64,000 nt of DNA, taken from the IMG/VR virus record IMGVR_UViG_3300034198_006385, positions 22,663-86,662 of that record; one strand, 5' to 3'. The translations under genes and the position numbers were made by a program. Below, piece after piece: positions 1 to 64,000 of the stretch. Within the stretch, counting starts at the first letter, position 1. Every line of letters starts with the position of its first letter. Source of the stretch: a virus. The notes beneath the pieces are model-generated. The model ran no database searches. It was not told where the DNA came from and worked only from the letters and a program-made list of their open reading frames with translations.

Positions 1-1
1 A

Positions 2-136
2 TTACCCGCTAGTTATTTTATTAAATTAAAAGAATATGTAGATAATTTACCAAAAATTACTTATAATATAGAATATATTAATACAAAGGGAGAACACAAA
101 AATATTGTGTTAGATGACCTCGAAAATTTTACCTAG
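2..136 (+). CDS. C-terminal end of a T4 baseplate-type protein (gp26-like), truncated by window edge
   Basis: An open frame enters from the left edge and ends at TAG 134-136, leaving 44 residues. The tail has an Asn-Leu-Pro-Lys core followed by alternating hydrophobic residues and ends in Leu-x-x-Leu-x-x-Phe. From memory this matches the end of the T4 gp26-type baseplate family, in which a zinc or turn segment precedes a final 'L-x-x-F-F'-like motif. The next gene starts two bases after the stop, so the two are translationally coupled. The assignment uses only the tail and gene order and is tentative. Confidence 0.4.
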   Translation, partial: LPASYFIKLKEYVDNLPKITYNIEYINTKGEHKNIVLDDLENFT

Positions 137-138
137 TG

Positions 139-309
139 ATGTTGGCCCATAATGATATGGTAAATTTTTATCATAATATTTTCAATATGGTTCAACATCA
201 TGGATATAGAATAGAAGAAGTAGAAAATATGGTAATTTATGAATTAGATATCTATAATACCTTACTAATACAATATATAAAAGATAAAGAATTAGCGGAA
301 CAAAGTTAA
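139..309 (+). CDS. Small conserved baseplate-region protein, 56 aa
   Basis: ATG at 139 follows the upstream stop directly and the frame ends TAA 307-309. The protein is helical, with an N-terminal segment rich in Phe, Tyr and His (around residues 6-20) and an acidic second half containing Tyr-Glu-Leu-Asp-Ile-Tyr. Short proteins of this look follow the gp26-type gene in T4-like phages. The junctions with both neighbours are 2 to 5 bases, so it is probably part of a late tail operon. No biochemical function is known to me. Confidence 0.6.
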   Translation: MLAHNDMVNFYHNIFNMVQHHGYRIEEVENMVIYELDIYNTLLIQYIKDKELAEQS

Positions 310-314
310 TAAAA

Positions 315-1682
315 ATGGTAGATGAAAATTCTAGAATAAATGAATTAAATAACTCAGTTAATAAAACTATTAATATATCAAAAATAGATAGTGTTATTGA
401 TTCAGAATTAACCAACAAAATTAATAATAATACTAAAGGTTTTATTGGTAATGTAAATAAAGAACTTGATATAAATTCCAGTATTAAACCAGTATCAAAT
501 ATTGAACCATCAATTGATACCAAAATTATATCACCAGAAATTAAAAAACAAAAAGTAGCATCTTTTTTAAAAAATAAATTACCAGAAAAATTAAAAAGTA
601 TAGCTGGTAAATCTTTACCCGGCATTGGTGCTGTAGCTTCTGCTTATGGCGTTATTGATAAAATCAATGAAGGTGATATTCCAGGGGCAATTACACAAAC
701 AGCCGCAGGTATAAGTTCATTTATTCCCGGTAAAGGAACGGTAGCATCTTATACATTACAGGGGGTATCTCTTGCCCGAGATTTTTATAAAGAAATATTC
801 GATGAATATCCAGGCGAAGATAAAAATTTTGAAAAACATGCAAAAATTATTGATGATACTATGAGAGAATATGGTTTACCCGAAGCTATTATTTCAACTA
901 TATCAAATGGAATTTCATATGCAAAAAGTGGTGAAACTTTTATAAATGATGCTTTTAGATCAAAAGAAAATTATACTCCAGAGGCATCAAAACAAACTAT
1001 AGTAAATAATACTACAGAAAATAAACCAATGAGAGGAAAAACAAATAAAGGGGTTTCCCTCATAGAAGATTTTAAAGATACACAAAATAATAGTAATAAT
1101 GAATTAAATAATTTATTAGAAATGAATAGAAATAAATTTGAACAAAATTCAAATTTAGACATTAATACTAATATATCTAATCAATTACAAGAAAATCCAA
1201 ATATTACACCATCTATAATTAATGAATCACAAGTTCAACCAAATATTAATACATCTGTAAATAATATGACACAGGTTAATTCAAATATTAATAAACAATT
1301 ACAATCTGAATTAAATATAGATAGCACATTAAATAATAAAAACCAAATAATTAATACTGAGTTAACACCAGATACACCATCAAATTTTTATTTAAAACTT
1401 GAAACACCATATATTAATAAATCATCCCCATCAACTATAATATATCCGTATAACAATCAAACTAAATCTACTCAAATTAATAAAACAATTAAAAGAAATC
1501 AAAATGATGTCAAAAATATACAGACTAATAATTATAACGAGCAACAAACTGCAAAAAATTTAAATAATGTATTTGTTTCAGAAAATTCTGTACCTATAAC
1601 TCCAGAAAATCAACAATATCAATTTAATATGCCTGAACCAAAAAATGTTCCAAATTCACCGGCTATTGGACCAATTAGATAA
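315..1682 (+). CDS. Asn-rich virion or baseplate-hub associated protein, 455 aa
   Basis: Residues 1-80 are polar. Residues 96-150 form a Gly/Ala-rich hydrophobic stretch with two possible membrane-inserting segments. A charged helical region around 150-185 follows, and from about 235 to the end the chain is low-complexity Asn/Gln/Thr-rich with many irregular 'N-x-N' repeats. I do not recognise a catalytic domain. Its place directly downstream of baseplate-type genes suggests a tail-hub or tape-measure-associated role, and the hydrophobic patch could act during DNA entry. It converges on and overlaps the next minus-strand gene by 8 bp, so the operons meet head to head without a terminator. Confidence 0.55.
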   Translation: MVDENSRINELNNSVNKTINISKIDSVIDSELTNKINNNTKGFIGNVNKELDINSSIKPVSNIEPSIDTKIISPEIKKQKVASFLKNKLPEKLKSIAGKSLPGIGAVASAYGVIDKINEGDIPGAITQTAAGISSFIPGKGTVASYTLQGVSLARDFYKEIFDEYPGEDKNFEKHAKIIDDTMREYGLPEAIISTISNGISYAKSGETFINDAFRSKENYTPEASKQTIVNNTTENKPMRGKTNKGVSLIEDFKDTQNNSNNELNNLLEMNRNKFEQNSNLDINTNISNQLQENPNITPSIINESQVQPNINTSVNNMTQVNSNINKQLQSELNIDSTLNNKNQIINTELTPDTPSNFYLKLETPYINKSSPSTIIYPYNNQTKSTQINKTIKRNQNDVKNIQTNNYNEQQTAKNLNNVFVSENSVPITPENQQYQFNMPEPKNVPNSPAIGPIR

Positions 1683-2514
1683 TATATTTTTGCATACTTT
1701 TTTCTATACCATAAAGATTAATATTTTTTAATGAATTATCCATTAAAAATGTATTACATGTATAATTTTTATTAGGCGTTGATAATAATATTTCAAAATT
1801 TTCCGGTAAATTATGAATATAACAAAAATATTTAATAAATTCACTAATTGTAAATGATTGAGAATATGCACAATTGATATCTGACGGATAATCAATCCAA
1901 TTTTCTATAACATTTGAAATAATTTTACTTAAATCAATTGCTGATATCCATGAAAATTCTCTATTATGAGAAATAATAAATTTTTTATTTTCTTTAATAT
2001 AATTGCAATATTTTTTTAATAAACGAAAATCTGGTTCATTTGAATCAAAACAACCAAATATTCTTAATGTTATTGCGTTTGGAATAAGGCGACAATAACG
2101 ACTAATTATATTTTTTGCTAATCCATAACTTTCAGTTGGTAATCTTCTATCAATTTCATCTTCTTTCACATAATCAATATTAGTAGTAATATCCATTTCT
2201 GCACCACTACCAATATTTATTAATAGACCATAATGATTATTCAAATTTGAAATATTTTGAAATATTTTTAGATTATTATGAAATTCATCTTTATTAAATT
2301 CACCAAGATTCTGTTTACCACCGGCAGTGGCACAAAGAATAACAACATCAGGATTAATATTTTTAATTGTATGATAAACATTATCAAAATTAGTTAAATC
2401 ACAAATATCTCTATGAATACCAAATTTATAACAATATGGTAATTGGTCCATCAATACTGAACCAAGAAATCCTTTTGATCCTAAAATAACAATTCTTTTA
2501 TTTTTATAACTCAT
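1675..2514 (-). CDS. NAD-dependent epimerase/reductase (extended SDR family), 279 aa
   Basis: The N-terminus has a Rossmann glycine motif (ILGSKGFLG, residues about 10-18). The short-chain dehydrogenase catalytic pair is visible as Tyr-Gly-Leu-Ala-Lys (YxxxK) near residue 130, preceded by Gly-Ser-Gly-Ala, which carries the usual Ser. The fold family makes or modifies nucleotide sugars in the cytosol. It is the last gene of a tightly packed set with an RfbH-like dehydrase and a TPP enzyme, so I infer it reduces or epimerises the branched or deoxygenated CDP-sugar made by them, as YerF does in yersiniose synthesis. A GDP-fucose-synthase-like role is an alternative. Confidence 0.75.
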   Translation of the reverse strand: MSYKNKRIVILGSKGFLGSVLMDQLPYCYKFGIHRDICDLTNFDNVYHTIKNINPDVVILCATAGGKQNLGEFNKDEFHNNLKIFQNISNLNNHYGLLINIGSGAEMDITTNIDYVKEDEIDRRLPTESYGLAKNIISRYCRLIPNAITLRIFGCFDSNEPDFRLLKKYCNYIKENKKFIISHNREFSWISAIDLSKIISNVIENWIDYPSDINCAYSQSFTISEFIKYFCYIHNLPENFEILLSTPNKNYTCNTFLMDNSLKNINLYGIEKSMQKYII

Positions 2515-2520
2515 ATAGTA

Positions 2521-3276
2521 TTACTCTAATTCTTCTGACGGTAAAAATGGATACATATCATCCAATCCCGCCTGTATTTTCTTACCATCCACTATTTTAA
2601 AAGATTGCATAGGTATAATTTCTTCATCTGGTTCACAAAATGCTTCAATAATCATACATTGTTTATTTTTTAATACATTACTAAAACATAAACTTTTTTC
2701 ATTATATGTATTCGAATAGTAATCCCATAAATCAATATATGGAATGTCAAATCCATCAGCAATTTTACTCATATTAGGAATATGTACACCTGTATTTTTA
2801 TCAACCCCATATATTCTATTATTATAAAAATTCTTTTGAGTATTTTTGATTGACATGTATCCATTATTATTTAATACTATAATTTTTATTGGTAAATTCA
2901 TTCCTTTAATTGTAGATAATTCTTGAAGATTTGACATGAAAGACCCATCACCAACAATTACAATTACATCTTTGTTACTTTCAATTGCAACCCCAATTGA
3001 TGCAGGAATTGCAAATCCCATATCTGCTTGCGATTGACTAAAAATAAAACGTCTATCCATACTGGCATGAAGATTTACTGGACAAACATATGATGGAGAC
3101 CCCGCATCTGTAACAACAATACTATCAGCCCACATAGTATTGTTAATAAAATTAATTACATGGTAAATAGAAAAAACACCATTTTTTGGTTGACCCTTAG
3201 GTAGTCCAGTTACCCATTTATTTTTCCATGATAAACATTTTAAAGCCCAATGACTATAAGGATCATCCCAACTCAT
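2521..3276 (-). CDS. TPP-dependent (acetolactate-synthase-like) enzyme, C-terminal half, 251 aa
   Basis: This chain holds the thiamine-diphosphate pyrophosphate-binding domain: Gly-Asp-Gly-Ser (about residue 92) followed 20-25 residues later by Asn-Asn-Asn-Gly-Tyr, the metal and diphosphate motif of the acetolactate synthase/YerE family. The pyrimidine-binding and catalytic Glu half is encoded by the preceding gene. The two share one base (TAATG at 3278-3274), so they are translationally coupled and probably form one enzyme from two subunits. In LPS clusters such enzymes next to RfbH add a two-carbon unit to C-4 of a CDP-3,6-dideoxy-4-ketohexose. The substrate here is inferred from context. 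Confidence 0.75.
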   Translation of the reverse strand: MSWDDPYSHWALKCLSWKNKWVTGLPKGQPKNGVFSIYHVINFINNTMWADSIVVTDAGSPSYVCPVNLHASMDRRFIFSQSQADMGFAIPASIGVAIESNKDVIVIVGDGSFMSNLQELSTIKGMNLPIKIIVLNNNGYMSIKNTQKNFYNNRIYGVDKNTGVHIPNMSKIADGFDIPYIDLWDYYSNTYNEKSLCFSNVLKNKQCMIIEAFCEPDEEIIPMQSFKIVDGKKIQAGLDDMYPFLPSEELE

Positions 3277-4361
3277 TATAATTTTCCTAATTTATATTGT
3301 GAAATTGCGTGAGTAAAAAATTCTCTCAAATCCATACGCAATCCTTTATTAAAAGAAACAATATTAGAATTTATATCTTGATTGCATGTTTTTAACAATT
3401 CGCTTTGTGAAATATCTACAATCATTTTATATGCATTTGGTGCAAAATTATTTTTATCATATCCAATATGACAAACTGTTAATGAACTACCAAGAACTAA
3501 TAATGTATCAGATTTCATTAAGGCCATATTTCCTGCACGAGAACCTTTAACTCCAATACACCCAATATTTAATGGATTTGCGTGATCTGTATAATCTCTA
3601 GCACCATAAGTTGATACAAAAGGAATTTTTGTCATTTCAATAAAACGAATAAATTGTTGAATTGTGTTAGATTGTGCAATACCATTACCAGCCAAAATCA
3701 ATGGTTTATCTGCCTGAAATAGTTTATCAACCATAAAATTTAAAGTAGTGAATCTAGTTAAATTATTTTCTTCATAATTAAATTTTAGTAATTTAAGAAT
3801 AATTGGTTGTGTATATTGTTCATTTAATTCTGCAATTTGTACATCGGCAGGAATATCAATCCATGCTGGTCCCGGTCTACCATTTGTCATGGCATTAATT
3901 GCTGACATAAGAACAGAACGAATATTATTAGGATTATTTAGAAAATGTGTATATGTTGTATAATTTTTTACCATCGGAATTATATCATTTTCTTGAATGC
4001 CATATTTGCGTAATGCCCATTGGTTTTCGTTATTCATTTTATATGTTGTTTGATCGGAACGAACATTACCAGAAATAAATAATACAGGAACACCATCTTG
4101 CCATGCATCTAACAGAGGTGTCATGCAATTAGTTCCACCGCAGCCAGTTGTTGGATTGACAATACTAAAGTTTCGACTATATTTTGCAGCACCAATGGCA
4201 GCATATCCAGCCGCTTGTTCATGATGAAAACATATGTAATTGATATCTGGATTTCTGATAAAACCATCATTTAACCCTGATGCGCCACCACCAGTTAATC
4301 CATAAACATTTTTAATTCCTAGATTAACTAATTCCCGCGCAATATAATCGCAAACTCTCAT
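3276..4361 (-). CDS. TPP-dependent (acetolactate-synthase-like) enzyme, N-terminal half, 361 aa
   Basis: Residues 1-165 match the pyrimidine-binding domain of acetolactate-synthase-type enzymes. The cofactor-activating Glu lies in His-His-Glu-Gln-Ala-Ala (about residue 48), and Gly-Arg-Pro-Gly-Pro-Ala at about 160 closes the domain. A central, possibly nucleotide-binding domain follows to residue 335. The chain then ends where a single-chain family member (about 550-600 aa) would continue into the PP domain encoded next door. Start ATG 4361 overlaps the RfbH stop (ATGA). Together with its partner it should carry out pyruvate-derived two-carbon transfer; YerE of Yersinia is the nearest model. 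Confidence 0.75.
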   Translation of the reverse strand: MRVCDYIARELVNLGIKNVYGLTGGGASGLNDGFIRNPDINYICFHHEQAAGYAAIGAAKYSRNFSIVNPTTGCGGTNCMTPLLDAWQDGVPVLFISGNVRSDQTTYKMNNENQWALRKYGIQENDIIPMVKNYTTYTHFLNNPNNIRSVLMSAINAMTNGRPGPAWIDIPADVQIAELNEQYTQPIILKLLKFNYEENNLTRFTTLNFMVDKLFQADKPLILAGNGIAQSNTIQQFIRFIEMTKIPFVSTYGARDYTDHANPLNIGCIGVKGSRAGNMALMKSDTLLVLGSSLTVCHIGYDKNNFAPNAYKMIVDISQSELLKTCNQDINSNIVSFNKGLRMDLREFFTHAISQYKLGKL

Positions 4362-5692
4362 TCATATTTCCTCATAAATTTCTTGACCATATCATGAATA
4401 TAAAATAATTGGTCAACTGTAATAGTTGGACTTGTGCCATGAAAAAATGTTGACGTTGTTGTATATGTTGCATTTGGAAAATCTTTTTTTACATCATATG
4501 AGTGTTCAGATGCTAAATGAGAATATCCCGGTTGTAATAAAATATTACCCGCAAAATATGGACGAGTTTGAATTTTACATTCCTCTAAAAAAGCAACAAA
4601 TTCCTTACGAGTAAAAGGAGCATCCGGTTTAACTGTTAGAGGAAAAGCAAACCATGATGGATCAGATTTTGGTGTTGCTTTTGGAATTATGAAATATTTT
4701 TCATATGGGTCATATGTGACGCGAAGCATTTCATAATTATGTTTGCGACGTTCAATGATATTTGGAATTTTTTTAATTTGTTGTAGACCAATAGATGCTT
4801 GTAATTCTATTGGTTTTAGATTGTAACCAATTTCACTATACACATATTTGTGATCAAAAATTTCATTTGGTAATTCAGGAAGCCATGAACTAAATCGTTT
4901 ACCACATGTGCCGCATGGAAGTTTATTAGCTTTCTCGCCTTGGCAATAACAAGCGCGGCCCCAATCCCGCAGAGAATGAATTACATCATTTAGGCCAATA
5001 TCGTTAGTGGCAACAAAACCACCTTCACCTAACGAAATGTGATGGGCTGGATAAAAACTGCAAGACGCCATTTTACCAAATGATCCTAATGGGTTTCCAT
5101 CATATAAAGAACCAAGAGCATCACAACAATCCTCTAAAAGAATAAGATCATATTTCTCGCACAATTTCATCACTTTATCCATATTAGGTGGATTTCCTAA
5201 TACGTGTGCGAAAGAGATTGCTTTAATATTACTCTTAGAACCATAACGCTGTAGAATATGTTCTACCTGTTTAAGATCAATATTGAGAGTATCTAATTCA
5301 ATGTCAACAAATACTGGCTCAAATCCTAATTGAATAATCGGATTGATAGTAGTTGGAAAACCAGCAACAGGTGTCAAAATTTTTGAACCCGGTGGTAGAT
5401 CAAATGCGTTTTTACTGCGTAAAGCGGAATACATTAATAGATTAGCGGAACTTCCACTATTAACTAAAGCACCAAATTTTTTACCAAGAAATTTACTAAA
5501 TTGAGATTCGAAATGAATTGCATCTTTACCTAATCCCATCCACCCATTTAGAAGTGTTTGGACGGCGGCAACAATTTCTTTTTCGTTATAATAGGTGCCA
5601 GCGTAATTTACTTGATCTACGCCAGCTATCCATTTCTTGGCTTTGTTTTTTTCAATAAGATATTTTTCAATTTCAGATAAAATATGTTCCAT
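4358..5692 (-). CDS. rfbH: RfbH/E1-type CDP-4-keto-6-deoxyglucose 3-dehydrase, 444 aa
   Basis: This is a PMP-dependent DegT-fold enzyme. In place of the aminotransferase lysine it shows the E1 hallmark His-His within SFYPAHH. It also has the iron-sulfur cysteine signature: a Cys in Asp-Cys-Cys-Asp-Ala, exactly 57 residues to Cys-Tyr-Cys, then two further Cys in Pro-Cys-Gly-Thr-Cys. E1 removes the C-3 hydroxyl of CDP-4-keto-6-deoxyglucose in 3,6-dideoxyhexose synthesis and needs a reductase (E3), which is not in this window. The length is normal. It is coupled to the TPP enzyme downstream (ATGA) and the 112-aa gene upstream (TAATG). Presence in a phage replication operon is unusual. Confidence 0.85.
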   Translation of the reverse strand: MEHILSEIEKYLIEKNKAKKWIAGVDQVNYAGTYYNEKEIVAAVQTLLNGWMGLGKDAIHFESQFSKFLGKKFGALVNSGSSANLLMYSALRSKNAFDLPPGSKILTPVAGFPTTINPIIQLGFEPVFVDIELDTLNIDLKQVEHILQRYGSKSNIKAISFAHVLGNPPNMDKVMKLCEKYDLILLEDCCDALGSLYDGNPLGSFGKMASCSFYPAHHISLGEGGFVATNDIGLNDVIHSLRDWGRACYCQGEKANKLPCGTCGKRFSSWLPELPNEIFDHKYVYSEIGYNLKPIELQASIGLQQIKKIPNIIERRKHNYEMLRVTYDPYEKYFIIPKATPKSDPSWFAFPLTVKPDAPFTRKEFVAFLEECKIQTRPYFAGNILLQPGYSHLASEHSYDVKKDFPNATYTTTSTFFHGTSPTITVDQLFYIHDMVKKFMRKYE

Positions 5693-6030
5693 TACATTTC
5701 CTCATTAGAATCACCATTATAGTGATTAAATACATATTGCAATTCTTCATCCGAAATAACGGTAAGAATCCTAGAAACAATTTCGGATGCTTTCTTATGT
5801 CGATCTAATGTTTTTTGATATTTTTCAATGTCATCACACATATATGAAATATAACTATCAACATCTTGTTCCAAAATAGTGGTATTTGGCAATTCTTTAA
5901 AAAAGAATCCATATTTACCGCTTTTCATAATACGAACGGTCAATTCATTATTTTTATTCAACTCCGACCGCTGACCAAGAGAAACTAATTCATTATAAAG
6001 TGTATTAAACACAGAAGCCTTTTCATTCAT
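5692..6030 (-). CDS. Conserved-context hypothetical protein, about 112 aa, start uncertain
   Basis: No family recognised. The chain is helical and charged, with an Asp/Tyr-rich middle and an acidic end, and its stop overlaps the rfbH start (TAATG). The first ATG is at 6030 with a TTG one codon upstream. A strong ribosome-binding site (AAGGTGA) lies further upstream at the end of the preceding gene, followed in frame by ATC and ATA codons rather than ATG, so the true start may be a rare non-AUG codon near 6073. It sits between a glycosyltransferase and the dideoxysugar genes. Confidence 0.6.
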   Translation of the reverse strand: MNEKASVFNTLYNELVSLGQRSELNKNNELTVRIMKSGKYGFFFKELPNTTILEQDVDSYISYMCDDIEKYQKTLDRHKKASEIVSRILTVISDEELQYVFNHYNGDSNEEM

Positions 6031-6094
6031 CAAATCAATGTGCTTCTTACGAATTGCTTTACGGGAATCAATTACAAGTTTACTTATGATATAA

Positions 6095-6742
6095 TCACCT
6101 TACAATATTATTAACCATAATCTTTGCTTGCGCTATTTTTGATTCTAGCGTAATGCCGGGCCAATGTAAAGCCCAATCTCCGTGCTGCCATATCATACTA
6201 TGCCCCAACAAATCAATATCTGTTGGAAGTTGATCATGACGATAAATTTGTTTTTGTAAACTATTCATATATCGAGCAGGAACAATACCAAGAATATCTT
6301 TATATTGATTTAATGTGTCAATAACGACTTGTTGTTCTTTCCATGAATGATTCGTATAAATTGGTTCCAACGAAAGTAAGTCACAAATATATTGTTTGCA
6401 TTCAGGAGAATTACGAAACAATGCATTACCAACATTTATTCCATTAAAATACATTGACCAAATTACATGAACATTAGAATTAATTCTATCTTCTATCTTA
6501 ATATTAAAATTGGTTACGATTGCATCACAATCAACAATGAATAACCACTCACACTCAGGATATAATTCAAACACTTCTAAGACCAAATGAAGTCTGGCGA
6601 ACCCCATATCAGGAGTCCGCCAGTTATTTTTCTTACAATAGAAAGTATATCCGTGTTTATCGCAATATTCTTTCTTTGTTTGATCTGTTATAGTGGCTAA
6701 ATCTTCATACCCTTCAGTATTAAATGATACCACTACAAACAT
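6095..6742 (-). CDS. GT34-family glycosyltransferase, 215 aa
   Basis: The chain fits the galactosyl/mannosyltransferase family 34 (GMA12/MNN10 type). It begins with the 'VVVSFNT' beta strand, has the metal-binding Asp-x-Asp as VDCDA at about residue 70, and ends with the typical His-Gly-Asp-Trp-Ala-Leu-His-Trp-Pro-Gly motif. It probably transfers a sugar from a nucleotide donor in the cytosol to phage DNA, capsid or host surface glycans. It is coupled to gene 32 upstream (TAATG). Downstream nucleotide-sugar genes suggest a dedicated donor, which is inference. Confidence 0.8.
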   Translation of the reverse strand: MFVVVSFNTEGYEDLATITDQTKKEYCDKHGYTFYCKKNNWRTPDMGFARLHLVLEVFELYPECEWLFIVDCDAIVTNFNIKIEDRINSNVHVIWSMYFNGINVGNALFRNSPECKQYICDLLSLEPIYTNHSWKEQQVVIDTLNQYKDILGIVPARYMNSLQKQIYRHDQLPTDIDLLGHSMIWQHGDWALHWPGITLESKIAQAKIMVNNIVR

Positions 6743-7695
6743 TATTTTCTCTTAGCCATTTTTTTAAAGAAACTCATTTCATTATCATCTTCTTCTTCGT
6801 CGTTATCATTATTCGATGATGAAGTATTTTCCTTTTCATTATTTTCATCATCGTCATCGTCCCATGGAACTTGATTTACATTTTTATTAATGAGTTTATT
6901 AGTAGTTGTTTTTGGTGCATCAATATTAGATGATTTTTTAGGTTGAGATGTCCCAAGAACATATTCGAGGCGTTTCTTTAGTTCATCATATGATTTAAAT
7001 TTTTCAGGAGCAATTTCTGATTGCAGAGAATGAGAGGACTTCCAGATTTTTTCTAGAACATCATCATCATCAGAAATAGATGTAGGTGGTTTTACAAACA
7101 CCGATTGATCGTAATTCCTATTACCTTCTACCCTACGAATAATTAGACGAAAATTACACCCTTCCCACATATCAAAAACATTAATTGGTGCATCATCTTC
7201 AAATGTTGGATGAAGCATTTCATTAATTTTATCATAGATTTTTTTACCAAATTTAAAACGAAATACTTTTCCGTTATTTTCTGGTGCGCCTTTATCATCA
7301 ATAACAAGAATATTGGCAACATAATATAATTTACGTTTACGATCTTTAGCTAATTGAATATTTTCTTTATCACCAGATTCATAAAGTTGATTATTCATTT
7401 CAACAACAGGATCATCTTGACCTAATGTTGTTAAACATTTTTCAATATACCAACGCTTTTTATCGCCATGAACAACATTAAAACCATGTTCCCAATAACG
7501 GATTAGGGCATCTTCTTCATTTGGGGGAGGAGGAAGAAATCTAATAATTGCCAGACCATTTCCAGCTTTATCTACTGTTGGTTGCCAATAAGTATCATCA
7601 TCATAATTTTGTTTTGTATTTTGTGCTTGCAATTGTTTTGCAAGATTTTCTGCTTGTGCTTTACGATTATTTTTTAGTTCGGCAAAATTTACCAT
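6742..7695 (-). CDS. 32: Single-stranded DNA-binding protein (T4 gp32), 317 aa
   Basis: The N-terminal basic segment for cooperativity, the OB core with 'RFLPPP' and 'W-Y-I-E-K-C' and a very acidic C-terminal tail (Asp/Glu/Ser-rich, residues about 270-310, then Phe-Phe-Lys-Lys) follow T4 gp32 closely. It coats replication-fork ssDNA and docks gp59, UvsX and polymerase through the acidic tail. Of the T4 zinc ligands only one His and one Cys (residue about 104) are evident; the two distal Cys positions are replaced, as I recall for marine T4-like gp32 proteins. Genes 33 and 59 lie just upstream, as in T4. Confidence 0.93.
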   Translation of the reverse strand: MVNFAELKNNRKAQAENLAKQLQAQNTKQNYDDDTYWQPTVDKAGNGLAIIRFLPPPPNEEDALIRYWEHGFNVVHGDKKRWYIEKCLTTLGQDDPVVEMNNQLYESGDKENIQLAKDRKRKLYYVANILVIDDKGAPENNGKVFRFKFGKKIYDKINEMLHPTFEDDAPINVFDMWEGCNFRLIIRRVEGNRNYDQSVFVKPPTSISDDDDVLEKIWKSSHSLQSEIAPEKFKSYDELKKRLEYVLGTSQPKKSSNIDAPKTTTNKLINKNVNQVPWDDDDDENNEKENTSSSNNDNDEEEDDNEMSFFKKMAKRK

Positions 7696-7699
7696 TTTA

Positions 7700-8320
7700 T
7701 TATTTCTCCATATAATTTGTATAATTAGTATCTTCTGTATATTTGAATTTTTGTATTGCTACATTTTTATATATGTCCGTTTCCACCCTAATAAAAGGTT
7801 TATACTTAATTAATTTTTGGTAAATATCAGGCCAAATAATGTCATCCTGAATTTTACCATTAATAACACTGAGAAAATTCGTCAATCTATCAATAATAAT
7901 GACGGTTTCAGGTGTTATTTTTTGTTGAAGATAACAACGTATAATTTTAGGGTAAATATCAATATCTTCTATTATCCTAAAATTATTATCAAAATCTTCA
8001 TCGAATTTAGAAAGATCACTCTTAAAAGTATATAAGAGTGATTCTCTTACCTTCTGGCGTTTCTTATATACCGAATCCCCTTGTTTAGTCAAGCAATCTG
8101 TGACCCAACATTTGGAATTTTCGAAAAGATTAGCAACTATTAATCCTTCAGGATCATTCATTTTAGACAATTTATAAAATGCATATTTGTCATTTCTTTT
8201 TTCAAATGATTCTGGTTTAAGATTAACTTTTCCTCTATATTTAAAATAGTCATATTTTTTATTTTTAAAATGCATTGATAAACTTGTAAATAAACAAAAA
8301 GCATCAAATGAAGTCATCAT
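7700..8320 (-). CDS. 59: Helicase loader (T4 gp59), 206 aa
   Basis: Length and order (33-59-32) match T4. The N-terminus has the gp59 pattern Phe-Asp-Ala-Phe/Tyr-x-x-Phe ... Lys-Tyr-Asp-Tyr-Phe-Lys-Tyr. A Lys-Arg-Asn-Asp-Lys-Tyr-x-Phe motif and a helical C-terminus with Ile-x-Trp-Pro-Asp-Ile-Tyr follow. gp59 binds fork DNA and gp32 and loads the gp41 helicase. The ATG-ATG start overlaps the stop of gene 33 (ATGATGA), so the two are coupled. Confidence 0.88.
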   Translation of the reverse strand: MMTSFDAFCLFTSLSMHFKNKKYDYFKYRGKVNLKPESFEKRNDKYAFYKLSKMNDPEGLIVANLFENSKCWVTDCLTKQGDSVYKKRQKVRESLLYTFKSDLSKFDEDFDNNFRIIEDIDIYPKIIRCYLQQKITPETVIIIDRLTNFLSVINGKIQDDIIWPDIYQKLIKYKPFIRVETDIYKNVAIQKFKYTEDTNYTNYMEK

Positions 8321-8514
8321 TTCACCAATTTTAATTTTTTCGCTTCTTCTTTTATTTCAGTAAAAAATATTTTATCACTTTGTATAATATCAGCAATAAA
8401 ATATGGATCAAGTTCATTTCTTTCCATATAATGATTAATAGCATCCATTAATAATATCTGATTACTTTTTGCTATATCTCTTATATTTTTAATATGTTCG
8501 TTTAATATTTTCAT
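8317..8514 (-). CDS. 33: Late transcription co-activator (T4 gp33-like), about 65 aa
   Basis: A small helical protein immediately upstream of gp59. Its core 'MDAINHYMERNELD' matches the conserved helix of gp33 proteins in T4-like phages. gp33 links the gp45 clamp to RNA polymerase at TATAAATA late promoters, which also occur in this window. I place the start at ATG 8514; a TTG at 8535 would add seven residues. It overlaps the nuclease gene upstream by 26 bp. It is shorter than T4 gp33 (112 aa), as in marine T4-like phages. Confidence 0.75.
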   Translation of the reverse strand: MKILNEHIKNIRDIAKSNQILLMDAINHYMERNELDPYFIADIIQSDKIFFTEIKEEAKKLKLVK

Positions 8515-9184
8515 TATAATTTTTAATTGCCTCAATCAATTGTTCAACATAATTATCTCTTTTTTCCTGAAATACATTCCCCCCGCCATCATTAAATGTC
8601 ATAATAATAGTAAGATCAGTAATAGGAATACCAGTCAATTCTTCAAACATAATACTATATGCTGTTGCTTGCATAAAATAAGTAGTAATATGTTCTTTCT
8701 TTTTTTCTTTACGTGATGTTTTATAATCAATAATAGATTTTTTACCATTATATTTTGCGATTAAATCTGTTTTTCCGGCAACCCCAAGATAATCTGAATA
8801 TAAAGATTTTTCAATAACATATACATCATCTACATTTTCGTCTAATATTTTTTTAATATATTTGAATGATAGATTAGTAATTACATCATTATTACCAAGA
8901 TAATCTTCTTCATTCAATATATATCGTTCACAGGTATCGTGTAATAAGGTTCCTTTACGTGAAGCCTGTACCATAACTTTGCGGGCGTCTTGCTCGCCTA
9001 CACGTTCTTTCCATTTATCAATACCATCCTTAGCTACATGTGACATTACAGTTGTTACTGATGGATATGTTTTACCATTAGGATGATGATAAGTGCGACC
9101 AGTTTCAAGTGTTATAGATTTAACTATATCAAGTTTACTTGTATCAAAATCAGTAATATAACGAAAATATTTAGAACGGGGCAT
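8489..9184 (-). CDS. PD-(D/E)XK exonuclease (Cas4/RecB-like), 231 aa
   Basis: The nuclease core is visible: an N-terminal His-x-x-Gly/Pro region with 'YPSVTTV', Gly-Lys-Thr-Asp-Leu-Ile (motif II Asp, about residue 135), Ile-Ile-Asp-Tyr-Lys-Thr-Ser (D-x-K, about 152) and Gln-Ala-Thr-Ala-Tyr (motif III, about 175). T4-like phages commonly carry such enzymes near 33/59/32, where they are thought to trim recombination intermediates. There is no clear Fe-S cysteine cluster. Its start overlaps the phoH stop by one base. Confidence 0.82.
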   Translation of the reverse strand: MPRSKYFRYITDFDTSKLDIVKSITLETGRTYHHPNGKTYPSVTTVMSHVAKDGIDKWKERVGEQDARKVMVQASRKGTLLHDTCERYILNEEDYLGNNDVITNLSFKYIKKILDENVDDVYVIEKSLYSDYLGVAGKTDLIAKYNGKKSIIDYKTSRKEKKKEHITTYFMQATAYSIMFEELTGIPITDLTIIMTFNDGGGNVFQEKRDNYVEQLIEAIKNYNENIKRTY

Positions 9185-9936
9185 TAAGATAAACCCATCT
9201 TATATCTTTCTAAGATATATTCTTTAACAAATCCCGAACGAACAATATCCTCAATTTCAAAATCAATTGTTTGAACAGATTTAATTCCATTCAATACATC
9301 CATAATTTCCGCTAAACCAGATTGTTCTGTTTTTTTATCTTTTAAATCATCTTGTCTATAATCGCCACACATAATAAATCGTGTATTTTTACCAATACGA
9401 GTAAGAATACTATGTAATTCCATACGAGTCATATTTTGCATTTCATCAACAATAATAATTGCATCATCAAATGTCAAACCACGTACAAATGATGTAGATT
9501 GAAATTCAATAATACCTTTTGATTTTAATTGAGAATAAGCAAATTTTGTATGAAATAATTCATTACAAATATTATCATATGGCAATTCGTAAATATTAAT
9601 TTTTTCCGTAATTTTTCCAGGCAAGAATCCAATATCTCTAGTAGGAACAACACTACGCACAATGATTATTTTTTTATATCGAGGATTTTCTTGAAATATT
9701 TCATCAAGAGCAAGATATAAAGAAATATAGGTTTTTCCGGTTCCTGCAACACCATGAAGAATTAAATGTTTATTATCATCAAATGCATCAAATGTTCTTT
9801 GTTGCCTTATTGTTAAGGGTTTAATTGTTTTAAGTTCAAATAATGATGATAATGATTGATTAACTGCTGTATTCGCAGATGAATTATTACGTGCTTGTTT
9901 TTTTCTTTTTGTTTTTAGTGACCGTTCTGTAGACAT
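9184..9936 (-). CDS. phoH: PhoH-like ATPase, 250 aa
   Basis: Walker A is GVAGTGKT at about residue 61 and Walker B is IIIVDEMQNMT near 165, both typical of the PhoH/RhlB-type P-loop family widespread in marine T4-like phages. The role is uncertain: phosphate-stress or RNA-associated ATPase. The basic N-terminal 25 residues (Lys/Arg-rich) could bind nucleic acid. It is coupled to its neighbours on both sides by single-base overlaps. Confidence 0.9.
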   Translation of the reverse strand: MSTERSLKTKRKKQARNNSSANTAVNQSLSSLFELKTIKPLTIRQQRTFDAFDDNKHLILHGVAGTGKTYISLYLALDEIFQENPRYKKIIIVRSVVPTRDIGFLPGKITEKINIYELPYDNICNELFHTKFAYSQLKSKGIIEFQSTSFVRGLTFDDAIIIVDEMQNMTRMELHSILTRIGKNTRFIMCGDYRQDDLKDKKTEQSGLAEIMDVLNGIKSVQTIDFEIEDIVRSGFVKEYILERYKMGLS

Positions 9937-10175
9937 TATCGAAAATTAATACCTTTCCCGCGTGAATGATGTTTTTGTACATTTTTTAATACATCACGAA
10001 AACCTTTATCAATAGTTTTAACACCAAGAGCCACAGGATCACCCAACATAATTGGCGTTGTAAAGATTTGTTCAACATTTGGATTATACTTTAAATAATG
10101 TTCACGTTCAGAATTAGTCATAAATTCTGTCCATTCTTCACCCGTTGTATTATTTCTAAAATTATAATTAGGCAT
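9936..10175 (-). CDS. Small conserved T4-like phage protein (FmdB-type, Cys-less), 79 aa
   Basis: The N-terminus 'MPNYNFRNNTTGEEW' follows the FmdB zinc-ribbon opening but has no cysteines. The middle Leu-Gly-Asp-Pro-Val-Ala-Leu-Gly and the Gly-Phe-Arg-Asp-Val-Leu helix match a short conserved protein found next to phoH in cyanophages. Basic C-terminus. Function unknown. Confidence 0.65.
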   Translation of the reverse strand: MPNYNFRNNTTGEEWTEFMTNSEREHYLKYNPNVEQIFTTPIMLGDPVALGVKTIDKGFRDVLKNVQKHHSRGKGINFR

Positions 10176-10512
10176 TTTCTGTTTCTTTAAAAATTGGTAA
10201 ATATTCTGTAAACATGATTATTTGAGAAAGTAAATTTGTTGTTGCTACTACTGGAAATTCCATATTATTAAATGTATCTTTTGATACTACATTTTTATAA
10301 AAATTTTCAGTAATATTTTCTTTACCTTTATAAATTTCCATATATGTTACTGCCCTATATTTGTCAGTCATTCCTATACCTTCATAGGTATGAAGCAATT
10401 TAATAAAATATTCATTTGGTAAAGGAATGGTAGTAACATATTCAGGATTTAAATCACTATTTGGTAAGTAAGGATTTTCAGCGAAAGTAATTTTCATATT
10501 CATCATTTTCAT
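10168..10512 (-). CDS. Hypothetical protein, about 114 aa
   Basis: Not recognised. Several Met codons (10512, 10506, 10503, 10497) make the start ambiguous, and 10497 (MKITFAENP) is also plausible. The chain is mixed alpha/beta with a Tyr- and Glu-rich second half. It overlaps the genes on both sides (8 bp and 35 bp), which supports expression as part of the phoH-32 operon. Confidence 0.55.
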   Translation of the reverse strand: MKMMNMKITFAENPYLPNSDLNPEYVTTIPLPNEYFIKLLHTYEGIGMTDKYRAVTYMEIYKGKENITENFYKNVVSKDTFNNMEFPVVATTNLLSQIIMFTEYLPIFKETENA

Positions 10513-10663
10513 CGTTATCTAATCTATTATTTTTACGATTTTGTTTTCTGCGTTCGTCTTTCCATTTATCTTTTTTTAAATTTTTATGATAATTGGAATT
10601 ATCTTGATATTCATAATCATCATCGAAATATTTTCGATTATGCTTTTTAAATGATTTACTCAT
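10478..10663 (-). CDS. Small highly charged protein, 61 aa
   Basis: Composed almost entirely of Lys, Arg, Asp, Asn and Tyr, with a basic middle and an acidic end. No hydrophobic core is visible, so it is probably disordered and may bind nucleic acid. It overlaps both neighbours by 8-35 bp in the operon. Function unknown. Confidence 0.55.
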   Translation of the reverse strand: MSKSFKKHNRKYFDDDYEYQDNSNYHKNLKKDKWKDERRKQNRKNNRLDNDENDEYENYFR

Positions 10664-11084
10664 CTATTAAACCTGGGTATACCTTTTCAATAAATTTGCG
10701 GGTTATTTTTTTATAGGGTAATTTCTTATCCTTTATTGATACTAGCAGTTCGGCATCATTCTTGTCAATGCTTTCTAACAGCATAATGAATAATTGTTCT
10801 CTCCGTAATTTATTTTGTGGTTGTGCCATTGCAGCATGTAAATTAGTAAACCTATCTAATTTTTTTACTTCAGAATATAACATTCCTTGTGCATCAATAA
10901 ATTCAGATGGTTTATATGGAACAGTTCCACCTTTTGGAAGTAGAAATTCAATTCTTTCATCAAAACAATATTTTAATAATAATCGTATTGCTGGACTATC
11001 ATTTTGATGTAAATATTTAATTCTTTTATCGGAATCATCTATTTCATTAGCATTTTTAAAAATTTCAGAAATACTCAATCTCAT
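10656..11084 (-). CDS. DUF6433-type conserved T4-like phage protein, 142 aa
   Basis: The opening 'MRLSISEIFK' and the later Lys-Asp-Lys-Lys-Leu motif (about residue 118) match a conserved family found near phoH/33 in cyanophage and alphaphage T4-like genomes. It is helical and soluble. It is the first gene after the consensus promoter at 11178-11205 and so heads the long leftward operon. Function unknown. Confidence 0.7.
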   Translation of the reverse strand: MRLSISEIFKNANEIDDSDKRIKYLHQNDSPAIRLLLKYCFDERIEFLLPKGGTVPYKPSEFIDAQGMLYSEVKKLDRFTNLHAAMAQPQNKLRREQLFIMLLESIDKNDAELLVSIKDKKLPYKKITRKFIEKVYPGLIDE

Positions 11085-11177
11085 AATTATATTTTTTCCT
11101 TAGTTAATAACATTGGTTTCCTATTCATTAATAGTTATCATTATATATTAAATATGTTTCCCTTGTGGACACTCCAC

Positions 11178-11205
11178 ATTATATCCATAATTTTGGAAAT
11201 GTCAA
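11178..11205 (-). promoter_or_regulatory. Consensus sigma70 promoter for the leftward phoH-32-sugar operon
   Basis: On the minus strand TTGACA (11205-11200) and TATAAT (11183-11178) are separated by 16 bp, both perfect matches. It lies about 95 bp upstream of the first gene at 11084 and is the only strong promoter I see for the following 9.4 kb of genes. Confidence 0.85.
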
Positions 11206-11252
11206 CAAAAAAATGCGGTTGCATAAATTTTTTTTAGGGGTATAATAATAAG

Positions 11253-11834
11253 ATGAAAATAAGAATTTACAAATGTATAGACAAAGATAAAAAACAACTA
11301 ATTAATTATATGGTTAATTTTTTTGGTCATGTTTTGTTCCCCGAATTAATGAATAATGATGATTATATTTTACGTATAAAATTTTCTTCAAAAGAAAAAA
11401 TGATGCATAATGATTTTAAAGAAATATTTGGATTAACACATCATTATAAAATTAAAAATAAATTGTTGAAAAAAGAAGTTGGTGTTGATTTATCAGAAGA
11501 ACAAAATATTTTTATGACCACAAGAACATTGATTCATGAATTGGCTCATGTTAAACAAATATGGATTGATAATACAGAATTTCATGAAGATCATGTATTA
11601 TGGAATGGAGTATTGCATTCATACGATGAGTATGATACATATTGGCTCTATCCTTGGGAAATAGAGGCACATGGTTATGAGACAGTTCTTTTTAATTTGT
11701 TTATAGAAAAATATTCTCTCGTAAAACAAACTTTTTCATTACCATATATTAAAATTCTGGAAAATATTAAAAATGTCGATGACACGCGAAGAACGATTTC
11801 TGAAGGAATTGGAAAAGGTTGCGTTGGCAATTAA
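11253..11834 (+). CDS. Putative zinc metallopeptidase, 193 aa
   Basis: A zinc motif HELAH (HExxH) lies near residue 94, followed about 42 residues later by Glu-Ile-Glu-Ala-His, a plausible third ligand. The fold would be a gluzincin- or SprT-like protease. No signal peptide, so it should act in the cytosol. The sequence just upstream contains TATAATAATA, a possible late or -10 element. It overlaps the deaminase-like gene by 62 bp. Substrate unknown. Confidence 0.65.
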   Translation: MKIRIYKCIDKDKKQLINYMVNFFGHVLFPELMNNDDYILRIKFSSKEKMMHNDFKEIFGLTHHYKIKNKLLKKEVGVDLSEEQNIFMTTRTLIHELAHVKQIWIDNTEFHEDHVLWNGVLHSYDEYDTYWLYPWEIEAHGYETVLFNLFIEKYSLVKQTFSLPYIKILENIKNVDDTRRTISEGIGKGCVGN

Positions 11835-12195
11835 TCCTAGTTCTACTAATCGCGCACGATTGGCGGCATGTTTGGTCTATAAGAATAATATAATTTCTTA
11901 TGGAATAAATCAAATGAAGAGCCATCCTTTTCAGGCACGATTTTCTCGCAATTCAGAATCAATTTATCTTCATGCTGAAACCGATTGTATCAAGAATGCA
12001 TTGCGTATAATTGATATTAATGAAATAAGTAAGTCTACTCTTTATATTTGTAGAATTAAGTATTGTGATACTTCAAAGAAGCAATTGATTTGGGGGCTTA
12101 GTAAGCCATGCAACGGTTGTGCTAAGGCTATTGCTACCTTTAATATTAAAAATGTAGTTTATACGTGCGATAATGGTTTTTATAAATATCTATAA
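11773..12195 (+). CDS. Cytidine/deoxycytidylate deaminase-like protein, 140 aa
   Basis: Zinc site residues are present: His-Ala-Glu-Thr-Asp (about residue 64) and Pro-Cys-Asn-Gly-Cys (about 114), the H-A-E/P-C-x-x-C pattern of the deaminase fold. The spacing is longer than in the dCMP deaminase at 26263, and it lacks the usual 'GYNG' loop, so the substrate may differ (nucleoside, or base in RNA). The start overlaps the protease gene by 62 bp. A TATAAATA late element lies in its last codons. Confidence 0.7.
   Translation: MSMTREERFLKELEKVALAINPSSTNRARLAACLVYKNNIISYGINQMKSHPFQARFSRNSESIYLHAETDCIKNALRIIDINEISKSTLYICRIKYCDTSKKQLIWGLSKPCNGCAKAIATFNIKNVVYTCDNGFYKYL
12181..12188 (+). promoter_or_regulatory. 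T4-type late promoter (TATAAATA) ahead of structural genes
   Basis: An exact TATAAATA lies 68 bp upstream of the start of the first structural gene at 12256. T4-type late promoters consist mainly of this -10 octamer. The presence of gp33 and gp45 genes makes such promoters expected. In an AT-rich genome single matches occur by chance, but this one is well placed. Confidence 0.55.
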
Positions 12196-12239
12196 ATTAT
12201 AGATATTAATTTATTATCAAATTTTAAAGATAATAAATT
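12185..12239 (+). repeat. Two abutting perfect inverted repeats in the leader of the structural operon
   Basis: 12185-12207 is an 11-bp inverted repeat with a one-base centre, directly followed by 12208-12218/12229-12239, an 11-bp inverted repeat with a 10-base loop. Both are AT-only or nearly so. There is no following U-tract on the plus strand, so they look like leader hairpins or operator-like palindromes rather than a classical terminator. The ribosome-binding site (AAAAGGA) begins within a few bases of the second arm. Confidence 0.6.
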
Positions 12240-12255
12240 TGAAAAGGACATATTA

Positions 12256-13557
12256 ATGGCACAATTTCGTAAAGATACACATCAATATTTAAGTGATGGA
12301 AAAACTATATTTGAAGTAATGATGTTAGCCGATCAATATGGAAATTTAGTTGGTCCCGCTAATCCATCAGGAACTTCTGTAGATGCATTTGGGCGGAATA
12401 GAATGTCTACCCCCTTAACTTTATTTGATTCTTCTTATAGATATAGAGATAATAATCTTTGGTATACATCTAATACTGCTGGTACAACATATACATTTAA
12501 TGCTAATTCTGGGTTAATGGATTTAACTCTTGATACTACATCAAATTCTGAAATAATTAGAGAAACTACAAAAGTATTTTCATATCAACCGGGAAAATCA
12601 TTATTAGTATTAAATACTTTTGTTTTTAATCCAACTAAAACTAATTTAAGACAAAGAGTTGGATATTTTGGTGCCCAAAATGGAATCTTTTTAGAACAAG
12701 ATAATACAAATATTTATTTTGTTCAACGATCTTTTGTTAGTGGTAGTATAGTTGATACTAAAATATCTCAATCAAATTGGAATATTGATCCTTTAAATGG
12801 AACAGGACCATCATTATTAACATTAGATTTATCTAAAGCACAAATTTTTTGGATTGATTTAGAATGGCTTGGTGTTGGAAGTGTTAGATGTGGTTTTGTT
12901 ATAGATGGTAAAATTATTCACTGCCATTCTTTTCATCATGCCAATTTACTTACACAAACATATATTACTACTGCAAGTTTACCATTAAGATATGAAATAA
13001 AAAATACAGGAACAGTTACTAGTAATAGTAATTTAAAACAAATTTGTTCAACTGTAATTTCAGAGGGTGGATATGAATTAAGAGGCGCGCAGCAATCTAT
13101 TGGAACCGCAATAACATCCGCAAAAGCATTAGCAACTGCTGGAACATATTATCCTGTAGTATCTATTAGATTAAAATCGACACATCTTGATGGTATAGTT
13201 ATATTATCTGCTATTTCTTTGCAGGGATTAGGTAATAATACAAATTATAATTGGAGAGTTATTGCCGATGGGACAGTTACTACTGCGGCATGGACTGATG
13301 CTGGTTCGACATCTTCAGTTGAATATACATTAAGTGGAACAGCTATTTCTGGTGGAAGAACCCTTGCTAGTGGGTATTTTAGTTCATCAACACAAAGTTC
13401 AATGCCTGTTGAAATTTTAAAAGAAGCATTATTTAAATTTCAATTAGAAAGAAATAGTTTAACATCAACACCAGTAACATTAAGTTTAGCTGTAGCCGCT
13501 AGTGTTGATACATCTACTGTATTTGGCTCAATAGATTGGGAAGAAGTTTCAAGATAA
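12256..13557 (+). CDS. Virion structural protein, 433 aa
   Basis: The N-terminal segment with 'AFGRNRMSTP' (about residue 47) and the following 'LFDSSYRYRDN' block match a structural-protein domain common in environmental T4-like and other tailed phages. The rest is beta-rich, Ser/Thr/Asn-rich and free of catalytic motifs, as expected for a head or tail decoration protein. It has a good ribosome-binding site (AAAAGGACATATTA-ATG) and a candidate late promoter 68 bp upstream. The exact location in the virion is unknown. Confidence 0.75.
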   Translation: MAQFRKDTHQYLSDGKTIFEVMMLADQYGNLVGPANPSGTSVDAFGRNRMSTPLTLFDSSYRYRDNNLWYTSNTAGTTYTFNANSGLMDLTLDTTSNSEIIRETTKVFSYQPGKSLLVLNTFVFNPTKTNLRQRVGYFGAQNGIFLEQDNTNIYFVQRSFVSGSIVDTKISQSNWNIDPLNGTGPSLLTLDLSKAQIFWIDLEWLGVGSVRCGFVIDGKIIHCHSFHHANLLTQTYITTASLPLRYEIKNTGTVTSNSNLKQICSTVISEGGYELRGAQQSIGTAITSAKALATAGTYYPVVSIRLKSTHLDGIVILSAISLQGLGNNTNYNWRVIADGTVTTAAWTDAGSTSSVEYTLSGTAISGGRTLASGYFSSSTQSSMPVEILKEALFKFQLERNSLTSTPVTLSLAVAASVDTSTVFGSIDWEEVSR

Positions 13558-13573
13558 AAAATAGGGAAATGTT

Positions 13574-14491
13574 ATGAAAAAAATAATAAAAAATACTTCA
13601 GGTAAATATGAATTAAAAGAATATGTTTCTGAATATTTAGCAAAAGAATTAGTTAAAAAATTTTCTAAAGATGCAGTAAAAACTATTCCTAAAGAAAAAC
13701 CTAGTTGGATGCCAAATCCGTTTAAACCAGTAGAACCTACTCCTGCACCAGTTAGACCAGTAGAACCTACTCCTGCACCAGTTAGACCAGTAGAACCTTA
13801 TAAACCTACCCCTCAACCAATAGAAAAACCAAAACCTATTCCTAAAACAATAGAAGAACCAAAACCTATTCCTATTCCTATTCCTATGCCTGAACCAAGA
13901 TCAGACACAAAAATTGATATACCACCAAAAGGCGGTAATTTACCTTTTAGATGGAGACCTAAAATAAAAGGTGGAATAGATATTGATACTGATACATCTC
14001 CAGATCAAACTTTTGATAATAAAGGTATTCCAATTATTCGTGGAGATACCGCTCTCACTATTGATCCAAAAAATAAAAAATATAAAGAATCATCTTTATC
14101 TAATATTAAAAGAATTAGAACACAAAATGCCCACGAATTATCAACAATACCCACATTTATTACACAATCATATGATCCGATTGTTCGTGGTGATACCGCA
14201 CCTACTATTGATTCAAAAAATAAAACATATAAAGAAACATCTTTATCTAATATTAAAAGAATTAGATCACAAAATGCTATGATTTTAAATAAAAATCCAC
14301 AAATAATTACACAATCATATGATCCATGTTTACAAAGTAGACCACATGAAATTGGAACAGATGATATAGTAAAAGCATATACTGAAGTAACACCTGGGCA
14401 ACAATTAGAGCGACGTAAAAAATTAAAAAATTTTAGAGTATATTATGAAGAAAAATGTAAATCAATAAATAATATGAAAAAATATAAATAG
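13574..14491 (+). CDS. Pro-rich repeat protein, probable structural, 305 aa
   Basis: Residues about 48-115 are a rigid Pro-rich linker with near-perfect 11-residue repeats of the type PVEPTPAPVRP. Residues about 150-260 hold two copies of a roughly 63-residue repeat sharing RGDTA-TID and SLSNIKRIR motifs. A basic C-terminus follows. It lies between structural genes and shares their orientation. The domain order suggests an anchor-linker-repeat arrangement, such as a fibre-associated or head-surface protein. It ends with a TAG codon, showing TAG is a normal stop here. Confidence 0.65.
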   Translation: MKKIIKNTSGKYELKEYVSEYLAKELVKKFSKDAVKTIPKEKPSWMPNPFKPVEPTPAPVRPVEPTPAPVRPVEPYKPTPQPIEKPKPIPKTIEEPKPIPIPIPMPEPRSDTKIDIPPKGGNLPFRWRPKIKGGIDIDTDTSPDQTFDNKGIPIIRGDTALTIDPKNKKYKESSLSNIKRIRTQNAHELSTIPTFITQSYDPIVRGDTAPTIDSKNKTYKETSLSNIKRIRSQNAMILNKNPQIITQSYDPCLQSRPHEIGTDDIVKAYTEVTPGQQLERRKKLKNFRVYYEEKCKSINNMKKYK

Positions 14492-14501
14492 AGGATTAAC
14501 A

Positions 14502-15758
14502 ATGACACAATCATTACGAAAAAGATTAGGATTATCAGATAGTCTTATTGAAGCAGCAGCAAAAATTAATAATAAACCTGTTGTTGATCTTGGAACTCTT
14601 GATAATGTTGAAATTGAGCCAAAACCACAAATAAAAAAGGTTCCAAAAGAACAATTATTTCAAAAACCGGCATCTACGCCTGAATCAGATGCGTCATCTT
14701 TAATTCAAAAAAGACAATTATCACAAGAAGAAACCCAAATTAATGAATTTAAAATTACACCAAACACATTTGGTGTAATTGGTGATGTAGTAGGAAGAAT
14801 GTTGCGGGGCGGGGGAATAAAACCACCATCTGGAACAATTAAACCGCAACTTTCACCTTCTCCTAAAAATCCCCAAATTACAGATCAATCTAAAATTGAT
14901 ATGCCATTACCTACAAGGCCACGCGGCCAAACCGGAGAAGGTGGCCCAACAGGTTTATTTAATAGAGCACAAAATGCTATTGATAATATTCCTACTATGG
15001 AAATTAAACCATCATCTTCTCCTAAATCTCCCACTGTAACCGGACAAGATAGCGAAGCAATTGCTCCTCCAAGTGTTGATTTAACAAAACCATTAGGAAA
15101 AGGTGGTATTGGTTCTGATGCTACCGCAGCACCAAAAGCAGCAAAAATTGCACCTAAAATTGCTACAATTACACCAAAAACACCAGAAATGTCTGCTGAT
15201 GATTTAAATAAAATTTCTCTTAATTTATCAAAAGGCCAAGATACATCAACTGCCGCTGGAGATGAAAATGATCCAATGCGTGCTCAAAAAAGAGTTGCCG
15301 CAGAACGTATTAAACAAAGAATGTCAAATGCAGCTAATGAAAATTTTGTTTATCATGCAAAATTTGGACTTGGTGAAATTTTGACTATTTCTGAAAATAC
15401 ATATGATGTACTTTTTGAACATGGTATTGAAAAAAATATGCCAGAAATGGTTCTAAATTTTTTCGTAGCTGAGTCATCCGATAATGTTGTGAACCAACTT
15501 CCTGTTGGATCGAATAGCTCTTCTATTAATTATGATACACAAAATAATCCAGAAACAATTCAAGCAACATTGATGATGACAGCGGATAGAGCAGTTAAAT
15601 TATCAATGTTGCTTAAATCAAATGTTCAAATTGAAGATTGGATGGAAACTAAAATTTCTACTGCTTTTGACTATATAAATAGTATATTTGATTATTTAAA
15701 TAATTTAAATCCCGGAAACGAAAATATAATCTTAAACCCAAAAGTAAAAGAAGATTAA
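14502..15758 (+). CDS. Virion-associated protein with conserved C-terminal helical domain, 418 aa
   Basis: The N-terminal 280 residues are low-complexity, Pro/Lys/Ser-rich and look disordered. Residues about 285-310 hold a small KOW/SH3-like segment (HAKFGLGEIL...YDVLFEHG). The final 60 residues match the 'V/I-x-x-W-M-x-x-K-I-S-x-A-x-D-Y-I' helix that ends several structural proteins of T4-like cyanophages. Likely a capsid or internal head component; function unknown. Confidence 0.6.
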   Translation: MTQSLRKRLGLSDSLIEAAAKINNKPVVDLGTLDNVEIEPKPQIKKVPKEQLFQKPASTPESDASSLIQKRQLSQEETQINEFKITPNTFGVIGDVVGRMLRGGGIKPPSGTIKPQLSPSPKNPQITDQSKIDMPLPTRPRGQTGEGGPTGLFNRAQNAIDNIPTMEIKPSSSPKSPTVTGQDSEAIAPPSVDLTKPLGKGGIGSDATAAPKAAKIAPKIATITPKTPEMSADDLNKISLNLSKGQDTSTAAGDENDPMRAQKRVAAERIKQRMSNAANENFVYHAKFGLGEILTISENTYDVLFEHGIEKNMPEMVLNFFVAESSDNVVNQLPVGSNSSSINYDTQNNPETIQATLMMTADRAVKLSMLLKSNVQIEDWMETKISTAFDYINSIFDYLNNLNPGNENIILNPKVKED

Positions 15759-15759
15759 C

Positions 15760-16014
15760 ATGACACAAGCCGTAGCTACCCATACAGGTAAAATTAAATC
15801 AAGTAGTCGTATTACAAAAGCATTACAAAAAGCTATTTCTAGTGATGCCGCAGTTGATTATTCATTTGAGGATGGAACCCAAGCTACTATTGAACCATCA
15901 TTAGCTAAAAGGGCATTGACTTATTATGAAAAATTATCGCCATTTGAAAAAGCAAAAGTTGCCCAACAAATGCGCGCTTCATTTAAATCGTTTCTCTCAA
16001 TAGCAAAAAGATAA
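15760..16014 (+). CDS. Hypothetical protein, 84 aa
   Basis: Starts one base after the previous stop. The second half 'EPSLAKRALTYYEKLSPFEK' is amphipathic helical, with a basic tail. It sits among structural genes and may carry the same C-terminal helix type as its neighbour. Function unknown. Confidence 0.55.
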   Translation: MTQAVATHTGKIKSSSRITKALQKAISSDAAVDYSFEDGTQATIEPSLAKRALTYYEKLSPFEKAKVAQQMRASFKSFLSIAKR

Positions 16015-16027
16015 GGTAAAAAACAAA

Positions 16028-16885
16028 ATGGCTCAATTTAATAAAAATGATGTAGCGTCTAATTCAGTATTATGGGCTCCGTCACAATTTAATAAAACTG
16101 CTAATTCTGCTAATAGAGATGCCTTATTTGGTAATACTACTGTTAGTGCATTTATATCAAACAAAATTGTTGGTATGTTTGGGGTTGATACTACAGAAGC
16201 AAATGTTGCCTCTGGTAATCTTGTATCAGGCATTATTACCTATGCGGGCACTGGTTATACAGCAAATGCTGCGGTTACATTAACAGTAACTAATGGTGGA
16301 ACTAGTGGCACTGCAAATGCTACAGCTAATTCTACTGGTAAAATTTCTGCATTAAATGTTGCAGTAGCGGGCAGTGGTTATGTAACAAAACCAACTGTTG
16401 TAATTGCCGCACCTGCAAATACTACATTTAATGCAAATACTGCGGTAACTGCCGGTCCTGATAATGGTACAAATGGTGCAAATAGCGTAATTACTATTTC
16501 ATCTGCTGGGGCATTCGTAATTGGTGATCCACTCGTATATCAAGTAGCAACAAATAATACAGCTATTTCTGGATTAACAAGCGGAACAACATATTATGTT
16601 CAATTTGCTAATTCTACTGTAGTTGCTCTTGCTAATTCGCCAACTGGTAGCAGAATTACATTGACTAAAGGGTTAACCGAAACAGGCCATGCATTAACAG
16701 GTGTTCAAGCAACAGGGGTTATTACTGTTGGTGGTGCTAAAAATAATGGTGTAACCCATGCTGGGTGGGTGGTAAGAACAGTCGGCACAGGCGGTCGTGC
16801 GGGTCGTGTAACATACGAAACATTAGTTGCTATGGGTTCACTTACTGGTGATGCATCTGATGATTCAATTCTTCCTGATGCCTAA
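16028..16885 (+). CDS. Gly/Thr-rich beta structural protein, 285 aa
   Basis: Residues 65-130 contain repeated Gly-Tyr and 'T-V-T-N-G-G-T-S-G-T-A' beta strands like those in phage fibre and decoration proteins. A further segment 'GLTSGTTYYVQF' is common in marine phage structural proteins. No catalytic motifs. It is followed by a 95-aa gene sharing the TAATG junction, so the two are probably co-translated virion components. Confidence 0.65.
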   Translation: MAQFNKNDVASNSVLWAPSQFNKTANSANRDALFGNTTVSAFISNKIVGMFGVDTTEANVASGNLVSGIITYAGTGYTANAAVTLTVTNGGTSGTANATANSTGKISALNVAVAGSGYVTKPTVVIAAPANTTFNANTAVTAGPDNGTNGANSVITISSAGAFVIGDPLVYQVATNNTAISGLTSGTTYYVQFANSTVVALANSPTGSRITLTKGLTETGHALTGVQATGVITVGGAKNNGVTHAGWVVRTVGTGGRAGRVTYETLVAMGSLTGDASDDSILPDA

Positions 16886-17172
16886 TGACTAAATTATCTA
16901 AGTTACCGACAACTAATAGTATTTCATCTAATGATTTTTTAGTTGCGGTAACTAACCCGAATACTCAATCCCAAACAAGTAAATTATTAGTGTCCACATT
17001 ATTTTCGAATGTGGACACTATTATCGTTAATAATTTAATTTTGGGTAATACACATATTGCAGTTAGTAATACAGAAACTAATACTAAAGGAACAATATTC
17101 TTTAGTAATACGCATTTGTATATTGCAATTTCTAACAATGTTTTACGAAGAATCCCATTAGAAACTTTTTAA
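16885..17172 (+). CDS. Small virion-associated protein, 95 aa
   Basis: Coupled to the upstream structural gene by TAATG. The N-terminal 'KLSKLPTTNSISSNDFLVAVTNP' pattern is typical of attachment segments in phage fibre-type proteins, with the rest short beta strands. Role unknown, probably an accessory fibre or head protein. Confidence 0.5.
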   Translation: MTKLSKLPTTNSISSNDFLVAVTNPNTQSQTSKLLVSTLFSNVDTIIVNNLILGNTHIAVSNTETNTKGTIFFSNTHLYIAISNNVLRRIPLETF

Positions 17173-17175
17173 TTT

Positions 17176-17571
17176 ATGAATAATGAAAATTTGACTGAAA
17201 AAAATTATATTTTATATGCTGCAAAAAATTATAACAATAATAATTGTAGTAGCACTAAAGAATTTTATGATGACTTAGAAAGAATTGTTTATTTAAAAAG
17301 AATTTTTAATAAATATAAAAAGAATGGTTTAATACAAAAAAGATTAGTATTAAACCATTTAATTGTTTTATATAATGTTTTTGATGAGGGGGCAATAACT
17401 AGAATTTTATTTTTAAAATTAAATGATCATTTATCCATTCTCAAAACATTTTTAATATTTTTAAAAAAAGTGCCACCAATTGTGTATAATATCAATAGCA
17501 TAAATATTAATACTATTGATATACAAATGGATGATCTTATAATAACTATTCTTAGGCAAAAAGATGGATAA
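17176..17571 (+). CDS. DUF7207-type conserved phage protein, 131 aa
   Basis: The block Tyr-Asp-Asp-Leu-x-Arg-Ile ... 'LVLNHLIVLYNVF' with following 'LKTFLIFL' is a conserved helical protein in T4-like cyanophages and alphaphages, usually next to a 150-aa companion, as here. It overlaps that companion by 8 bp. Probably virion or assembly related; function not known. Confidence 0.7.
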   Translation: MNNENLTEKNYILYAAKNYNNNNCSSTKEFYDDLERIVYLKRIFNKYKKNGLIQKRLVLNHLIVLYNVFDEGAITRILFLKLNDHLSILKTFLIFLKKVPPIVYNINSININTIDIQMDDLIITILRQKDG

Positions 17572-18031
17572 TGATAATAATATACAAAATATATTAAATG
17601 TTTATGGTATTAAAAAAAATATTCGTTTTCCTGATGATAAGGAAATGAATAACGTTTATTGCTATGAATTTTTAATTCGTTTTTTAATGCCCTTTGATAA
17701 ATGGCCTGCATTTACATCTGGTGTAATTGATAAAAATGGAAATATTTTAATTTCTCGTAAAAAAATGAATTTTGTACAAAATAAATCTTTCACAAAATTT
17801 GATTTATTAATATTACGTATTAAAAAAATTATAGAAAAATCTCCACAAAACTTTTTTATTAAAAATATGTCGGCACAATCTTTTATATCTTCTTTATTAA
17901 AAGAATCAGAAGCACCTGTTAATGTTTCAAGTGGTATTGCTCAAAAAGATAATCCAATGCTTTTTTTGATCCGTAAAACACCATTAATAAAGAAAGATAA
18001 TAAGGATGGAAGATTTATTAAAAACAGCTAA
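17564..18031 (+). CDS. Conserved T4-like phage protein, 155 aa
   Basis: The middle motif Gly-Val-Ile-Asp-Lys-x-Gly followed by a Leu/Phe-rich helix resembles a conserved hypothetical protein that pairs with the DUF7207 protein in marine T4-like phages. The C-terminus is basic. It overlaps its neighbours by 8 and 26 bp. Function unknown; expression with structural genes suggests an assembly role. Confidence 0.6.
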   Translation: MDNDNNIQNILNVYGIKKNIRFPDDKEMNNVYCYEFLIRFLMPFDKWPAFTSGVIDKNGNILISRKKMNFVQNKSFTKFDLLILRIKKIIEKSPQNFFIKNMSAQSFISSLLKESEAPVNVSSGIAQKDNPMLFLIRKTPLIKKDNKDGRFIKNS

Positions 18032-18512
18032 AGAAATACTATCCACTGTTGCCCCCACTGTAGCTACTGCTTTAGGTGGGCCATTAGGAGGTGTTGCTGT
18101 AAAATCATTAATTAATATATTAGGACTTGATCCTGCTACTCCAGAAAAAGAAGTATTAGAAAAAGTTACTAATGCTGATCCAGAAATGCTTTTTAAATTT
18201 AAACAACTTGAACAAGATTTTGCTCTACAAATGAAAAAATTGCAAGTAAATGTTCAAGAATTAAATAATGCTAATCTAGATTCTGCTCGTAATAGAGAAA
18301 TTCAACTTAAAGATAATACAAATAAATACTTAGCATATATTGTTACTGGTCTATATATTGCAATCCAATTATGGCTAGTGTCTGGCCATATTTTACCACA
18401 AGAAATGAGGGAGATTGTAATGAGAGCATTAGGAACATTGGATGCTATTATTGCTATGGTATTTGGCTACTATTATGGTTCATCAATAGATAAAACCAAA
18501 AATGATAGATAA
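18006..18512 (+). CDS. Holin-like protein (GTA/3TM holin type), 168 aa
   Basis: An N-terminal hydrophobic Gly/Ala segment (residues about 12-40), a charged coiled-coil middle (55-105) and two C-terminal membrane helices (112-128 and 143-160) ending in a short basic tail follow the GTA_holin_3TM pattern that I associate with alphaproteobacterial phages and gene transfer agents. It would form inner-membrane holes that release the endolysin (GH19, 43487). It overlaps neighbours by 26 and 11 bp. Confidence 0.7.
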   Translation: MEDLLKTAKEILSTVAPTVATALGGPLGGVAVKSLINILGLDPATPEKEVLEKVTNADPEMLFKFKQLEQDFALQMKKLQVNVQELNNANLDSARNREIQLKDNTNKYLAYIVTGLYIAIQLWLVSGHILPQEMREIVMRALGTLDAIIAMVFGYYYGSSIDKTKNDR

Positions 18513-18831
18513 TAATAAAGCGGAATTAAGTCTTGATACTAGAATAACAGTATTAGAACATGACTTAAATAAAATAGCAGATGTATTATCTAAATTAGAA
18601 ACTAGTTTTGAAAAATTAGTAGATATATCTACATCGTTAAAACATATAATAGCAATACATGAAATGAAATTTGAATATAAAGATAAAGATAATATATTAA
18701 TTAAAGAAGAATTGACCGAATTAAATAAAAGAGTCGATCATTTAGAGCAATTTAGATGGTATGTATATGGTGTATTTGCTATAATAATTTTTTTATCACC
18801 AGTAATTTATAAATTTGTGTTCAAAATCTAG
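18502..18831 (+). CDS. Coiled-coil protein with C-terminal membrane anchor, 109 aa
   Basis: Residues 8-80 form heptads with Leu/Ile at a/d positions. Residues about 88-105 are a single hydrophobic helix and the protein ends Lys-Phe-Val-Phe-Lys-Ile. The architecture recalls XhlA/spanin-like lysis accessory proteins. It overlaps the holin-like gene by 11 bp, which supports a lysis cassette. Stop is TAG. Confidence 0.6.
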   Translation: MIDNNKAELSLDTRITVLEHDLNKIADVLSKLETSFEKLVDISTSLKHIIAIHEMKFEYKDKDNILIKEELTELNKRVDHLEQFRWYVYGVFAIIIFLSPVIYKFVFKI

Positions 18832-18860
18832 TTGACACGGTAATCATATAGTGGTATACT
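18832..18860 (+). promoter_or_regulatory. Sigma70-type promoter upstream of primase
   Basis: TTGACA (18832-18837), 17-bp spacer, TATACT (18855-18860). It starts right after the lysis gene stop and lies 34 bp before the primase start, so it is an independent early or middle transcription unit of host type. Confidence 0.85.
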
Positions 18861-18893
18861 CTACTTGTCATAAACAAAAAGAGTATATAATTA

Positions 18894-19940
18894 ATGTCAT
18901 CTTTATGGTTAGATCGTAAATATATTGATTTATGTTCGGCAGGATTACGAAACTTTAAATGGAAAAGTTCTATTCTTGCTAATTGTAGTTGCCCATTTTG
19001 TGGGGATAGCACAAAAAATAAATTAAAGGCTAGATTTTATTTCTTTGAAAAAGAAAATGGATTTAATGGATATTGTCATAATTGTGGCGAAAGCATGGGA
19101 TTTGACAATTTCTTAAAAAAATTTAATTTATTATTACATTCAGAATATGTTCGCGAAAGATTTTTTGAAACGGCGTCCACTGAACATATTGAACAAAAAA
19201 TAGAAAAAATTAAAATGGATGCAATTCATTTTAATGATAAAAGATTAACTAATATTAAAAAAATTTCACAATTAAAAGCAAATCATCCAGCTAAAATTTA
19301 TGTAAATGAACGACAGATTCCAGAAAAATTTCATTATAAATTATATTATACACCAAAATTTAAATCTTGGATTAATGAATTATTACCTGGAAAATTTGAC
19401 GCAGTATATGATGAACCCCGTTTAGTTATTCCTTTTTTTGATAAAGACAAAAAAATGTATGCTGTGCAAGGTAGAAGTTTTGGTAATATTGAGCCAAAAT
19501 ATTATTCAATTATTTTAAATGATAATTATCCCAAAATTTATGGATTGGATACAATTGATTATAATAGACGTTATTATATTTTAGAGGGACCAATTGATTC
19601 ATTGTTTATTCCAAATTCTTTAGGAATGGCGGGATCAGATTTTACTTTTGATTTACCAAATATCTATAATAATGCAGTTGTCATATTTGACAATCAACCA
19701 CGTAATAGTGAAATTATTCGTAAAATGGAAGCATGTTTGAATAATGGATTGCAAATAGTAATCTGGCCGGATACATTAGAACATAAAGATATTAATGATA
19801 TGATTAAATCTGGTATGAGTAGTAATGATATTATGTTTATTATTAAACAAAATACATTTAAAGATTTAGCCGGGATATTAAAACTTAAAAAATGGAATAA
19901 AGTGAAAGGATTTAAAAATGAAAGTAAAAGAATTAATTGA
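18894..19940 (+). CDS. 61: DNA primase (T4 gp61-like), 348 aa
   Basis: The N-terminal zinc ribbon is clear: Cys-Pro-Phe-Cys-Gly-Asp at about residue 43 and Cys-His-Asn-Cys-Gly at about 65. The Toprim motif 'EGPIDSLF' occurs at about residue 231, with a later Asp-Asn/Asp metal site ('VIFDNQ', 'VIWPD'). It makes RNA primers with the gp41 helicase. Length is close to T4 gp61 (342 aa). It has its own sigma70 promoter. Confidence 0.9.
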   Translation: MSSLWLDRKYIDLCSAGLRNFKWKSSILANCSCPFCGDSTKNKLKARFYFFEKENGFNGYCHNCGESMGFDNFLKKFNLLLHSEYVRERFFETASTEHIEQKIEKIKMDAIHFNDKRLTNIKKISQLKANHPAKIYVNERQIPEKFHYKLYYTPKFKSWINELLPGKFDAVYDEPRLVIPFFDKDKKMYAVQGRSFGNIEPKYYSIILNDNYPKIYGLDTIDYNRRYYILEGPIDSLFIPNSLGMAGSDFTFDLPNIYNNAVVIFDNQPRNSEIIRKMEACLNNGLQIVIWPDTLEHKDINDMIKSGMSSNDIMFIIKQNTFKDLAGILKLKKWNKVKGFKNESKRIN

Positions 19941-20130
19941 ATATTTACAATCATTTGATGGTGACATGAATGTAATTTTATCAAGTGATGCTGAAGGTAA
20001 TTATTTCGATAAAGTTCAGGATGTAAGAATTATGTTATATGATTCTGATGACAGAATGGCATTTAATTTAGAGGATTTTGAAGAAGTTAAAGATGTTGCC
20101 TCTGAACAAGCGGTCTGTATTTGGCCTTAA
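19918..20130 (+). CDS. Small conserved phage protein, 70 aa
   Basis: The 'VKELIEYLQSFDGDMNVIL' opening followed by acidic loops is a common small-phage-protein pattern also seen at 33810-34040. Its start lies within the primase reading frame, with AAAGGATT as ribosome-binding site. Function unknown. Confidence 0.6.
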   Translation: MKVKELIEYLQSFDGDMNVILSSDAEGNYFDKVQDVRIMLYDSDDRMAFNLEDFEEVKDVASEQAVCIWP

Positions 20131-20144
20131 TGGAAGGAAATAAA

Positions 20145-20435
20145 ATGCTTTTTAAAAAAGAAATTCTTAAAGAATTATTGTGGGATGAAGAATATGAGGA
20201 TGAAAAAGGTGATGAATATAAAACTATTTTAAATGAAATTAATGATACTAGTCGTTGGTCAATTCATCATAAACACATCTTTTCATTCAAAGGAAAATAT
20301 TACATTACTTACTATAGTGTTGGCGCAACTGAACAACAAGATGAAAGCCCATATGAGTATGATGATGACATGATTGAATGTGATGAAGTTGAACCATATG
20401 AAGAAACAATTATTAAGTATAGGGTTAAAAAATAA
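20145..20435 (+). CDS. Hypothetical acidic protein, 96 aa
   Basis: I chose ATG 20145 because GGAAGGA stands 8 bases upstream; an earlier in-frame codon at 20121 lacks a ribosome-binding site. The sequence is rich in Glu, Asp and Tyr with an Ile/Tyr beta hairpin ('GKYYITYYSVGA'). Coupled to the next gene by TAATG. Function unknown. Confidence 0.55.
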   Translation: MLFKKEILKELLWDEEYEDEKGDEYKTILNEINDTSRWSIHHKHIFSFKGKYYITYYSVGATEQQDESPYEYDDDMIECDEVEPYEETIIKYRVKK

Positions 20436-20623
20436 TGTGGAAACCCTGGCAAAGATTTATTATTGGAATTACTGAAGTAATTGATGGATTTTCATCCATT
20501 CTTACTTTTGGTTTTTATCATTCAACTCTATCATATTATGTAATGTCATTTTTTGTTAATAAAAATGACGATTTTTATATTGATGGTTCAGATATTGAGG
20601 TAAAGGAAGAAAATGAAACTTGA
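20435..20623 (+). CDS. Small membrane-associated protein, 62 aa
   Basis: The first 45 residues are aromatic and hydrophobic (Trp, Phe, Tyr, Ile) and the last 15 acidic, consistent with a peripheral or single-pass membrane protein. It overlaps its neighbours by 1 and 11 bp. Function unknown. Confidence 0.5.
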   Translation: MWKPWQRFIIGITEVIDGFSSILTFGFYHSTLSYYVMSFFVNKNDDFYIDGSDIEVKEENET

Positions 20624-21062
20624 TTTTAGTATTCAAACAATTCAATTTGAAAAAATGATTGTTGACGGAATTGAAGTATTTCGATTAGGTAGTAATTGTT
20701 GGTTTGCCATCTCTAACTCTGGTAGTGAATTTTACGAAATTATGGTTTGTGATCATCTAGAAAAAGAATATCAAAGACGCAAAGAAATATTTAATAAAAA
20801 ATGGATGTATATTCAACCATCTTCGGCTGGTCCCAATTTTCCAGAATATATTACAATGACTGGTAAAGAAATTTATGATGAATATTGGGATCATTTTTAT
20901 ACTAAAATGATTAAAAAATTTGGTCCAGGGCATGAATATATTACATTAGAAGAATGTATCTATTCTTGGGTAGCTGTGCATTGGGCATGGGAAGTAAAAG
21001 AAGATGAAAATCCATTTGAATATGATGATCCATTTGATTTAGAAAATTTGATCCAAGATTGA
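20613..21062 (+). CDS. Hypothetical protein, 149 aa
   Basis: Not recognised. The chain is Trp/Tyr-rich with an acidic C-terminus ('WEVKEDENPFEYDDPFD'). No motifs for catalysis are visible. It is the last gene before the thyX promoter. Function unknown. Confidence 0.5.
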   Translation: MKLDFSIQTIQFEKMIVDGIEVFRLGSNCWFAISNSGSEFYEIMVCDHLEKEYQRRKEIFNKKWMYIQPSSAGPNFPEYITMTGKEIYDEYWDHFYTKMIKKFGPGHEYITLEECIYSWVAVHWAWEVKEDENPFEYDDPFDLENLIQD

Positions 21063-21064
21063 TA

Positions 21065-21093
21065 TTGACATATCACTATATCTGGTGTATATT
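21065..21093 (+). promoter_or_regulatory. Sigma70-type promoter upstream of thyX
   Basis: TTGACA (21065-21070), 17-bp spacer, TATATT (21088-21093), 37 bp before the thyX start. It would drive the thyX-nrdA-nrdB nucleotide-metabolism genes. Confidence 0.82.
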
Positions 21094-21129
21094 AAGGCTA
21101 ACCAATAACAATAAGAGGTATTTTAAAAT

Positions 21130-22875
21130 ATGAGTATTGAATCTTACGAAGATTATGTAAGTGTTAAAATAATCGGAATGACTGAATCTTTTATTAAAGA
21201 TAATGTAACTGGCCAAAAATTGACACCACAAGAATTTGTGGCCTATTGTGCTAGGGTTAGTAATCCATCAAATCAGATGAATAATGACACATCAGAAAAT
21301 CTTCTTATGTATTGTATTCGTAATAAACATTGGTCGATTTTTGAAATGGTCAATATTGCCTGTGAAATTAAAACAACGCGCGATATTTCCCATCAAGCAA
21401 TTCGTCACCGAAGCCAAAATTTCCAAGAATTTTGTGTTTCTGGTGACACAAAAATTAGATTTATATTACCAAGTGTTTTAAAACGGGACGGAAATTCATC
21501 TTACACAAAAGAAATTGAACATTTATACAATAATTGGATTAAAAATTCCCATACACAAAATGTAATTAAAAATATGCATATTCGAGTATATGATGAAGTA
21601 AATAAATGTTTTACTACTTCACATATTTCTAATATATTTAAAACAGGTGTTAAACCAGTATTTAAAGTTACTTTAACTAACGAAAAAACAATTAAATGCA
21701 CGAAAGAAGAGAGATTTTTCACAAAAAATGGATTTCTTCCTTTAGAAGAAATTGTTGGTCTAACTAACAATAAAAATATGTGGTCTATGACTAATAATTG
21801 TGAAGTTGCAACCAACGGTATTCCTGTCTATCAATCATACGAATGGTTAAAAGAAGCTAAAGAAGAATCTATTATTAAAGGCTTTGGGGTTCCATATATT
21901 GCCGAAAAAGCGGGGGTGTCATATCACACAATTAGAAAATGGTTAAAAATTAATAAACTTCAATTTACAAAAAAAGAAGTTGCACAATACACCCAAATTT
22001 GGAATAAAGGGAAATTCGGATATTCTCTGCCCAAACATAAACAAGAAACTATTGAAAAAATGCGTAAAAGTGCTAAACGCGGTGCCGACTCCAATTTATG
22101 GAAAGGCGGTGTTGAGCGGTCAGAACGTTTAAAAATTGCTGATTGGTGTAATGCAAATAGATCATCATTTTTAATAAAATATAATTATACATGTAATAAA
22201 TGTAATTCTAATAAAAAATTACATCTTCATCATATAAAACCCGTATATTCACACTCAGAATTAGCATATGATTTCGACAATATTGAAGTATTATGTAAAA
22301 ATTGTCATTATGATGTTCATAATTTAAACGGAGATTATAAAATCAATAAATCAAAAAAATCTAAATTAGGTATTGAATGGACAACATTTAAGCATATTGA
22401 ATATATTGGCGAAGAAATGACTTATGATTTAGAAGTTGAACACAATTCACATAATTATGTTGCAAATAATATTTTAGTTCATAATTCTCAAAGATATGCC
22501 GACCCAACACAACTAGATAGTGGATTTGTTGTCAGAGAAGCAAGGCTTCAAGATAAAAAAAATCGTCAAAATAGTATTGATGTTGAAGATGATAAATTAC
22601 AAGAAGAATGGATTTCTCGCCAATTAAAACAAATTGATCTTGCAAAAGAAAATTATGATTGGGCAGTTGCAAATGGTATTGCAAAAGAACAAGCAAGAGT
22701 TGTGCTTCCTGAAGGATTAACCAAAACAACCTATTACATTAATGGAACTTTACGTTCCTTTATTCATTACATTCAAGTTCGCGCTGATCCGTCAACACAA
22801 AAGGAACACAGAATTATTGCAAATGCTCTACTACAAAATTTGCAACAATATTTCCCATTTTTAAATCGGGTCTAA
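21130..22875 (+). CDS. thyX: Flavin-dependent thymidylate synthase ThyX with in-frame intein, 581 aa precursor
   Basis: Residues 1-101 and 453-581 form a normal ThyX of 230 residues; residues 102-452 are an intein. The insertion splits the ThyX signature RHRx7S: the host sequence reads RHRSQNFQEF then, after the intein, SQRYA. Splicing would restore the conserved Ser. ThyX makes dTMP from dUMP using FAD, NADPH and methylene-tetrahydrofolate, feeding phage DNA synthesis with the adjacent reductase. A consensus promoter lies 37 bp upstream. No activity is expected without splicing. Confidence 0.93.
   Translation: MSIESYEDYVSVKIIGMTESFIKDNVTGQKLTPQEFVAYCARVSNPSNQMNNDTSENLLMYCIRNKHWSIFEMVNIACEIKTTRDISHQAIRHRSQNFQEFCVSGDTKIRFILPSVLKRDGNSSYTKEIEHLYNNWIKNSHTQNVIKNMHIRVYDEVNKCFTTSHISNIFKTGVKPVFKVTLTNEKTIKCTKEERFFTKNGFLPLEEIVGLTNNKNMWSMTNNCEVATNGIPVYQSYEWLKEAKEESIIKGFGVPYIAEKAGVSYHTIRKWLKINKLQFTKKEVAQYTQIWNKGKFGYSLPKHKQETIEKMRKSAKRGADSNLWKGGVERSERLKIADWCNANRSSFLIKYNYTCNKCNSNKKLHLHHIKPVYSHSELAYDFDNIEVLCKNCHYDVHNLNGDYKINKSKKSKLGIEWTTFKHIEYIGEEMTYDLEVEHNSHNYVANNILVHNSQRYADPTQLDSGFVVREARLQDKKNRQNSIDVEDDKLQEEWISRQLKQIDLAKENYDWAVANGIAKEQARVVLPEGLTKTTYYINGTLRSFIHYIQVRADPSTQKEHRIIANALLQNLQQYFPFLNRV
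21433..22485 (+). mobile_element. ThyX intein with HNH homing endonuclease, 351 aa
   Basis: Block A starts at Cys (CVSGDTKIRF), and the C-terminus is the classical Val-His-Asn followed by the extein Ser at 22486. Inside lie a helix-turn-helix (GVSYHTIRKWLK, about 22,000), a NUMOD3-like Lys/Glu repeat and an HNH domain with Cys-x2-Cys, His-His-Ile-Lys-Pro-Val and Cys-x2-Cys zinc knuckles (22190-22320). In block B the usual T-x-x-H is Thr-Lys-Glu-Glu-Arg, so the conserved His is replaced, which could slow the first splicing step. The element should home into the ThyX active-site motif of relatives. Confidence 0.9.
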
Positions 22876-22923
22876 AACTAAATAAGAAATCCTCGTAAAC
22901 AAAAAATCATTAAAGGATTAAAA

Positions 22924-24693
22924 ATGGTATCTATAGATTTAACAAGGGACTCGTTATTTGATTCCCTTGGGGTAATACGTCTGCGCGAATCTTATATGAA
23001 AGATGAAGAACAAAGCCCCCAGGAACGATATGCATATGTTTCCGAAAAATTTAGTTCCAATCCTGAACATGCTCAAAGATTATATGAATATGCATCAAAA
23101 CATTGGCTTTCATATTCCACCCCAATTTTATCATTTGGAAAATCAAAAAAAGGATTACCAATTAGTTGTTTTCTAAGCTATATGCAAGATTCAACTGAAG
23201 GATTAGTGGATACTTTATCGGAGACTAATTGGCTTTCAATGCTTGGTGGTGGTGTTGGAGTTGGTTTGGGTATTAGGGCTAAAGATGAAAAATCAACAGG
23301 TGTGATGCCTCATTTAAGAGTTTATGATGCATCATGTAGAGCATATCAACAAGGAACAACTAGACGTGGTTCTTATGCTATGTATCTTGATATTTCGCAT
23401 CCTGATATTGAAATGTTTATTGATATGCGTAAAGCAACCGGAGACCAAAATCTTCGCGCACCAAATCTACATCATGGAATTAATGTAACTGATGAATTTA
23501 TGCAAATTATTGAAAAATGTATGACTATCCCAAATTATGATGATACATGGGAATTAATTAATCCTCATAATAAAAAAGTTATGAAAAAAATTTCCGCCAA
23601 ATATCTATGGCAAAAAATTCTTAATAATAGAATGGAAACAGGGGAACCATATCTTCATTTTATTACAACAGCAAATAGAGCACTACCTAAATGGCAAAAA
23701 GATAAGGGATTGGAAATTAAACAATCAAATTTATGTTCAGAAATAGAACTTTCAACAAATAAAGAAAGAACAGCAGTTTGTTGTTTATCATCAGTAAATT
23801 TATTATATTATGATATTTGGAAAGATGATCCATTATTTTTATCTGATATTCTTGAAATGTTAGATAATGTTTTACAATATTTTATTAAAAATGCACCAAA
23901 TACAATCAAACGTGCAAAATATTCTGCAATGATGGAAAGGTCTGTTGGTGTTGGTGCATTAGGATGGCATTCTTATCTACAAAAAAATAATATCGCCTTC
24001 GAAAGTTTAGAGGCAATTGATGCAAATAATAAAATTTTTAAACATATTAGAGAACAATTAAATAATGCAAATTTACGTCTTGGTAAAGAAAGAGGAGAGG
24101 CGCTGGATGCAATTGGAACTGGATATCGTCTTTCTCATGTAATGTCGATTGCCCCAAACGCAACATCTTCAATTATTTGTGGTAATGTTTCCCCATCAAT
24201 TGAACCTCTTAAAGCTAATATCTACAATCAAAAAACTTTATCGGGTGTGCATACTACAAGAAATGAACATTTTACAAATCTATTAAAACAAAAATATCCA
24301 GAACAAGATATTGATGAAGTTTGGAGAAGTGTATTAGCTAATGAAGGATCAGTTCAACATTTAGATTTCTTATCAGCACATGATAAAAATGTATTTAAAA
24401 CTGCATTAGAAATTGACCAAAGATGGATTATTTTACATGCATCTACTAGACAAAGATTTATTGATCAAGGACAATCAATCAATTTATTTTTTGAACCAAC
24501 AACTAATGTTAAATATTTACATGATGTTCATTTCTTAGCATGGAAATCTGGATGTAAAGCATTATATTATTGCCGAAGTGAAAATGTTGGTAGAACAGAT
24601 AAAGTAGGTAAACAAATTGAACGACAAATCATTCATGAAATTCAAGAAATTGGTCTTGAACAATCAGATGAATGTTTAGCATGTAGTGGATAA
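22924..24693 (+). CDS. nrdA: Ribonucleoside-diphosphate reductase alpha subunit NrdA, 589 aa
   Basis: Class I catalytic residues are present: Pro-Ile-Ser-Cys (substrate-site Cys, about 80), Asn-Leu-Cys-Ser-Glu (radical Cys and Glu, about 273), the partner Cys in Ala-Val-Cys-Cys-Leu (about 293), Pro-Asn-Ala-Thr-Ser near 413 and the C-terminal redox pair Cys-Leu-Ala-Cys. The N-terminal ATP-cone of long NrdA proteins is missing, so the enzyme should not be shut off by dATP. It works with NrdB (next gene) to make dNDPs. The intergenic spacer to thyX is 48 bp. Confidence 0.93.
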   Translation: MVSIDLTRDSLFDSLGVIRLRESYMKDEEQSPQERYAYVSEKFSSNPEHAQRLYEYASKHWLSYSTPILSFGKSKKGLPISCFLSYMQDSTEGLVDTLSETNWLSMLGGGVGVGLGIRAKDEKSTGVMPHLRVYDASCRAYQQGTTRRGSYAMYLDISHPDIEMFIDMRKATGDQNLRAPNLHHGINVTDEFMQIIEKCMTIPNYDDTWELINPHNKKVMKKISAKYLWQKILNNRMETGEPYLHFITTANRALPKWQKDKGLEIKQSNLCSEIELSTNKERTAVCCLSSVNLLYYDIWKDDPLFLSDILEMLDNVLQYFIKNAPNTIKRAKYSAMMERSVGVGALGWHSYLQKNNIAFESLEAIDANNKIFKHIREQLNNANLRLGKERGEALDAIGTGYRLSHVMSIAPNATSSIICGNVSPSIEPLKANIYNQKTLSGVHTTRNEHFTNLLKQKYPEQDIDEVWRSVLANEGSVQHLDFLSAHDKNVFKTALEIDQRWIILHASTRQRFIDQGQSINLFFEPTTNVKYLHDVHFLAWKSGCKALYYCRSENVGRTDKVGKQIERQIIHEIQEIGLEQSDECLACSG

Positions 24694-24699
24694 TGAATT

Positions 24700-25674
24700 A
24701 TGAGTAATAAAAAATTAAAATTAACAGACAGACGTGATTATTTTAAACCATTTTCATATCCGTGGGCATATGATGCGTGGTTAAAATCAGAACAATCTCA
24801 TTGGCTTCATACAGAAGTTCCAATGGATGGTGATGTAAATGATTGGAATCAACGAATTACTGATGGAGAACGATATTTTCTAACTCAGATTTTTCGGTTC
24901 TTTACTCAAGGAGATATTGATGTTGCGGATGGTTATATTGAAAAATATATGCCTTTCTTCCCACAACCAGAAATTCGCATGATGCTTTCATCATTTGCCG
25001 CGCGTGAAGCACTCCATATTGCTGCATACAGTCATCTAATTGAAACTGTTGGTATGGCTGAAACCACGTATGAAGAATTTCATAACTACAAAGAAATGCG
25101 AGATAAACACGAATATTTTGCCACTTTAGCTAAAAGCGATGAAGAATCAATTGCACAACAAATTGCCGCATTTTCGGCATTCACCGAAGGTATGCAATTA
25201 TTCAGTTCTTTCATCATGCTTTTGAATTTTCCTCGTCATGGAAAAATGAATGGAATGGGTCAGATTATTGCATGGTCAATCATTGATGAAACCTTGCATT
25301 GTGAAAGTATGATTAAATTATTTCGAACTTTCGTTGAAGAAAATCGTCATATTTGGAAAGATAAATTAAAAAGTGAAATTTATACTATTGCAACTAAAAT
25401 GGTTGAATTAGAAGATGCATTTATTGATCTTGCTTTTTCCCTGGGACCAATGCAAAATCTAACTGCCGATGAAGTAAAACAATATATTAGATATATTTGT
25501 GATAGGAGATTAATTGCTCTGGGATTAAAAGGCATTTTTAAAATAAAAAAGAATCCTTTAATGTGGGTAGAAGAAATTCTAAATGCCCCAGCACACGTTA
25601 ACTTCTTTGAAAATCGAAGTACCAATTATTCTAAAGGCGCGATGACAGGAACTTGGGGAGATGTATGGAAATGA
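24700..25674 (+). CDS. nrdB: Ribonucleoside-diphosphate reductase beta subunit NrdB, 324 aa
   Basis: Di-iron ligands and the radical Tyr can be placed: Asp in 'DVADGYI', Glu-x-x-His then Tyr at +4 in 'REALHIAAY', Glu in 'TEGMQL', and Glu-x-x-His in 'DETLH'. This matches the class Ia pattern with a tyrosyl radical. It follows nrdA with 6 bp between, and its stop overlaps the next start (ATGA). Confidence 0.93.
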   Translation: MSNKKLKLTDRRDYFKPFSYPWAYDAWLKSEQSHWLHTEVPMDGDVNDWNQRITDGERYFLTQIFRFFTQGDIDVADGYIEKYMPFFPQPEIRMMLSSFAAREALHIAAYSHLIETVGMAETTYEEFHNYKEMRDKHEYFATLAKSDEESIAQQIAAFSAFTEGMQLFSSFIMLLNFPRHGKMNGMGQIIAWSIIDETLHCESMIKLFRTFVEENRHIWKDKLKSEIYTIATKMVELEDAFIDLAFSLGPMQNLTADEVKQYIRYICDRRLIALGLKGIFKIKKNPLMWVEEILNAPAHVNFFENRSTNYSKGAMTGTWGDVWK

Positions 25675-26261
25675 AATACAAAAATCATTTCACAATAATT
25701 AAAGAAATGAATACGCATCATATTTCAATAGAAGATAGAGATTTATATAATGTAAATGGAAGTAAACCATTTGATCCTATGGATCATGCAATTGATAATC
25801 AATTAAATATTAGAAAAATTTCAGAAACCCCAACTGGTCATCATATCTATCATATTAATGATACAAATCATCCTGAATATCATACGATTTATGCGTGGCA
25901 TCCAGATGACAAAACATCTCATGTATCAGTAAATGTTACTGATATGGATAAAAATAAAGGTAAATTACCAAAAAATATTCATGTAGATATGGTTTCTTCC
26001 AAAAAAGGATCATCATTAAAAGCGCATGATTTATATCATCATTTAATTACCAATCATGACATGGTTATTACAAGCGGTGAACAAACAATGGGCGGTCTTA
26101 AATTATGGAAAAATTTAGCAAAAAATAAAGATGTATCAATTCGTGGATTTATACCATCAAATAATGAGTTTACTGGTCCAGTAAATTTAGATACAATGGA
26201 ACCATTAAATCCTGCTAAATCAAATATGTTATTAATTGCATCAAAAAGTAATAATGAATAA
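25671..26261 (+). CDS. Hypothetical phage protein, GNAT-like C-terminal pattern, 196 aa
   Basis: I chose ATG 25671, which overlaps the nrdB stop (ATGA). The stretch with 'GSSLKAHDLYHHLI' and 'SGEQTMGGLKLWKNLAK' (about residues 110-150) resembles the acyl-CoA-loop to end region of GNAT-like proteins seen in many phages, but no full catalytic fold is evident. The first 15 residues (Phe-rich, Glu-ending) loosely resemble the capsid-targeting leaders described below. Function uncertain. Confidence 0.55.
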   Translation: MKYKNHFTIIKEMNTHHISIEDRDLYNVNGSKPFDPMDHAIDNQLNIRKISETPTGHHIYHINDTNHPEYHTIYAWHPDDKTSHVSVNVTDMDKNKGKLPKNIHVDMVSSKKGSSLKAHDLYHHLITNHDMVITSGEQTMGGLKLWKNLAKNKDVSIRGFIPSNNEFTGPVNLDTMEPLNPAKSNMLLIASKSNNE

Positions 26262-26262
26262 T

Positions 26263-26703
26263 ATGAAAAAGAAATTTATAGAATATTATATGAAGATTGC
26301 GGAGGAGACAGCGATGTTATCCTCCGCAAGACGTTTAAAGGCTGGTTGTGTTGCCGCGAAAAATAATCGCATCATCGCCTACGGTTATAATGGAACTCCT
26401 TCTGGATGGGATAATAATTGTGAAATAGAAAAAAATGATGGCACTCTGATTACTAAACCAGAAGTTTTACATGCCGAAATGAATTGTTTAATGAAATTAT
26501 GCCAATCAACAGAATCATCACTTGGCGCAATACTTTTTATTACTCATTCACCTTGCATGGAATGTAGCAAGGCTATATACCAGTCAGGTATAACCCATGT
26601 AATTTACAAAGACGAATATCGTCTTAATGATGGTTTGATATTTCTCAAAAAGGGAAATGTATTAGTAGAAAAATATTATGATATTATTAATGAAAAGGAT
26701 TAA
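26263..26703 (+). CDS. dCMP deaminase, 146 aa
   Basis: Start ATG 26263 is preceded by the stop of the previous gene by one base. His-Ala-Glu-Met-Asn (about residue 69) and Ser-Pro-Cys-Met-Glu-Cys (about 97) give the zinc site; 'GYNGTPSGWDNNCE' (about 45) is the dCMP deaminase nucleotide loop. It makes dUMP for ThyX, fitting the neighbouring thyX-nrdAB genes. Confidence 0.9.
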   Translation: MKKKFIEYYMKIAEETAMLSSARRLKAGCVAAKNNRIIAYGYNGTPSGWDNNCEIEKNDGTLITKPEVLHAEMNCLMKLCQSTESSLGAILFITHSPCMECSKAIYQSGITHVIYKDEYRLNDGLIFLKKGNVLVEKYYDIINEKD

Positions 26704-26705
26704 TT

Positions 26706-27695
26706 ATGTTTGATGAAAATGAGATTTCCATTAAAGCAAATGGCGGAACTGAATTAGCCAAAAGACATTTAGGGCAATTACTTCCCCAAGATTTACAAGA
26801 TAATTTTCAAATTATTTGTTCGCGAGTAAGAGACTTACAAGAAGATAAAATTCGCATCTTCTGGTGCCACGATTTATTTGCTGATCCTGAATGTAAAAAA
26901 TTAGCAGAACAATCTTTTCGCCAAAAATTTCATAAAATTGTATATGTAAGTAATTGGCAATATGATATGTTTAGAAAAGGATTAAATCTTCCTTATACTG
27001 AAAAAGATATTGTTATTGAAAATGGAATTGAGCCTATGCAATATATTCCAAATAAATCTAATGACGTAATTAATTTAGTTTATGCATCTACCCCACAAAG
27101 GGGATTAGGTATTTTAGTTCCTGTATTTGAAGCACTATACAATCATAGAAAAGATATTCATCTTCATGTATTTTCTAGTTTTAAAATTTATGGCTGGGAT
27201 GATGCGGATAAACAATTTAATGAATTATTTGAGCGGTGTAAAGCCCATCCAGCTATTACATATCACGGCTATCAGGATTACGCTACAGTGAGGCAGCAAG
27301 TCAGTCAGAGCCATATTCTGGCCTACCCTAGCATCTGGGAGGAAACATCCTGTAGAGTGCTTATAGAGGCAATGAGCGCGGGACTATTATGCGTTCATCC
27401 TAACTATGGCGCATTACCCGATACATCAGGTGGATTGACAATTATGTATCAAGGAGATGAAGATTTAAATCTTCATGCACAAATTTTTGCTAATACTTTA
27501 AATCAAGCAATTGATAAAGCAAAAAATATAGATATGGAAAATTATTCAAATCTTTTAAAGCATTATACTGATATGAGATTTGGTATTAATAAAATTTCTA
27601 AACAGTGGGAATTTTTGCTGAATGATTTACTAGATCAATATTCTACTATTGAAAGTAGAAAACTTAATAAAACTATTTTAACATTTAAATTTTAA
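26706..27695 (+). CDS. GT4-family glycosyltransferase, 329 aa
   Basis: Rossmann-type two-domain glycosyltransferase: 'VYVSNWQYDMF' and 'IENGIEP' are typical, and Pro-Ser-Ile-Trp-Glu-Glu-Thr-Ser with Glu-Ala-Met-Ser-Ala-Gly (about residues 210-230) forms the donor-binding E-x7-E motif. Donor and acceptor are unknown. A stretch at about 27230-27430 uses markedly more GC-ending codons than the rest of the gene, suggesting local recombination. Confidence 0.8.
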   Translation: MFDENEISIKANGGTELAKRHLGQLLPQDLQDNFQIICSRVRDLQEDKIRIFWCHDLFADPECKKLAEQSFRQKFHKIVYVSNWQYDMFRKGLNLPYTEKDIVIENGIEPMQYIPNKSNDVINLVYASTPQRGLGILVPVFEALYNHRKDIHLHVFSSFKIYGWDDADKQFNELFERCKAHPAITYHGYQDYATVRQQVSQSHILAYPSIWEETSCRVLIEAMSAGLLCVHPNYGALPDTSGGLTIMYQGDEDLNLHAQIFANTLNQAIDKAKNIDMENYSNLLKHYTDMRFGINKISKQWEFLLNDLLDQYSTIESRKLNKTILTFKF

Positions 27696-27705
27696 GGAAT
27701 AAACT

Positions 27706-27864
27706 ATGGCTGAATATGATATTATTTGTCAAAATTGTGGAGTTGATTGTACAATATTAGTAAATCAACCCGGAATGCTAGGATTCGTTGTTGATTTTTG
27801 CCCGATTTGTGGGGAAGAAGTTGAAAATGATAATATGGATGAAGAAGAGGATGATGAAGATTAA
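27706..27864 (+). CDS. Small zinc-ribbon protein, 52 aa
   Basis: A short frame with AAGGAATAAACT as ribosome-binding region. It carries two Cys pairs, Cys-Gln-Asn-Cys and Cys-Pro-Ile-Cys, about 25 residues apart (residues 8-36), followed by a fully acidic tail. This is a rubredoxin-like or zinc-ribbon knuckle. Function unknown; such proteins often act as transcription or replication cofactors. Confidence 0.65.
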   Translation: MAEYDIICQNCGVDCTILVNQPGMLGFVVDFCPICGEEVENDNMDEEEDDED

Positions 27865-27866
27865 AT

Positions 27867-28289
27867 ATGGATTACGATAATCCTTGGGTATATAAAAATA
27901 AAATATTTACAAGTGATGATATAGATGAATATGTTTCATTTGTCTATATCATCACAAATTTAAAAAATCATAAAAAATATATTGGCAAGAAAACTTTTGT
28001 TAATACTACACGAGTTGCCAAGAAAAATACTAAACGCCGAAAAATTGTTCGTAAAGAAAGTGATTGGAAAAAATATTATGGGAGTTCCAAATCTCTTTTA
28101 TCTGATATAGAAATATACGGAAAAGAGCATTTTCGTCGTACAATTTTACATTTATGTAAAAATAAATCTCAGGCAACCTATTATGAAGCAAAAGAACAAT
28201 TCAAAAGAGGGTGCCTTGAATCCGATAAATGGTATAATGAATGGATTTATTGTAAAATTCAAAAATCAAATATTATTTTGCGGGAATAA
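27867..28289 (+). CDS. GIY-YIG-like nuclease, 140 aa
   Basis: 'FVYIITN....KYIGKKTF' at residues about 27-45 is a GIY-YIG variant, followed by a basic stretch, 'W-K-K-Y-Y-G-S-S' and 'HLC...ATYYEAKEQF', matching a small conserved nuclease-fold protein frequent in T4-like cyanophages. It may be a free-standing homing endonuclease or a repair nuclease. It starts 2 bp after the zinc-ribbon gene. Confidence 0.75.
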   Translation: MDYDNPWVYKNKIFTSDDIDEYVSFVYIITNLKNHKKYIGKKTFVNTTRVAKKNTKRRKIVRKESDWKKYYGSSKSLLSDIEIYGKEHFRRTILHLCKNKSQATYYEAKEQFKRGCLESDKWYNEWIYCKIQKSNIILRE

Positions 28290-28515
28290 TAGATACAATA
28301 TTGGCTTTAATGAATGATCGCCATGCCATTATTTCCAGATCATAAATTCTTGCTACATGATCTGGAAATACGATAGGCGGTCCCGGTGGCCAATCTTCTT
28401 GAGGTACATATTTTAAATTTTGGGTGCATAACATATATCTAAGAGAAGCATATCCTTTTTTATAAAATATGATATATGCTATACCATCCAATAATTTATA
28501 ATTAATTATTGCCAT
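28273..28515 (-). CDS. SH3-fold DUF2693-type protein, 80 aa
   Basis: The pattern 'YASLRYMLCTQNLKYVP' followed by 'VARIYDLEIMAWRSF' resembles the small SH3-like DUF2693 proteins of phages, which have Arg-x-Met-x-C-T and a final Trp-Arg-Ser-Phe. It converges on the GIY-YIG gene with a 17-bp overlap and overlaps the glutaredoxin gene by 14 bp. Function unknown. Confidence 0.65.
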   Translation of the reverse strand: MAIINYKLLDGIAYIIFYKKGYASLRYMLCTQNLKYVPQEDWPPGPPIVFPDHVARIYDLEIMAWRSFIKANIVSIIPAK

Positions 28516-28756
28516 TTTTTGTTACAAATAAATCTGGCTGAATTACCGATAATAACATTAATTGATCATAACCCCCTATAAAATTATCATCAATAAAAAT
28601 TGCTGGTGCCGTTCTATGTGCAATTTTATTATATTTTTCTAGGGTAATATCTATTCCAATTTCTTTTTCCCTAAAATCAATTCCCCGTGAATTAAAAAAT
28701 TCCTTTGTCATAATACAAAATGGGCAATTTTTAATTGTATAAATTAATACATTCAT
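28502..28756 (-). CDS. Glutaredoxin, 84 aa
   Basis: The redox motif Cys-Pro-Phe-Cys lies at residues 11-14 and the cis-Pro 'TAPAIFID' near 51, followed by the glycine pair 'GGYDQL'. It could reduce the C-terminal cysteines of NrdA. Length is typical. Confidence 0.88.
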   Translation of the reverse strand: MNVLIYTIKNCPFCIMTKEFFNSRGIDFREKEIGIDITLEKYNKIAHRTAPAIFIDDNFIGGYDQLMLLSVIQPDLFVTKNGNN

Positions 28757-28770
28757 TATAATATTTCCTT

Positions 28771-29349
28771 TTAGTGTTTAAGATATTTAGAAACATGATA
28801 CATTGTAATTGCTGCTGCCGATGCAACATTCAATGATCTAATAACACCACGTTGTTCTAAATGATATACTTCATTTGTTGTATTGATTAAACATTCAGGA
28901 ATACCATTTTTTTCATTACCAAAAACAAAACAAAATATAAAATCATTACGAAATTCATGATTATTATAATCAATTATAATTTTATTAAAATTATCTAAAT
29001 TTTTTGATTTATATGTCTTATCAATAAAGATAGGAAATATTTTATTTGAATAACACATACTTAAAAAATTATCAGTCATTTCCTTTTCATTAGAAAAATC
29101 ATTATAATTATAACGAACATAATCAATATAATTATGTGCGCCGACAGTAGATCGAGTATCTACTTTATTTTTACCAAAAATTAAAACTTTCTTTGCTCCT
29201 AGAATATGCGCGGACCTAATTCCATTTCCAATATTATTATCATATTCAAGATTAAGAAAACAAATAGCATAAGGAAGTCTATCGTTATCAGAAATAACTT
29301 TTAATTCTTCTACTGTTTTATCTTTTAAATCATCATGCACATTATACAT
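28771..29349 (-). CDS. TrmH/SpoU-family RNA 2'-O-methyltransferase-like, 192 aa
   Basis: SPOUT motifs are visible: motif 1 'NNIGNGIRSA', motif 2 'FVFGNEKNGIP' and motif 3 'IRSLNVASAAAITMY', which form the trefoil knot binding SAM. It would methylate a ribose in tRNA or rRNA. The ATG at 29349 has AAAGG 8 bases upstream, inside the end of the rlpA-like gene, which is more plausible than the upstream codon at 29373. Confidence 0.85.
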   Translation of the reverse strand: MYNVHDDLKDKTVEELKVISDNDRLPYAICFLNLEYDNNIGNGIRSAHILGAKKVLIFGKNKVDTRSTVGAHNYIDYVRYNYNDFSNEKEMTDNFLSMCYSNKIFPIFIDKTYKSKNLDNFNKIIIDYNNHEFRNDFIFCFVFGNEKNGIPECLINTTNEVYHLEQRGVIRSLNVASAAAITMYHVSKYLKH

Positions 29350-29353
29350 TTTA

Positions 29354-29731
29354 TTAACCTTTAATAAGTTCAACTTTTAATTTTTTACTACCGATTTTGA
29401 CCATATCTAGATTTACGGCACATAGGTAGGTCATATCGAACTCTACGCCTCTAGCATATGGCCCACGGTCATTTACGCGGGCAATGATACTGCGATTATT
29501 GTCTAGGTTAGTCAAACGGACTAATGTTCCAAATGGTAATTTACGATGTGCTACAGTTAATTGATGATTAGGTGAAAATTTTTCACCATTAGCTGTTTTC
29601 TTCCCATGTTTATACCATGATGCTTTAGCATAATAAGTTTTAGTAATAGTAACATTATTATCTGTAGCATACGCAGCGTTGCTTATCAAAAGTGATGATA
29701 GCATCAGTGCTACTGCTGCAAATTTTTTCAA
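29354..29731 (-). CDS. RlpA-like secreted protein (double-psi beta-barrel), 125 aa
   Basis: The TTG at 29731 follows a perfect AAGGAG at 7 bases. Starting there gives a textbook signal peptide (Lys-Lys, a hydrophobic run, Ala-Tyr-Ala cleavage). The mature part 'ASWYKHGKKTANGEKF...LPFGTLVRLTN...VNDRGPY' is the RlpA barrel with catalytic-type Asp-Arg-Gly. RlpA proteins act on peptidoglycan in the periplasm, so this may aid lysis or entry. It was probably acquired from a host. Confidence 0.85.
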   Translation of the reverse strand: MKKFAAVALMLSSLLISNAAYATDNNVTITKTYYAKASWYKHGKKTANGEKFSPNHQLTVAHRKLPFGTLVRLTNLDNNRSIIARVNDRGPYARGVEFDMTYLCAVNLDMVKIGSKKLKVELIKG

Positions 29732-29740
29732 AGTAATTCT

Positions 29741-29776
29741 CCTTAAAAACAAAATCGGCGGCATAGACCGCCGATT
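29741..29776 (-). terminator. Rho-independent terminator after the VWA gene
   Basis: Inverted arms 29753-29761 and 29768-29776 (AATCGGCGG/CCGCCGATT, 6-base loop) are followed on the minus strand by a T-rich run (29752-29741). It ends transcription of the gene at 29806-30417. The same segment lies just upstream of the RlpA ribosome-binding site. Confidence 0.8.
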
Positions 29777-29805
29777 GTATAGCCTATTATTATTGCTGGC
29801 AAGTA

Positions 29806-30417
29806 TTACTTGCTGGCTTCCTCTAGTTTTGCCTTTGTTGACGATTCATAAAATTCTGATGCACGCAGCCCACTTTGAAAATAATTTTGTGTAACTGCTG
29901 ATGCAATTCCCATACCTAAATTCATAGTATTATGATTTAAATTAATATTACGAGAATTATCAAATACCCCAAATGTATTTTTTGCTACATCTGCAATACC
30001 ATCAAAATTTGCTCCCATAAAAACCACATCATAATTATATTTAGCAATCAAATTTTTAGTCATTTCTTTTACATCAATAGCTTTAAAATGTTTAGATGTA
30101 TTTTCATAATTATTTGTTAGCATAACTAGAATAGCATTTTTTGCACCAGAATCCATCATATTATGCATAATACGTGCAGCGGAATCTAATAATGGTGTTG
30201 AACCACGAGGTTGAATTTCATTAGAAGAAATATCTTTCCAATTTTTTCGTGTAGTATTACGAACAATATCATAACTATATGAATCAAATACCGCAACAAT
30301 AATATCAGCATCTTTAATTGGTTCAATATATTTATTAATACCTGAGATAGTTTCATCCCAAATATTAACCATTGATCCAGAACGATCAAGAAGAAAATAT
30401 AGTTTATTTTTACTCAT
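29806..30417 (-). CDS. VWA-domain protein, 203 aa
   Basis: A von Willebrand factor A fold is evident from the MIDAS start Asp-Arg-Ser-Gly-Ser-Met (residue 11) and Gly-Ser-Thr-Pro-Leu (about 70), with 'MLTNNYENTS' at about 100. In phage VWA proteins the last motif is usually T-D-G; here the Asp is Asn, so metal binding may be altered. Role is unknown; T4-like phages often carry one. A terminator follows the gene. Confidence 0.75.
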   Translation of the reverse strand: MSKNKLYFLLDRSGSMVNIWDETISGINKYIEPIKDADIIVAVFDSYSYDIVRNTTRKNWKDISSNEIQPRGSTPLLDSAARIMHNMMDSGAKNAILVMLTNNYENTSKHFKAIDVKEMTKNLIAKYNYDVVFMGANFDGIADVAKNTFGVFDNSRNINLNHNTMNLGMGIASAVTQNYFQSGLRASEFYESSTKAKLEEASK

Positions 30418-30482
30418 TATTTATTTTATCTTTATTGTTTGTTGAACACATAAGATTTATTAATAGAAATTCTACCTAATAA

Positions 30483-31022
30483 TTAAATCCAGGGGGGTGG
30501 TTGACGGTTTTTCCAACTATGTAGGTGGGATTTACCAAATTTATAATAATTACGATAATTTTCGACAGAATCATCACTGATAATATATTCCTCTGGCATG
30601 GCGCATGGAATTTTAGTTAAACCAATATCTGATATATTTTTAGGAGAAATATGTAAAATATTATTTAATTCATAATTAGTGCAATATGAATGAATTTTTC
30701 CATAACGATGTGTATATTCCAAATGAAGATGTGTTAGATATTTAACTAACCAATAATAATTATCTCGTGATTCACGAACCCAAACTGCACTTGGATGATT
30801 CTGATGTGTCGCCTTTAATAAAACACGATTTGTAATAGGATCATCCAATTTCCAAATTTTATTGCGGCGACCATTCTTGATAATCGTTTCTTCTTTACCA
30901 TCAAGAACACGGTGGGCAGTTGATAATAGTTGTGTTGATTCAAGAATCATTTTTACAGTATGACGATCAACTGCCCATACCGCCGAAGTAACATAACTGT
31001 GATCAAGATAGAAAATATTCAT
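30483..31022 (-). CDS. Conserved T4-like phage protein (possible pyrimidine-dimer glycosylase fold), 179 aa
   Basis: 'MNIFYLDHS', 'DRHTVKMILESTQLLSTAHR', 'HPSAVWVRES' and a C-terminal 'Y-R-N-Y-Y-K-F-x-K ... W-K-N-R' block are highly conserved in marine T4-like phages. Some family members are annotated as pyrimidine-dimer DNA glycosylase-like. The conserved N-terminal His/Arg residues fit a nucleic-acid enzyme. Activity is unproven. Confidence 0.65.
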   Translation of the reverse strand: MNIFYLDHSYVTSAVWAVDRHTVKMILESTQLLSTAHRVLDGKEETIIKNGRRNKIWKLDDPITNRVLLKATHQNHPSAVWVRESRDNYYWLVKYLTHLHLEYTHRYGKIHSYCTNYELNNILHISPKNISDIGLTKIPCAMPEEYIISDDSVENYRNYYKFGKSHLHSWKNRQPPPWI

Positions 31023-31039
31023 AATATAAAAAACTCATG

Positions 31040-31414
31040 TTAAAAATTTGGGGCGCGGCGCTGAATGAAATTTGATTGATAATTGGTGAAATTATAGAAT
31101 CGTTTCACACAGGCAATCGCAACATCTACATCATACGGCTTACAAGAGAAAATGTCAATATATCCAGAGCCATCAATGTCAACAAAATGTGCGGTGATAT
31201 TTGACGTTTCAATTAATTGCACTAAACTATAACCAGCTTTATCGGGATCGTGTGTGGCAAAATGTTTAATTGTTGGTTCGCCATATGCAACCATATCAAT
31301 TTCTTCAATTAATACTTTAAGAAAATTTTTGTGATTTTCAACGTCTTTAATTTTATCCATATCACATCCACAAACATCAAGTAGTAGATGATACCCCCAA
31401 TAATTATACGACAT
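31040..31414 (-). CDS. S-adenosylmethionine decarboxylase-like paralogue lacking the ESH processing motif, 124 aa
   Basis: 'WGYHLLLDVCGCD' aligns with the start of the SpeD next door (GKHLLVDFCGCP), and 'GYIDIFSCKPYD' aligns with its end. The self-processing ESHLS of SpeD is replaced by Glu-Thr-Ser-Asn-Ile, so formation of the pyruvoyl group is not expected by the usual route. It may be a non-catalytic partner or a different decarboxylase. It lies 3 bp from speD. Confidence 0.75.
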   Translation of the reverse strand: MSYNYWGYHLLLDVCGCDMDKIKDVENHKNFLKVLIEEIDMVAYGEPTIKHFATHDPDKAGYSLVQLIETSNITAHFVDIDGSGYIDIFSCKPYDVDVAIACVKRFYNFTNYQSNFIQRRAPNF

Positions 31415-31417
31415 AAC

Positions 31418-31762
31418 TTATCCTCTGATTTCTAGTTTAATTTTGCTGGTCTTTGGTTGAAAATAATTTAGTAATATATCCATCATATCTTCAGGATTGC
31501 AATTCCCACACATGAAGGCATCAATCGCACAATACCCTACTTCCGGCCAAGAGTGAAGAGAAAGGTGACTCTCGGCTAGAATAATTACGCCGGTAACTCC
31601 GTATTCATCACCAAAATGATGCATGTGACTAAAGATAACAGTGGCGCCACAATGTAATGCAGCGCCTTTAAGTAAATCTTCAATTTCAATAGGGTTGTTT
31701 AATCTATTGGATGGACAGCCACAAAAATCAACTAATAAATGTTTCCCACCTGCTGGAACCAT
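31418..31762 (-). CDS. speD: S-adenosylmethionine decarboxylase proenzyme SpeD, 114 aa
   Basis: The full class 1b signature is present: 'GKHLLVDFCGC' and Ala-Glu-Ser-His-Leu-Ser-Leu-His-Ser-Trp-Pro-Glu at about residue 58, with the pyruvoyl Ser after Glu and the downstream catalytic Cys in Ala-Phe-Met-Cys-Gly. It supplies decarboxylated SAM for spermidine synthesis, which may help pack DNA. The adjacent paralogue shares the fold but not the motif. Confidence 0.9.
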   Translation of the reverse strand: MVPAGGKHLLVDFCGCPSNRLNNPIEIEDLLKGAALHCGATVIFSHMHHFGDEYGVTGVIILAESHLSLHSWPEVGYCAIDAFMCGNCNPEDMMDILLNYFQPKTSKIKLEIRG

Positions 31763-31797
31763 ATCGCTCTCCTATAGAATAAACAATAAAGCCCTAT

Positions 31798-32175
31798 TTA
31801 GGTGTAATACGGAACAACATGAATTTCAAATTTACGATTGAAATCTAAATTTTCAAAAATATAATCATATGATACCCACAATCTATCCCAAATATATTGA
31901 TCATATTGTTTACATTCATTGGGATTGATAGAAGTAATTTCCGAATCTTGACATGGTTCATATGTTGAAATATGTTTACCAATAATTAAATAATTTCCAC
32001 TCATTACATCAGGAAGAAATAAATCTTGATCGCGTCCATCATAATAATTGTGTATCTCTTTATCGTCAGTATCGGTGTTATTATCACCAAAAATATATGG
32101 ATCAAATTTTGCAATTAATCTTTTATCATTAATTAAAATACCATACCAAACTTGAACAGTAAAGTTTGTGCTCAT
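31798..32175 (-). CDS. Hypothetical protein, 125 aa
   Basis: Not recognised. Mixed beta-rich chain beginning 'STNFTVQVWYGILI' with an acidic loop and a Trp/Tyr-rich C-terminus. Ordinary length and ribosome-binding site. Function unknown. Confidence 0.55.
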   Translation of the reverse strand: MSTNFTVQVWYGILINDKRLIAKFDPYIFGDNNTDTDDKEIHNYYDGRDQDLFLPDVMSGNYLIIGKHISTYEPCQDSEITSINPNECKQYDQYIWDRLWVSYDYIFENLDFNRKFEIHVVPYYT

Positions 32176-32179
32176 TTTC

Positions 32180-32386
32180 TCATACCTTCTCTAAACAGGA
32201 TTTACTTGTTCCAAACGTTTTAAACAAAGAATATTCCGGTGGTAGATCATCCATCTGTAATGAGAATATTTCTGAGGATTCCCAATAAGAATTTCCAATA
32301 ATTGTTCCAATTTTACCTAGAAGAAAATGATCTTCTGGAAAATTAATTATTCTAACTCTGTCACCAATTTTTAATTCCATATCCAT
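32180..32386 (-). CDS. Small SH3/KOW-like protein, 68 aa
   Basis: Start chosen at ATG 32386, which has AGGA at a good distance. 'LKIGDRVRIINFPEDHFLLGKIGTII' is a KOW/SH3-type barrel pattern (G-D-x-V-x-I ... G-x-x-G-T-I). Likely a small binding protein; function unknown. Confidence 0.55.
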   Translation of the reverse strand: MDMELKIGDRVRIINFPEDHFLLGKIGTIIGNSYWESSEIFSLQMDDLPPEYSLFKTFGTSKSCLEKV

Positions 32387-32397
32387 GATACAAATTC

Positions 32398-32787
32398 CTA
32401 AACAGCTAATACCCAATAAATTAAAGCAATGTATGTGATTTGATGAAGATATTGATCAAATCCAGTTAACCACCAAAATTGATTATGTGTTGTTGGTTCC
32501 TATTGCATGATGCGATTGATATTCATTTTAGCCCAATCAATATGATAATGAGCAATATAATCAATTGCGAAAATAAAAAGAATTTCATCTGGCATCAAGG
32601 CGCGTTGAAAATACCCCATAACTAAAAAGAAACATAGAGCGGTTCCACTGGCATTTTTTGCTGCGTGCAATACGCCGCCCGCGTGACCATACGTTCCTTT
32701 ATTAGACCATTCAAATTTGGGTTGCCAAATCCAATCAATAATTAAATGTTTACATTGTAGAAAAAACATTAACCAAATAGCTGTCAT
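32398..32787 (-). pseudogene. DUF3307-type membrane protein interrupted by an in-frame TAG
   Basis: The first 95 codons encode a membrane protein of the DUF3307 type ('LQCKHLIIDWIWQ'). They stop at TAG 32502-32500, after Met-Gln. The same frame continues without shift for 33 codons (Glu-Pro-Thr-Thr ... QFWWLTGFDQYLHQITYIAL) to a second TAG at 32400-32398, and this extension reads like the missing last helices of the family. TAG ends other genes here, so this is a nonsense mutation, a sequencing error or leaky CAA-TAG readthrough, not a recoded stop. I give the whole frame. Confidence 0.7.
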
Positions 32788-32805
32788 AATCTAAATCCTT
32801 ATGAA

Positions 32806-33699
32806 TTAAAATTCATCACCAGTGTAACCTTGTTTACGTGCATTCTTTTTTCTTTTAGCCAAATTATATGCGTGGTTCACGTCATCACTAAATCCATGAT
32901 CCCTAGCAACGATATGTTCCGTGCCATTGGGATGCTTCCATACACCCATATTGCCGATATCGCTATAGTCAGATGGGTTAGTGCCACCATTTGCGTGATA
33001 GGCAAGAAATTTTTCAACTAAAGGATGATCTTCCAATCTGTCCATATGTTCATCATATTTTTTTCCACTATCCCAATAATTTCCTTTAGCCCGTTGATGT
33101 GAACGAAAAAGAACTTTTACAAAATCATTGTGAGTAATACCATCGGGAAATTCTGGCGTCTTTGTCATTTTCTCAAATTTAGAATGAGTGATATTTTCAA
33201 CGTGACCAACATCAGACCACATATGATTTTTTTCATCATGATCTATTAATGGTGGGAAAACACCCATTTTATTTGTTTTGTATGCCTTTGTTCCATTCTC
33301 TATGTCACGGGATAATACTCTGTGATGATCAGTGAAGGAATCACCATTTTCGGCGTGATTTTGCATTTGCCCCAATGTCATTCCATCATAATAATCTTTA
33401 TTGTGGTGTGCATCTAAAGTTGAACGAATAGCAATTTTTGTTCCGTATGGAATGTGATGTGTTTGACCATCAATTGTAATTTGCGCGGGTTCTTTATGTT
33501 TAATGTAAGCACGAGATGATCCTGATGGCATATTACCTTCAACGCCCGTAGGTTCACCACGTTCAGATAATTCTTTAATTTTGTTTACAACAAGTGTCTT
33601 TCTGTTCTTGGAACTTGGTGGCGCTTGAACAATTGCCTTTAATTCGGGGTGCAATTCCTCAGTAATTAAACTTCTAATGAATGTCTTGAAATTATCCAT
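32806..33699 (-). CDS. Putative packaged phage protein with capsid-targeting-like leader, 297 aa
   Basis: The N-terminus 'MDNFKTFIRSLITEEL' fits the F-K-x-F-I...E pattern of T4 internal head proteins, so it may be packaged and processed at the following Glu. The rest is His/Asp-rich and basic, with 'GYTGDEF' at the end; no catalytic signature is certain. It is preceded on the minus strand by tRNA-Thr. Function unknown. Confidence 0.6.
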   Translation of the reverse strand: MDNFKTFIRSLITEELHPELKAIVQAPPSSKNRKTLVVNKIKELSERGEPTGVEGNMPSGSSRAYIKHKEPAQITIDGQTHHIPYGTKIAIRSTLDAHHNKDYYDGMTLGQMQNHAENGDSFTDHHRVLSRDIENGTKAYKTNKMGVFPPLIDHDEKNHMWSDVGHVENITHSKFEKMTKTPEFPDGITHNDFVKVLFRSHQRAKGNYWDSGKKYDEHMDRLEDHPLVEKFLAYHANGGTNPSDYSDIGNMGVWKHPNGTEHIVARDHGFSDDVNHAYNLAKRKKNARKQGYTGDEF

Positions 33700-33729
33700 A
33701 AATATATCCTCTGTTTTTGAAATTATTTA

Positions 33730-33804
33730 TGGAGCACCCACCCAGGATTGAACTGAAAATTGAAGATTACAAATCTACTGTTTTGCCAATTAAACTATAG
33801 GTGC
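33730..33804 (-). tRNA. trnT: tRNA-Thr (anticodon TGT), 75 nt
   Basis: Acceptor arms GCACCTA/TGGGTGC pair, the D-stem is GTTT/AAAC and the T-loop TTCAATC is standard. The anticodon loop TTTGTAA gives TGT. CCA is encoded. One U:U mismatch lies in the anticodon stem. It reads ACA codons, which are frequent in this AT-rich phage. Confidence 0.82.
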
Positions 33805-33809
33805 TTTCA

Positions 33810-34040
33810 TTACATGTTAGCTAAAGCTGTTCGTCCATCTGAAAATTCGGTCCATGTCTGAAAATATATAGCATACTTGGTGCCTTTTTCATTTGGGCGA
33901 AAATGATGTGATTTCCATCCTTCCCGAACCTTTCCTTTAATTGGACCATAAATTCCAACAGGAATTTCATCACCAATTACGATGACAGTATCATCTTTCA
34001 TATCTTTAAGAAGTTCTTTTAATTCACCAACGGTAATCAT
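33810..34040 (-). CDS. Small conserved phage protein, 76 aa
   Basis: 'MITVGELKELLKDMKDDTVIVI' has the same layout as the 70-aa protein at 19918-20130: a helix, then an Asp-rich turn, then beta strands. It is directly followed by the tRNA-Thr. Function unknown. Confidence 0.55.
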   Translation of the reverse strand: MITVGELKELLKDMKDDTVIVIGDEIPVGIYGPIKGKVREGWKSHHFRPNEKGTKYAIYFQTWTEFSDGRTALANM

Positions 34041-34325
34041 TTATTCTTCTTTTCCATTTACGTAGCCATCAATAAATTTTGGGAAATTTCTTTTAAATTT
34101 ATCTTTATCCCAATTAAGAATTTGTCCGGTGTCAAGATCAATGTTTAAATAAACATAATCACCATAATGTTCTTCTGGCATAAAGGAAGGGACATATCCT
34201 TCATAATTTAAAATTGAATTATTATTTGTGTCAACAAACTCGGCACAAAAATCGTCTCTAACTTTTAGATACATTTTCATAACATTGATATCGACTTCAA
34301 CTGGCTTATTTACTTTAATTTTCAT
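34041..34325 (-). CDS. Hypothetical protein, 94 aa
   Basis: I start at ATG 34325 because AGGGG precedes it; the longer frame upstream is not supported by a ribosome-binding site. Beta-rich with an acidic middle and a basic end. Starts 10 bp inside the upstream gene and ends next to 33810-34040. Function unknown. Confidence 0.55.
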   Translation of the reverse strand: MKIKVNKPVEVDINVMKMYLKVRDDFCAEFVDTNNNSILNYEGYVPSFMPEEHYGDYVYLNIDLDTGQILNWDKDKFKRNFPKFIDGYVNGKEE

Positions 34326-34536
34326 TTTGTTTACCCCTATTTGAATGAAATTCACGATGCCACCCCACGGAATCAATATGAAAATGAACCGATAATCCAA
34401 TTGGCTCGCCATAAGCAGCGCGATAAACATTCAACATGGTTTCAAATTCGACCAAAAAATCGTAAACATCTTCTGTTTGTTCAAGAGTTGCCAATCCTGG
34501 CGCCTTTACGTAAGCAAGCAATTTTTCTTTGATCAT
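34315..34536 (-). CDS. Hypothetical protein, 73 aa
   Basis: Not recognised. N-terminal helix 'IKEKLLAYVKAPG' and a short C-terminal His-rich segment ('SVHFHIDSVGWH'). It overlaps its downstream neighbour by 11 bp. Function unknown. Confidence 0.5.
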   Translation of the reverse strand: MIKEKLLAYVKAPGLATLEQTEDVYDFLVEFETMLNVYRAAYGEPIGLSVHFHIDSVGWHREFHSNRGKQNEN

Positions 34537-34548
34537 TTTAAAATTCTT

Positions 34549-34761
34549 TCACTTTCGCGGGGGATTGATGTCAATATCAACTAGATAAGGATCGCCTGCT
34601 TGAACATACCAATCTGGTGCAGTTGGGCTGGTATTTTTAGCGTTTTCTTTATCTCTAAATTCTTCAGCTTCTTTCAAAGTTAGAAAATCTGTATCAGACC
34701 AATGTTTTGATCCCCAACCGCGTTCATATTCTCTTAAAGTAACTCTGTATCGTGCCTGCAT
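34549..34761 (-). CDS. Hypothetical protein, 70 aa
   Basis: Basic N-terminus with Arg- and Trp-containing segment ('YERGWGSKHW'), then a charged helix 'LKEAEEFRDKENAK' and a Pro end. No known family. The tRNA-Glu lies just upstream. Function unknown. Confidence 0.5.
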   Translation of the reverse strand: MQARYRVTLREYERGWGSKHWSDTDFLTLKEAEEFRDKENAKNTSPTAPDWYVQAGDPYLVDIDINPPRK

Positions 34762-34778
34762 TTTAAAATTCCTTTAAA

Positions 34779-34858
34779 TGGTGCGGCCAACGGGGATCGA
34801 ACCCGCATTTTCTGGCTTGAAAGGCCGGAGTCCTAGTCCTAATTTAGACGACAGCCGC
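34779..34858 (-). tRNA. trnE: tRNA-Glu (anticodon TTC), 80 nt
   Basis: Acceptor pairs GCGGCTG/TGGCCGC, D-stem GTCT/GGAC with a long D-loop, T-arm GCGGG-TTCGATC-CCCGT and encoded CCA all fit. The anticodon loop CTTTCAA gives TTC. One C:A mismatch is in the anticodon stem. The D-loop is 2-3 nt longer than usual. Confidence 0.78.
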
Positions 34859-34864
34859 TTTAGA

Positions 34865-35047
34865 TCAAATTTTAGACCATCCTGTATTTGATGCAATATC
34901 ACCTTCAAGATGCTTACGTAGGTATACTACACTGCGGTCTAGACTGTCAAGAAGAACCTCATAGTCACCATAAACTTCTTTGAGTAAGTCACCATTATAA
35001 TCTTTGATTTGTTGTTTGTTAATTGCAATCGAATCATATTTAATCAT
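34865..35047 (-). CDS. Hypothetical protein, 60 aa
   Basis: Small soluble protein with 'VLLDSLDRSVVYLRKHLEGD'. Overlaps its upstream neighbour by 8 bp. Function unknown. Confidence 0.5.
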   Translation of the reverse strand: MIKYDSIAINKQQIKDYNGDLLKEVYGDYEVLLDSLDRSVVYLRKHLEGDIASNTGWSKI

Positions 35048-35243
35048 TTTGTAATCCCAATCTTTTCAAATCTTTGGATGATAGTTGTTCTTTGGTGGCA
35101 TAATAATATCTAGATTTGTTTCTGTAAATGCCTTGACTTTTTTGAATAGTTTTCTTCAGAATAACATCATACTGATAATTACCAAACAAAATAGTTTTAC
35201 CATATTGATCAACATATGAACGATCAGGAGGAAATTCTTTCAT
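35040..35243 (-). CDS. Hypothetical protein, 67 aa
   Basis: Basic, Tyr-rich ('NYQYDVILKKT', 'NKSRYYYATKEQ'). Its ATG (35243) overlaps the TGA of a small hydrophobic frame upstream (ATGA). Function unknown. Confidence 0.5.
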   Translation of the reverse strand: MKEFPPDRSYVDQYGKTILFGNYQYDVILKKTIQKSQGIYRNKSRYYYATKEQLSSKDLKRLGLQND

Positions 35244-35365
35244 TTCGACCCAATACCAAATACCGTTGCGCCATATTTAATTTCCTTTATATATAAAATC
35301 AATTGCCACATGAAGATGAAAAATATCAAATTAATAAAAGCGATTATGCAATAAACAATATTCAA
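35240..35365 (-). CDS. Possible small membrane protein, about 41 aa
   Basis: A TTG-initiated frame (35365) encodes one strongly hydrophobic helix ('IVYCIIAFINLIFFIFMW') followed by a basic tail ending in GIGSK. Its stop overlaps the next start as ATGA, which argues for translation, but no good ribosome-binding site precedes it. Confidence 0.35.
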   Translation of the reverse strand: MNIVYCIIAFINLIFFIFMWQLILYIKEIKYGATVFGIGSK

Positions 35366-35423
35366 TATGAAATAAGCAAAAGGCTTAATCTTGGATCAAT
35401 AAACAATGCCGCTTATATACGGA

Positions 35424-35528
35424 CTAATTAAACCAAGGGTCAATTTGCCAAATGATATGAGCAATCCCATATCTTTCTGATAATTGTTTTGCTATATTAA
35501 ATAAATATAATCCTTCTCCATGTGGCAT
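35424..35528 (-). CDS. Possible tiny protein, 34 aa, in the 35244-35543 gap
   Basis: ATG 35528 is preceded by AAAGGTTACGGG at a usable distance, and the frame stops at TAG 35426-35424. 'GLYLFNIAKQLSERYGIAHIIW' forms a short helix and strand. Nothing else is visible in this stretch. Confidence is low because of size. Confidence 0.35.
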   Translation of the reverse strand: MPHGEGLYLFNIAKQLSERYGIAHIIWQIDPWFN

Positions 35529-35543
35529 CCCGTAACCTTTCGA

Positions 35544-36140
35544 TTACAGAATTTTTGCGAATTTTAAAAATTCCGCCATTTCTGATGACAATGTAATTTC
35601 ATGCGACAGATTAAGAGAAATTAACTTGTCACTAATGTCCTGCAATTCTTTCTTGCGATTATTAATCCTATTTTTCAGGAGATCAATCTCTTTCTGAGAA
35701 TATACTGAAAAGGATTGACGATCAACCGCGTTGTGAAAATCCCGCCCATCGCGTTTCGCGGAAAATTCTAAGATTTTTTTAATTTCTTCATTGGATTTTG
35801 ATGGTGTAAGCCTAGATACCAACTCTTTCAGAAATTGAATTTCCATAAGAATTGTATTACGCAAAGCCAATAATTCATTAATTCTGGTGGAGGAATTTAA
35901 TGCGCCAACTTTAGTGCGAATGTCAACCAGAATTGTTTCTAGATACGAAACATCAGCAAATACTACTTCGTTTTCCACAAAACGATCATAAAGGACTTTT
36001 TCAAAGTCAACAGTATCATGATCCCACACGTTAAACCAAATTTCAGTATTTGAACGAAGTTCATTCCTCTTTTCTTTGATTTTCTCAATGATTGCGGATT
36101 GAACAGCGGCGGCGTTGCGTAGGTTGATATTTGCTAACAT
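35544..36140 (-). CDS. Coiled-coil protein, 198 aa
   Basis: Not recognised by family. Residues 1-35 form a helix with 'AAAVQSAIIEKIKEKRNEL'; residues 70-190 contain repeated Leu-heptads ('MEIQFLKELVSRL', 'DLLKNRINNRKKELQDI'). It is probably helical, possibly a scaffold or structural accessory. No membrane segment. Confidence 0.55.
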   Translation of the reverse strand: MLANINLRNAAAVQSAIIEKIKEKRNELRSNTEIWFNVWDHDTVDFEKVLYDRFVENEVVFADVSYLETILVDIRTKVGALNSSTRINELLALRNTILMEIQFLKELVSRLTPSKSNEEIKKILEFSAKRDGRDFHNAVDRQSFSVYSQKEIDLLKNRINNRKKELQDISDKLISLNLSHEITLSSEMAEFLKFAKIL

Positions 36141-36152
36141 GATATAGTTCCT

Positions 36153-36473
36153 TTAAAAATTCAAACGGGGAATTAGTTTACCAATTTCTTCTTTTACAAT
36201 CTCATTACATTGTTTTTTAATATCGGCTAACATCTGTTGACGATCATCGCCTCGTGTTTTTTTCCATAAATGAGTATTACGACTCATGTCAAGAGACATT
36301 TTATCCTCAAACTTGGATTTTGCAAACGAGAAGCGAATAGTAGCATATTCATCGGTATAAAGCAAGCCCGAACCTGAACACATTGTATGAACTTCTTCAT
36401 TGTCTTCACTTCCAATTAGATTGAAAATATGAAAACTAATCATGTCAATATTAACTGTTACAACTGGTGGCAT
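36153..36473 (-). CDS. Hypothetical protein, 106 aa
   Basis: Mixed beta then helix: 'VTVNIDMISFHIFNLIG' beginning and a basic C-terminal helix. Function unknown. Confidence 0.5.
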   Translation of the reverse strand: MPPVVTVNIDMISFHIFNLIGSEDNEEVHTMCSGSGLLYTDEYATIRFSFAKSKFEDKMSLDMSRNTHLWKKTRGDDRQQMLADIKKQCNEIVKEEIGKLIPRLNF

Positions 36474-36476
36474 AAG

Positions 36477-36632
36477 TTAATCTTCTTCGTGTTGTTGCAT
36501 TAATTCTTGGGCTGCTTCAAATCCTTCCCAATTATCAACACCAACTTCTACTAGACAATTAAGAAAAATTGAATCATTAAGTAGTTCGTTGTATTCTTCT
36601 AGGGTGATAGTGATTGTTGGTTTTTCTGTCAT
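36477..36632 (-). CDS. Small conserved phage protein, 51 aa
   Basis: The short frame from ATG 36632 to TAA 36477 reads 'TITLEEYNELLNDSIFLNCL' then 'VDNWEGFEAA', a pattern known from small phage proteins (IT-hydrophobic-EEYNELLxD ... V-D-N-W). It starts one base from the end of the 36633 gene. Function unknown. Confidence 0.6.
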   Translation of the reverse strand: MTEKPTITITLEEYNELLNDSIFLNCLVEVGVDNWEGFEAAQELMQQHEED

Positions 36633-36887
36633 TTATTTATATCCCATATTTTTTAGCATTCTAGCAATAAGATTCCACACATGCAAGTTTAATCGTGGAT
36701 AATTCTTGACTGATCCAGTTCTATTGGTTTTCTCTTGGATCAGTGCATCATCTTTACCACGATACGTTACGCCTGCATAATTACCTTTTTGTGAAGTTCC
36801 AGTTCCATCATTATAAAGTTTCATTTTAGCAATTTCTGTAACTTTACCAGTGATGGCGGAATGTAATTCAACCGTTATTATTAGCAT
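36633..36887 (-). CDS. Conserved phage hypothetical protein, 84 aa
   Basis: The end 'RTGSVKNYPRLNLHVWNLIA' is a widely conserved phage signature (R-x-G-x-V-x-N-Y-P-R ... W-N-L-I-A-R-M-L). Overlaps 36868-37104 by 20 bp. Function unknown. Confidence 0.65.
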   Translation of the reverse strand: MLIITVELHSAITGKVTEIAKMKLYNDGTGTSQKGNYAGVTYRGKDDALIQEKTNRTGSVKNYPRLNLHVWNLIARMLKNMGYK

Positions 36888-37104
36888 TTTTCTCTAATTC
36901 ATCAATTTTATTTGATACTATTTTTAAATGCTCAGTATTAAAATTTTCGATTTTAGCGATCATGGCATCCATAGAATTTTCAAATTCTATATCTCGTGTT
37001 TCGCTATGATTTTTTACATATTCATATTCACCCATAATATGACCATATTCATAAGACAAATTAATTAAATTAACGATTAATTCTTTAAAAGTCATTTTAT
37101 ACAT
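36868..37104 (-). CDS. Hypothetical helical protein, 78 aa
   Basis: Two amphipathic helices separated by a short loop, with a Lys-rich end. Overlaps neighbours on both sides by 8-20 bp, so it is expressed with them. Function unknown. Confidence 0.5.
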   Translation of the reverse strand: MYKMTFKELIVNLINLSYEYGHIMGEYEYVKNHSETRDIEFENSMDAMIAKIENFNTEHLKIVSNKIDELEKNANNNG

Positions 37105-37342
37105 CCTTTGTTAAATGATCAATAATGGTATGCCCGACAATTTCATCATCCATATTCATTCCTGATTGTTCGGCAATATGCATCAGAAGATCACATGCAT
37201 CAGGAATATCATAAAATATAATACCTTCATTTACAACAGCATCAGCAATTTGAATGAGAGGAATTAGCCATTCTCTATACATGTCTAATTCCCGCCGTGT
37301 GTCATTATAGCTATTCATCCAATATTCAATATTATGTACCAA
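37097..37342 (-). CDS. Hypothetical protein, 81 aa
   Basis: Helical; contains 'DTRRELDMYREWLIPLIQIAD', with Asp/His pairs near the end. Overlaps neighbours by 8-11 bp. Function unknown. Confidence 0.5.
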   Translation of the reverse strand: MVHNIEYWMNSYNDTRRELDMYREWLIPLIQIADAVVNEGIIFYDIPDACDLLMHIAEQSGMNMDDEIVGHTIIDHLTKDV

Positions 37343-37517
37343 TGTTTAAAACCTTCAGTAGTTCTCTTGCTAATTTAATTTCTGCTTCATAAACACCATC
37401 ATCATAACCATCTTCATATGTAACTCTATATGAATGTTCATATGGGTTAGGAATTTTATTGGCACGTTTTCTAATCAATTCGATATATTCATCTGAAATA
37501 TAATGTAATCTTAACAT
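37332..37517 (-). CDS. Hypothetical protein, 61 aa
   Basis: Start ATG 37517 overlaps the TGA of the upstream secreted-protein gene (TGATG-type junction). The protein reads 'MLRLHYISDEYIELIRKRA' and ends with a Leu-rich helix; soluble. Function unknown. Confidence 0.55.
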   Translation of the reverse strand: MLRLHYISDEYIELIRKRANKIPNPYEHSYRVTYEDGYDDGVYEAEIKLARELLKVLNIGT

Positions 37518-37885
37518 CACATACCTGCCCCATTCAGAAAACACATTACACCAAGATATGGTGTCCAACAAGCAATAGGCTCGCCCATTAAATTTTCTCG
37601 TGGTTCTAAAATTCTTGATGGAGGAACAGTTACCCACTCATTTGTTCCATATTTAAATTGATTACTATCCGTAAAAATCTGTAACTTATCACCATATACA
37701 CGAATTTTTACAGGACGACAATCAGAAGTATCACAACATGAAATATCTGTCCCTGGAATTTTAAGTGATTTAAAAAATGGTCCCATTGCGGGATCGGCAT
37801 TTTCTGGTGGTGTTGCCATTACAGGAACGGTCAACATAAATGTCATCACAGTTGCATATAAAATTTTTCTCATTGCTTCCTTCAA
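37517..37885 (-). CDS. Secreted Cys-pair protein of alphaproteobacterial type, 122 aa
   Basis: Residues 1-25 are a signal peptide (MRK, hydrophobic run, VMA-TPP). The mature chain carries Cys-Cys-Asp-Thr-Ser-Asp-Cys-Arg-Pro-Val, Trp-Val-Thr-Val-Pro-Pro and a C-terminal 'CWTPYLGVMCFLNGAGM' region. I recognise this pattern from periplasmic proteins of rhizobia, Methylobacterium and relatives, which points to an alphaproteobacterial host gene carried by the phage. Its role in infection is unknown. Confidence 0.72.
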   Translation of the reverse strand: MKEAMRKILYATVMTFMLTVPVMATPPENADPAMGPFFKSLKIPGTDISCCDTSDCRPVKIRVYGDKLQIFTDSNQFKYGTNEWVTVPPSRILEPRENLMGEPIACWTPYLGVMCFLNGAGM

Positions 37886-37911
37886 TTTAAATTAAAATTT
37901 TTTAATTTTAA

Positions 37912-37984
37912 TGCGCGCACTAGGATTTGAACGCAGAATCAATCGGTTATGAGCCGACAGCTTTGCCAATTAAGCTATACGCGC
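37912..37984 (-). tRNA. trnM: tRNA with CAT anticodon (Met or modified Ile), 73 nt
   Basis: Acceptor GCGCGTA/TGCGCGC, D-arm with AATTGGCA loop and T-loop TTCAAAT are normal. The anticodon loop CTCATAA gives CAT. CCA is not encoded. CAT could be elongator Met or, after lysidine modification, Ile(AUA), which would be useful for the many ATA codons here. Confidence 0.8.
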
Positions 37985-38009
37985 CTAATAATTATTTTTC
38001 AAACAATAC

Positions 38010-38084
38010 CTTAAAAATTAATATTTCGAACCTTCGCATGATAGATTCAAAATCTATTGCCTTACCGCTTAGATATACTCTTTC
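38010..38084 (-). pseudogene. Decayed tRNA-Gln-like locus (anticodon TTG)
   Basis: The D-arm (TCT-AAGCGGTAA-GGC) and anticodon arm (ATAGA-TTTTGAA-TCTAT, anticodon TTG) read like tRNA-Gln, but the T-stem (GAAGG against TATTA) and acceptor do not pair. It lies exactly between two intact tRNAs, supporting a former tRNA. Confidence 0.5.
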
Positions 38085-38096
38085 AAAATATTTTAG

Positions 38097-38173
38097 TGGT
38101 CCGCATGGCCGGATTCGAACCAGCAACCTACAGATTAGAAATCTGTTGCACTGTCCAGTTGTGCTACATGCGG
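38097..38173 (-). tRNA. trnR: tRNA-Arg (anticodon TCT), 77 nt
   Basis: All four stems pair: acceptor CCGCATG/CATGCGG, D-stem GCAC/GTGC, anticodon stem ACAGA/TCTGT with loop TTTCTAA (anticodon TCT) and T-stem GCTGG/CCGGC with loop TTCGAAT. CCA is encoded. It reads AGA, the main Arg codon here. Confidence 0.92.
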
Positions 38174-38209
38174 TTATTGAGAGGAATCTACTATCTATGC
38201 GTCATTCTG

Positions 38210-38419
38210 TCAACATGGTTTTTCAGGTTCTTCATATTTCACCATAGCTTGTGTTACCACAAACGCACCGTTATGAGCAAGTTCATGCTTAAATCCACCA
38301 AAAGGTTGATAATCAGCGGCGATATAATTATTTATAATAGTTTCTAAATTAATTAAACAATCATTTAAACTTCTACTTGAAATATAGTAAGCAATTTTAT
38401 AATCAATAATTTTTCGCAT
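38210..38419 (-). CDS. DUF1737-like small protein, 69 aa
   Basis: Start ATG 38419. The sequence 'YQPFGGF.....GAFVVTQAMV' is the DUF1737-type pattern of small phage and bacterial proteins (G-x-x-P-x-G-G ... Q-A-M-V). Function unknown. Confidence 0.65.
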   Translation of the reverse strand: MRKIIDYKIAYYISSRSLNDCLINLETIINNYIAADYQPFGGFKHELAHNGAFVVTQAMVKYEEPEKPC

Positions 38420-38421
38420 AA

Positions 38422-38766
38422 TCAAATTTTTCTTCCAAGAGTTTTTGCGTCAGTTTCGTTAGTGATATATTGTAATGGACCCTTTGAATAAAGGGGTGCT
38501 ACACGGCCCTGTAGGCGTCGCACAGCGGCTTTAACATGTTCAGGCTCAGTGTGTAGGTTAGCTAGAATACCACGCGCCTGACAAGTTTCTTTATATGATT
38601 CTAGAGGTTCCATGAATTGTTTATTTTCAATCTTAATTGTTGGTGTTGTTTGCTCTTTCACAAATTTATATGTTTTCTTGCGTGCTTTGATTTGATCGGG
38701 ATGTGCGCCCATCTTACGAAGAAATTTATCATGTTCTCGCTGCAACTGTTCCAATTTTCTAGACAT
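38422..38766 (-). CDS. Hypothetical basic protein, 114 aa
   Basis: Start ATG 38766 has AGGA at 8 bases; upstream codons read into the divergent promoter region and are not used. Lys/Arg-rich helix at 20-45 and a short 'VKAAVRRLQGRVAPLYSKGPL' motif that resembles small conserved phage proteins. First gene of the leftward accessory region from 38766 to 28273. Confidence 0.55.
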   Translation of the reverse strand: MSRKLEQLQREHDKFLRKMGAHPDQIKARKKTYKFVKEQTTPTIKIENKQFMEPLESYKETCQARGILANLHTEPEHVKAAVRRLQGRVAPLYSKGPLQYITNETDAKTLGRKI

Positions 38767-38837
38767 TAAAAATCCTATCACTACGATGTTTTCTCGTCTT
38801 ACCCCAAAAAAACATGCATAGCAAATGAAAAATGTTA

Positions 38838-38866
38838 TTGACAATCTCAAAGAAACACCATATACT
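38838..38866 (+). promoter_or_regulatory. Sigma70-type promoter for rightward replisome genes
   Basis: TTGACA (38838-38843), 17-bp spacer, TATACT (38861-38866), about 143 bp before the start at 39009. The spacing and match equal the primase promoter at 18832. Confidence 0.82.
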
Positions 38867-39008
38867 TGCAGTGTTGCAAAAAAAAAAAGAAATAAACAAT
38901 AACTGATCATTCACCGTTACAAGAATGATAGATAATGTAATATGGGTAAAATGAGTGAATTGAAATTTCCCATAAATTGCAAATAATAATGAAAAGGAAT
39001 AAATAATT

Positions 39009-39848
39009 ATGCAAATTAATATTACCGTAGAAGAATTACAAAAAAGAAAACTTTTCGTAGCAAGTCCGATGTATGCTGGGCAATGTGCAGGATTATATGC
39101 ACGATCCATTGCAGATTTAACTGGATTATGTGTAAAATATGGCATTGAAATGAAATTTTATGCACTTTTCAATGAATCATTAATTACTAGGGCAAGAAAT
39201 TATTGTGTAGATGAATTTCTTCGTAGTGATTATAGCCATCTTTTATTTCTTGATAGTGATATTGGCTTTAATGCAAATGATGTAATTGCAATGCTTGCTC
39301 TACAATCAGATGAATCGGAATATGATATTCTTGCTGCCCCATATCCAAAAAAATGTATTAGTTGGGAAAAAATTAAACAAGCAGTAGATAAAGGTTTAGC
39401 AGATGACAATCCAGCAATTTTAGAAAAATTTGTTGGAGATTATGTATTTAATCCTGTTGCTAATACAAATCAAATTGCATTAAATGAGCCAGCAGAAATT
39501 ATGGAAACTGGAACTGGTTTTATGATGATTAAAAGAAAATTATTTGCAGAATACGATATGGCGTATCCTCAATACAAATATAAACCAGATCATGTTCGTA
39601 GTGACCATTTTGATGGTAGTCGCGAAATTATGGCATATTTTGATTGTATTATTGATCCAGATTCTAAACGCTATTTGTCAGAAGATTATATGTTTTGCCA
39701 AAATGTTCGCAAAATGGGTGGAAAAGTTTGGCTTTGCCCCTGGATTTCTACACAACATGTTGGTATGTATGTATTCGGCGGGTCTCTCGCTGATCTTGCA
39801 TCAATTGGAGCGTCAGCAACCGTTGATATAGATAAAATCAAAAAATAA
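39009..39848 (+). CDS. GT-A-fold glycosyltransferase of marine phage type, 279 aa
   Basis: 'LFLDSDIGF' at about residue 80 is the donor-metal Asp-x-Asp, with 'RARNYCVDEFL' before it and 'SEDYMFCQNVRKMGGKVWL' near 220, as in glycosyltransferases of T4-like cyanophages. Donor and acceptor are unknown. It heads the rightward block and has AAGGA before its ATG. It is one of at least four sugar transferases in this window. Confidence 0.8.
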   Translation: MQINITVEELQKRKLFVASPMYAGQCAGLYARSIADLTGLCVKYGIEMKFYALFNESLITRARNYCVDEFLRSDYSHLLFLDSDIGFNANDVIAMLALQSDESEYDILAAPYPKKCISWEKIKQAVDKGLADDNPAILEKFVGDYVFNPVANTNQIALNEPAEIMETGTGFMMIKRKLFAEYDMAYPQYKYKPDHVRSDHFDGSREIMAYFDCIIDPDSKRYLSEDYMFCQNVRKMGGKVWLCPWISTQHVGMYVFGGSLADLASIGASATVDIDKIKK

Positions 39849-39859
39849 AGGCTTATAAT

Positions 39860-40132
39860 ATGATTGACTCTAATAAAATAAATAATATTATTGAGGAATA
39901 TAAAACAAAAACAATTACTAATGATGAATATGGTATGTATTTAAAAGATACCATTTCATCATTAATTGATTTTTCTATTAAAATGACAACAATTTCTGCT
40001 ATTTCTTCTAATATTTCAAAAGAAAGATTTGATATTTTAGATAAAATTTATGTAAATGAAACAGTAGAATTAATGGGTCTATTGCAAATTGTTAGAGATG
40101 GAATTAATTCGATTATTGATGATAAGGTTTAA
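39860..40132 (+). CDS. Hypothetical helical protein, 90 aa
   Basis: No family recognised. Helical, with Ile/Asn-rich sequence and an acidic-hydrophobic second half; ends 3 bp before the next gene. Function unknown. Confidence 0.55.
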   Translation: MIDSNKINNIIEEYKTKTITNDEYGMYLKDTISSLIDFSIKMTTISAISSNISKERFDILDKIYVNETVELMGLLQIVRDGINSIIDDKV

Positions 40133-40134
40133 TT

Positions 40135-40365
40135 ATGTATAATGAAAAAAATATTGTTCAAGCAATGAGATTATTTTCTGATATTTCCACTGCATATGTG
40201 GAAGAACTTAAAAATTATTCTGAACAAATGGCTCTATTAGATGAAGATAGTTTAACTGAATATTGTGAAAAATATTCGGATGAAATTGATGAATTGATGA
40301 AAAAAACATCATATATTAAAAAATTAGTTGATTTTCTTCAAAATAGCGAATCTACAATTCATTAA
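40135..40365 (+). CDS. Hypothetical helical acidic protein, 76 aa
   Basis: Helical, Glu- and Asp-rich, starting 3 bp after the upstream gene. The pair precedes the sliding-clamp gene. Function unknown. Confidence 0.5.
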   Translation: MYNEKNIVQAMRLFSDISTAYVEELKNYSEQMALLDEDSLTEYCEKYSDEIDELMKKTSYIKKLVDFLQNSESTIH

Positions 40366-40385
40366 ATTAAATAAGAAATAATATT

Positions 40386-41054
40386 ATGAAAATTAGTAAA
40401 AAACTACGTGCAATTCTATCTAGTTATTCTATTATTAATCCAGGTATAATGTTTAAAGAAGGAAATATACTATCAACTATTTCTCCTCTTAATACTATTA
40501 TGTCAACATGTGTTATTGATACTACATGTCCACAAGATTTTTGTATTTCTAATCTATCAGAATTTATTAATATTATTAGTATTATTTCAGATAATCACGA
40601 AATTACATTTAATGATTATCAAATGATTATTAATTCTGGTAAATCTATAATCAAATATACTCTTGCTGATCCAGATACTATTACGTATTCTGGTTACGAT
40701 GAACCTGTATTTGATAATACATTAACATCATTTATGCTTGATTCTTTTGATCTTTCTGCAATTATTAAAGCATCTAGTATTTTAAAATCATCAGAAATTT
40801 TAATAAAAGGTAATAGTAAAGGTATTACTATTACCTCAGGTAAATTAAAAGAAAAATCTGCTAGTAGATTTACTAAGAAAATTGATGATATTTTAATTGA
40901 ACCACGTATTGAATTTGAACGCATATTTAATCTTGATAATTTAAAAATTATTGATGGAACATATAGAATTACACTACCCGATGATCCTTTTATGGAAATG
41001 ATTTCTACAAATGAAGAAAATCAAATGAAATATTGGATTGTTGCATCTGAATAA
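40386..41054 (+). CDS. 45: Sliding clamp (T4 gp45-like), 222 aa
   Basis: Length (T4 228 aa), two-domain beta-rich layout and place directly before gp44/gp62/RegA identify the clamp. It forms a ring that tethers polymerase and, with gp33, activates late transcription. The sequence is divergent and lacks short signature motifs, so the call rests on gene order and fold pattern. Confidence 0.85.
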   Translation: MKISKKLRAILSSYSIINPGIMFKEGNILSTISPLNTIMSTCVIDTTCPQDFCISNLSEFINIISIISDNHEITFNDYQMIINSGKSIIKYTLADPDTITYSGYDEPVFDNTLTSFMLDSFDLSAIIKASSILKSSEILIKGNSKGITITSGKLKEKSASRFTKKIDDILIEPRIEFERIFNLDNLKIIDGTYRITLPDDPFMEMISTNEENQMKYWIVASE

Positions 41055-41078
41055 AAAATAATTAATGAGGTTTATATA

Positions 41079-42017
41079 ATGGAAAATATTGCAAATTTTG
41101 TTTGGACATTTAAATATGCTCCGCAAAAATTAAACGAATGTATTCTACCTTCTTCTATTAAAGAAAATATTAAAACAATTATTTCGCGTGGGGCCGCTCA
41201 GAATATGATTCTTACTGGTCCCGCAGGATGTGGTAAAACCACTATAGCAAAAATGATTGTAAAAGAAATGGGTGCGGATTGTCTTTTTATCAATGCTTCA
41301 ATGAATGGAAATATTGATACTCTTAGAACAGATATTAAAAATTTTGCATCAAATAAATCATTTAATGGTGGGCGTAAATATGTAATTCTTGATGAAGCTG
41401 ATTATATGAATAAAAATTCTACCCAACCAGCTTTACGCGCATTTATTGAAGAAAATATTAAAAATTGTGGATTTATTTTTACATGTAATAAAATTGATGG
41501 TATTATCGGGCCATTACATAGTCGTTCAGTAATTATTGATTTTGATATTCCTTCCGAGGAATATAGTGATCTTGCTATGCAATTTTATAAGCGTTGCGAA
41601 AATATTTTACAAAATGAAGGAATTTCTTTTAAAACAAAATATCTTCAGACATTAATTGCAAAATTTTTTCCTGATTATCGTCGCATGATTAATGAAATGC
41701 AATTTTATTCTTCTAGCGGCACATTAGATGTAACAAAAATTCTTGCAAATAATGATAATTTAATTAATGAATTAATTCCATTTTTAAAGAAAAATGATTT
41801 TACAGAAATTCGTAATTTTGTAAGCAGAAATATGGACAATATTCCTGGGATGTTTAATTTTCTTTATGAAAATCTTACTGATAAAGTTGTTACTAATAAT
41901 ATTCCAGATTTGATTTTAATTTTATCAAAATATCAATATCAAGCAGCATTTGTTTCATCCCAAGAAATTAATACAGCCGCATGTTTAACTGAATTGATGA
42001 CCCTTGAATATGTCTAA
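41079..42017 (+). CDS. 44: Clamp loader ATPase (T4 gp44-like), 312 aa
   Basis: AAA+ ATPase with Walker A Gly-Pro-Ala-Gly-Cys-Gly-Lys-Thr-Thr at about residue 48, Walker B Ile-Leu-Asp-Glu-Ala-Asp (about 105), sensor and 'RAFIEEN' arginine-finger-like segments. With gp62 it opens and loads gp45. The order 45-44-62-regA matches T4. Confidence 0.93.
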   Translation: MENIANFVWTFKYAPQKLNECILPSSIKENIKTIISRGAAQNMILTGPAGCGKTTIAKMIVKEMGADCLFINASMNGNIDTLRTDIKNFASNKSFNGGRKYVILDEADYMNKNSTQPALRAFIEENIKNCGFIFTCNKIDGIIGPLHSRSVIIDFDIPSEEYSDLAMQFYKRCENILQNEGISFKTKYLQTLIAKFFPDYRRMINEMQFYSSSGTLDVTKILANNDNLINELIPFLKKNDFTEIRNFVSRNMDNIPGMFNFLYENLTDKVVTNNIPDLILILSKYQYQAAFVSSQEINTAACLTELMTLEYV

Positions 42018-42291
42018 TAATTTAATGAAATCTATTAATAATAGAGGCGAGATTTATTTTGCTATGACACGCCTCTATAAGAAAAAAACAAAATCACCAT
42101 TTAAAATTTGTGTTGAATGTTTTAATGAGATTAAATATAATACTTATTATTGTGATGTTGTAACTTTTATTCCTAGTGAAACAGTTAAAATAGATATTAA
42201 TTATTATCATTTGCATAAAAATTGTGCAAAAAATATTCAAGAAATTCCATTGAGAGATATTATTCATGCAAGAAAACAAAACAATATTTGA
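42010..42291 (+). CDS. Small Cys-containing protein, 93 aa
   Basis: Start ATG 42010 overlaps the gp44 stop by 8 bp. Cys-Val-Glu-Cys (about 36) and His-Leu-His-Lys-Asn-Cys (about 74) could form a zinc knuckle. It lies between gp44 and gp62, where T4 has no gene. Function unknown. Confidence 0.6.
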   Translation: MSNNLMKSINNRGEIYFAMTRLYKKKTKSPFKICVECFNEIKYNTYYCDVVTFIPSETVKIDINYYHLHKNCAKNIQEIPLRDIIHARKQNNI

Positions 42292-42673
42292 TGTAATTAA
42301 AAATTTATCTTTTGACAAAAATATTCATACTAAAGAAGAAGATTTAAAATTATATGAATCATTTGTAATAAATAAAAGTTTTTCTCTTTATCAAGATACT
42401 ATTTTTTACGCTAATGAAATGAATATTAATAATCAATTACCAGATAAAATGAAATATGATTATTATATGTCATCAATTAGAAAAAGAAAAAGATGGACAC
42501 CCTGGCCAAAAAAGAATTTGGACAATGAAATTATTGATTTAATTTCAAAGGCATATAATGTAAATTTTAAGAATGCAATTTCAATAAATAAATTATTAAC
42601 ACCAGAACAAATTGAGGTGATAAAATTAAAATATAGAGAGGATAATAAAAATAATGATAAAAAGTCTGAATAG
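42266..42673 (+). CDS. 62: Clamp loader small subunit (T4 gp62-like), 135 aa
   Basis: The block 'YESFVINKSFSLYQDTIFYA' followed by Asn-Glu-Met-Asn, 'YDYYMSSIRKRKRW' and the following Trp-Pro-Lys is the gp62 signature of T4-like phages. It forms the clamp loader with gp44. It is shorter than T4 gp62 (187 aa). Its stop overlaps regA by 20 bp. Confidence 0.85.
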   Translation: MQENKTIFDVIKNLSFDKNIHTKEEDLKLYESFVINKSFSLYQDTIFYANEMNINNQLPDKMKYDYYMSSIRKRKRWTPWPKKNLDNEIIDLISKAYNVNFKNAISINKLLTPEQIEVIKLKYREDNKNNDKKSE

Positions 42674-43073
42674 TGATAATTATGATAAATTATTTCGTAA
42701 TACTGGCATAGAAATTCAAGTAGAAGAAAAAAATTTTCTTAAAGTAAAAGAAACATTAACACGTATTGGTATTGCATCACATAAAACAAAAACATTATAT
42801 CAATCATGCCATATTCTTCATAAACAAGGTTTATATGGTATTTTACATTTTAAAGAATTATTCATTCTTGATGGAAAATCGGCAAATTTTGATCCAGAAG
42901 ATTTACATAGAAGAAATTTTATTGTAAAGTTATTAACTGATTGGGGATTAGTGCAGCATAAAAATGTATCTAAATTAGATATACCAGTTGATATAGCACA
43001 AAACATTAAAGTTCTGGCATTTAAAAATAAAAATGATTGGAATTTAGTAGCAAAATATACAATAGGAAAGTGA
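42654..43073 (+). CDS. regA: RegA translational repressor, 139 aa
   Basis: The strongly conserved RegA block 'KVKETLTRIGIASHKTKTLY' then 'QSCHILHKQGLYGILHFKEL' is present. RegA binds AU-rich start regions of early mRNAs and shuts down their translation. Position after gp62 is as in T4. Confidence 0.95.
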   Translation: MIKSLNSDNYDKLFRNTGIEIQVEEKNFLKVKETLTRIGIASHKTKTLYQSCHILHKQGLYGILHFKELFILDGKSANFDPEDLHRRNFIVKLLTDWGLVQHKNVSKLDIPVDIAQNIKVLAFKNKNDWNLVAKYTIGK

Positions 43074-43080
43074 ATACAAT

Positions 43081-43485
43081 ATGAAAACTAATTTTAATAT
43101 GGTTTGTGATTTTATGACTGCATTTGGTCAAAAAATCAGATTATATCCAGAAATGCCAAGTGAAAAAGAAATTGAATTGCGTGTTGATTTAATTGAAGAA
43201 GAATTTACTGAATTAAAAGAAGCAATCAAAAATAATGATATCGTAGAAGTAGCCGATGCTCTAACAGATATTTTATATGTTGTTTATGGAGCGGCATTAA
43301 CTTGGGGAATTGATATAAATGAATGTTTTGATGAAGTACATTATTCTAATATGAGTAAATTAGGTGATGATGGCAAACCGATTTATAATAATAATGGTAA
43401 AGTTATGAAAGGGCCAAATTATGTTAAACCGGATTTGGAATACATTATTCGGAAACAAAAATCAAATAAACTCGAAGATTATTAA
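43081..43485 (+). CDS. MazG-like nucleotide pyrophosphohydrolase, 134 aa
   Basis: The all-alpha NTP-PPase metal motif is visible: 'DLIEEEFTELKEAI' (E-E-x-x-E) at about 42 and 'EVADALTDILYVVYG' (D-x-x-x-D) at about 62. It hydrolyses (d)NTPs or related nucleotides such as ppGpp. This type, with 'YSNMSKL' after the motif, is common in marine T4-like phages. Confidence 0.82.
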   Translation: MKTNFNMVCDFMTAFGQKIRLYPEMPSEKEIELRVDLIEEEFTELKEAIKNNDIVEVADALTDILYVVYGAALTWGIDINECFDEVHYSNMSKLGDDGKPIYNNNGKVMKGPNYVKPDLEYIIRKQKSNKLEDY

Positions 43486-43486
43486 T

Positions 43487-44116
43487 ATGGTAGATATTAT
43501 TTCAATAATTAGGAAAACTTTCCCTACGGCTAAGTTAACTGATCAAGATATTTTAAATATTGAGAAAATATTTTCCAATAATTATAAAAGATTGTCAGGA
43601 TTTTTTTCCCAATTAGGACACGAATCTGCCGGATTTTCTGTAATGGAAGAAAATTTGAATTATTCAGCAAAAAGATTATATGAAGTATTTCCAAAATATT
43701 TTCCAAATATTGAATCTGCTAAAGATTATGCTTATAATCCTATAAAAATTGCTAATAAAATCTATTCTAATAGAATGGGTAATGGTTCTGAATTATCCGG
43801 TGATGGTTATAACTTTAGGGGGCGTGGATTTATTCAACTGACAGGTAAAGATAATTATAGTAAATGCTCTAAAGCAATTAATATTGATATTGTTAATAAT
43901 CCCGATCTTTTGCTACAAACTAATAATGCCTTATTATCAGCTATTTGGTATTGGGATTCTCGTAATTGTTCACAGTATTGCGATGCGGAAGATATTGTTG
44001 GCTTGACTAAAGCTATCAATGGTGGTACAAATGGTCTTCAACATCGTATTGAATTGTTCAATACTTTAATGACCGAATTTAATAAAAAAACCGATTCCTA
44101 TTATCGACATTTATGA
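43487..44116 (+). CDS. GH19-family endolysin, 209 aa
   Basis: Start ATG 43487 is the first codon after the MazG stop. 'FFSQLGHESAGFSVMEENLN' carries the catalytic Glu, followed by 'YEVFPKYFP', 'NRMGNGSE' and 'YNFRGRGFIQLTGKDNY', the chitinase/lysozyme GH19 fold. It should cleave host peptidoglycan and be released by the holin-like proteins at 18006. No signal peptide, so it needs a holin. Confidence 0.93.
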   Translation: MVDIISIIRKTFPTAKLTDQDILNIEKIFSNNYKRLSGFFSQLGHESAGFSVMEENLNYSAKRLYEVFPKYFPNIESAKDYAYNPIKIANKIYSNRMGNGSELSGDGYNFRGRGFIQLTGKDNYSKCSKAINIDIVNNPDLLLQTNNALLSAIWYWDSRNCSQYCDAEDIVGLTKAINGGTNGLQHRIELFNTLMTEFNKKTDSYYRHL

Positions 44117-44154
44117 TAATAATCAAAGGAATAATTAATAATAAAGGGTAAATA

Positions 44155-45462
44155 GTGACTTTTTTTTATACATCTGTTGATATGGAATATAATAAAATTT
44201 TATTTCGGGGATATAAAGATGGAAAAAGAATTAAGAAGAAAGTTGAATACACACCAACTCTTTATGTAGAATGTAAAGAAAAATCTGAATTTAAGACATT
44301 GGATGGTAAATTTGTTACTCCAATGTCTTTTGAAAGTATGAAAGAATCACGAGAATTTACTAAAAAATATAAAGATGTAACTAATTTTAAAATTTATGGT
44401 AATACTAATTATCCAATTCAATTTATAAGTGATATTTGGCCAGGTCATATTAATTTTGATATGACCGTAATTGATATTGGTGCAATTGATATTGAAGTTG
44501 CTATTGGCGAGGATGGTTTTCCTCATCCCGAAAAAGCTGAACAAGAAATTATTACAATTACATATCATAGTAGCCAAGACAAAACTTATATTTGTTGGGG
44601 TATGAAAGATTATTTTGTTGAAAATAGTATTTTAAAAGATGTTAAAATTAAATATATTAAATGTCGTGATGAAGTTGATCTTCTTTTAAAATTTATGGAT
44701 TATTGGATGGGTAATTACCCAGATATTTTAACTGGATGGAATTTAGATGGATTTGATTTAGTTTATATTATTAATAGATTAAAGAAAATTTTATCAGATG
44801 ATATATCAAATAAATTTTCTCCATGGAATAAAGTAGAAGAAACAACTGATTATAATTTAAATGGTGATGAAATTCAAGCATATAATATTTCAGGTATTCA
44901 AGTTATTGATTATATGAAAGCATTTAAAAAATTCGCATACAAATATCCAAAACAAGAAAATTACAAATTAGGTAATATTGGATTTGTTGTTCTCGGTGAA
45001 GAAAAATTAGATTATTCTGAATATAAAGGATTAACTGAATTATATGAGAAAAATTTCCAGCGATTTTGTGATTATAATATCAAGGATGTTGTTCTAATTG
45101 TAAAAATGGAGGAACAATTAAATTTATTTTATCTCATTGCAACTATTGCATATATGACTAAATCTAATTTACAAGATGCTTTTAGTCCTGTAGCAAGTTG
45201 GGATAATTATATCTATAATGAATTATGTAATAGAAATATAGTTATTCCTCCTAAAGTAAAAAAAGAAAAATTACAAAAAATTGAAGGTGCATTTGTAAAG
45301 GAACCAATTGTAGGAAAATATAATTGGATTATGAGTTTTGATGCTACTAGCCTATATCCTATGTTAATGATTCAATCTAATATGTCACCCGAAACTATTA
45401 TTGATAAATTTAGTAGATATATGGAATTAAAACAAGAGGCAGAAAAAAGAGGAATTTTATGA
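44155..45462 (+). CDS. 43A: DNA polymerase gp43, N-terminal fragment (exonuclease + motif A), 435 aa
   Basis: GTG start with AAGGG in front. Exo I is Asp-Ile-Glu (about 111), Exo II 'GWNLDGFD', Exo III 'RFCDYNIKDV'. Polymerase motif A is Phe-Asp-Ala-Thr-Ser-Leu-Tyr-Pro near 401, then 'MSPETI', and the chain stops. It lacks motifs B and C, which are in the next gene. T4 gp43 (898 aa) is a single chain; the sum here (884 aa) is the same size, so this is a split polymerase. The overlap is ATGA. Confidence 0.93.
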   Translation: MTFFYTSVDMEYNKILFRGYKDGKRIKKKVEYTPTLYVECKEKSEFKTLDGKFVTPMSFESMKESREFTKKYKDVTNFKIYGNTNYPIQFISDIWPGHINFDMTVIDIGAIDIEVAIGEDGFPHPEKAEQEIITITYHSSQDKTYICWGMKDYFVENSILKDVKIKYIKCRDEVDLLLKFMDYWMGNYPDILTGWNLDGFDLVYIINRLKKILSDDISNKFSPWNKVEETTDYNLNGDEIQAYNISGIQVIDYMKAFKKFAYKYPKQENYKLGNIGFVVLGEEKLDYSEYKGLTELYEKNFQRFCDYNIKDVVLIVKMEEQLNLFYLIATIAYMTKSNLQDAFSPVASWDNYIYNELCNRNIVIPPKVKKEKLQKIEGAFVKEPIVGKYNWIMSFDATSLYPMLMIQSNMSPETIIDKFSRYMELKQEAEKRGIL

Positions 45463-46808
45463 AATTAGTGAAAGATATGACAGATGATGAAATTTTATCT
45501 GAATTAAATTTTATTGATAATGTTCGTAAATGTAATCCTGAAAATTTATTAAATGATACTTTTAATTTTGATATTCCAGTAAATTATAGTGTTACTGCAC
45601 GGGCGGAAATTTTTGATAATGATAAAGAAGGCATTTTTCCCACAATTATTCAATATGTTTTTGATTTAAGAGCCGAGACCCGTAAAGAAGAAAAAATTAT
45701 AAATCAAAAATTAGAAGATAAATCATTATCTAAAAAAGATAAAAAAGAATTAGAAAAACAAAGTATTCAGCTTTATAATAAACAACTTGCTATTAAAATT
45801 TTGTTAAATTCATTATATGGCGCAACATCTAATATGTATTTCCGTTATTATGATGAAAGAATGGCGGAATCTACTACAAGAAACGGTAGACTTACTATTA
45901 AATGGGCGGAAAAAACTATTAATAATTATTTAAATAATTTATTAAAAACAGATAAAGATTATGTTATAGCAATTGATACTGATTCTGTCTATATTGATTT
46001 TAGTAGTTTAGTTGATAAACTTTATAATAATTTAGATACAAATAAAATTGTCGATATATTAGATATTATTGCGAATGAAAAAATTTCTAATTTATTAAAT
46101 GATTCTTTTAATGAATTACGCAATAAACTTAATTCTAAACAACAAAAAATTTCAATGAAAAGAGAAGTTATTTCTGATGGTGGTATTTGGACAGGAAAAA
46201 AACATTATATTTTGAATGTTCTTGATAGTGAAGGTGTTAGATATTCAGAACCTAAATTAAAAATTGTTGGTATTGAATGTGTAAAATCATCAACTCCCAA
46301 AATTATTCGTGATATGATTAAAGATAGTATTAAAATTATTATGAATACTGATGAAGTAACTACACAAAAATATATCACAGAATGTTATGAAAAATTTAAA
46401 ACGTATGCACCAGAAGATATTGCTTTTCCGCGCGGGGTTAAAAATATTCATAAGTATACAGGAACAAGTACTTTATATACAAAAGGAACACCAATTCATG
46501 TAAGATCGGCTATATTATATAATATGTTATTAGAAAAACATGAATTAGATACCAAATATGAAAAAATTAAGTCTGGGGATAGTTTAAAATTCATATATTT
46601 AAAAACACCAAATATCATAAAAGAAAATGTAATTGGTTTTATTGAAGTATTACCAAATGAATTTAATTTACATCAATACATTGATTATGATACACAATTC
46701 GAAAAGGTTTTTGTAGCACCAATTCAATCAATTCTAGATGCTATTGGATGGGAATGGAAATCATCTAAACCAAAATTTAATTTAAATATGTTTAAAAAAG
46801 GAAAATAA
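45459..46808 (+). CDS. 43B: DNA polymerase gp43, C-terminal fragment (motifs B and C), 449 aa
   Basis: The fingers/palm half: motif B Lys-Ile-Leu-Leu-Asn-Ser-Leu-Tyr-Gly (about 120) and motif C Ala-Ile-Asp-Thr-Asp-Ser-Val-Tyr (about 170), then 'GGIWTGKKHYILNV' and 'STPKIIRDMIK' of the thumb. The first residues continue where the N fragment stops. The two should assemble, as for other split B-family polymerases. Start overlaps the preceding stop (ATGA). Confidence 0.93.
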   Translation: MKLVKDMTDDEILSELNFIDNVRKCNPENLLNDTFNFDIPVNYSVTARAEIFDNDKEGIFPTIIQYVFDLRAETRKEEKIINQKLEDKSLSKKDKKELEKQSIQLYNKQLAIKILLNSLYGATSNMYFRYYDERMAESTTRNGRLTIKWAEKTINNYLNNLLKTDKDYVIAIDTDSVYIDFSSLVDKLYNNLDTNKIVDILDIIANEKISNLLNDSFNELRNKLNSKQQKISMKREVISDGGIWTGKKHYILNVLDSEGVRYSEPKLKIVGIECVKSSTPKIIRDMIKDSIKIIMNTDEVTTQKYITECYEKFKTYAPEDIAFPRGVKNIHKYTGTSTLYTKGTPIHVRSAILYNMLLEKHELDTKYEKIKSGDSLKFIYLKTPNIIKENVIGFIEVLPNEFNLHQYIDYDTQFEKVFVAPIQSILDAIGWEWKSSKPKFNLNMFKKGK

Positions 46809-46809
46809 T

Positions 46810-47718
46810 ATGTCAGCTTTACGTGATAAATTAATTAAAAATACCAAATTAAAATATACAAGCGTATTATCCGATAGCCAAATTTTAAAAGATAATACAA
46901 TGATTGATATCGGTATTCCTGGGGTTAATCTAGCCTTATCAGCGGAATTAGATGGAGGTCTGACATCTGGTGTTACAGTTATTGCTGGGCCATCTAGACA
47001 TTTCAAATCTGGATTTGCCTTATTAATGGTTGCAGCATTTCTTCGTAAATATCAAGATGGAATTGTTCTTTTCTTTGATAGTGAATTTGGTATGCCAGAA
47101 GCATATTTTAATACATTTCAAATTGATCGAGATAAAATCATTCATATTCCAATTACAGATATTGAACAATTAAAATTTGAGTTAGTCAGTCAATTAAATG
47201 CAATTGAACGTGGTGAACATATAATGATTGTAGTGGATTCTATCGGAAATCTTTCTTCTAAAAAAGAATCTGAAGATGCTGCCAAAGGAAGTGGGGCGGC
47301 GGATATGACTAGAGCAAAAGAATTAAAAAGTTTTTATCGTATTATTACACCACATCTTAAATTAAAAAATATTCCTTTTATTGGAATTAATCATACTTAT
47401 AAAACAATGGAATTATATTCTAAAGATATAATTTCGGGGGGTTGTGTAGTTAAAGATACTGAAATTCAAACAGTTAATGGCTTAGTTAAAATTCAAGATT
47501 TAATCGAGGGGGATGTTATAATAACAAATTATGGAAATAATTCTATTTCACATGTTTGGACACCAGAAACATTAGATAATGGTTATCCAGAATGTTATGA
47601 GATAGAATTTGAAGATGGGCATACTATAATATGTTCAGAAACCCATAAATTTTTAATTAATGGTAAATGGATAGAGGCCAAAGATATTGTTACTGGAATG
47701 GATTGCCAAACAATTTAA
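46810..47718 (+). CDS. uvsX: UvsX recombinase N-extein fused to a split-intein N fragment, 302 aa
   Basis: Residues 1-211 are UvsX: Walker A 'GPSRHFKSGF' (about 57), Walker B-like 'IMIVVDSIGNLSSK', to 'KDIISGG'. From Cys at residue 212 (47443) the chain becomes intein: block A 'CVVKDTEIQTVNG' and block B 'IICSETHKFL'. It stops at TAA 47716-47718, 91 residues into the intein, the usual size of a split-intein N half. UvsX is the phage strand-exchange protein; full function needs trans-splicing with the product at 47830. Confidence 0.93.
   Translation: MSALRDKLIKNTKLKYTSVLSDSQILKDNTMIDIGIPGVNLALSAELDGGLTSGVTVIAGPSRHFKSGFALLMVAAFLRKYQDGIVLFFDSEFGMPEAYFNTFQIDRDKIIHIPITDIEQLKFELVSQLNAIERGEHIMIVVDSIGNLSSKKESEDAAKGSGAADMTRAKELKSFYRIITPHLKLKNIPFIGINHTYKTMELYSKDIISGGCVVKDTEIQTVNGLVKIQDLIEGDVIITNYGNNSISHVWTPETLDNGYPECYEIEFEDGHTIICSETHKFLINGKWIEAKDIVTGMDCQTI
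47443..47715 (+). mobile_element. Split-intein N fragment in UvsX, 91 aa
   Basis: Begins at the nucleophilic Cys at 47443. The sequence through block A and block B (with its T-x-x-H-like 'CSETHKF') resembles the N half of the gp41-1-type split inteins. It ends with a normal stop codon, so it is not a frameshift fragment. Confidence 0.85.
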
Positions 47719-47757
47719 TATCAGCAGCATAATATAATCCATGGAGAGATACATGCA

Positions 47758-47829
47758 TATATTGTGGAATTATTAGTGTAGCGGGAAATATTAAAAGATG
47801 GCACAACGAAAATTATAAAAGGAAAACAA
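47758..47829 (+). pseudogene. Remnant of a homing-endonuclease zinc finger between the uvsX halves
   Basis: A short reading frame without start encodes Tyr-Asn-Pro-Trp-Arg-Asp, then Cys-Ile-Tyr-Cys-Gly, and Arg-Trp-His with Asn-Tyr-Lys. This C-x2-C-G ... N-x-x-R-W-H-x-x-(N/C) pattern is the zinc-finger end of phage homing endonucleases. It is preceded in frame by a stop. It suggests that an endonuclease gene once lay inside the intein and decayed, leaving the break. Confidence 0.6.
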
Positions 47830-47946
47830 ATGAAAATTAAAAATATTAAAAAAGTTGGTAAATTACCTGTTTATGATATAACAGTAAATAGTGACAATTA
47901 TGATGAACAGCATTATGTTTTAAAAAATAACGTCATAACACATAAT
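47830..47946 (+). mobile_element. Split-intein C fragment in UvsX, 39 aa
   Basis: Thirty-nine residues with the C-intein pattern: a Lys-rich start, 'LPVYDITV' (block F) and the terminal Ile-Thr-His-Asn (block G), followed by Thr as +1 residue. It has the size of a natural split-intein C half. Confidence 0.88.
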
Positions 47947-48369
47947 ACTGGTGGGTATTATTCCGCCGATACAATGTGGATTATTGGTCGCCAACAAGAA
48001 AAAGATGATGATGAATTATCAGGATATAAATTTATTATTAATATTGAAAAATCTCGTTTTGTTAAAGAAAAATCTAAAATTCCCATCATTGTAAAATTTG
48101 AAAAAGGAATTGATAAATGGTCTGGATTATTTGATATCGCACTTGAAGGAGGCTTCATTGCAAAAGCCAATCAAGGATGGTATAATGAGATTGACCAAGA
48201 AACAGGAGAAATTATTGGTGTAAAACGTCGCCGGGGTGATTTAGAAAATGATGATGAATTTTGGGCACGAACAATTACACCAAAATTTAAAGAATATGTT
48301 AAAGAAACATATTCAATTTCTAGTGGTCATATTTTAGATGAAGAACAAGAACAAACTGAAAGCGAGTAA
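47830..48369 (+). CDS. uvsX: Split-intein C fragment fused to UvsX C-extein, 179 aa
   Basis: ATG 47830 has AAAAGGAAAACAA in front, so this half is translated on its own. Residues 1-39 are an intein C half, from 'MKIKNIKKVGKLPVYDI' to Thr-His-Asn at 47944-47946. The C-extein starts with Thr at 47947: 'TGGYYSADTMWIIGRQQ', continuing UvsX from the GG that ends the N-extein. Ligation gives a 351-residue UvsX (T4: 391). Confidence 0.93.
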   Translation: MKIKNIKKVGKLPVYDITVNSDNYDEQHYVLKNNVITHNTGGYYSADTMWIIGRQQEKDDDELSGYKFIINIEKSRFVKEKSKIPIIVKFEKGIDKWSGLFDIALEGGFIAKANQGWYNEIDQETGEIIGVKRRRGDLENDDEFWARTITPKFKEYVKETYSISSGHILDEEQEQTESE

Positions 48370-48376
48370 TTAATAT

Positions 48377-49792
48377 ATGAAAGAATCATTAATCATTGAC
48401 TATTTAATGAGTAATGAAGAATATTTCCGCACAGTTTTACCACATCTTAAAAGAGAATATTTCTCCGATAATAGTTGTAAAACTGTATTTGGAATTATTG
48501 AAGATCATTATAATGAATATGGAAATTTACCAAATAAGGATGTTATTGAAGTAACATTTAATGATATTGATTATTTAAAAGAAAATGATTTTAATAATTG
48601 TGTAGAATTAGTTAATAAATTAAACACAAGAGCGGATTTTGATTTAACTTGGGCAGTAGATAAAACTGAACAATATTGTCGTAATCGTTCTGTATATAAT
48701 GCTATCATGGATTCAATTAAAATTTATGATGGTAGTGATGAAAGAAATATAAATTCAATTCCAAGTTTAATGGAAGAGGCTCTTGCCACAAGATTTCAAA
48801 AAAATTTAGGACATAACTATGTAAAAGATAGTGAAAGTAGATTTGAAAATTATGGCAAATCTGTAGAAAAAATTCCATTCGATATAGAAATTCTTAATAA
48901 TGCAACTCGTGGTGGTATCGAAAGAAAAACATTAAATCTTGTTATGGGACCAACTGGTGTTGGTAAAACATTAGTTCTTTGTCATTTGGCAGCAAGTTGG
49001 TTTTTGATGGGATATAAAGTTTTATATATCACTATGGAAATGGCAGAGGAAAAAATTTCCCGCCGAATTGATTCTAATATTCTTGATATTGATTATCATG
49101 AATTAGAAATGATGGATAAAAATAAATTAAATAATAGAATGAAAAAAGTTCGTTCTAAAACAACTGGCGATATTATTGTAAGAGAATTTCCAACATCTGG
49201 GGCTAATTCAACACATTTTAAATATCTTATTGATGAATTGAAATTAAATGAAAATTTTATTCCTGATATTATAGTAATTGATTATCTTAACATTTGTTCA
49301 TCATCAAAATTAAAAGCAAATGCAATTTCTAATCCATATTTGTATTATAAAACTGTTGCAGAGGAATTACGGGCACTTAGCCAGCAAACTAACACCGCAA
49401 TCTTCTCAGCCACACAGACTAATCGTGGGGGCTTTAAGAATAGCGATACAGACATGGATGATACTAGTGATTCGTGGGGATTACCCATGACTATTGATCT
49501 TATGATTGCATTGATTGTTAGCGATGAATTAACAGCATTAGGTCAAATGATGTTAAAACAACTTAAAAGTAGATATGATGATAAAGATCGTTTATTAAGA
49601 TTTGTTATTGGTGTTGATAAAAACAAAATGAGATTATATGATGTCGAACAAAATGCCCAAGAAAATATCACAGATGACGCCCCAATAATGGATAAAACTT
49701 CATTTGGAAATATGGAGGATAAATTTAAAAAGAAAAGAAAACGTAAAAACGATAATACAGATACTATGGGAGAATTTATGCAAAATGTTTAA
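48377..49792 (+). CDS. 41: DnaB-type replicative helicase (T4 gp41), 471 aa
   Basis: The RecA-like core shows Walker A Gly-Pro-Thr-Gly-Val-Gly-Lys-Thr (about 195), 'LYITMEMAEEKISRRID' and Walker B 'DIIVIDYLNI' near 300, with 'QTNRGGF' later, as in DnaB-fold helicases. It unwinds the fork with primase gp61, loaded by gp59. Region 49370-49470 has notably GC-rich codon choice. The last codons overlap the next gene. Confidence 0.93.
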   Translation: MKESLIIDYLMSNEEYFRTVLPHLKREYFSDNSCKTVFGIIEDHYNEYGNLPNKDVIEVTFNDIDYLKENDFNNCVELVNKLNTRADFDLTWAVDKTEQYCRNRSVYNAIMDSIKIYDGSDERNINSIPSLMEEALATRFQKNLGHNYVKDSESRFENYGKSVEKIPFDIEILNNATRGGIERKTLNLVMGPTGVGKTLVLCHLAASWFLMGYKVLYITMEMAEEKISRRIDSNILDIDYHELEMMDKNKLNNRMKKVRSKTTGDIIVREFPTSGANSTHFKYLIDELKLNENFIPDIIVIDYLNICSSSKLKANAISNPYLYYKTVAEELRALSQQTNTAIFSATQTNRGGFKNSDTDMDDTSDSWGLPMTIDLMIALIVSDELTALGQMMLKQLKSRYDDKDRLLRFVIGVDKNKMRLYDVEQNAQENITDDAPIMDKTSFGNMEDKFKKKRKRKNDNTDTMGEFMQNV

Positions 49793-49964
49793 TTATGAAA
49801 TTGTTGATGATTATAAAATTAAAGAAATTATGACCGATATTATTATTCATATTGATACAAATAAGAAAAAAACAAAAAAACTTGTAAACAAATTAAATAC
49901 CGGAACAGGATTTTCCGGTAATACCCCACCTTTCTTTTCCAACACCTATAAAATAGCTAAATAA
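49785..49964 (+). CDS. Small conserved protein after gp41, 59 aa
   Basis: Start ATG 49785 overlaps the gp41 stop by 8 bp. The protein 'MFNYEIVDDYKIKEIMTDII...' with a Lys-rich middle resembles a small cyanophage protein. A 7-bp hairpin (ACCGGAA/TTCCGGT, about 49899-49921) and the start of a longer palindrome lie inside its last codons. Confidence 0.6.
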   Translation: MFNYEIVDDYKIKEIMTDIIIHIDTNKKKTKKLVNKLNTGTGFSGNTPPFFSNTYKIAK

Positions 49965-49985
49965 TAAAAATAGCTATTTTATAGG
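49945..49985 (+). repeat. 15-bp perfect inverted repeat overlapping the next ribosome-binding site
   Basis: Arms 49945-49959 and 49971-49985 are perfect complements around an 11-base A-rich loop. The 3' arm ends with the AGG of the AGGAT ribosome-binding site for the start at 49995. The hairpin could act as a weak terminator or, more likely, limit translation of the following gene. Confidence 0.65.
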
Positions 49986-49994
49986 ATATACTAA

Positions 49995-50987
49995 ATGTTA
50001 AAATTTAAAAATTTTATTATTTCTGAGGCATCAAAGTATAAAAAAGAAGTTCCAAAAGATGCTGAAACAGGATTACCTTCTCGTTATGTTAGTGGATTAT
50101 CAACATCTACCGCAAAAGCTAGAGCAGTACATTGGAATAAAACTAAAAAAATGGATTCTAAAAATCCCGATGCTTATACACCTGCTCCCGGTGATAAAAA
50201 TGTAAAAACTAAAGAATCCAAATATACTAAAGCATATAGAGAAAAATTTGATGAAGGAACTGATAATAATTCCAAATGCATGAAATGCAATCAAAAAACT
50301 TGTAAATGTAAATCTATGGATGAAGAAACTTCTTATTCTGCTAAAGAAGCCCGCGCAGGTAAAGATATAGGCAAACCCGGTAAAAATTTTGAAAAAATTT
50401 CTAAATCTGCTGCAAAAAGATATGGTTCAAAAGAAGCAGGTGAACGAGTTGCTGGAGCAATTTTAGCAAAACTCCGTAAAGAAGAATTAAATATAGAACA
50501 AAATTATATTGATGAAGAAACTGAATCTGGTCTTGCGAAAAAATCAAAAGAATCAGGAATTTCTATTGGAACTCTTAAAAAAGTTTATAATAGAGGAATG
50601 GCAGCATGGAGAACTGGACATAGACCGGGAACAACACCCCAACAATGGGCTATGGCAAGGGTAAATTCTTATATTACAAAAGGAAAAACTTATCATACTG
50701 CTGATAAAGATTTACATGAAGAAGATATTGAAGAAGCATTATATCATGGAAAAGAAGTTCCTCTTAATAAACCAATGAAAGGTGATGTTAAAAAATCAAA
50801 AGTTTATGTAAGAGACCCAGATACAGGAAATGTGGTAAAAGTTAATTTTGGTGATAAAAATTTATCAATCAAAAAACATATTCCAGCTAGAAAAAAATCT
50901 TATTGTGCGCGTTCTAGTGGTCAAGGTAATTTGCGCGATAAAACAAGTGCCAATTATTGGTCACGAAAAGCATGGGATTGCAATTAA
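49995..50987 (+). CDS. Putative packaged protein with DUF5872/DUF5824-like domains, 330 aa
   Basis: The N-terminus 'MLKFKNFIISEASKYKK' is capsid-targeting-like. Residues about 25-70 ('LPSRYVSGLSTSTAKARAVH') fit a DUF5872-like domain; about 185-240 ('GISIGTLKKVYNRGMAAWRTG', then 'TPQQWAMARVNS') is the DUF5824-like domain common in T4-like phages. A C-terminal 'KVYVRDPDTGNVVKVNFGD' domain follows. No signal peptide. May be head-packaged; function unknown. An upstream hairpin may limit its translation. Confidence 0.75.
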   Translation: MLKFKNFIISEASKYKKEVPKDAETGLPSRYVSGLSTSTAKARAVHWNKTKKMDSKNPDAYTPAPGDKNVKTKESKYTKAYREKFDEGTDNNSKCMKCNQKTCKCKSMDEETSYSAKEARAGKDIGKPGKNFEKISKSAAKRYGSKEAGERVAGAILAKLRKEELNIEQNYIDEETESGLAKKSKESGISIGTLKKVYNRGMAAWRTGHRPGTTPQQWAMARVNSYITKGKTYHTADKDLHEEDIEEALYHGKEVPLNKPMKGDVKKSKVYVRDPDTGNVVKVNFGDKNLSIKKHIPARKKSYCARSSGQGNLRDKTSANYWSRKAWDCN

Positions 50988-51005
50988 TCAAAAATATCTG
51001 ATTGT

Positions 51006-51013
51006 ATAAATAG
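51006..51013 (+). promoter_or_regulatory. T4-type late promoter for a non-coding RNA
   Basis: Exact TATAAATA stands 19 bp after the end of the previous gene. The following about 150 bases contain no gene but several hairpins and a strong terminator, so this is probably a dedicated promoter. The start would be near 51019. Confidence 0.65.
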
Positions 51014-51018
51014 TGTTC

Positions 51019-51166
51019 ACGAAGCACGCAGCGGTTAGGTGCATGGTAAACACTCGGAATTGACAAGGTAAAGGTGGGGTTCCTCTTGTCTTTAAAAGTG
51101 CTTCTATTTGTTGGGGGAGAGGAAAAGGGAGAGTAGATATCTACTCTCCCTTAATTGTTTTTAACA
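51019..51166 (+). ncRNA. Structured RNA between late promoter and terminator, about 148 nt
   Basis: Three stems follow in order. One is a closing stem AGTGTT/AACACT (51013-51018/51050-51055) enclosing GCAC/GTGC (51025-51028/51040-51043). The second is GACAAG/CTTGTC (51063-51068/51086-51091) with an inner AGG/CCT. The third is the terminator hairpin at 51128-51151. The segment has higher GC content than its surroundings and no open frame with a start. T4 also encodes small stable RNAs of unclear function; homology is not shown. Confidence 0.6.
51128..51166 (+). terminator. Strong rho-independent terminator
   Basis: A perfect 12-bp inverted repeat (51128-51139 with 51140-51151, GGGAGAGTAGAT and its complement) is followed by TTAATTGTTTTTAA. 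It ends the non-coding RNA and separates it from the gene at 51197. Confidence 0.88.
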
Positions 51167-51196
51167 CTAAATACAGTAAAAAAACAAGGAATTATT

Positions 51197-52579
51197 ATGT
51201 TCAAATTTTCTCATTTCAAAAAAATAATTAAAGAAGAATTATCCGATGAACAAAAAAAATCTGTTGCTAATTGGAAACGTGATCTTGTAGCAGTTGCAGC
51301 AACAGATCATTATTTTGGAAAAGGAAATGATGACGTTCATCATCAATTGGTGGGAACGCAAGATAAATCTGAAGTTCATAAAGCCATTGAACGTCATTTG
51401 GGAAAAGAAATTGAAATTCCCCACTATAAAGAAGGTTTGACAACAGATAATTATGGTCGTCAAGTTAAAATTGGACGTTTAATCAAAGATGAAGGATTAA
51501 GAAATCAATTTGCAAATGATTCAACAAGACAAGGTAAAAAATTTACTGGTTTATCTGTTCATGTGACAAGATCACCAGCAGGAGTTTGCGGGCAAACATC
51601 AGGTAGTCAATCATGGAAAGATGAATCATGTAAAAATTTTGAAACTGGATCAAATAGAAGATATTTACAAGATGAAGTTGAACATGGAACAGTAGTTGGT
51701 TATTTAAAAGATCATAAAGGTAAAGAAATTTCTCGCATTACTTTACAACCACATATTAATGATGAAGGGCATCGTGCATACGCCATAAATGGGCATTATG
51801 GAATTGACCATGAAGATTTTAAACAACATATGCAAAACGTTGCATCTGATTTATCTGGTGAATATAAAGATAAAATTTATAATATTCATCCAAAGGTTTA
51901 TAATGATAATAATGAAGAAACTATATTACATCCAAAAACAAACAATGAACATATTTCTCATATATTATCATATGGGACAAGTGATGAAAAAACAATGGCC
52001 TTAAATCATCCGAATATAAATTCTAAAAATATTGATAAAGCATTAAATGATAAGAATATAAATATTCGTCATAGAGCGATTTATAGTCCAAATGCCTCTG
52101 AAGAAAATTTAACAAAAGCATTAAATGATAAAATGCAGCATGTTAGAAAAGCGGCATTAAGTCACAAAAAAATAACACCAGATCATTTAAATATAGCATT
52201 ATCTGATAATAATCTTGGCATACGTTATGCAGCAATACAACATCCAAAAATTACATCAGAAAATATACATAAAGCACTAGATGATTCTGATGATGATATT
52301 AGAGAAATAGCTATAAAACACAAAAACGCTACATCAGAAAATATACACAAAGCGTTAGATGATAAAAATTCATCTATTAGAGTAATGGCTATTTTACATA
52401 AAAATGCTTCAAAGGAAAATATAAATAAAGCGTTGAAGGATTCTTCTTATATTGTAAGAGGAGCGGCATTAGACAATTCTTGGGCTACCGACGAACATTA
52501 TAAAAAAGCATTAAATGATCCTCATGAAATGGTTCGTAATGCGGCCAAATGGTATATATCTAAAGAACAATTAAAATAA
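51197..52579 (+). CDS. Putative packaged protein with HEAT/LRV-like repeats, 460 aa
   Basis: Start ATG 51197 has AAGGA. N-terminal 'MFKFSHFKKIIKEEL' is capsid-targeting-like. Residues about 50-235 form a distinct His/Gly-rich domain; residues 240-455 hold eight or nine repeats of about 25 residues with the consensus Ala-Leu-x-Asp-x-(N/D)-x-x-(V/I)-Arg-x-x-Ala-(I/L)-x-His, an alpha-solenoid of HEAT/LRV type likely to bind a host protein. A terminator follows. Not recognised as a described family. Confidence 0.75.
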   Translation: MFKFSHFKKIIKEELSDEQKKSVANWKRDLVAVAATDHYFGKGNDDVHHQLVGTQDKSEVHKAIERHLGKEIEIPHYKEGLTTDNYGRQVKIGRLIKDEGLRNQFANDSTRQGKKFTGLSVHVTRSPAGVCGQTSGSQSWKDESCKNFETGSNRRYLQDEVEHGTVVGYLKDHKGKEISRITLQPHINDEGHRAYAINGHYGIDHEDFKQHMQNVASDLSGEYKDKIYNIHPKVYNDNNEETILHPKTNNEHISHILSYGTSDEKTMALNHPNINSKNIDKALNDKNINIRHRAIYSPNASEENLTKALNDKMQHVRKAALSHKKITPDHLNIALSDNNLGIRYAAIQHPKITSENIHKALDDSDDDIREIAIKHKNATSENIHKALDDKNSSIRVMAILHKNASKENINKALKDSSYIVRGAALDNSWATDEHYKKALNDPHEMVRNAAKWYISKEQLK

Positions 52580-52600
52580 AAAAGGGGGCAAGTGCCCCCT
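52580..52600 (-). terminator. Terminator for the DUF932 gene
   Basis: The hairpin GGGGGCA/TGCCCCC (52584-52599) is followed on the minus strand by six T residues (52583-52578). It lies just downstream of the original stop at 52606 of the leftward DUF932 gene. A plus-strand role for the repeat gene is possible but its 3' side lacks a T-run. Confidence 0.8.
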
Positions 52601-52605
52601 AATTA

Positions 52606-53588
52606 TTATGATGTCATAGCAAATTCTTTTGCGGTTGACAGAGCCACTAACTTGCGGCGTTGATTTTGCCCATACCACGCGGATTGTAGGCGACTGTCAG
52701 CATTACGCCCTACTGTGTGGTCACACATATATATATAGTTGCATTGTATGCTTGCCACCAACTACCTTCACCGAGAGTTGCACCGGGTTGTGTTTCAATT
52801 ACATTTAATGCAATCTCGGCATTACGTGACATATTTTTCGCATCACTTTCTTTACCATCTTTTGTGTTCTTTGGAAACACAATTGAGAAATAATCACGGA
52901 GACTATCTTTTGTGTAATTACGTGATGCTAGGAAGTTTGCCATATCTTCATATTGTTCCATGTAGCGATTAGCAATACCAAGTGTTTCCTTGACTTTTTG
53001 TTCATCAAATTTATTCTTGTGATTAACCTTTACCATAGCTTCAACTTTATGCTCAATTGCCATTGTCAGTGTATTATTACAGACAACACGAATTGGAGTG
53101 AAACGAACGTCAATTGATTGACCAAACTTATGAGGATTGGTGAACAGTAGATACGAATCTACTTGATCCTTACCCTGTGCGGTGGTCAATTCAAATGACT
53201 TCTTGATCTTGGCAAGTGCCCAAACAATACGTCCACCATGAAGGCTACCAGCGGTGTTCATTTCCATGTCACCGGCCATGACGTATTCATTAAAGAAACG
53301 GAATGCGTCAATATTATTCATTGGATTCCAACTGTCAGCAACGTGAGTTAGAACACGATTATCGCTGCTGCGAACCAAAGCGGTAATTCCTGCGTCAACA
53401 TACTTATCTTGAAAATTGTCATAGACATAACAGGGGCGCTTTTCTACAGTCCAATTTAGCTTGGCTGCATCTAGCATTTGTTCTGGTGTTAGATCAGCAG
53501 GAACTTGAACACCAAGACCATGCCAGGGAACCGATCCCGAATAAGCAATTGCTGCTTCATTATTTACAAATTCTAGTTCGTGAGACAT
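52606..53588 (-). pseudogene. DUF932 protein with a frameshift in a TA repeat near the C-terminus
   Basis: The intact frame (52710-53588, 292 aa) is a DUF932-type plasmid/phage protein: 'SGSVPWHGLG', 'NNIDAFRFF', 'LTMAIEHK'. It ends prematurely in Ile-Cys-Val-Thr-Thr-Gln-stop just after an ATATATATATA run (52727-52737). Removing one TA unit restores 'DHTVGRNADSRLQSAWYGQNQ...' to a stop at 52606, followed by the expected terminator. It is therefore truncated by slippage, phase variation or a sequencing error. GC-richer than its surroundings. Consensus promoter upstream. Confidence 0.85.
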
Positions 53589-53619
53589 TTACATTTCCTT
53601 TCACTGTTTCGATGAAGGG

Positions 53620-53648
53620 AATGTATTTTGTTCCGAGAATAGAGTCAA
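53620..53648 (-). promoter_or_regulatory. Sigma70-type promoter for the DUF932 gene
   Basis: On the minus strand TTGACT (53648-53643), 17-bp spacer and TACATT (53625-53620), 32 bp before the start at 53588. Confidence 0.75.
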
Positions 53649-53712
53649 GCACTTTTCGTGAGAAAAAGTTACCCGAATTTATTTTTATTTTCGTTAATAA
53701 AAAATTTAATCA

Positions 53713-54414
53713 TTATTCGTGTTTCTCCAATGGAAGATTCTCTGGATTAAAGATGATATAATTTTTTCTGGAACGAACATTTTGTGTTTCTATCGGGGAA
53801 GTATTATGATAAACTAATCCTTTTTTACCTTTGGCTTTCATCATGTCAATATATTTATTGACTACTTCTTCTTTAAATTTTGGGTGTGGTTGCATATGTA
53901 AATTAGAATCAAAATTATTTATATAGGAACGAAAACTATTTCCTTTGTGGGCGGCTACACCATATTTTTCTCTATCCGCTGGTGCTTTACCAGATGACAA
54001 TAAACCATGAATTTCTTCGGCAGTATTGTCATCAATTTGTCTGGCATTTTTAACCCATGATTTGAACATTTCTTTGTTATCTGGATGACCTAATACAGTT
54101 GCGGCAATATGCGAACTTATTGCATCTTGATCGCTTTGTTTTGCACCATGTTTATATGTTTTTTGATATACTACATCTAATTCGGAACGTTTAGGTGCGC
54201 GGGTTCTATATAAATTTCCTTGTTGTTTCATTTCGGAGTCTTTATATAAACCCTTTGAAAATTTACGTGAAATATCAGGATCGGCGGCAAAATGAGAACC
54301 AACTGCTCTGTCAATCATATAATCGTCGCGTTTTGGTTTTAAAGAAGAAAGAGTCTCAGTGGTGCCATGATACATCCACTGAGACTCATTAATAAAATCT
54401 TTAAATTTCAACAT
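53713..54414 (-). CDS. ADP-ribosyltransferase-like protein with capsid-targeting-like leader, 233 aa
   Basis: Residues 1-11 'MLKFKDFINES' match the leader pattern of T4 internal proteins. Immediately after, 'MYHGTTETLSSLKP' with 'GSHFAADPDISRKFS' is the H-x-T/F-x-A opening of the ADP-ribosyltransferase fold (polyvalent-protein/ART type), and the end 'NYIIFNPENLPL' gives a possible catalytic Glu. In T4, Alt is such an enzyme, packaged and injected to modify host RNA polymerase. Target here unknown. Confidence 0.7.
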   Translation of the reverse strand: MLKFKDFINESQWMYHGTTETLSSLKPKRDDYMIDRAVGSHFAADPDISRKFSKGLYKDSEMKQQGNLYRTRAPKRSELDVVYQKTYKHGAKQSDQDAISSHIAATVLGHPDNKEMFKSWVKNARQIDDNTAEEIHGLLSSGKAPADREKYGVAAHKGNSFRSYINNFDSNLHMQPHPKFKEEVVNKYIDMMKAKGKKGLVYHNTSPIETQNVRSRKNYIIFNPENLPLEKHE

Positions 54415-54449
54415 AAATAATTCCTCTATAAATGAAATTATTTAGTATT

Positions 54450-54992
54450 TTAAGCTAAAAATATTGCTAAAACTGTCCCAAGGCCAATAAATCCACCCCA
54501 AAAAATCTCACCCCATTCAGTGGCCGCAGCAAAACCTTTAATCCAAGTCGGACGACTATAAGCATGACCCGGAACAAATGGGAATAAACGATAACCAGCT
54601 TCATAACATGGACCAATTAAAAATCCACTAAGAATGATAGGCCACAAAGCAAATCCAAAATACCAAGCCCATACAGTGGGCAGAATAATACTTAAAACAC
54701 CATGTAATGTCATACCGGCAAAATCTCGCCAGTATGGACGTGTATCTCTGCCCATACTAGTGCCGTCAAAATTACCTGTAGTGGTTCCTACCCATGTAAT
54801 AGGAATGAGAGCAACAGCCCACCAAAAAGTAACACCAGCCATAAGTGCGGCCAGTGCTACAGTTAAACCAAAAAATAAACGAACTGGTAAATCACCAATA
54901 TCTAAACCTGTTAAATCTTGAAAACAACCACCAGCTATTCTTCTTCCAAAACCACATAATACAAATGCGGTTAAACTTATTACGATTTCCAT
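54450..54992 (-). CDS. Polytopic membrane protein, 180 aa
   Basis: Four or five hydrophobic segments (about 1-16, 35-70, 95-130, 160-178) with intervening charged loops. 'GPCYEAGYRLFPFVPG' resembles a membrane protein known from T4-like alphaphages. No transport motif is obvious. Function unknown. Confidence 0.65.
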   Translation of the reverse strand: MEIVISLTAFVLCGFGRRIAGGCFQDLTGLDIGDLPVRLFFGLTVALAALMAGVTFWWAVALIPITWVGTTTGNFDGTSMGRDTRPYWRDFAGMTLHGVLSIILPTVWAWYFGFALWPIILSGFLIGPCYEAGYRLFPFVPGHAYSRPTWIKGFAAATEWGEIFWGGFIGLGTVLAIFLA

Positions 54993-55015
54993 AAAAATTC
55001 CTTTATTAATTATAA

Positions 55016-55225
55016 TTATTTAGAATTTTTATAATATCTATCGGCGTAATATGTTTCAAAAATTTTATGTAAATCGCCCATTTTATCTTGGATTTGACAA
55101 ATTAAATCATCTAAACATTCAATTGTATCATATGCTTCACATAATTTAATCCGCAATTCATCTTCAGTTAAATCAGCAACAGTTTTTGTTCCAACAAAAT
55201 ATGATTTGTAATCAATATCATTCAT
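55016..55225 (-). CDS. Hypothetical protein, 69 aa
   Basis: Small acidic protein with two helices, 'DLTEDELRIKLCEAYDTIECL' and 'CQIQDKMGDLHKIFETYY'. It ends close to the membrane-protein gene. Function unknown. Confidence 0.5.
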   Translation of the reverse strand: MNDIDYKSYFVGTKTVADLTEDELRIKLCEAYDTIECLDDLICQIQDKMGDLHKIFETYYADRYYKNSK

Positions 55226-55227
55226 AA

Positions 55228-56073
55228 TTATTCTACTTTAACATAATTCCAGAGATTTTTAAATACTGGCGTCATAAAAATTGATGATCTTTTAATAAAA
55301 TGTTTTTCATTTGGTAAATTCAATTGATCCACCAAATTAGCATAGAATGAATCAATACAAATGATAGAATCAGCAAACCGAAACAATTCAAGCCAATCAA
55401 AAGGATTGTCTACAATTCCAGCTTTAACTTCAACGACTAAATTATTATCTGTTGGAAAATTAAAATTAGAAATATTTAATTTTTGGTCACTTCCCTCTAA
55501 ATGACAAACAATTAGCTTGCGATCACCTTTATCTTTAGTGTATTTTTCGTATAATTCAACTTGTCTATGTCTACTTTCGTTAGTTTCCGACATCTGAAGG
55601 TTCCATTTTTCACCAAAGGGCACCATTGCAGTTGCATATTTGTATTCATCAAATTTTAAATGTTGAAAAAGGCCCAAATTTGTGATTCTTGCCTCATATG
55701 GACCAGTTAAACGTGCCATTAATTGATTATATGGGAAATTTTTTCTTTGATTTTCATCAATTTTTGATAACATATGCGTTTCATGATAGGGAAAACTGAT
55801 AATTTCGTTACAATCAACAGAATTTAACAATTTTTTTGGTAATTCATACCAATATTCGTTATTGATTCCATCACTTGGATTAAATGCCTCAAATGGAACT
55901 GGAATAAAATTGCAATAATGCCCAAATATTTCCTCAAAACTAGCACAAAAACGCGAATCTAGAGCAAAATATACTTCCGCGCCATGTTTACTGTGATAAT
56001 ATTGAGCAATTGGCATTGCAATGATAGCATCACCAATCCCTCTAACTTGAATAATACCTATTTTTTTACTCAT
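55228..56073 (-). CDS. GT9/heptosyltransferase-like glycosyltransferase, 281 aa
   Basis: 'IIQVRGIGDAIIAMPIAQYY' at the start is the GT9 (heptosyltransferase-type) opening, followed by 'LDSRFCASF' and a C-terminal 'ICIDSFYANLVDQLN' with the donor-binding Asp-Ser. It overlaps the methyltransferase by 4 bp (ATGA). Likely glycan modification; donor unknown. Confidence 0.72.
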   Translation of the reverse strand: MSKKIGIIQVRGIGDAIIAMPIAQYYHSKHGAEVYFALDSRFCASFEEIFGHYCNFIPVPFEAFNPSDGINNEYWYELPKKLLNSVDCNEIISFPYHETHMLSKIDENQRKNFPYNQLMARLTGPYEARITNLGLFQHLKFDEYKYATAMVPFGEKWNLQMSETNESRHRQVELYEKYTKDKGDRKLIVCHLEGSDQKLNISNFNFPTDNNLVVEVKAGIVDNPFDWLELFRFADSIICIDSFYANLVDQLNLPNEKHFIKRSSIFMTPVFKNLWNYVKVE

Positions 56074-56648
56074 TTCTTCCTCAAAATAAATTCAATGCAA
56101 CATTCTGGATTAATCATCATTGTTTGATCAATATCATCGGGTAATTGTTCATTGTAGAAACTATTAATCACTTCAATTTTTTCTAGATAGGTTTTATCTG
56201 TAAATTCACTGATGAAATTTGTGATACAAATACATTTTTCATGAGTAGTTTCTGTATTAGTAAACATCCATTTATGGTCATCATTGAAACGTGATGGCCA
56301 ATGACCATGCTCATACATCATCATATCAGGAATAGTGACAATAACATATCCATTGGGACGAACCACTCGAATCCAATTATTGAGTGCTTCCGCTGGATAA
56401 TGCATATGCTCTAGACAATGAGAGGAATGTGCAAAATCAAATGTGTTATCCTTAATAGTTGCTAGATATTGAGCATCACCATCAGGCATATCCCAACTGC
56501 GAATTGATGTTATTCCTCGAAATTGACTTTTAACAGTTTCTAGAGAATCATTGCCAGCGCCAATATCAATCCCAGCACCCACAAAATACCGACTGTGAAA
56601 TTTTCCATCAAAAAAACGCCTCTTTGCTGCTTTTGATTGTTCAAACAT
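56070..56648 (-). CDS. Class I SAM-dependent methyltransferase, 192 aa
   Basis: Motif I 'GIDIGAGNDSLE' (about 27), motif II-like 'DFAHSSHCLEHM' (about 75) and 'GYVIVTIPD' are typical of small-molecule or sugar methyltransferases. It is coupled to a GT9-like glycosyltransferase, suggesting methylation of a glycan. Confidence 0.78.
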   Translation of the reverse strand: MFEQSKAAKRRFFDGKFHSRYFVGAGIDIGAGNDSLETVKSQFRGITSIRSWDMPDGDAQYLATIKDNTFDFAHSSHCLEHMHYPAEALNNWIRVVRPNGYVIVTIPDMMMYEHGHWPSRFNDDHKWMFTNTETTHEKCICITNFISEFTDKTYLEKIEVINSFYNEQLPDDIDQTMMINPECCIEFILRKK

Positions 56649-56659
56649 TTTTTATTCCT

Positions 56660-56866
56660 TCATGTAATTACATATGAAACACCGGCAAAAAATGCCGTGA
56701 GTGAGGCAAAGCATATATCCCATTTAATCATATGCCAAGTCTTTTGTGCCCGAAAATTATTTGAAAAATTTCCAACATAAATTATTAATGTTGCTATTAA
56801 TAATAAAATAGTTGTTATTCCAAAATATACTGTTAAAAAATTAACATAATCACTAATAAAAAACAT
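56660..56866 (-). CDS. Small membrane protein, 68 aa
   Basis: Start ATG 56866. Two membrane segments, residues about 8-30 ('VYFGITTILLLIATLIIYVG') and 48-66, with a basic loop between. It begins 6 bp after the 56871 gene. Function unknown. Confidence 0.55.
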   Translation of the reverse strand: MFFISDYVNFLTVYFGITTILLLIATLIIYVGNFSNNFRAQKTWHMIKWDICFASLTAFFAGVSYVIT

Positions 56867-56870
56867 AAAA

Positions 56871-57254
56871 TTAATCCCACAATGACAAATAATATTTACC
56901 GAATAGACGCAGGCCATTTAAGCAACGTTCATGATTTTCTTTACTATCTCCCGTGAAAACATTATCATTTTTGATATAATCAAAAGCATAAATCATTTCA
57001 TCAAGAATATAATCATATCGTTCTGTCATGAATTTATTATTGTAATTTTCATTTTCAGTATCAATAAATTTTTCTGGAACATCTTCATCATCAACCATTC
57101 CACTACCATGTCTCTTTTCTTTCAGGAGAACAAGAGCCGGATGAATAATTTCTGCTAATGTATGATCTAATGACCAGATATCCCAACCATCAATTTTAAC
57201 TGAAATTTTTCGGGGACTGCCATTCTTTTTATAGCGACCAATATTGACTTTCAT
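56871..57254 (-). CDS. Conserved phage hypothetical protein, 127 aa
   Basis: 'DIWSLDHTLAEIIHPALVLL' and 'YDYILDEMIYAF' followed by 'RCLNGLRLFGKYYLSLWD' are the hallmark of a family found in many tailed phages, whose role is unknown. A consensus promoter lies 50-77 bp upstream. Confidence 0.78.
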   Translation of the reverse strand: MKVNIGRYKKNGSPRKISVKIDGWDIWSLDHTLAEIIHPALVLLKEKRHGSGMVDDEDVPEKFIDTENENYNNKFMTERYDYILDEMIYAFDYIKNDNVFTGDSKENHERCLNGLRLFGKYYLSLWD

Positions 57255-57303
57255 TTTACCTCAATTATTAATTAAAACAATTTTATTCATCATTCACAGA
57301 ATG

Positions 57304-57331
57304 ATTATACACACCAAAACAATTATGTCAA
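57304..57331 (-). promoter_or_regulatory. Consensus sigma70 promoter, leftward
   Basis: On the minus strand TTGACA (57331-57326), 16-bp spacer and TATAAT (57309-57304), both perfect. Divergent to the rightward promoter at 57346. It drives 57254 to 53713. Confidence 0.88.
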
Positions 57332-57345
57332 CACTTTTTTTCTTC

Positions 57346-57374
57346 TTGACTCCGATTATTTTTGCCTCTAAGAT
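57346..57374 (+). promoter_or_regulatory. Sigma70-type promoter, rightward
   Basis: TTGACT (57346-57351), 17-bp spacer, TAAGAT (57369-57374), 24 bp before the start at 57398. Confidence 0.7.
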
Positions 57375-57397
57375 TGCATTATTATAAGGAGTATAGA

Positions 57398-57652
57398 ATG
57401 ATGGAAAAACATTTTGTTCTGAAAAATAAAATTTATGAAGCAATTAAATTAAAACATCAGTTAATTGCAAAAATTGATGAAATGGAAAAAGAATTAAAAC
57501 AAATTTGCCCACATTCGGATATTACTATGGTGGAGGATTACTATCCGGGATATTCTCTAGATAGCGCATATACGAGTAGGACGCCCATCTGTATCCATTG
57601 TAGCGCCAAGGTAGGGTATACTAAGATACTTCGTGGGGGTGATTATGGATAA
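57398..57652 (+). CDS. Small Cys-motif protein, 84 aa
   Basis: Start ATG 57398 has a perfect AAGGAG at 7 bases. Residues 1-35 form a coiled coil. 'CPHSD' near 38 and 'CIHCSAK' near 68 form a possible zinc ribbon. The second half uses GC-richer codons. Function unknown. Confidence 0.6.
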   Translation: MMEKHFVLKNKIYEAIKLKHQLIAKIDEMEKELKQICPHSDITMVEDYYPGYSLDSAYTSRTPICIHCSAKVGYTKILRGGDYG

Positions 57653-57670
57653 TTGAAAGGAAATTATATT

Positions 57671-58057
57671 ATGGAATTTAGACCATTTAAAGATGAAGAT
57701 GATTTTGATCTTCCTCTGTATTCAACACCCGGTAAAATGGTAATTCATGTATATTATGAAAATCCGCCAAAGAGTGTGTATGATGAAACATGGAAATGGG
57801 ATGATCTAGAAATTACATATGCCGAATTAGACACGGCAATATTTTGGATTCAAGAAGGTATGGGATTGGATTATTTTGTTGAATCATATTTAAAGTATTA
57901 CATGATGTCATTTTTAATTGACGGATGCCAATGGTTTACTGTAGAGAGAATCACTGGTGAATATCACCGGGGGGATTGGGGATTTGATGATGATTCCGAA
58001 AAATTTGAATGGAAAACATTACGCCCTGCAACTCTAGCAGAAATGTATATGGAATAA
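57671..58057 (+). CDS. Hypothetical acidic protein, 128 aa
   Basis: Start ATG 57671 has AAAGGA. Strongly acidic with Trp and Tyr clusters ('TWKWDDLEITYAELD', 'GDWGFDDDSEKFEW'). No family recognised. Early-type gene. Confidence 0.55.
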   Translation: MEFRPFKDEDDFDLPLYSTPGKMVIHVYYENPPKSVYDETWKWDDLEITYAELDTAIFWIQEGMGLDYFVESYLKYYMMSFLIDGCQWFTVERITGEYHRGDWGFDDDSEKFEWKTLRPATLAEMYME

Positions 58058-58059
58058 TT

Positions 58060-58386
58060 ATGAAATATTTAAAAATCGGCCATTTATTCATTGGAGATAA
58101 AAAAACAAATCATTCATTAATTCTGTGTTATAGAGATATGAGTGAAGTTTTAAAATTTCAGCAATTCATTGAATATAATCTTGGTATTTGTTCATATATT
58201 GAATATATGCGATGGGAAGCCGATATTTGGAAGGAAATTGAATATGACAAATATAATTATGATATTGATTTTTTAAGGAAATATAGTTGTTTAATTAAAA
58301 AAAGAGATTCGGCTAAAGACTATAAGATATATGCTTATTTTGATAAAATGGTATTTGATTTATATGAAGAAAGAAAAATGAAATGA
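58060..58386 (+). CDS. Hypothetical protein, 108 aa
   Basis: Start ATG 58060. Tyr/Lys/Asp-rich with 'IGHLFIGDKKTNHSLILCYRD'. It overlaps the next gene by 4 bp. Function unknown. Confidence 0.5.
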   Translation: MKYLKIGHLFIGDKKTNHSLILCYRDMSEVLKFQQFIEYNLGICSYIEYMRWEADIWKEIEYDKYNYDIDFLRKYSCLIKKRDSAKDYKIYAYFDKMVFDLYEERKMK

Positions 58387-58574
58387 GTTCTCTGGATGAA
58401 TATAATGATTCCACCAATAGTGGAATGTATGAATATTGTGGTGCATGTCCATTAAATGACATTGGGCATAAAATGCAATATAGCAATTCATTTATATTTT
58501 GGTGGGTTGCAGTAGAGCCAACATTAGGTGGTGGAGTTTTTTATGCTGAAAATATTTTTCGGCTTTGGGAATAA
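58383..58574 (+). CDS. Hypothetical small protein, 63 aa
   Basis: Small, with Cys-Gly-Ala-Cys and Trp/Phe-rich second half; overlaps its upstream neighbour by 4 bp. Function unknown. Confidence 0.45.
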   Translation: MSSLDEYNDSTNSGMYEYCGACPLNDIGHKMQYSNSFIFWWVAVEPTLGGGVFYAENIFRLWE

Positions 58575-58579
58575 TAGAA

Positions 58580-58816
58580 ATGATTATTGATTGGGATCAT
58601 TTTGGCCAGAATGAATATATTTACCATGTGGGATATTCATCAGATAAAGTATATCAGGAATTTTATAATTGGATGCAGCGTAAAAAATTAAAACACCAAT
58701 ATACAGATATGCCACATCATTTTTTCGTATTTGAAAATGAAATTGATCGTTTAGTAATGGAAAGCATATTTTCTCAATATCTAAACAAAACAGATTATAG
58801 TGATTTTGAATTTTAA
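58580..58816 (+). CDS. Hypothetical protein, 78 aa
   Basis: Start ATG 58580 chosen over an upstream codon. Tyr/Trp/His-rich with 'IIDWDHFGQNEYIYHVGYSS'. Last gene before a long non-coding stretch. Function unknown. Confidence 0.5.
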   Translation: MIIDWDHFGQNEYIYHVGYSSDKVYQEFYNWMQRKKLKHQYTDMPHHFFVFENEIDRLVMESIFSQYLNKTDYSDFEF

Positions 58817-58835
58817 AAAATAGAGGGGTCAAATT

Positions 58836-58960
58836 TTTTTGGCGGGAAAAAAATTTTTGGACAAATTTTTAAAAGCCTAAAAAAAATATAGGGGAAAAAT
58901 TTTTGGCGGGAAAAAAATATAGGGGAAAAAAATATAGGGGAAAAAAATTAAAAAGAATAA
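58836..58960 (+). repeat. Degenerate tandem repeats of AT-rich, G4-containing units
   Basis: Units of the type 'AAAAAAATATAGGGG' occur three times, interleaved with two copies of 'TTTTTGGCGGGAAAAAAAT' (58847, 58899). Blocks of four G alternate with long A runs. There is no reading frame. It could be a recombination-prone spacer, a transcription pause site or a remnant of duplications. Confidence 0.65.
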
Positions 58961-59250
58961 AGAAGTCGAAAAAAAGTGCTAGAGCCTAGATTAGCAGCAA
59001 ACCCATACCCCTGTCAACTAGTTTTTTCTAACTTTTTTTTAACTTGACATTAACAATAGAGCCACCCCAAACCCTGTCAATTAAAATTTATTTAACTTGC
59101 GAATTATTTCGTTATCGTATCGGTGGCACCTGTATATACACAATCCTCACGATGGCGCAACGGTGGCCATCTGTATATACAGGCCGGTATCGTATGAAAC
59201 GAAAGCACCGATAGTTTCATTGCCATATCGGAATGATCACTGTATGAAAA
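58961..59250. other. Non-coding stretch at the transition from AT-rich to GC-rich sequence
   Basis: AT-rich sequence with several pyrimidine runs passes into a mixed-composition region near 59100. Two near-copies of CTGTATATACA (59130 and 59170) lie about 40 bases apart and form palindromic CTGTATATACAG-like sites. There is no convincing gene or promoter that I can support. Confidence 0.5.
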
Positions 59251-59274
59251 AAGGCCAGCGGTTAAACTGGCCTT
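59251..59274 (-). terminator. Terminator downstream of the GC-rich leftward genes
   Basis: Arms AAGGCCAG/CTGGCCTT (59251-59258/59267-59274), followed on the minus strand by six T residues (59250-59245). It ends leftward transcription of the genes from 61437 to 59298. Confidence 0.85.
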
Positions 59275-59297
59275 GAATCGTTGCGATAGCGTGTTGA

Positions 59298-59444
59298 TTA
59301 TTGTTCCATATACGAATCAAACCATGTGCCAGATTTACGAGTCCTGGCACGCCCAGCAGGATCGTTGCATGTGCGCCATGATGTATCAGGATCGTGGCAC
59401 CATGCCTGCGCCTCAGCTAGACCGAGATTGCTGGTCACTGTCAT
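59298..59444 (-). CDS. Small phage protein with possible missing start, 48 aa
   Basis: The frame 'GLAEAQAWCHDPDTSWRTC' then 'RARTRKSGTWFDSYMEQ' is a common small phage protein (L-x-E-A-Q-x-H-C-x-x-x-D-T-S-S-R-T ... G-P-W-F-D-x-Y). In relatives a first strand 'YKIVRFF' precedes it; here the matching codons (about 59492-59445) are in frame but have no ATG/GTG/TTG. I give the first ATG. Possibly truncated. Confidence 0.55.
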   Translation of the reverse strand: MTVTSNLGLAEAQAWCHDPDTSWRTCNDPAGRARTRKSGTWFDSYMEQ

Positions 59445-59613
59445 CTTGCGGCCAGACCGCAGGAAATGGCGAACAATCTTGTATCTGGGCGTTGACCAGA
59501 TAGGGGCGGGAAAGGGATTGGACCTAGGCTACAGCCTTTCTAACGGTGCAGGGTGATACAGGGGTAGCGGGGGAAAGCCTAAGCGCCTGTAGCGTTCCCT
59601 TGAGTCTCAGAAA

Positions 59614-61149
59614 TTATCCAGCGTCAAGATTGACGTAGCACAATTCATGCTGCGCGCGGGTAGCCGCAACATACATCAGGTTATTCTCTTGAATTTGTTC
59701 CCATGGCTGCCGCGCATACTTTGACGGATTGTAAATGTTCTTGCCCCACCAAATAACGCGCTGCCATTCCTTGCCCTTTGACTTGTGAATGCTGGAAAGA
59801 GTCAGCACAAGCGGGCGGGAACCTTCTGGAGTATCACCGAACATTTTGTTAATCGAGTCAGTAACACGAGTAACCGAGTCATCATCAGCGAATTGCGCCA
59901 TGATGACTGTCAAGCAGCCCAATTGATCCTCAATAGAGGCTTTGCGAGTATCGTTTCCTTTCGTCTCAGCCTTGGCAGTCTCACGTTCCGCCCATGATTC
60001 AAGCTTGCTACGCAGTGCGGCCACAGTCTTAACCTTGCGCCATTTGCTGGCAAGCTTGATTAGGCCCTGGCCGATATCGCGACCTTCGACCATGCAAGCC
60101 TTGCCCATGCCCAGCAGCCTATAGGCAAGCCCGACAATTGGCGCATTGTTCCGGCAAAGAATAACAGACTCAGCGCCAAGGCTTGGCAGGATGTTGTTGA
60201 AAAACGAAACGGAATCACAATGGGATACAATACCATCCGGCGCGGTATCAGCGGCATGGATATGAGACACCCACTGTTGCGCTTCCGCAACAACCGCCTT
60301 CGGGCACCGATAGGTGATTGTCAGGGGAAAAGGCTTGCAATCAAACCGTTCCGCAATGTTATGCATGGAGTCACTGTCCGCGCCGGTGAATCCATAGATT
60401 GCCTGCCGATCATCGCCCACCGCCGCAATGCGAGTAGTCTCATGCGCCATCATGCCCAGCATATTCAGGCGCATGGGATTCGTATCTTGACATTCATCAG
60501 GCAGAATCCAGTCATATTGCCGCATTTTCAAGCCGAGGCGAACCGGCAAATAAATCATGTCGTCAAAATCAATAACGTTAAGAATTTTGTTGCTGGCTTT
60601 CAGCAACTGGCAAGTCTCACGCAAAGCATCATCAAGAGAAAGCCCGGAGTCTTCCGAAAGATACTGGTCAAGCGAAAAATGATTGACCAGATTATACCAT
60701 GCGTCACGATTGGCCGCGTCAATGCCCGCGCCAATACCAGCCTGCTTCGCCAGGCTAACCGCTTTCATCGCGAAAGAAAGGCACCCTGGATTGACCATGA
60801 TCGAATCGGGGCCGAGTTTGCCAGTGGCAGTAAGATACAGTTTCTTTGCATCTACCTTAGTCGATCGCTGATAGTTGCGGAACGCTTCGAAGCCGTAGGC
60901 GTGAAACGTTTTGACAGTGATTCGATTGTCCGGATCGAGATTTTCGCGAATCACGCGATTTTTAATTTCGTCCGCGATTTTCTTGTTGAAAGCCACGAAA
61001 GCCACGGTGTCAGTAGTCTCCTGCATCATATGCACGAGTGTTGTCGTCTTACCGGCGCCTGCAACGGCGGTAATGATTGCGTTGCCGGTTCCGTTGCGAG
61101 TCCAATCCAGGATGGCGGACTGCTGAGCCGATGGGATGAAATTTGACAT
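59614..61149 (-). CDS. UvrD/Rep-type superfamily 1 helicase, 511 aa, GC-rich
   Basis: Motif I 'AVAGAGKTTTL' (about 32), motif Ia 'VAFNKKIADEI', motif II Asp-Glu-Cys-Gln (about 210; usually DEAQ/DEVQ), motif III 'GDDRQAIYGFTGA', motif IV 'TYRCPK' and motif VI 'MYVAATRAQHEL' identify an SF1A helicase of the kind found in phages. It would unwind DNA 3'-5' or displace proteins. GC content and codon choice differ sharply from the surrounding genome, indicating recent acquisition. Confidence 0.9.
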   Translation of the reverse strand: MSNFIPSAQQSAILDWTRNGTGNAIITAVAGAGKTTTLVHMMQETTDTVAFVAFNKKIADEIKNRVIRENLDPDNRITVKTFHAYGFEAFRNYQRSTKVDAKKLYLTATGKLGPDSIMVNPGCLSFAMKAVSLAKQAGIGAGIDAANRDAWYNLVNHFSLDQYLSEDSGLSLDDALRETCQLLKASNKILNVIDFDDMIYLPVRLGLKMRQYDWILPDECQDTNPMRLNMLGMMAHETTRIAAVGDDRQAIYGFTGADSDSMHNIAERFDCKPFPLTITYRCPKAVVAEAQQWVSHIHAADTAPDGIVSHCDSVSFFNNILPSLGAESVILCRNNAPIVGLAYRLLGMGKACMVEGRDIGQGLIKLASKWRKVKTVAALRSKLESWAERETAKAETKGNDTRKASIEDQLGCLTVIMAQFADDDSVTRVTDSINKMFGDTPEGSRPLVLTLSSIHKSKGKEWQRVIWWGKNIYNPSKYARQPWEQIQENNLMYVAATRAQHELCYVNLDAG

Positions 61150-61179
61150 GTTGTGTGCGCTCCATAGGGAGAGGGGAAA

Positions 61180-61203
61180 AGCCCGTTACACTGGCAACGG
61201 GCT
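61180..61203 (-). terminator. Terminator-like hairpin between two GC-rich genes
   Basis: Arms AGCCCGTT/AACGGGCT (61180-61187/61196-61203), followed on the minus strand by TTTTCCCC. It may end transcription of the 61219-61437 gene or partly attenuate before the helicase. Confidence 0.6.
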
Positions 61204-61218
61204 TGATAGGCGATAGGT

Positions 61219-61437
61219 TCAGACTTCGAACATGGTGACGCCACGTTGCCGCAGGATGGCACGCGCCATTTCGATCAACATATCGGAGTCGAACGTCATG
61301 GACTCGCCGCCATCGGTCACTTCATACAGGCGCGACTCAGGATGAAAAAAATCTTCAACCGGAGTCATGGTGATTGTGTAGTCGTAGCGTGGCGTATCGT
61401 GATCAATGCGGATAACGGCGGAATGCTTGAACGTCAT
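61219..61437 (-). CDS. Hypothetical protein, 72 aa
   Basis: Start ATG 61437 has AGGAG at 7 bases. 'VIRIDHDTPRYDYTITMTPV' beta strands are followed by a basic helix. GC-rich like the helicase gene, so part of the same acquired segment. Function unknown. Confidence 0.6.
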   Translation of the reverse strand: MTFKHSAVIRIDHDTPRYDYTITMTPVEDFFHPESRLYEVTDGGESMTFDSDMLIEMARAILRQRGVTMFEV

Positions 61438-61561
61438 GCGGACACTCCTAGAACGAAACGCGGCGGGAACGGCTGCCGGTTCCCCATACATAGTATGACC
61501 GTCCTACCTTGTTAAGAGGCTAAAAATCAAAATAAATAATTCGTAATGTGCATTTTCCGTA

Positions 61562-61590
61562 TTGACTGCTTCCTTCTTATATGATAGAAT
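61562..61590 (+). promoter_or_regulatory. Sigma70-type promoter pointing into the repeat array
   Basis: TTGACT (61562-61567), 17-bp spacer, TAGAAT (61585-61590). Downstream for about 230 bases there is no convincing gene but the GTTTCAC repeat array, so a non-coding transcript is possible. A palindrome TATAGTA/TACTATA lies at about 61671-61687. Confidence 0.6.
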
Positions 61591-61686
61591 CAATTAGGGT
61601 AAAAAATTAATTAAAAGGATAATAATTTTATATTAAAATTTACTCATTAGTAGGTTTTAATACCGCTTATAGTATATTACTATACT

Positions 61687-61827
61687 CACGTATTGTTTCA
61701 CAATGTTTCACAATGTTTCACTGTGGTTCACGTATTGTTTCACAATGTTTCACTGTGGTTCACGTATTGTTTCACAATGTTTCACTGTGGTTCACGTATT
61801 GTTTCACAATGTTTCACAATGTTTCAC
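61687..61827 (+). repeat. Tandem repeat array containing ten TGTTTCAC octamers
   Basis: Four copies of a unit starting CACGTATTG begin at 61687, 61729, 61761 and 61793 (unit 32 bp, first copy 42 bp through an extra 10-bp TGTTTCACAA). Each unit has two or three TGTTTCAC and ends in CTGTGGTT except the last. TGTTTCAC is exactly one half of the bacterial parS palindrome. The open frames across it are repeats of this unit, without ribosome-binding sites. Confidence 0.85.
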
Positions 61828-62021
61828 CATTCTTTTCGATCAACTTCATTATCCCATCCCCGGCGATATTCATCAATCTCTTTTTGAGTCATTTCGCTTT
61901 CATTAATCTTTTTTGAGGAATATGTCTCACCGACAAAATAATGGGGTGAATATGGGCGTTCATAATAACGATCCGCCGCACCACGATCATAAGGGCCACC
62001 ATGCCGCATATCCATTATCAT
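61824..62021 (-). CDS. Conserved small phage protein, 65 aa
   Basis: 'MRHGGPYDRGAADRYYERPYSPHY' and 'MTQKEIDEYRRGWDNEV' match a family frequent in phages and prophages (R-G-x-x-D-x-Y-Y-x-R ... E-I-x-x-Y-x-x-G). Its last codons touch the repeat array. Function unknown. Confidence 0.7.
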   Translation of the reverse strand: MIMDMRHGGPYDRGAADRYYERPYSPHYFVGETYSSKKINESEMTQKEIDEYRRGWDNEVDRKEW

Positions 62022-62055
62022 TACTCCATGTTGTTTACAGTGAGAATATAAATCA

Positions 62056-62390
62056 GATAACTTTGCATGTCAATAAGAGATTATAACTCCGATAACTTTG
62101 CTGCGTTTCACACCCAGGGAAAAGTTACCTCCTAAAAAATAAAAGTGAATGTTTTCAATAACTTACCTTCTTAGGCTATTTTTAACATCCTTTCGGCGGC
62201 CTGTCAAATGGTTTTTTGCGAAAGTTATGCGAAACGTGAGAAAAACAAAAAGTGAATGTTTTCAATAACTTAACAAAAATGGAGCAATAATATTACAAAA
62301 TATAGGGCATTTAAGCAATATTAGAACCATTCAGACGCTGCATAAACCTTATAAAATGGTATAAATGTCAACCAAAAAGTTTGCGAAACT
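62056..62390 (+). repeat. Cluster of direct and inverted repeats in a 430-bp gene-free stretch
   Basis: GATAACTTTGC occurs at 62056-62066 and 62091-62101 and a near reverse copy at about 62218. A 25-bp direct repeat (AAAAGTGAATG...AACTTA) is identical at 62141-62165 and 62248-62272. The palindrome AGTTTGCGAAACT is at 62378-62390. No gene is visible between 62022 and 62455. The layout is like an origin or control region with iterons. Confidence 0.75.
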
Positions 62391-62437
62391 TACAGTTTTT
62401 TTATCGAAAATTACGTTTTCTTTTTGATTGACATCTA

Positions 62438-62453
62438 TGTTTCATGTGAAACA
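62438..62453 (+). promoter_or_regulatory. parS-like palindrome
   Basis: TGTTTCATGTGAAACA differs from the bacterial chromosomal parS consensus (TGTTTCACGTGAAACA) at one central base. Its half-site TGTTTCAC is the octamer repeated ten times 600 bp upstream. It could be bound by a host ParB. No ParA/ParB gene is seen in the window. Confidence 0.6.
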
Positions 62454-62455
62454 TT

Positions 62456-62650
62456 CTACATATTGGCATTAATCCAGCGCATGACATAATCATAGGCGGG
62501 CGCAAGGGTGCAATTCGCCTCGGTCATAATCTGCTTGACAGCTTCCAGGCGATTGACAATGGCACCATCCTTAGTGCGATACATTCCCAACAAGAGCAGC
62601 ATGACCGCACGAAACGGCATGTAATCGTTCGGCATAAAGGTGTTAACCAT
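62456..62650 (-). CDS. Small hypothetical protein, 64 aa
   Basis: Start ATG 62650 has AAAGGAG at 7 bases and its own promoter upstream. 'MVNTFMPNDYMPFRAVMLLL' opening and C-terminal 'YVMRWINANM'. GC-richer than adjacent sequence. Function unknown. Confidence 0.6.
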   Translation of the reverse strand: MVNTFMPNDYMPFRAVMLLLLGMYRTKDGAIVNRLEAVKQIMTEANCTLAPAYDYVMRWINANM

Positions 62651-62682
62651 TGTCTGTCTCCTTTCTCGCTGCTGATAAAGGT

Positions 62683-62711
62683 AATATATCGCCTTATTCA
62701 CCCGTTGTCAA
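62683..62711 (-). promoter_or_regulatory. Sigma70-type promoter, leftward
   Basis: On the minus strand TTGACA (62711-62706), 17-bp spacer, TATATT (62688-62683), 33 bp before the start at 62650. Strong early promoter type. Confidence 0.82.
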
Positions 62712-62867
62712 GCGGTATTTTGATTGATTTTTCCATAAAAAAGCCTAAAAATTAAGCAAAATACCGTTTTTTACCCCCTAATATACTGAAAAATATGATT
62801 TTTTTCCTTATTTTTACTCCATTTACTAATATACTATTTAATTTACATAATTAATACAATATCATCA

Positions 62868-63029
62868 TTACCTGTTTTTATAGTCAATTACAGTAATCAT
62901 TTTAATTACAATATCATCCCAATTATATTCCGAATTAAATTGCAAAATATTTTCTCTGTGTTCCTCTGCCTTATTCATATCATTAAAACATACATCAAAT
63001 TTACCATTAATGAATACGCCATATTCCAT
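62868..63029 (-). CDS. Small hypothetical protein, 53 aa
   Basis: Start ATG 63029 has AAGGAGAGTAGCT. The protein begins 'MEYGVFINGKFDVCF', similar in style to the next upstream small gene. It has its own promoter (63058-63086). Function unknown. Confidence 0.6.
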   Translation of the reverse strand: MEYGVFINGKFDVCFNDMNKAEEHRENILQFNSEYNWDDIVIKMITVIDYKNR

Positions 63030-63057
63030 AGCTACTCTCCTTGTTTCTGATATAAGA

Positions 63058-63086
63058 AATATAGTCTATTCAGGATTGATTGTCAA
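63058..63086 (-). promoter_or_regulatory. Early promoter cassette, copy 1
   Basis: On the minus strand TTGACA (63086-63081), 17-bp spacer, TATATT (63063-63058). The -35 lies inside an ATTGACAAT palindrome. The sequence is nearly identical to the cassette at 63620-63648. Confidence 0.82.
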
Positions 63087-63252
63087 TATTAGGAGTCCAT
63101 TCACGGATTACAATATTGTCACTTGTAATTTTACACACAGGAGAATATTTCAAATATTCAACATAATCCTCAGCATATTCCTTATTAATAAACACGGCCA
63201 CAAGTTTATTATCTATATAAATTTCATATTCGTTATAATAAACGCCGGTCAT
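63070..63252 (-). CDS. Small hypothetical protein, 60 aa
   Basis: Start ATG 63252 with AAGGAGAAAGCC. 'VYYNEYEIYIDNKLVAVFINKEYAEDYVEY' forms beta strands and a helix. Its promoter cassette has lost 9 bp between the -35 and -10 boxes. Function unknown. Confidence 0.6.
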   Translation of the reverse strand: MTGVYYNEYEIYIDNKLVAVFINKEYAEDYVEYLKYSPVCKITSDNIVIREWTPNIDNQS

Positions 63253-63278
63253 TGGCTTTCTCCTTATTTGGTTTAAGG

Positions 63279-63298
63279 AATATAAGCTTGATTGTCAA
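63279..63298 (-). promoter_or_regulatory. Early promoter cassette, copy 2, with shortened spacer
   Basis: On the minus strand TTGACA (63298-63293) and TATATT (63284-63279) are only 8 bp apart. Compared with copies at 63058 and 63620 a 9-bp segment is missing from the spacer. It should be a weak or dead promoter unless another -35 is used. Confidence 0.6.
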
Positions 63299-63314
63299 TC
63301 AAAATATTTTGTTT

Positions 63315-63593
63315 TCAATAAAAATAATGCCTGCGAGTATCATCAGTATTCATTGAACGCAATTCATAATCTGTCAAAGCATATCCATCATCATCAACAT
63401 TAATTCCCGGCAATACATTATTTGGCAAATCATTCTTGTTCAGATAAAAATATCCCTTATAATTTTCGGTTGAATGAAGAATTTCTTCTACCATGAGAAT
63501 AATACCATTCCTTTCCTCTCGGCTATTATCCTTTGTCAAGCGCGCATTGGCAAATTCAACCATTTTCTTGACATTGATTGTTTTCGTTGCCAT
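63315..63593 (-). CDS. Small hypothetical protein, 92 aa
   Basis: Start ATG 63593 with AAGGAGAAAGCC. 'TINVKKMVEFANARL' helix, then an Asp/Asn-rich middle. It has an intact promoter cassette. Function unknown. Confidence 0.6.
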   Translation of the reverse strand: MATKTINVKKMVEFANARLTKDNSREERNGIILMVEEILHSTENYKGYFYLNKNDLPNNVLPGINVDDDGYALTDYELRSMNTDDTRRHYFY

Positions 63594-63619
63594 TGGCTTT
63601 CTCCTTGGTTGATATAAGG

Positions 63620-63648
63620 AATATAGGCTATTGAGGATTGATTGTCAA
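63620..63648 (-). promoter_or_regulatory. Early promoter cassette, copy 3
   Basis: On the minus strand TTGACA (63648-63643), 17-bp spacer, TATATT (63625-63620). The -35 is embedded in TGATTGACAATCA, a perfect palindrome apart from the centre, and could be a repressor site. Confidence 0.82.
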
Positions 63649-64000
63649 TCATAAAAAATGATTTGCTGCGGTTTCCAGATAATCCACAATCATTAAAGAT
63701 TCTTTATTATTTTTCCAATAATCACGGGCTTGTTCAATGGTAAAATATCTGCATCCCGCAGATATCTTAATTGATCCATCAGCTTCCTTAAAGATTACAA
63801 AAGTATAACCATCGGAACGGTTGGCGGAAATAAAATAATTAATTACTGCATTGCCATAAATTACTGCATTGCCAGAAATTACTGCATTGCCAGAAATTAC
63901 TGCATTATCATAAATTACTGCATTGCCATAAATTACTGCATTGCCAGAAATTACTGCATTATCATAAATTTCTGCATTGCCAGAAATTACTGCATTGCCA
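63649..64000 (-). CDS. Left-handed beta-helix repeat protein, 5' end outside window
   Basis: The frame enters from the right edge and ends at TGA 63651-63649. It begins with about eleven repeats of the hexapeptide-like unit Gly/Asp-Asn-Ala-Val-Ile-(Ser/Tyr), typical of left-handed beta-helices of phage and bacterial proteins, then a globular tail ('SDGYTFVIFKEADGSIKI...'). No function can be assigned; such helices often mediate trimerisation or acyl transfer. Confidence 0.75.
   Translation of the reverse strand, partial: GNAVISGNAEIYDNAVISGNAVIYGNAVIYDNAVISGNAVISGNAVIYGNAVINYFISANRSDGYTFVIFKEADGSIKISAGCRYFTIEQARDYWKNNKESLMIVDYLETAANHFL

What the first reader, a model, noticed from the sequence alone, without database searches (positions are those of the whole stretch)
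46810..48369. Natural split intein in UvsX recombinase
The recombinase is encoded by two separate genes. The first ends with a 91-residue intein N half and a true stop; the second begins with its own ribosome-binding site and a 39-residue intein C half. The insertion splits the conserved Gly-Gly/Thr-Gly junction just before 'SADT', so unspliced products should be inactive. The halves resemble fast-splicing gp41-1-type split inteins.
Basis: partly seen in the sequence, partly recalled or inferred. Interest (0 to 1): 0.85.

Follow-up and report, generated by a model that had tools for sequence, protein, structure and literature searches.

The report
Split intein in phage UvsX recombinase
This T4-like phage makes its DNA-recombination protein UvsX as two separate pieces that a self-splicing protein element (a split intein) should join together; many related phages carry the same element, and here the selfish DNA-cutting gene that normally sits between the two pieces has withered to a short remnant.

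Summary
UvsX is encoded by two ORFs (46810-47718 and 47830-48369). The first ends in a 91-aa intein N half, the second starts with a 39-aa intein C half. Both intein ends pass NCBIfam cut-offs, all splicing residues are present, and the naturally fused homologue models as a Hint fold closest to the gp41-1 intein. Two in-frame stops separate the halves, and a second contig is identical over 6,906 nt, so a sequencing error is very unlikely. Trans-splicing itself is inferred.

The element is not unique: 73 distinct UvsX inteins at this site turned up, and at least 25 deposited phage records carry it, not named as a split intein where I looked. Usually a free-standing homing endonuclease gene lies between the halves, the published 'fractured gene' arrangement.

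It is one of 18 eroded cases; nine others are contiguous. One contiguous intein differs from a split twin (408/411 nt identical) by a 30-nt deletion, the old ribosome site and start codon still inside. New member of a known kind, within an informative series.

The parts
46810..47442 (+). UvsX N-extein (211 aa, ends ...IISGG)
   Evidence: PHROG 97/8337, RecA Pfam; aligns with T4 UvsX 3io5
47443..47715 (+). intein N half, IntN (91 aa: Cys1, block B SETH)
   Evidence: TIGR01445 over cut-off; gp41-1 6qaz E 1.5e-7; C1 in 73/73 and S-x-x-H in all homologues
47716..47718 (+). stop codon of first chain (TAA)
   Evidence: sequence; homologous IntN chains end at or near the same residue
47745..47825 (+). 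remnant of homing-endonuclease C-terminal Cys/His motif, RDTCIYCGIISVAGNIKRWHNENYKRK, last Cys changed to Tyr
   Evidence: 77.8% identity to the L130 endonuclease, 49.3 bits versus 28.1 for the best of 300 shuffles; 74% to L015
47779..47781 (+). second stop (TAG) in the frame shared by both halves
47820..47823 (+). Shine-Dalgarno AGGA, 6 nt before the start of the C half, inside the endonuclease remnant
   Evidence: sequence; 52 of 60 split homologues keep an SD-like motif
47830..47946 (+). intein C half, IntC (39 aa, ends ...VITHN)
   Evidence: TIGR01443 over cut-off; HN in 69/69 readable homologues
47947..48366 (+). UvsX C-extein (140 aa, +1 Thr, TGGYYSADT...)
   Evidence: T4_UVSX_C Pfam 1.1e-7; +1 is Thr in 67 and Ser in 2 homologues

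Best explanation
A class 1 natural split intein sits in the phage's UvsX (RecA-like) recombinase, at the start of the DNA-binding L2 loop. Two proteins are made from one mRNA: UvsX-N fused to IntN, and IntC fused to UvsX-C, each with its own start. The intein halves associate, fold as one Hint domain, and splice in trans (Cys1 thioester, transfer to Thr+1, Asn cyclisation) to give a 351-aa UvsX. It descends from a mobile unit in which a free-standing homing endonuclease gene lay between the halves and spread the unit into empty uvsX genes. Here that gene has been deleted down to about 27 codons. The remnant probably persists because it holds the ribosome-binding site of the C half, and the intein persists because only exact removal would restore UvsX. 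Shown: anatomy, homology, exact site, remnant, mobile relatives. Inferred: splicing, need for it, endonuclease activity, reason for retention.
For: Intein-end profiles over cut-off. Best PDB sequence match gp41-1 intein. The naturally contiguous homologue L031 (IntN 53% identical to the window's) models at pLDDT 83.5, and Foldseek's top hit is gp41-1 (TM 0.83/0.87, rmsd 1.7). Conserved catalytic residues in 73 distinct homologues, all at one site. Intein-less UvsX genes are uninterrupted at the same codon. Pair L018/L064: same phage with and without the 1,113-bp unit, flanks 100% over 2,297 bp and 99.1% over 2,148 bp. Endonuclease genes with NUMOD3 plus GIY-YIG or HNH domains between halves in relatives. 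Remnant in the window. Eleven of 18 short-gap loci keep the same R[W]H...CK end.
Against: No splicing data. The AlphaFold model is of a relative, not of the two window chains, and only one of its five models was confident. The model of the whole precursor failed (pLDDT 57.7). The window's closest UvsX relative (L046) lacks the intein. One alternative not ruled out is that the two chains assemble without splicing, as split phage enzymes can.
Confidence: 0.93

Rival explanations
1. The two chains act as a two-subunit UvsX held together by the Hint halves, without splicing, as reported for the split NrdA of phage Aeh1 and the split gp43 of phage 25 (PMC2988022).
For: Split phage enzymes can work as two polypeptides; this phage also has a split DNA polymerase.
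Against: Every splicing residue is kept across all homologues, which simple assembly would not require; the insertion lies in the DNA-binding loop, where about 130 extra residues should disturb filament formation (inference).
Confidence: 0.04
2. One contiguous intein-containing gene broken by a sequencing error or pseudogenised.
For: The two ORFs share a frame.
Against: Two in-frame stops, a second identical contig, both halves otherwise intact, an SD for the C half, and dozens of relatives split at the same place with an endonuclease gene between.
Confidence: 0.01
3. The 111-nt gap is unrelated filler or an untranslated regulatory spacer, not an endonuclease relic.
For: It has no open frame and carries the SD of the C half.
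Against: 27 residues 74-78% identical to endonuclease C-termini at the same position in relatives, 49 bits against 28 for the best shuffle; the same end in ten other short-gap loci.
Confidence: 0.04

Closest known systems
UvsX split inteins of deposited T4-like phages (PspYZU05, Thanatos-1, HY03, Pm5461, TG1, VmeM-32, EniLVp02)
   Same: Same host gene, same insertion codon, same split point, about 45-52% identical over the first chain and 44-54% over the second.
   Different: They keep an endonuclease gene (GIY-YIG type where named) between the halves; their records call the halves separate recombination or hypothetical proteins, one noting a HintC domain.
'Fractured genes' of Dassa et al. 2009 (doi 10.1093/nar/gkp095; title and citation only, text not held)
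   Same: A conserved enzyme gene broken by a split intein with a free-standing endonuclease gene between (my recollection of that paper).
   Different: The endonuclease is reduced to a 27-codon relic in this window; I recall helicase, reductase and IMPDH host genes there but could not check whether UvsX was listed.
gp41-1 split intein (PDB 6qaz, 6riz)
   Same: Best sequence match in the PDB (E 1.5e-7) and best fold match of the homologue (TM 0.83).
   Different: Different host gene and only about 28% identity over the modelled domain; splicing speed unknown here.
T4 UvsX (PDB 3io5)
   Same: Extein homologue, E 8.7e-101.
   Different: Single uninterrupted chain.

Membership tests
Class 1 intein | Cys or Ser as first residue | tested here: met
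   Cys1 at 47443; C in 73 of 73 homologues
Class 1 intein | Block B T/S-x-x-H | tested here: met
   SETH; S-x-x-H in all homologues
Class 1 intein | C-terminal His-Asn and +1 Cys/Ser/Thr | tested here: met
   HN|T in the window; HN in 69/69, +1 Thr 67 and Ser 2
Class 1 intein | Hint fold | tested here: met
   Model of the contiguous homologue L031, Foldseek top hits all inteins; not modelled for the window chains themselves
Natural split intein | Halves on two separately translated chains | tested here: met
   Two stops, own start and SD, second contig identical
Natural split intein | Trans-splicing activity | not testable with these tools
   Needs expression of both chains
Fractured-gene arrangement | Free-standing homing endonuclease gene between the intein halves | tested here: not met
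   Only a 27-residue remnant in the window; intact genes in 42 of 69 homologues by gap size, domains checked in ten
gp41-1-type intein | Closest sequence and fold to gp41-1 | tested here: met
gp41-1-type intein | Very fast splicing | not testable with these tools
   No kinetics available
T4-like UvsX recombinase | RecA core with UvsX C-terminal domain | tested here: met

The most novel reading that the evidence does not exclude
UvsX split inteins of T4-like phages cycle: a mobile unit (IntN, endonuclease, IntC) invades, the endonuclease is repeatedly eroded, and some split inteins are then healed back into one contiguous intein by small deletions that leave the old ribosome site and start codon as coding fossils. 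The window is the eroded, still-split stage. Splitness would then be a reversible state driven by the endonuclease, not an end point.
Probability: 0.75. Interest if true: 0.65.

Novelty: new member of a known kind. Interest (0 to 1): 0.5.

Why it matters
UvsX drives T4-type recombination and recombination-dependent replication, so its production would depend on two chains meeting and splicing. The relatives give a rare set of intermediates (empty, endonuclease-bearing, eroded, contiguous) at one codon, which makes the origin and fate of split inteins testable. About 70 homologous split pairs with a conserved junction are also a source of new trans-splicing tools. In public phage records the two halves are named as separate proteins, so UvsX is misannotated there.

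Tried and rejected
Genome-contig scan found no relatives. AlphaFold of the whole contiguous precursor was too poor to use. MAFFT of intein halves mixed with the contiguous intein misplaced the N halves, so only N halves were aligned for the model. Late-promoter check: TATAAATA precedes the endonuclease in many relatives but is absent in the window gap. Recoding of the in-frame stops: rejected from stop usage. L131, the nearest intein in a weakly supported tree, has an endonuclease without the same C-terminal motif, so it is not the source of the remnant. Literature: ten searches of the open library found no paper on a UvsX split intein; the key 2009 paper is not held, so absence of prior description is not established.

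Full report
OBSERVATION. The window is part of an 86,662-bp IMG/VR virus record. Spliced, the exteins give 351 residues matching T4 UvsX (3io5, E 8.7e-101), with the junction inside the motif GGGTGPMYSADT of T4. Both intein ends pass their curated cut-offs in the whole-record search; in the protein scan the C end just misses... the value was 16.4 bits against 15.6, so it also passes. The two frames are the same, interrupted by TAA and TAG. A second contig is identical over 6,906 nt with no mismatch, though it may come from the same study, so it is not fully independent.

WHAT IT IS. tblastn shows 35 deposited phage records in which one place covers at least 80% of the N chain; 25 listed rows cover 96-100%. 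Seven loci were opened; in all of them a second recombinase-like ORF with the intein C half follows, with a gene between the halves, two annotated GIY-YIG, one 'HintC' for the C half. Three scans of IMG/VR brought the total to 73 distinct UvsX inteins at the same codon. All have Cys1 and S-x-x-H; the 69 with a readable C end have HN, followed by Thr (67) or Ser (2). Intein-less UvsX genes are continuous at that codon.

THE MOBILE UNIT. Of the 69, 42 have a gap of at least 300 nt, 18 a shorter one, and 9 are contiguous. Of ten gap genes scanned, most carry NUMOD3 with HNH or GIY-YIG signals, several of these below Pfam cut-offs. L075 has a different nuclease-like gene; my impression of a Vsr-type fold is not supported by a profile match. 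Loci L018 and L064 are near-identical phages with and without the 1,113-bp unit: left flank 100% over 2,297 bp, right flank 99.1% over 2,148 bp. This is an empty-site pair and shows recent gain or loss. On the UvsX tree, intein presence needs at least 9 changes.

THE WINDOW'S GAP. In another frame the 111 nt read RDTCIYCGIISVAGNIKRWHNENYKRK. This matches the C-terminal Cys/His motif of the endonucleases at the same place in relatives: 74% with L015, 78% with L130, 49.3 bits against 28.1 for the best of 300 shuffled gaps. The final Cys is Tyr and a stop lies just upstream, so the gene is dead. Eleven of 18 short-gap loci (the window included) keep such an end. In this window the SD of the C half lies inside the remnant, and in L127 and L148 the last endonuclease codons overlap the IntC start. 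Retention of the SD is my explanation for why this end survives deletion; it is an inference.

HEALED INTEINS. L096 is split by 36 nt. L092, L093 and L094 are contiguous and their intein is 408/411 nt identical to that of L096, while the UvsX flanks are only about 75% identical. The difference is one 30-nt deletion that removes the stop and joins the frames; GAGGAAATT-ATG, formerly SD and start, is now read as E-E-I-M. The deleted stretch begins AAGATTCAGAAT, as do endonuclease leaders in L018, L028 and L160, so loss rather than insertion is the better direction. L031 reads SHNENCKNK in another frame across its joint, resembling the endonuclease end in L127. L114 and L156 also keep Met at the old start. 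The L092 and L093 inteins are identical over 420 nt in flanks 75% alike, so an endonuclease-free intein moved between phages by some means.

FOLD. AlphaFold of the contiguous L031 intein (IntN 53% identical to the window's) reached pLDDT 83.5; only one of five models did so. Foldseek ranks gp41-1 first (TM 0.83/0.87, rmsd 1.7). This supports a complete Hint domain when the halves meet.

LIMITS. Splicing, endonuclease activity and the need for splicing are inferred. The open library gave no prior report of a UvsX split intein, but the 2009 fractured-gene paper could not be read, so I do not claim first description. Class counts by gap size are approximate: a gap of 300 nt or more was taken as an endonuclease gene.

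VERDICT.

Noticed in passing
window 21130-22875: ThyX (thymidylate synthase) ORF of 581 aa with a second, contiguous intein (Pfam Intein_splicing 3.6e-15) that contains an HNH domain (4.2e-6).
   Followed up: partly
window 44155-46808: Family B DNA polymerase split into two ORFs that overlap by 4 nt (44155-45462 and 45459-46808); the intein-less relative L046 has the same split, so it is not tied to the intein. No intein signal was found there.
   Followed up: partly
L012 5030-5234 (also L013): Group I intron (Rfam RF00028, 103.8 bits) inserted about two codons after the intein site in uvsX, so intein and intron share one conserved target.
   Followed up: partly
L092, L093, L094 versus L096: Contiguous and split forms of one intein (408/411 nt) in flanks about 75% identical: healing by a 30-nt deletion, and spread of an endonuclease-free intein.
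   Followed up: yes
L018 versus L064: Near-identical phages with and without the whole split-intein unit (empty-site pair).
   Followed up: yes
between IntN and endonuclease in L001, L005, L009, L011-L014, L018, L023, L024, L027-L029, L044: T4-type late promoter motif TATAAATA precedes the endonuclease gene; absent from the window gap.
   Followed up: partly
L046 3616-3660: Closest UvsX relative of the window is intein-less and has Asn, not Thr, at the +1 position, which would not support splicing.
   Followed up: no
L075 3970-5550: A different, larger gene (DUF7487, 527 aa) lies between the halves of the most divergent UvsX split intein; possibly another nuclease family.
   Followed up: no
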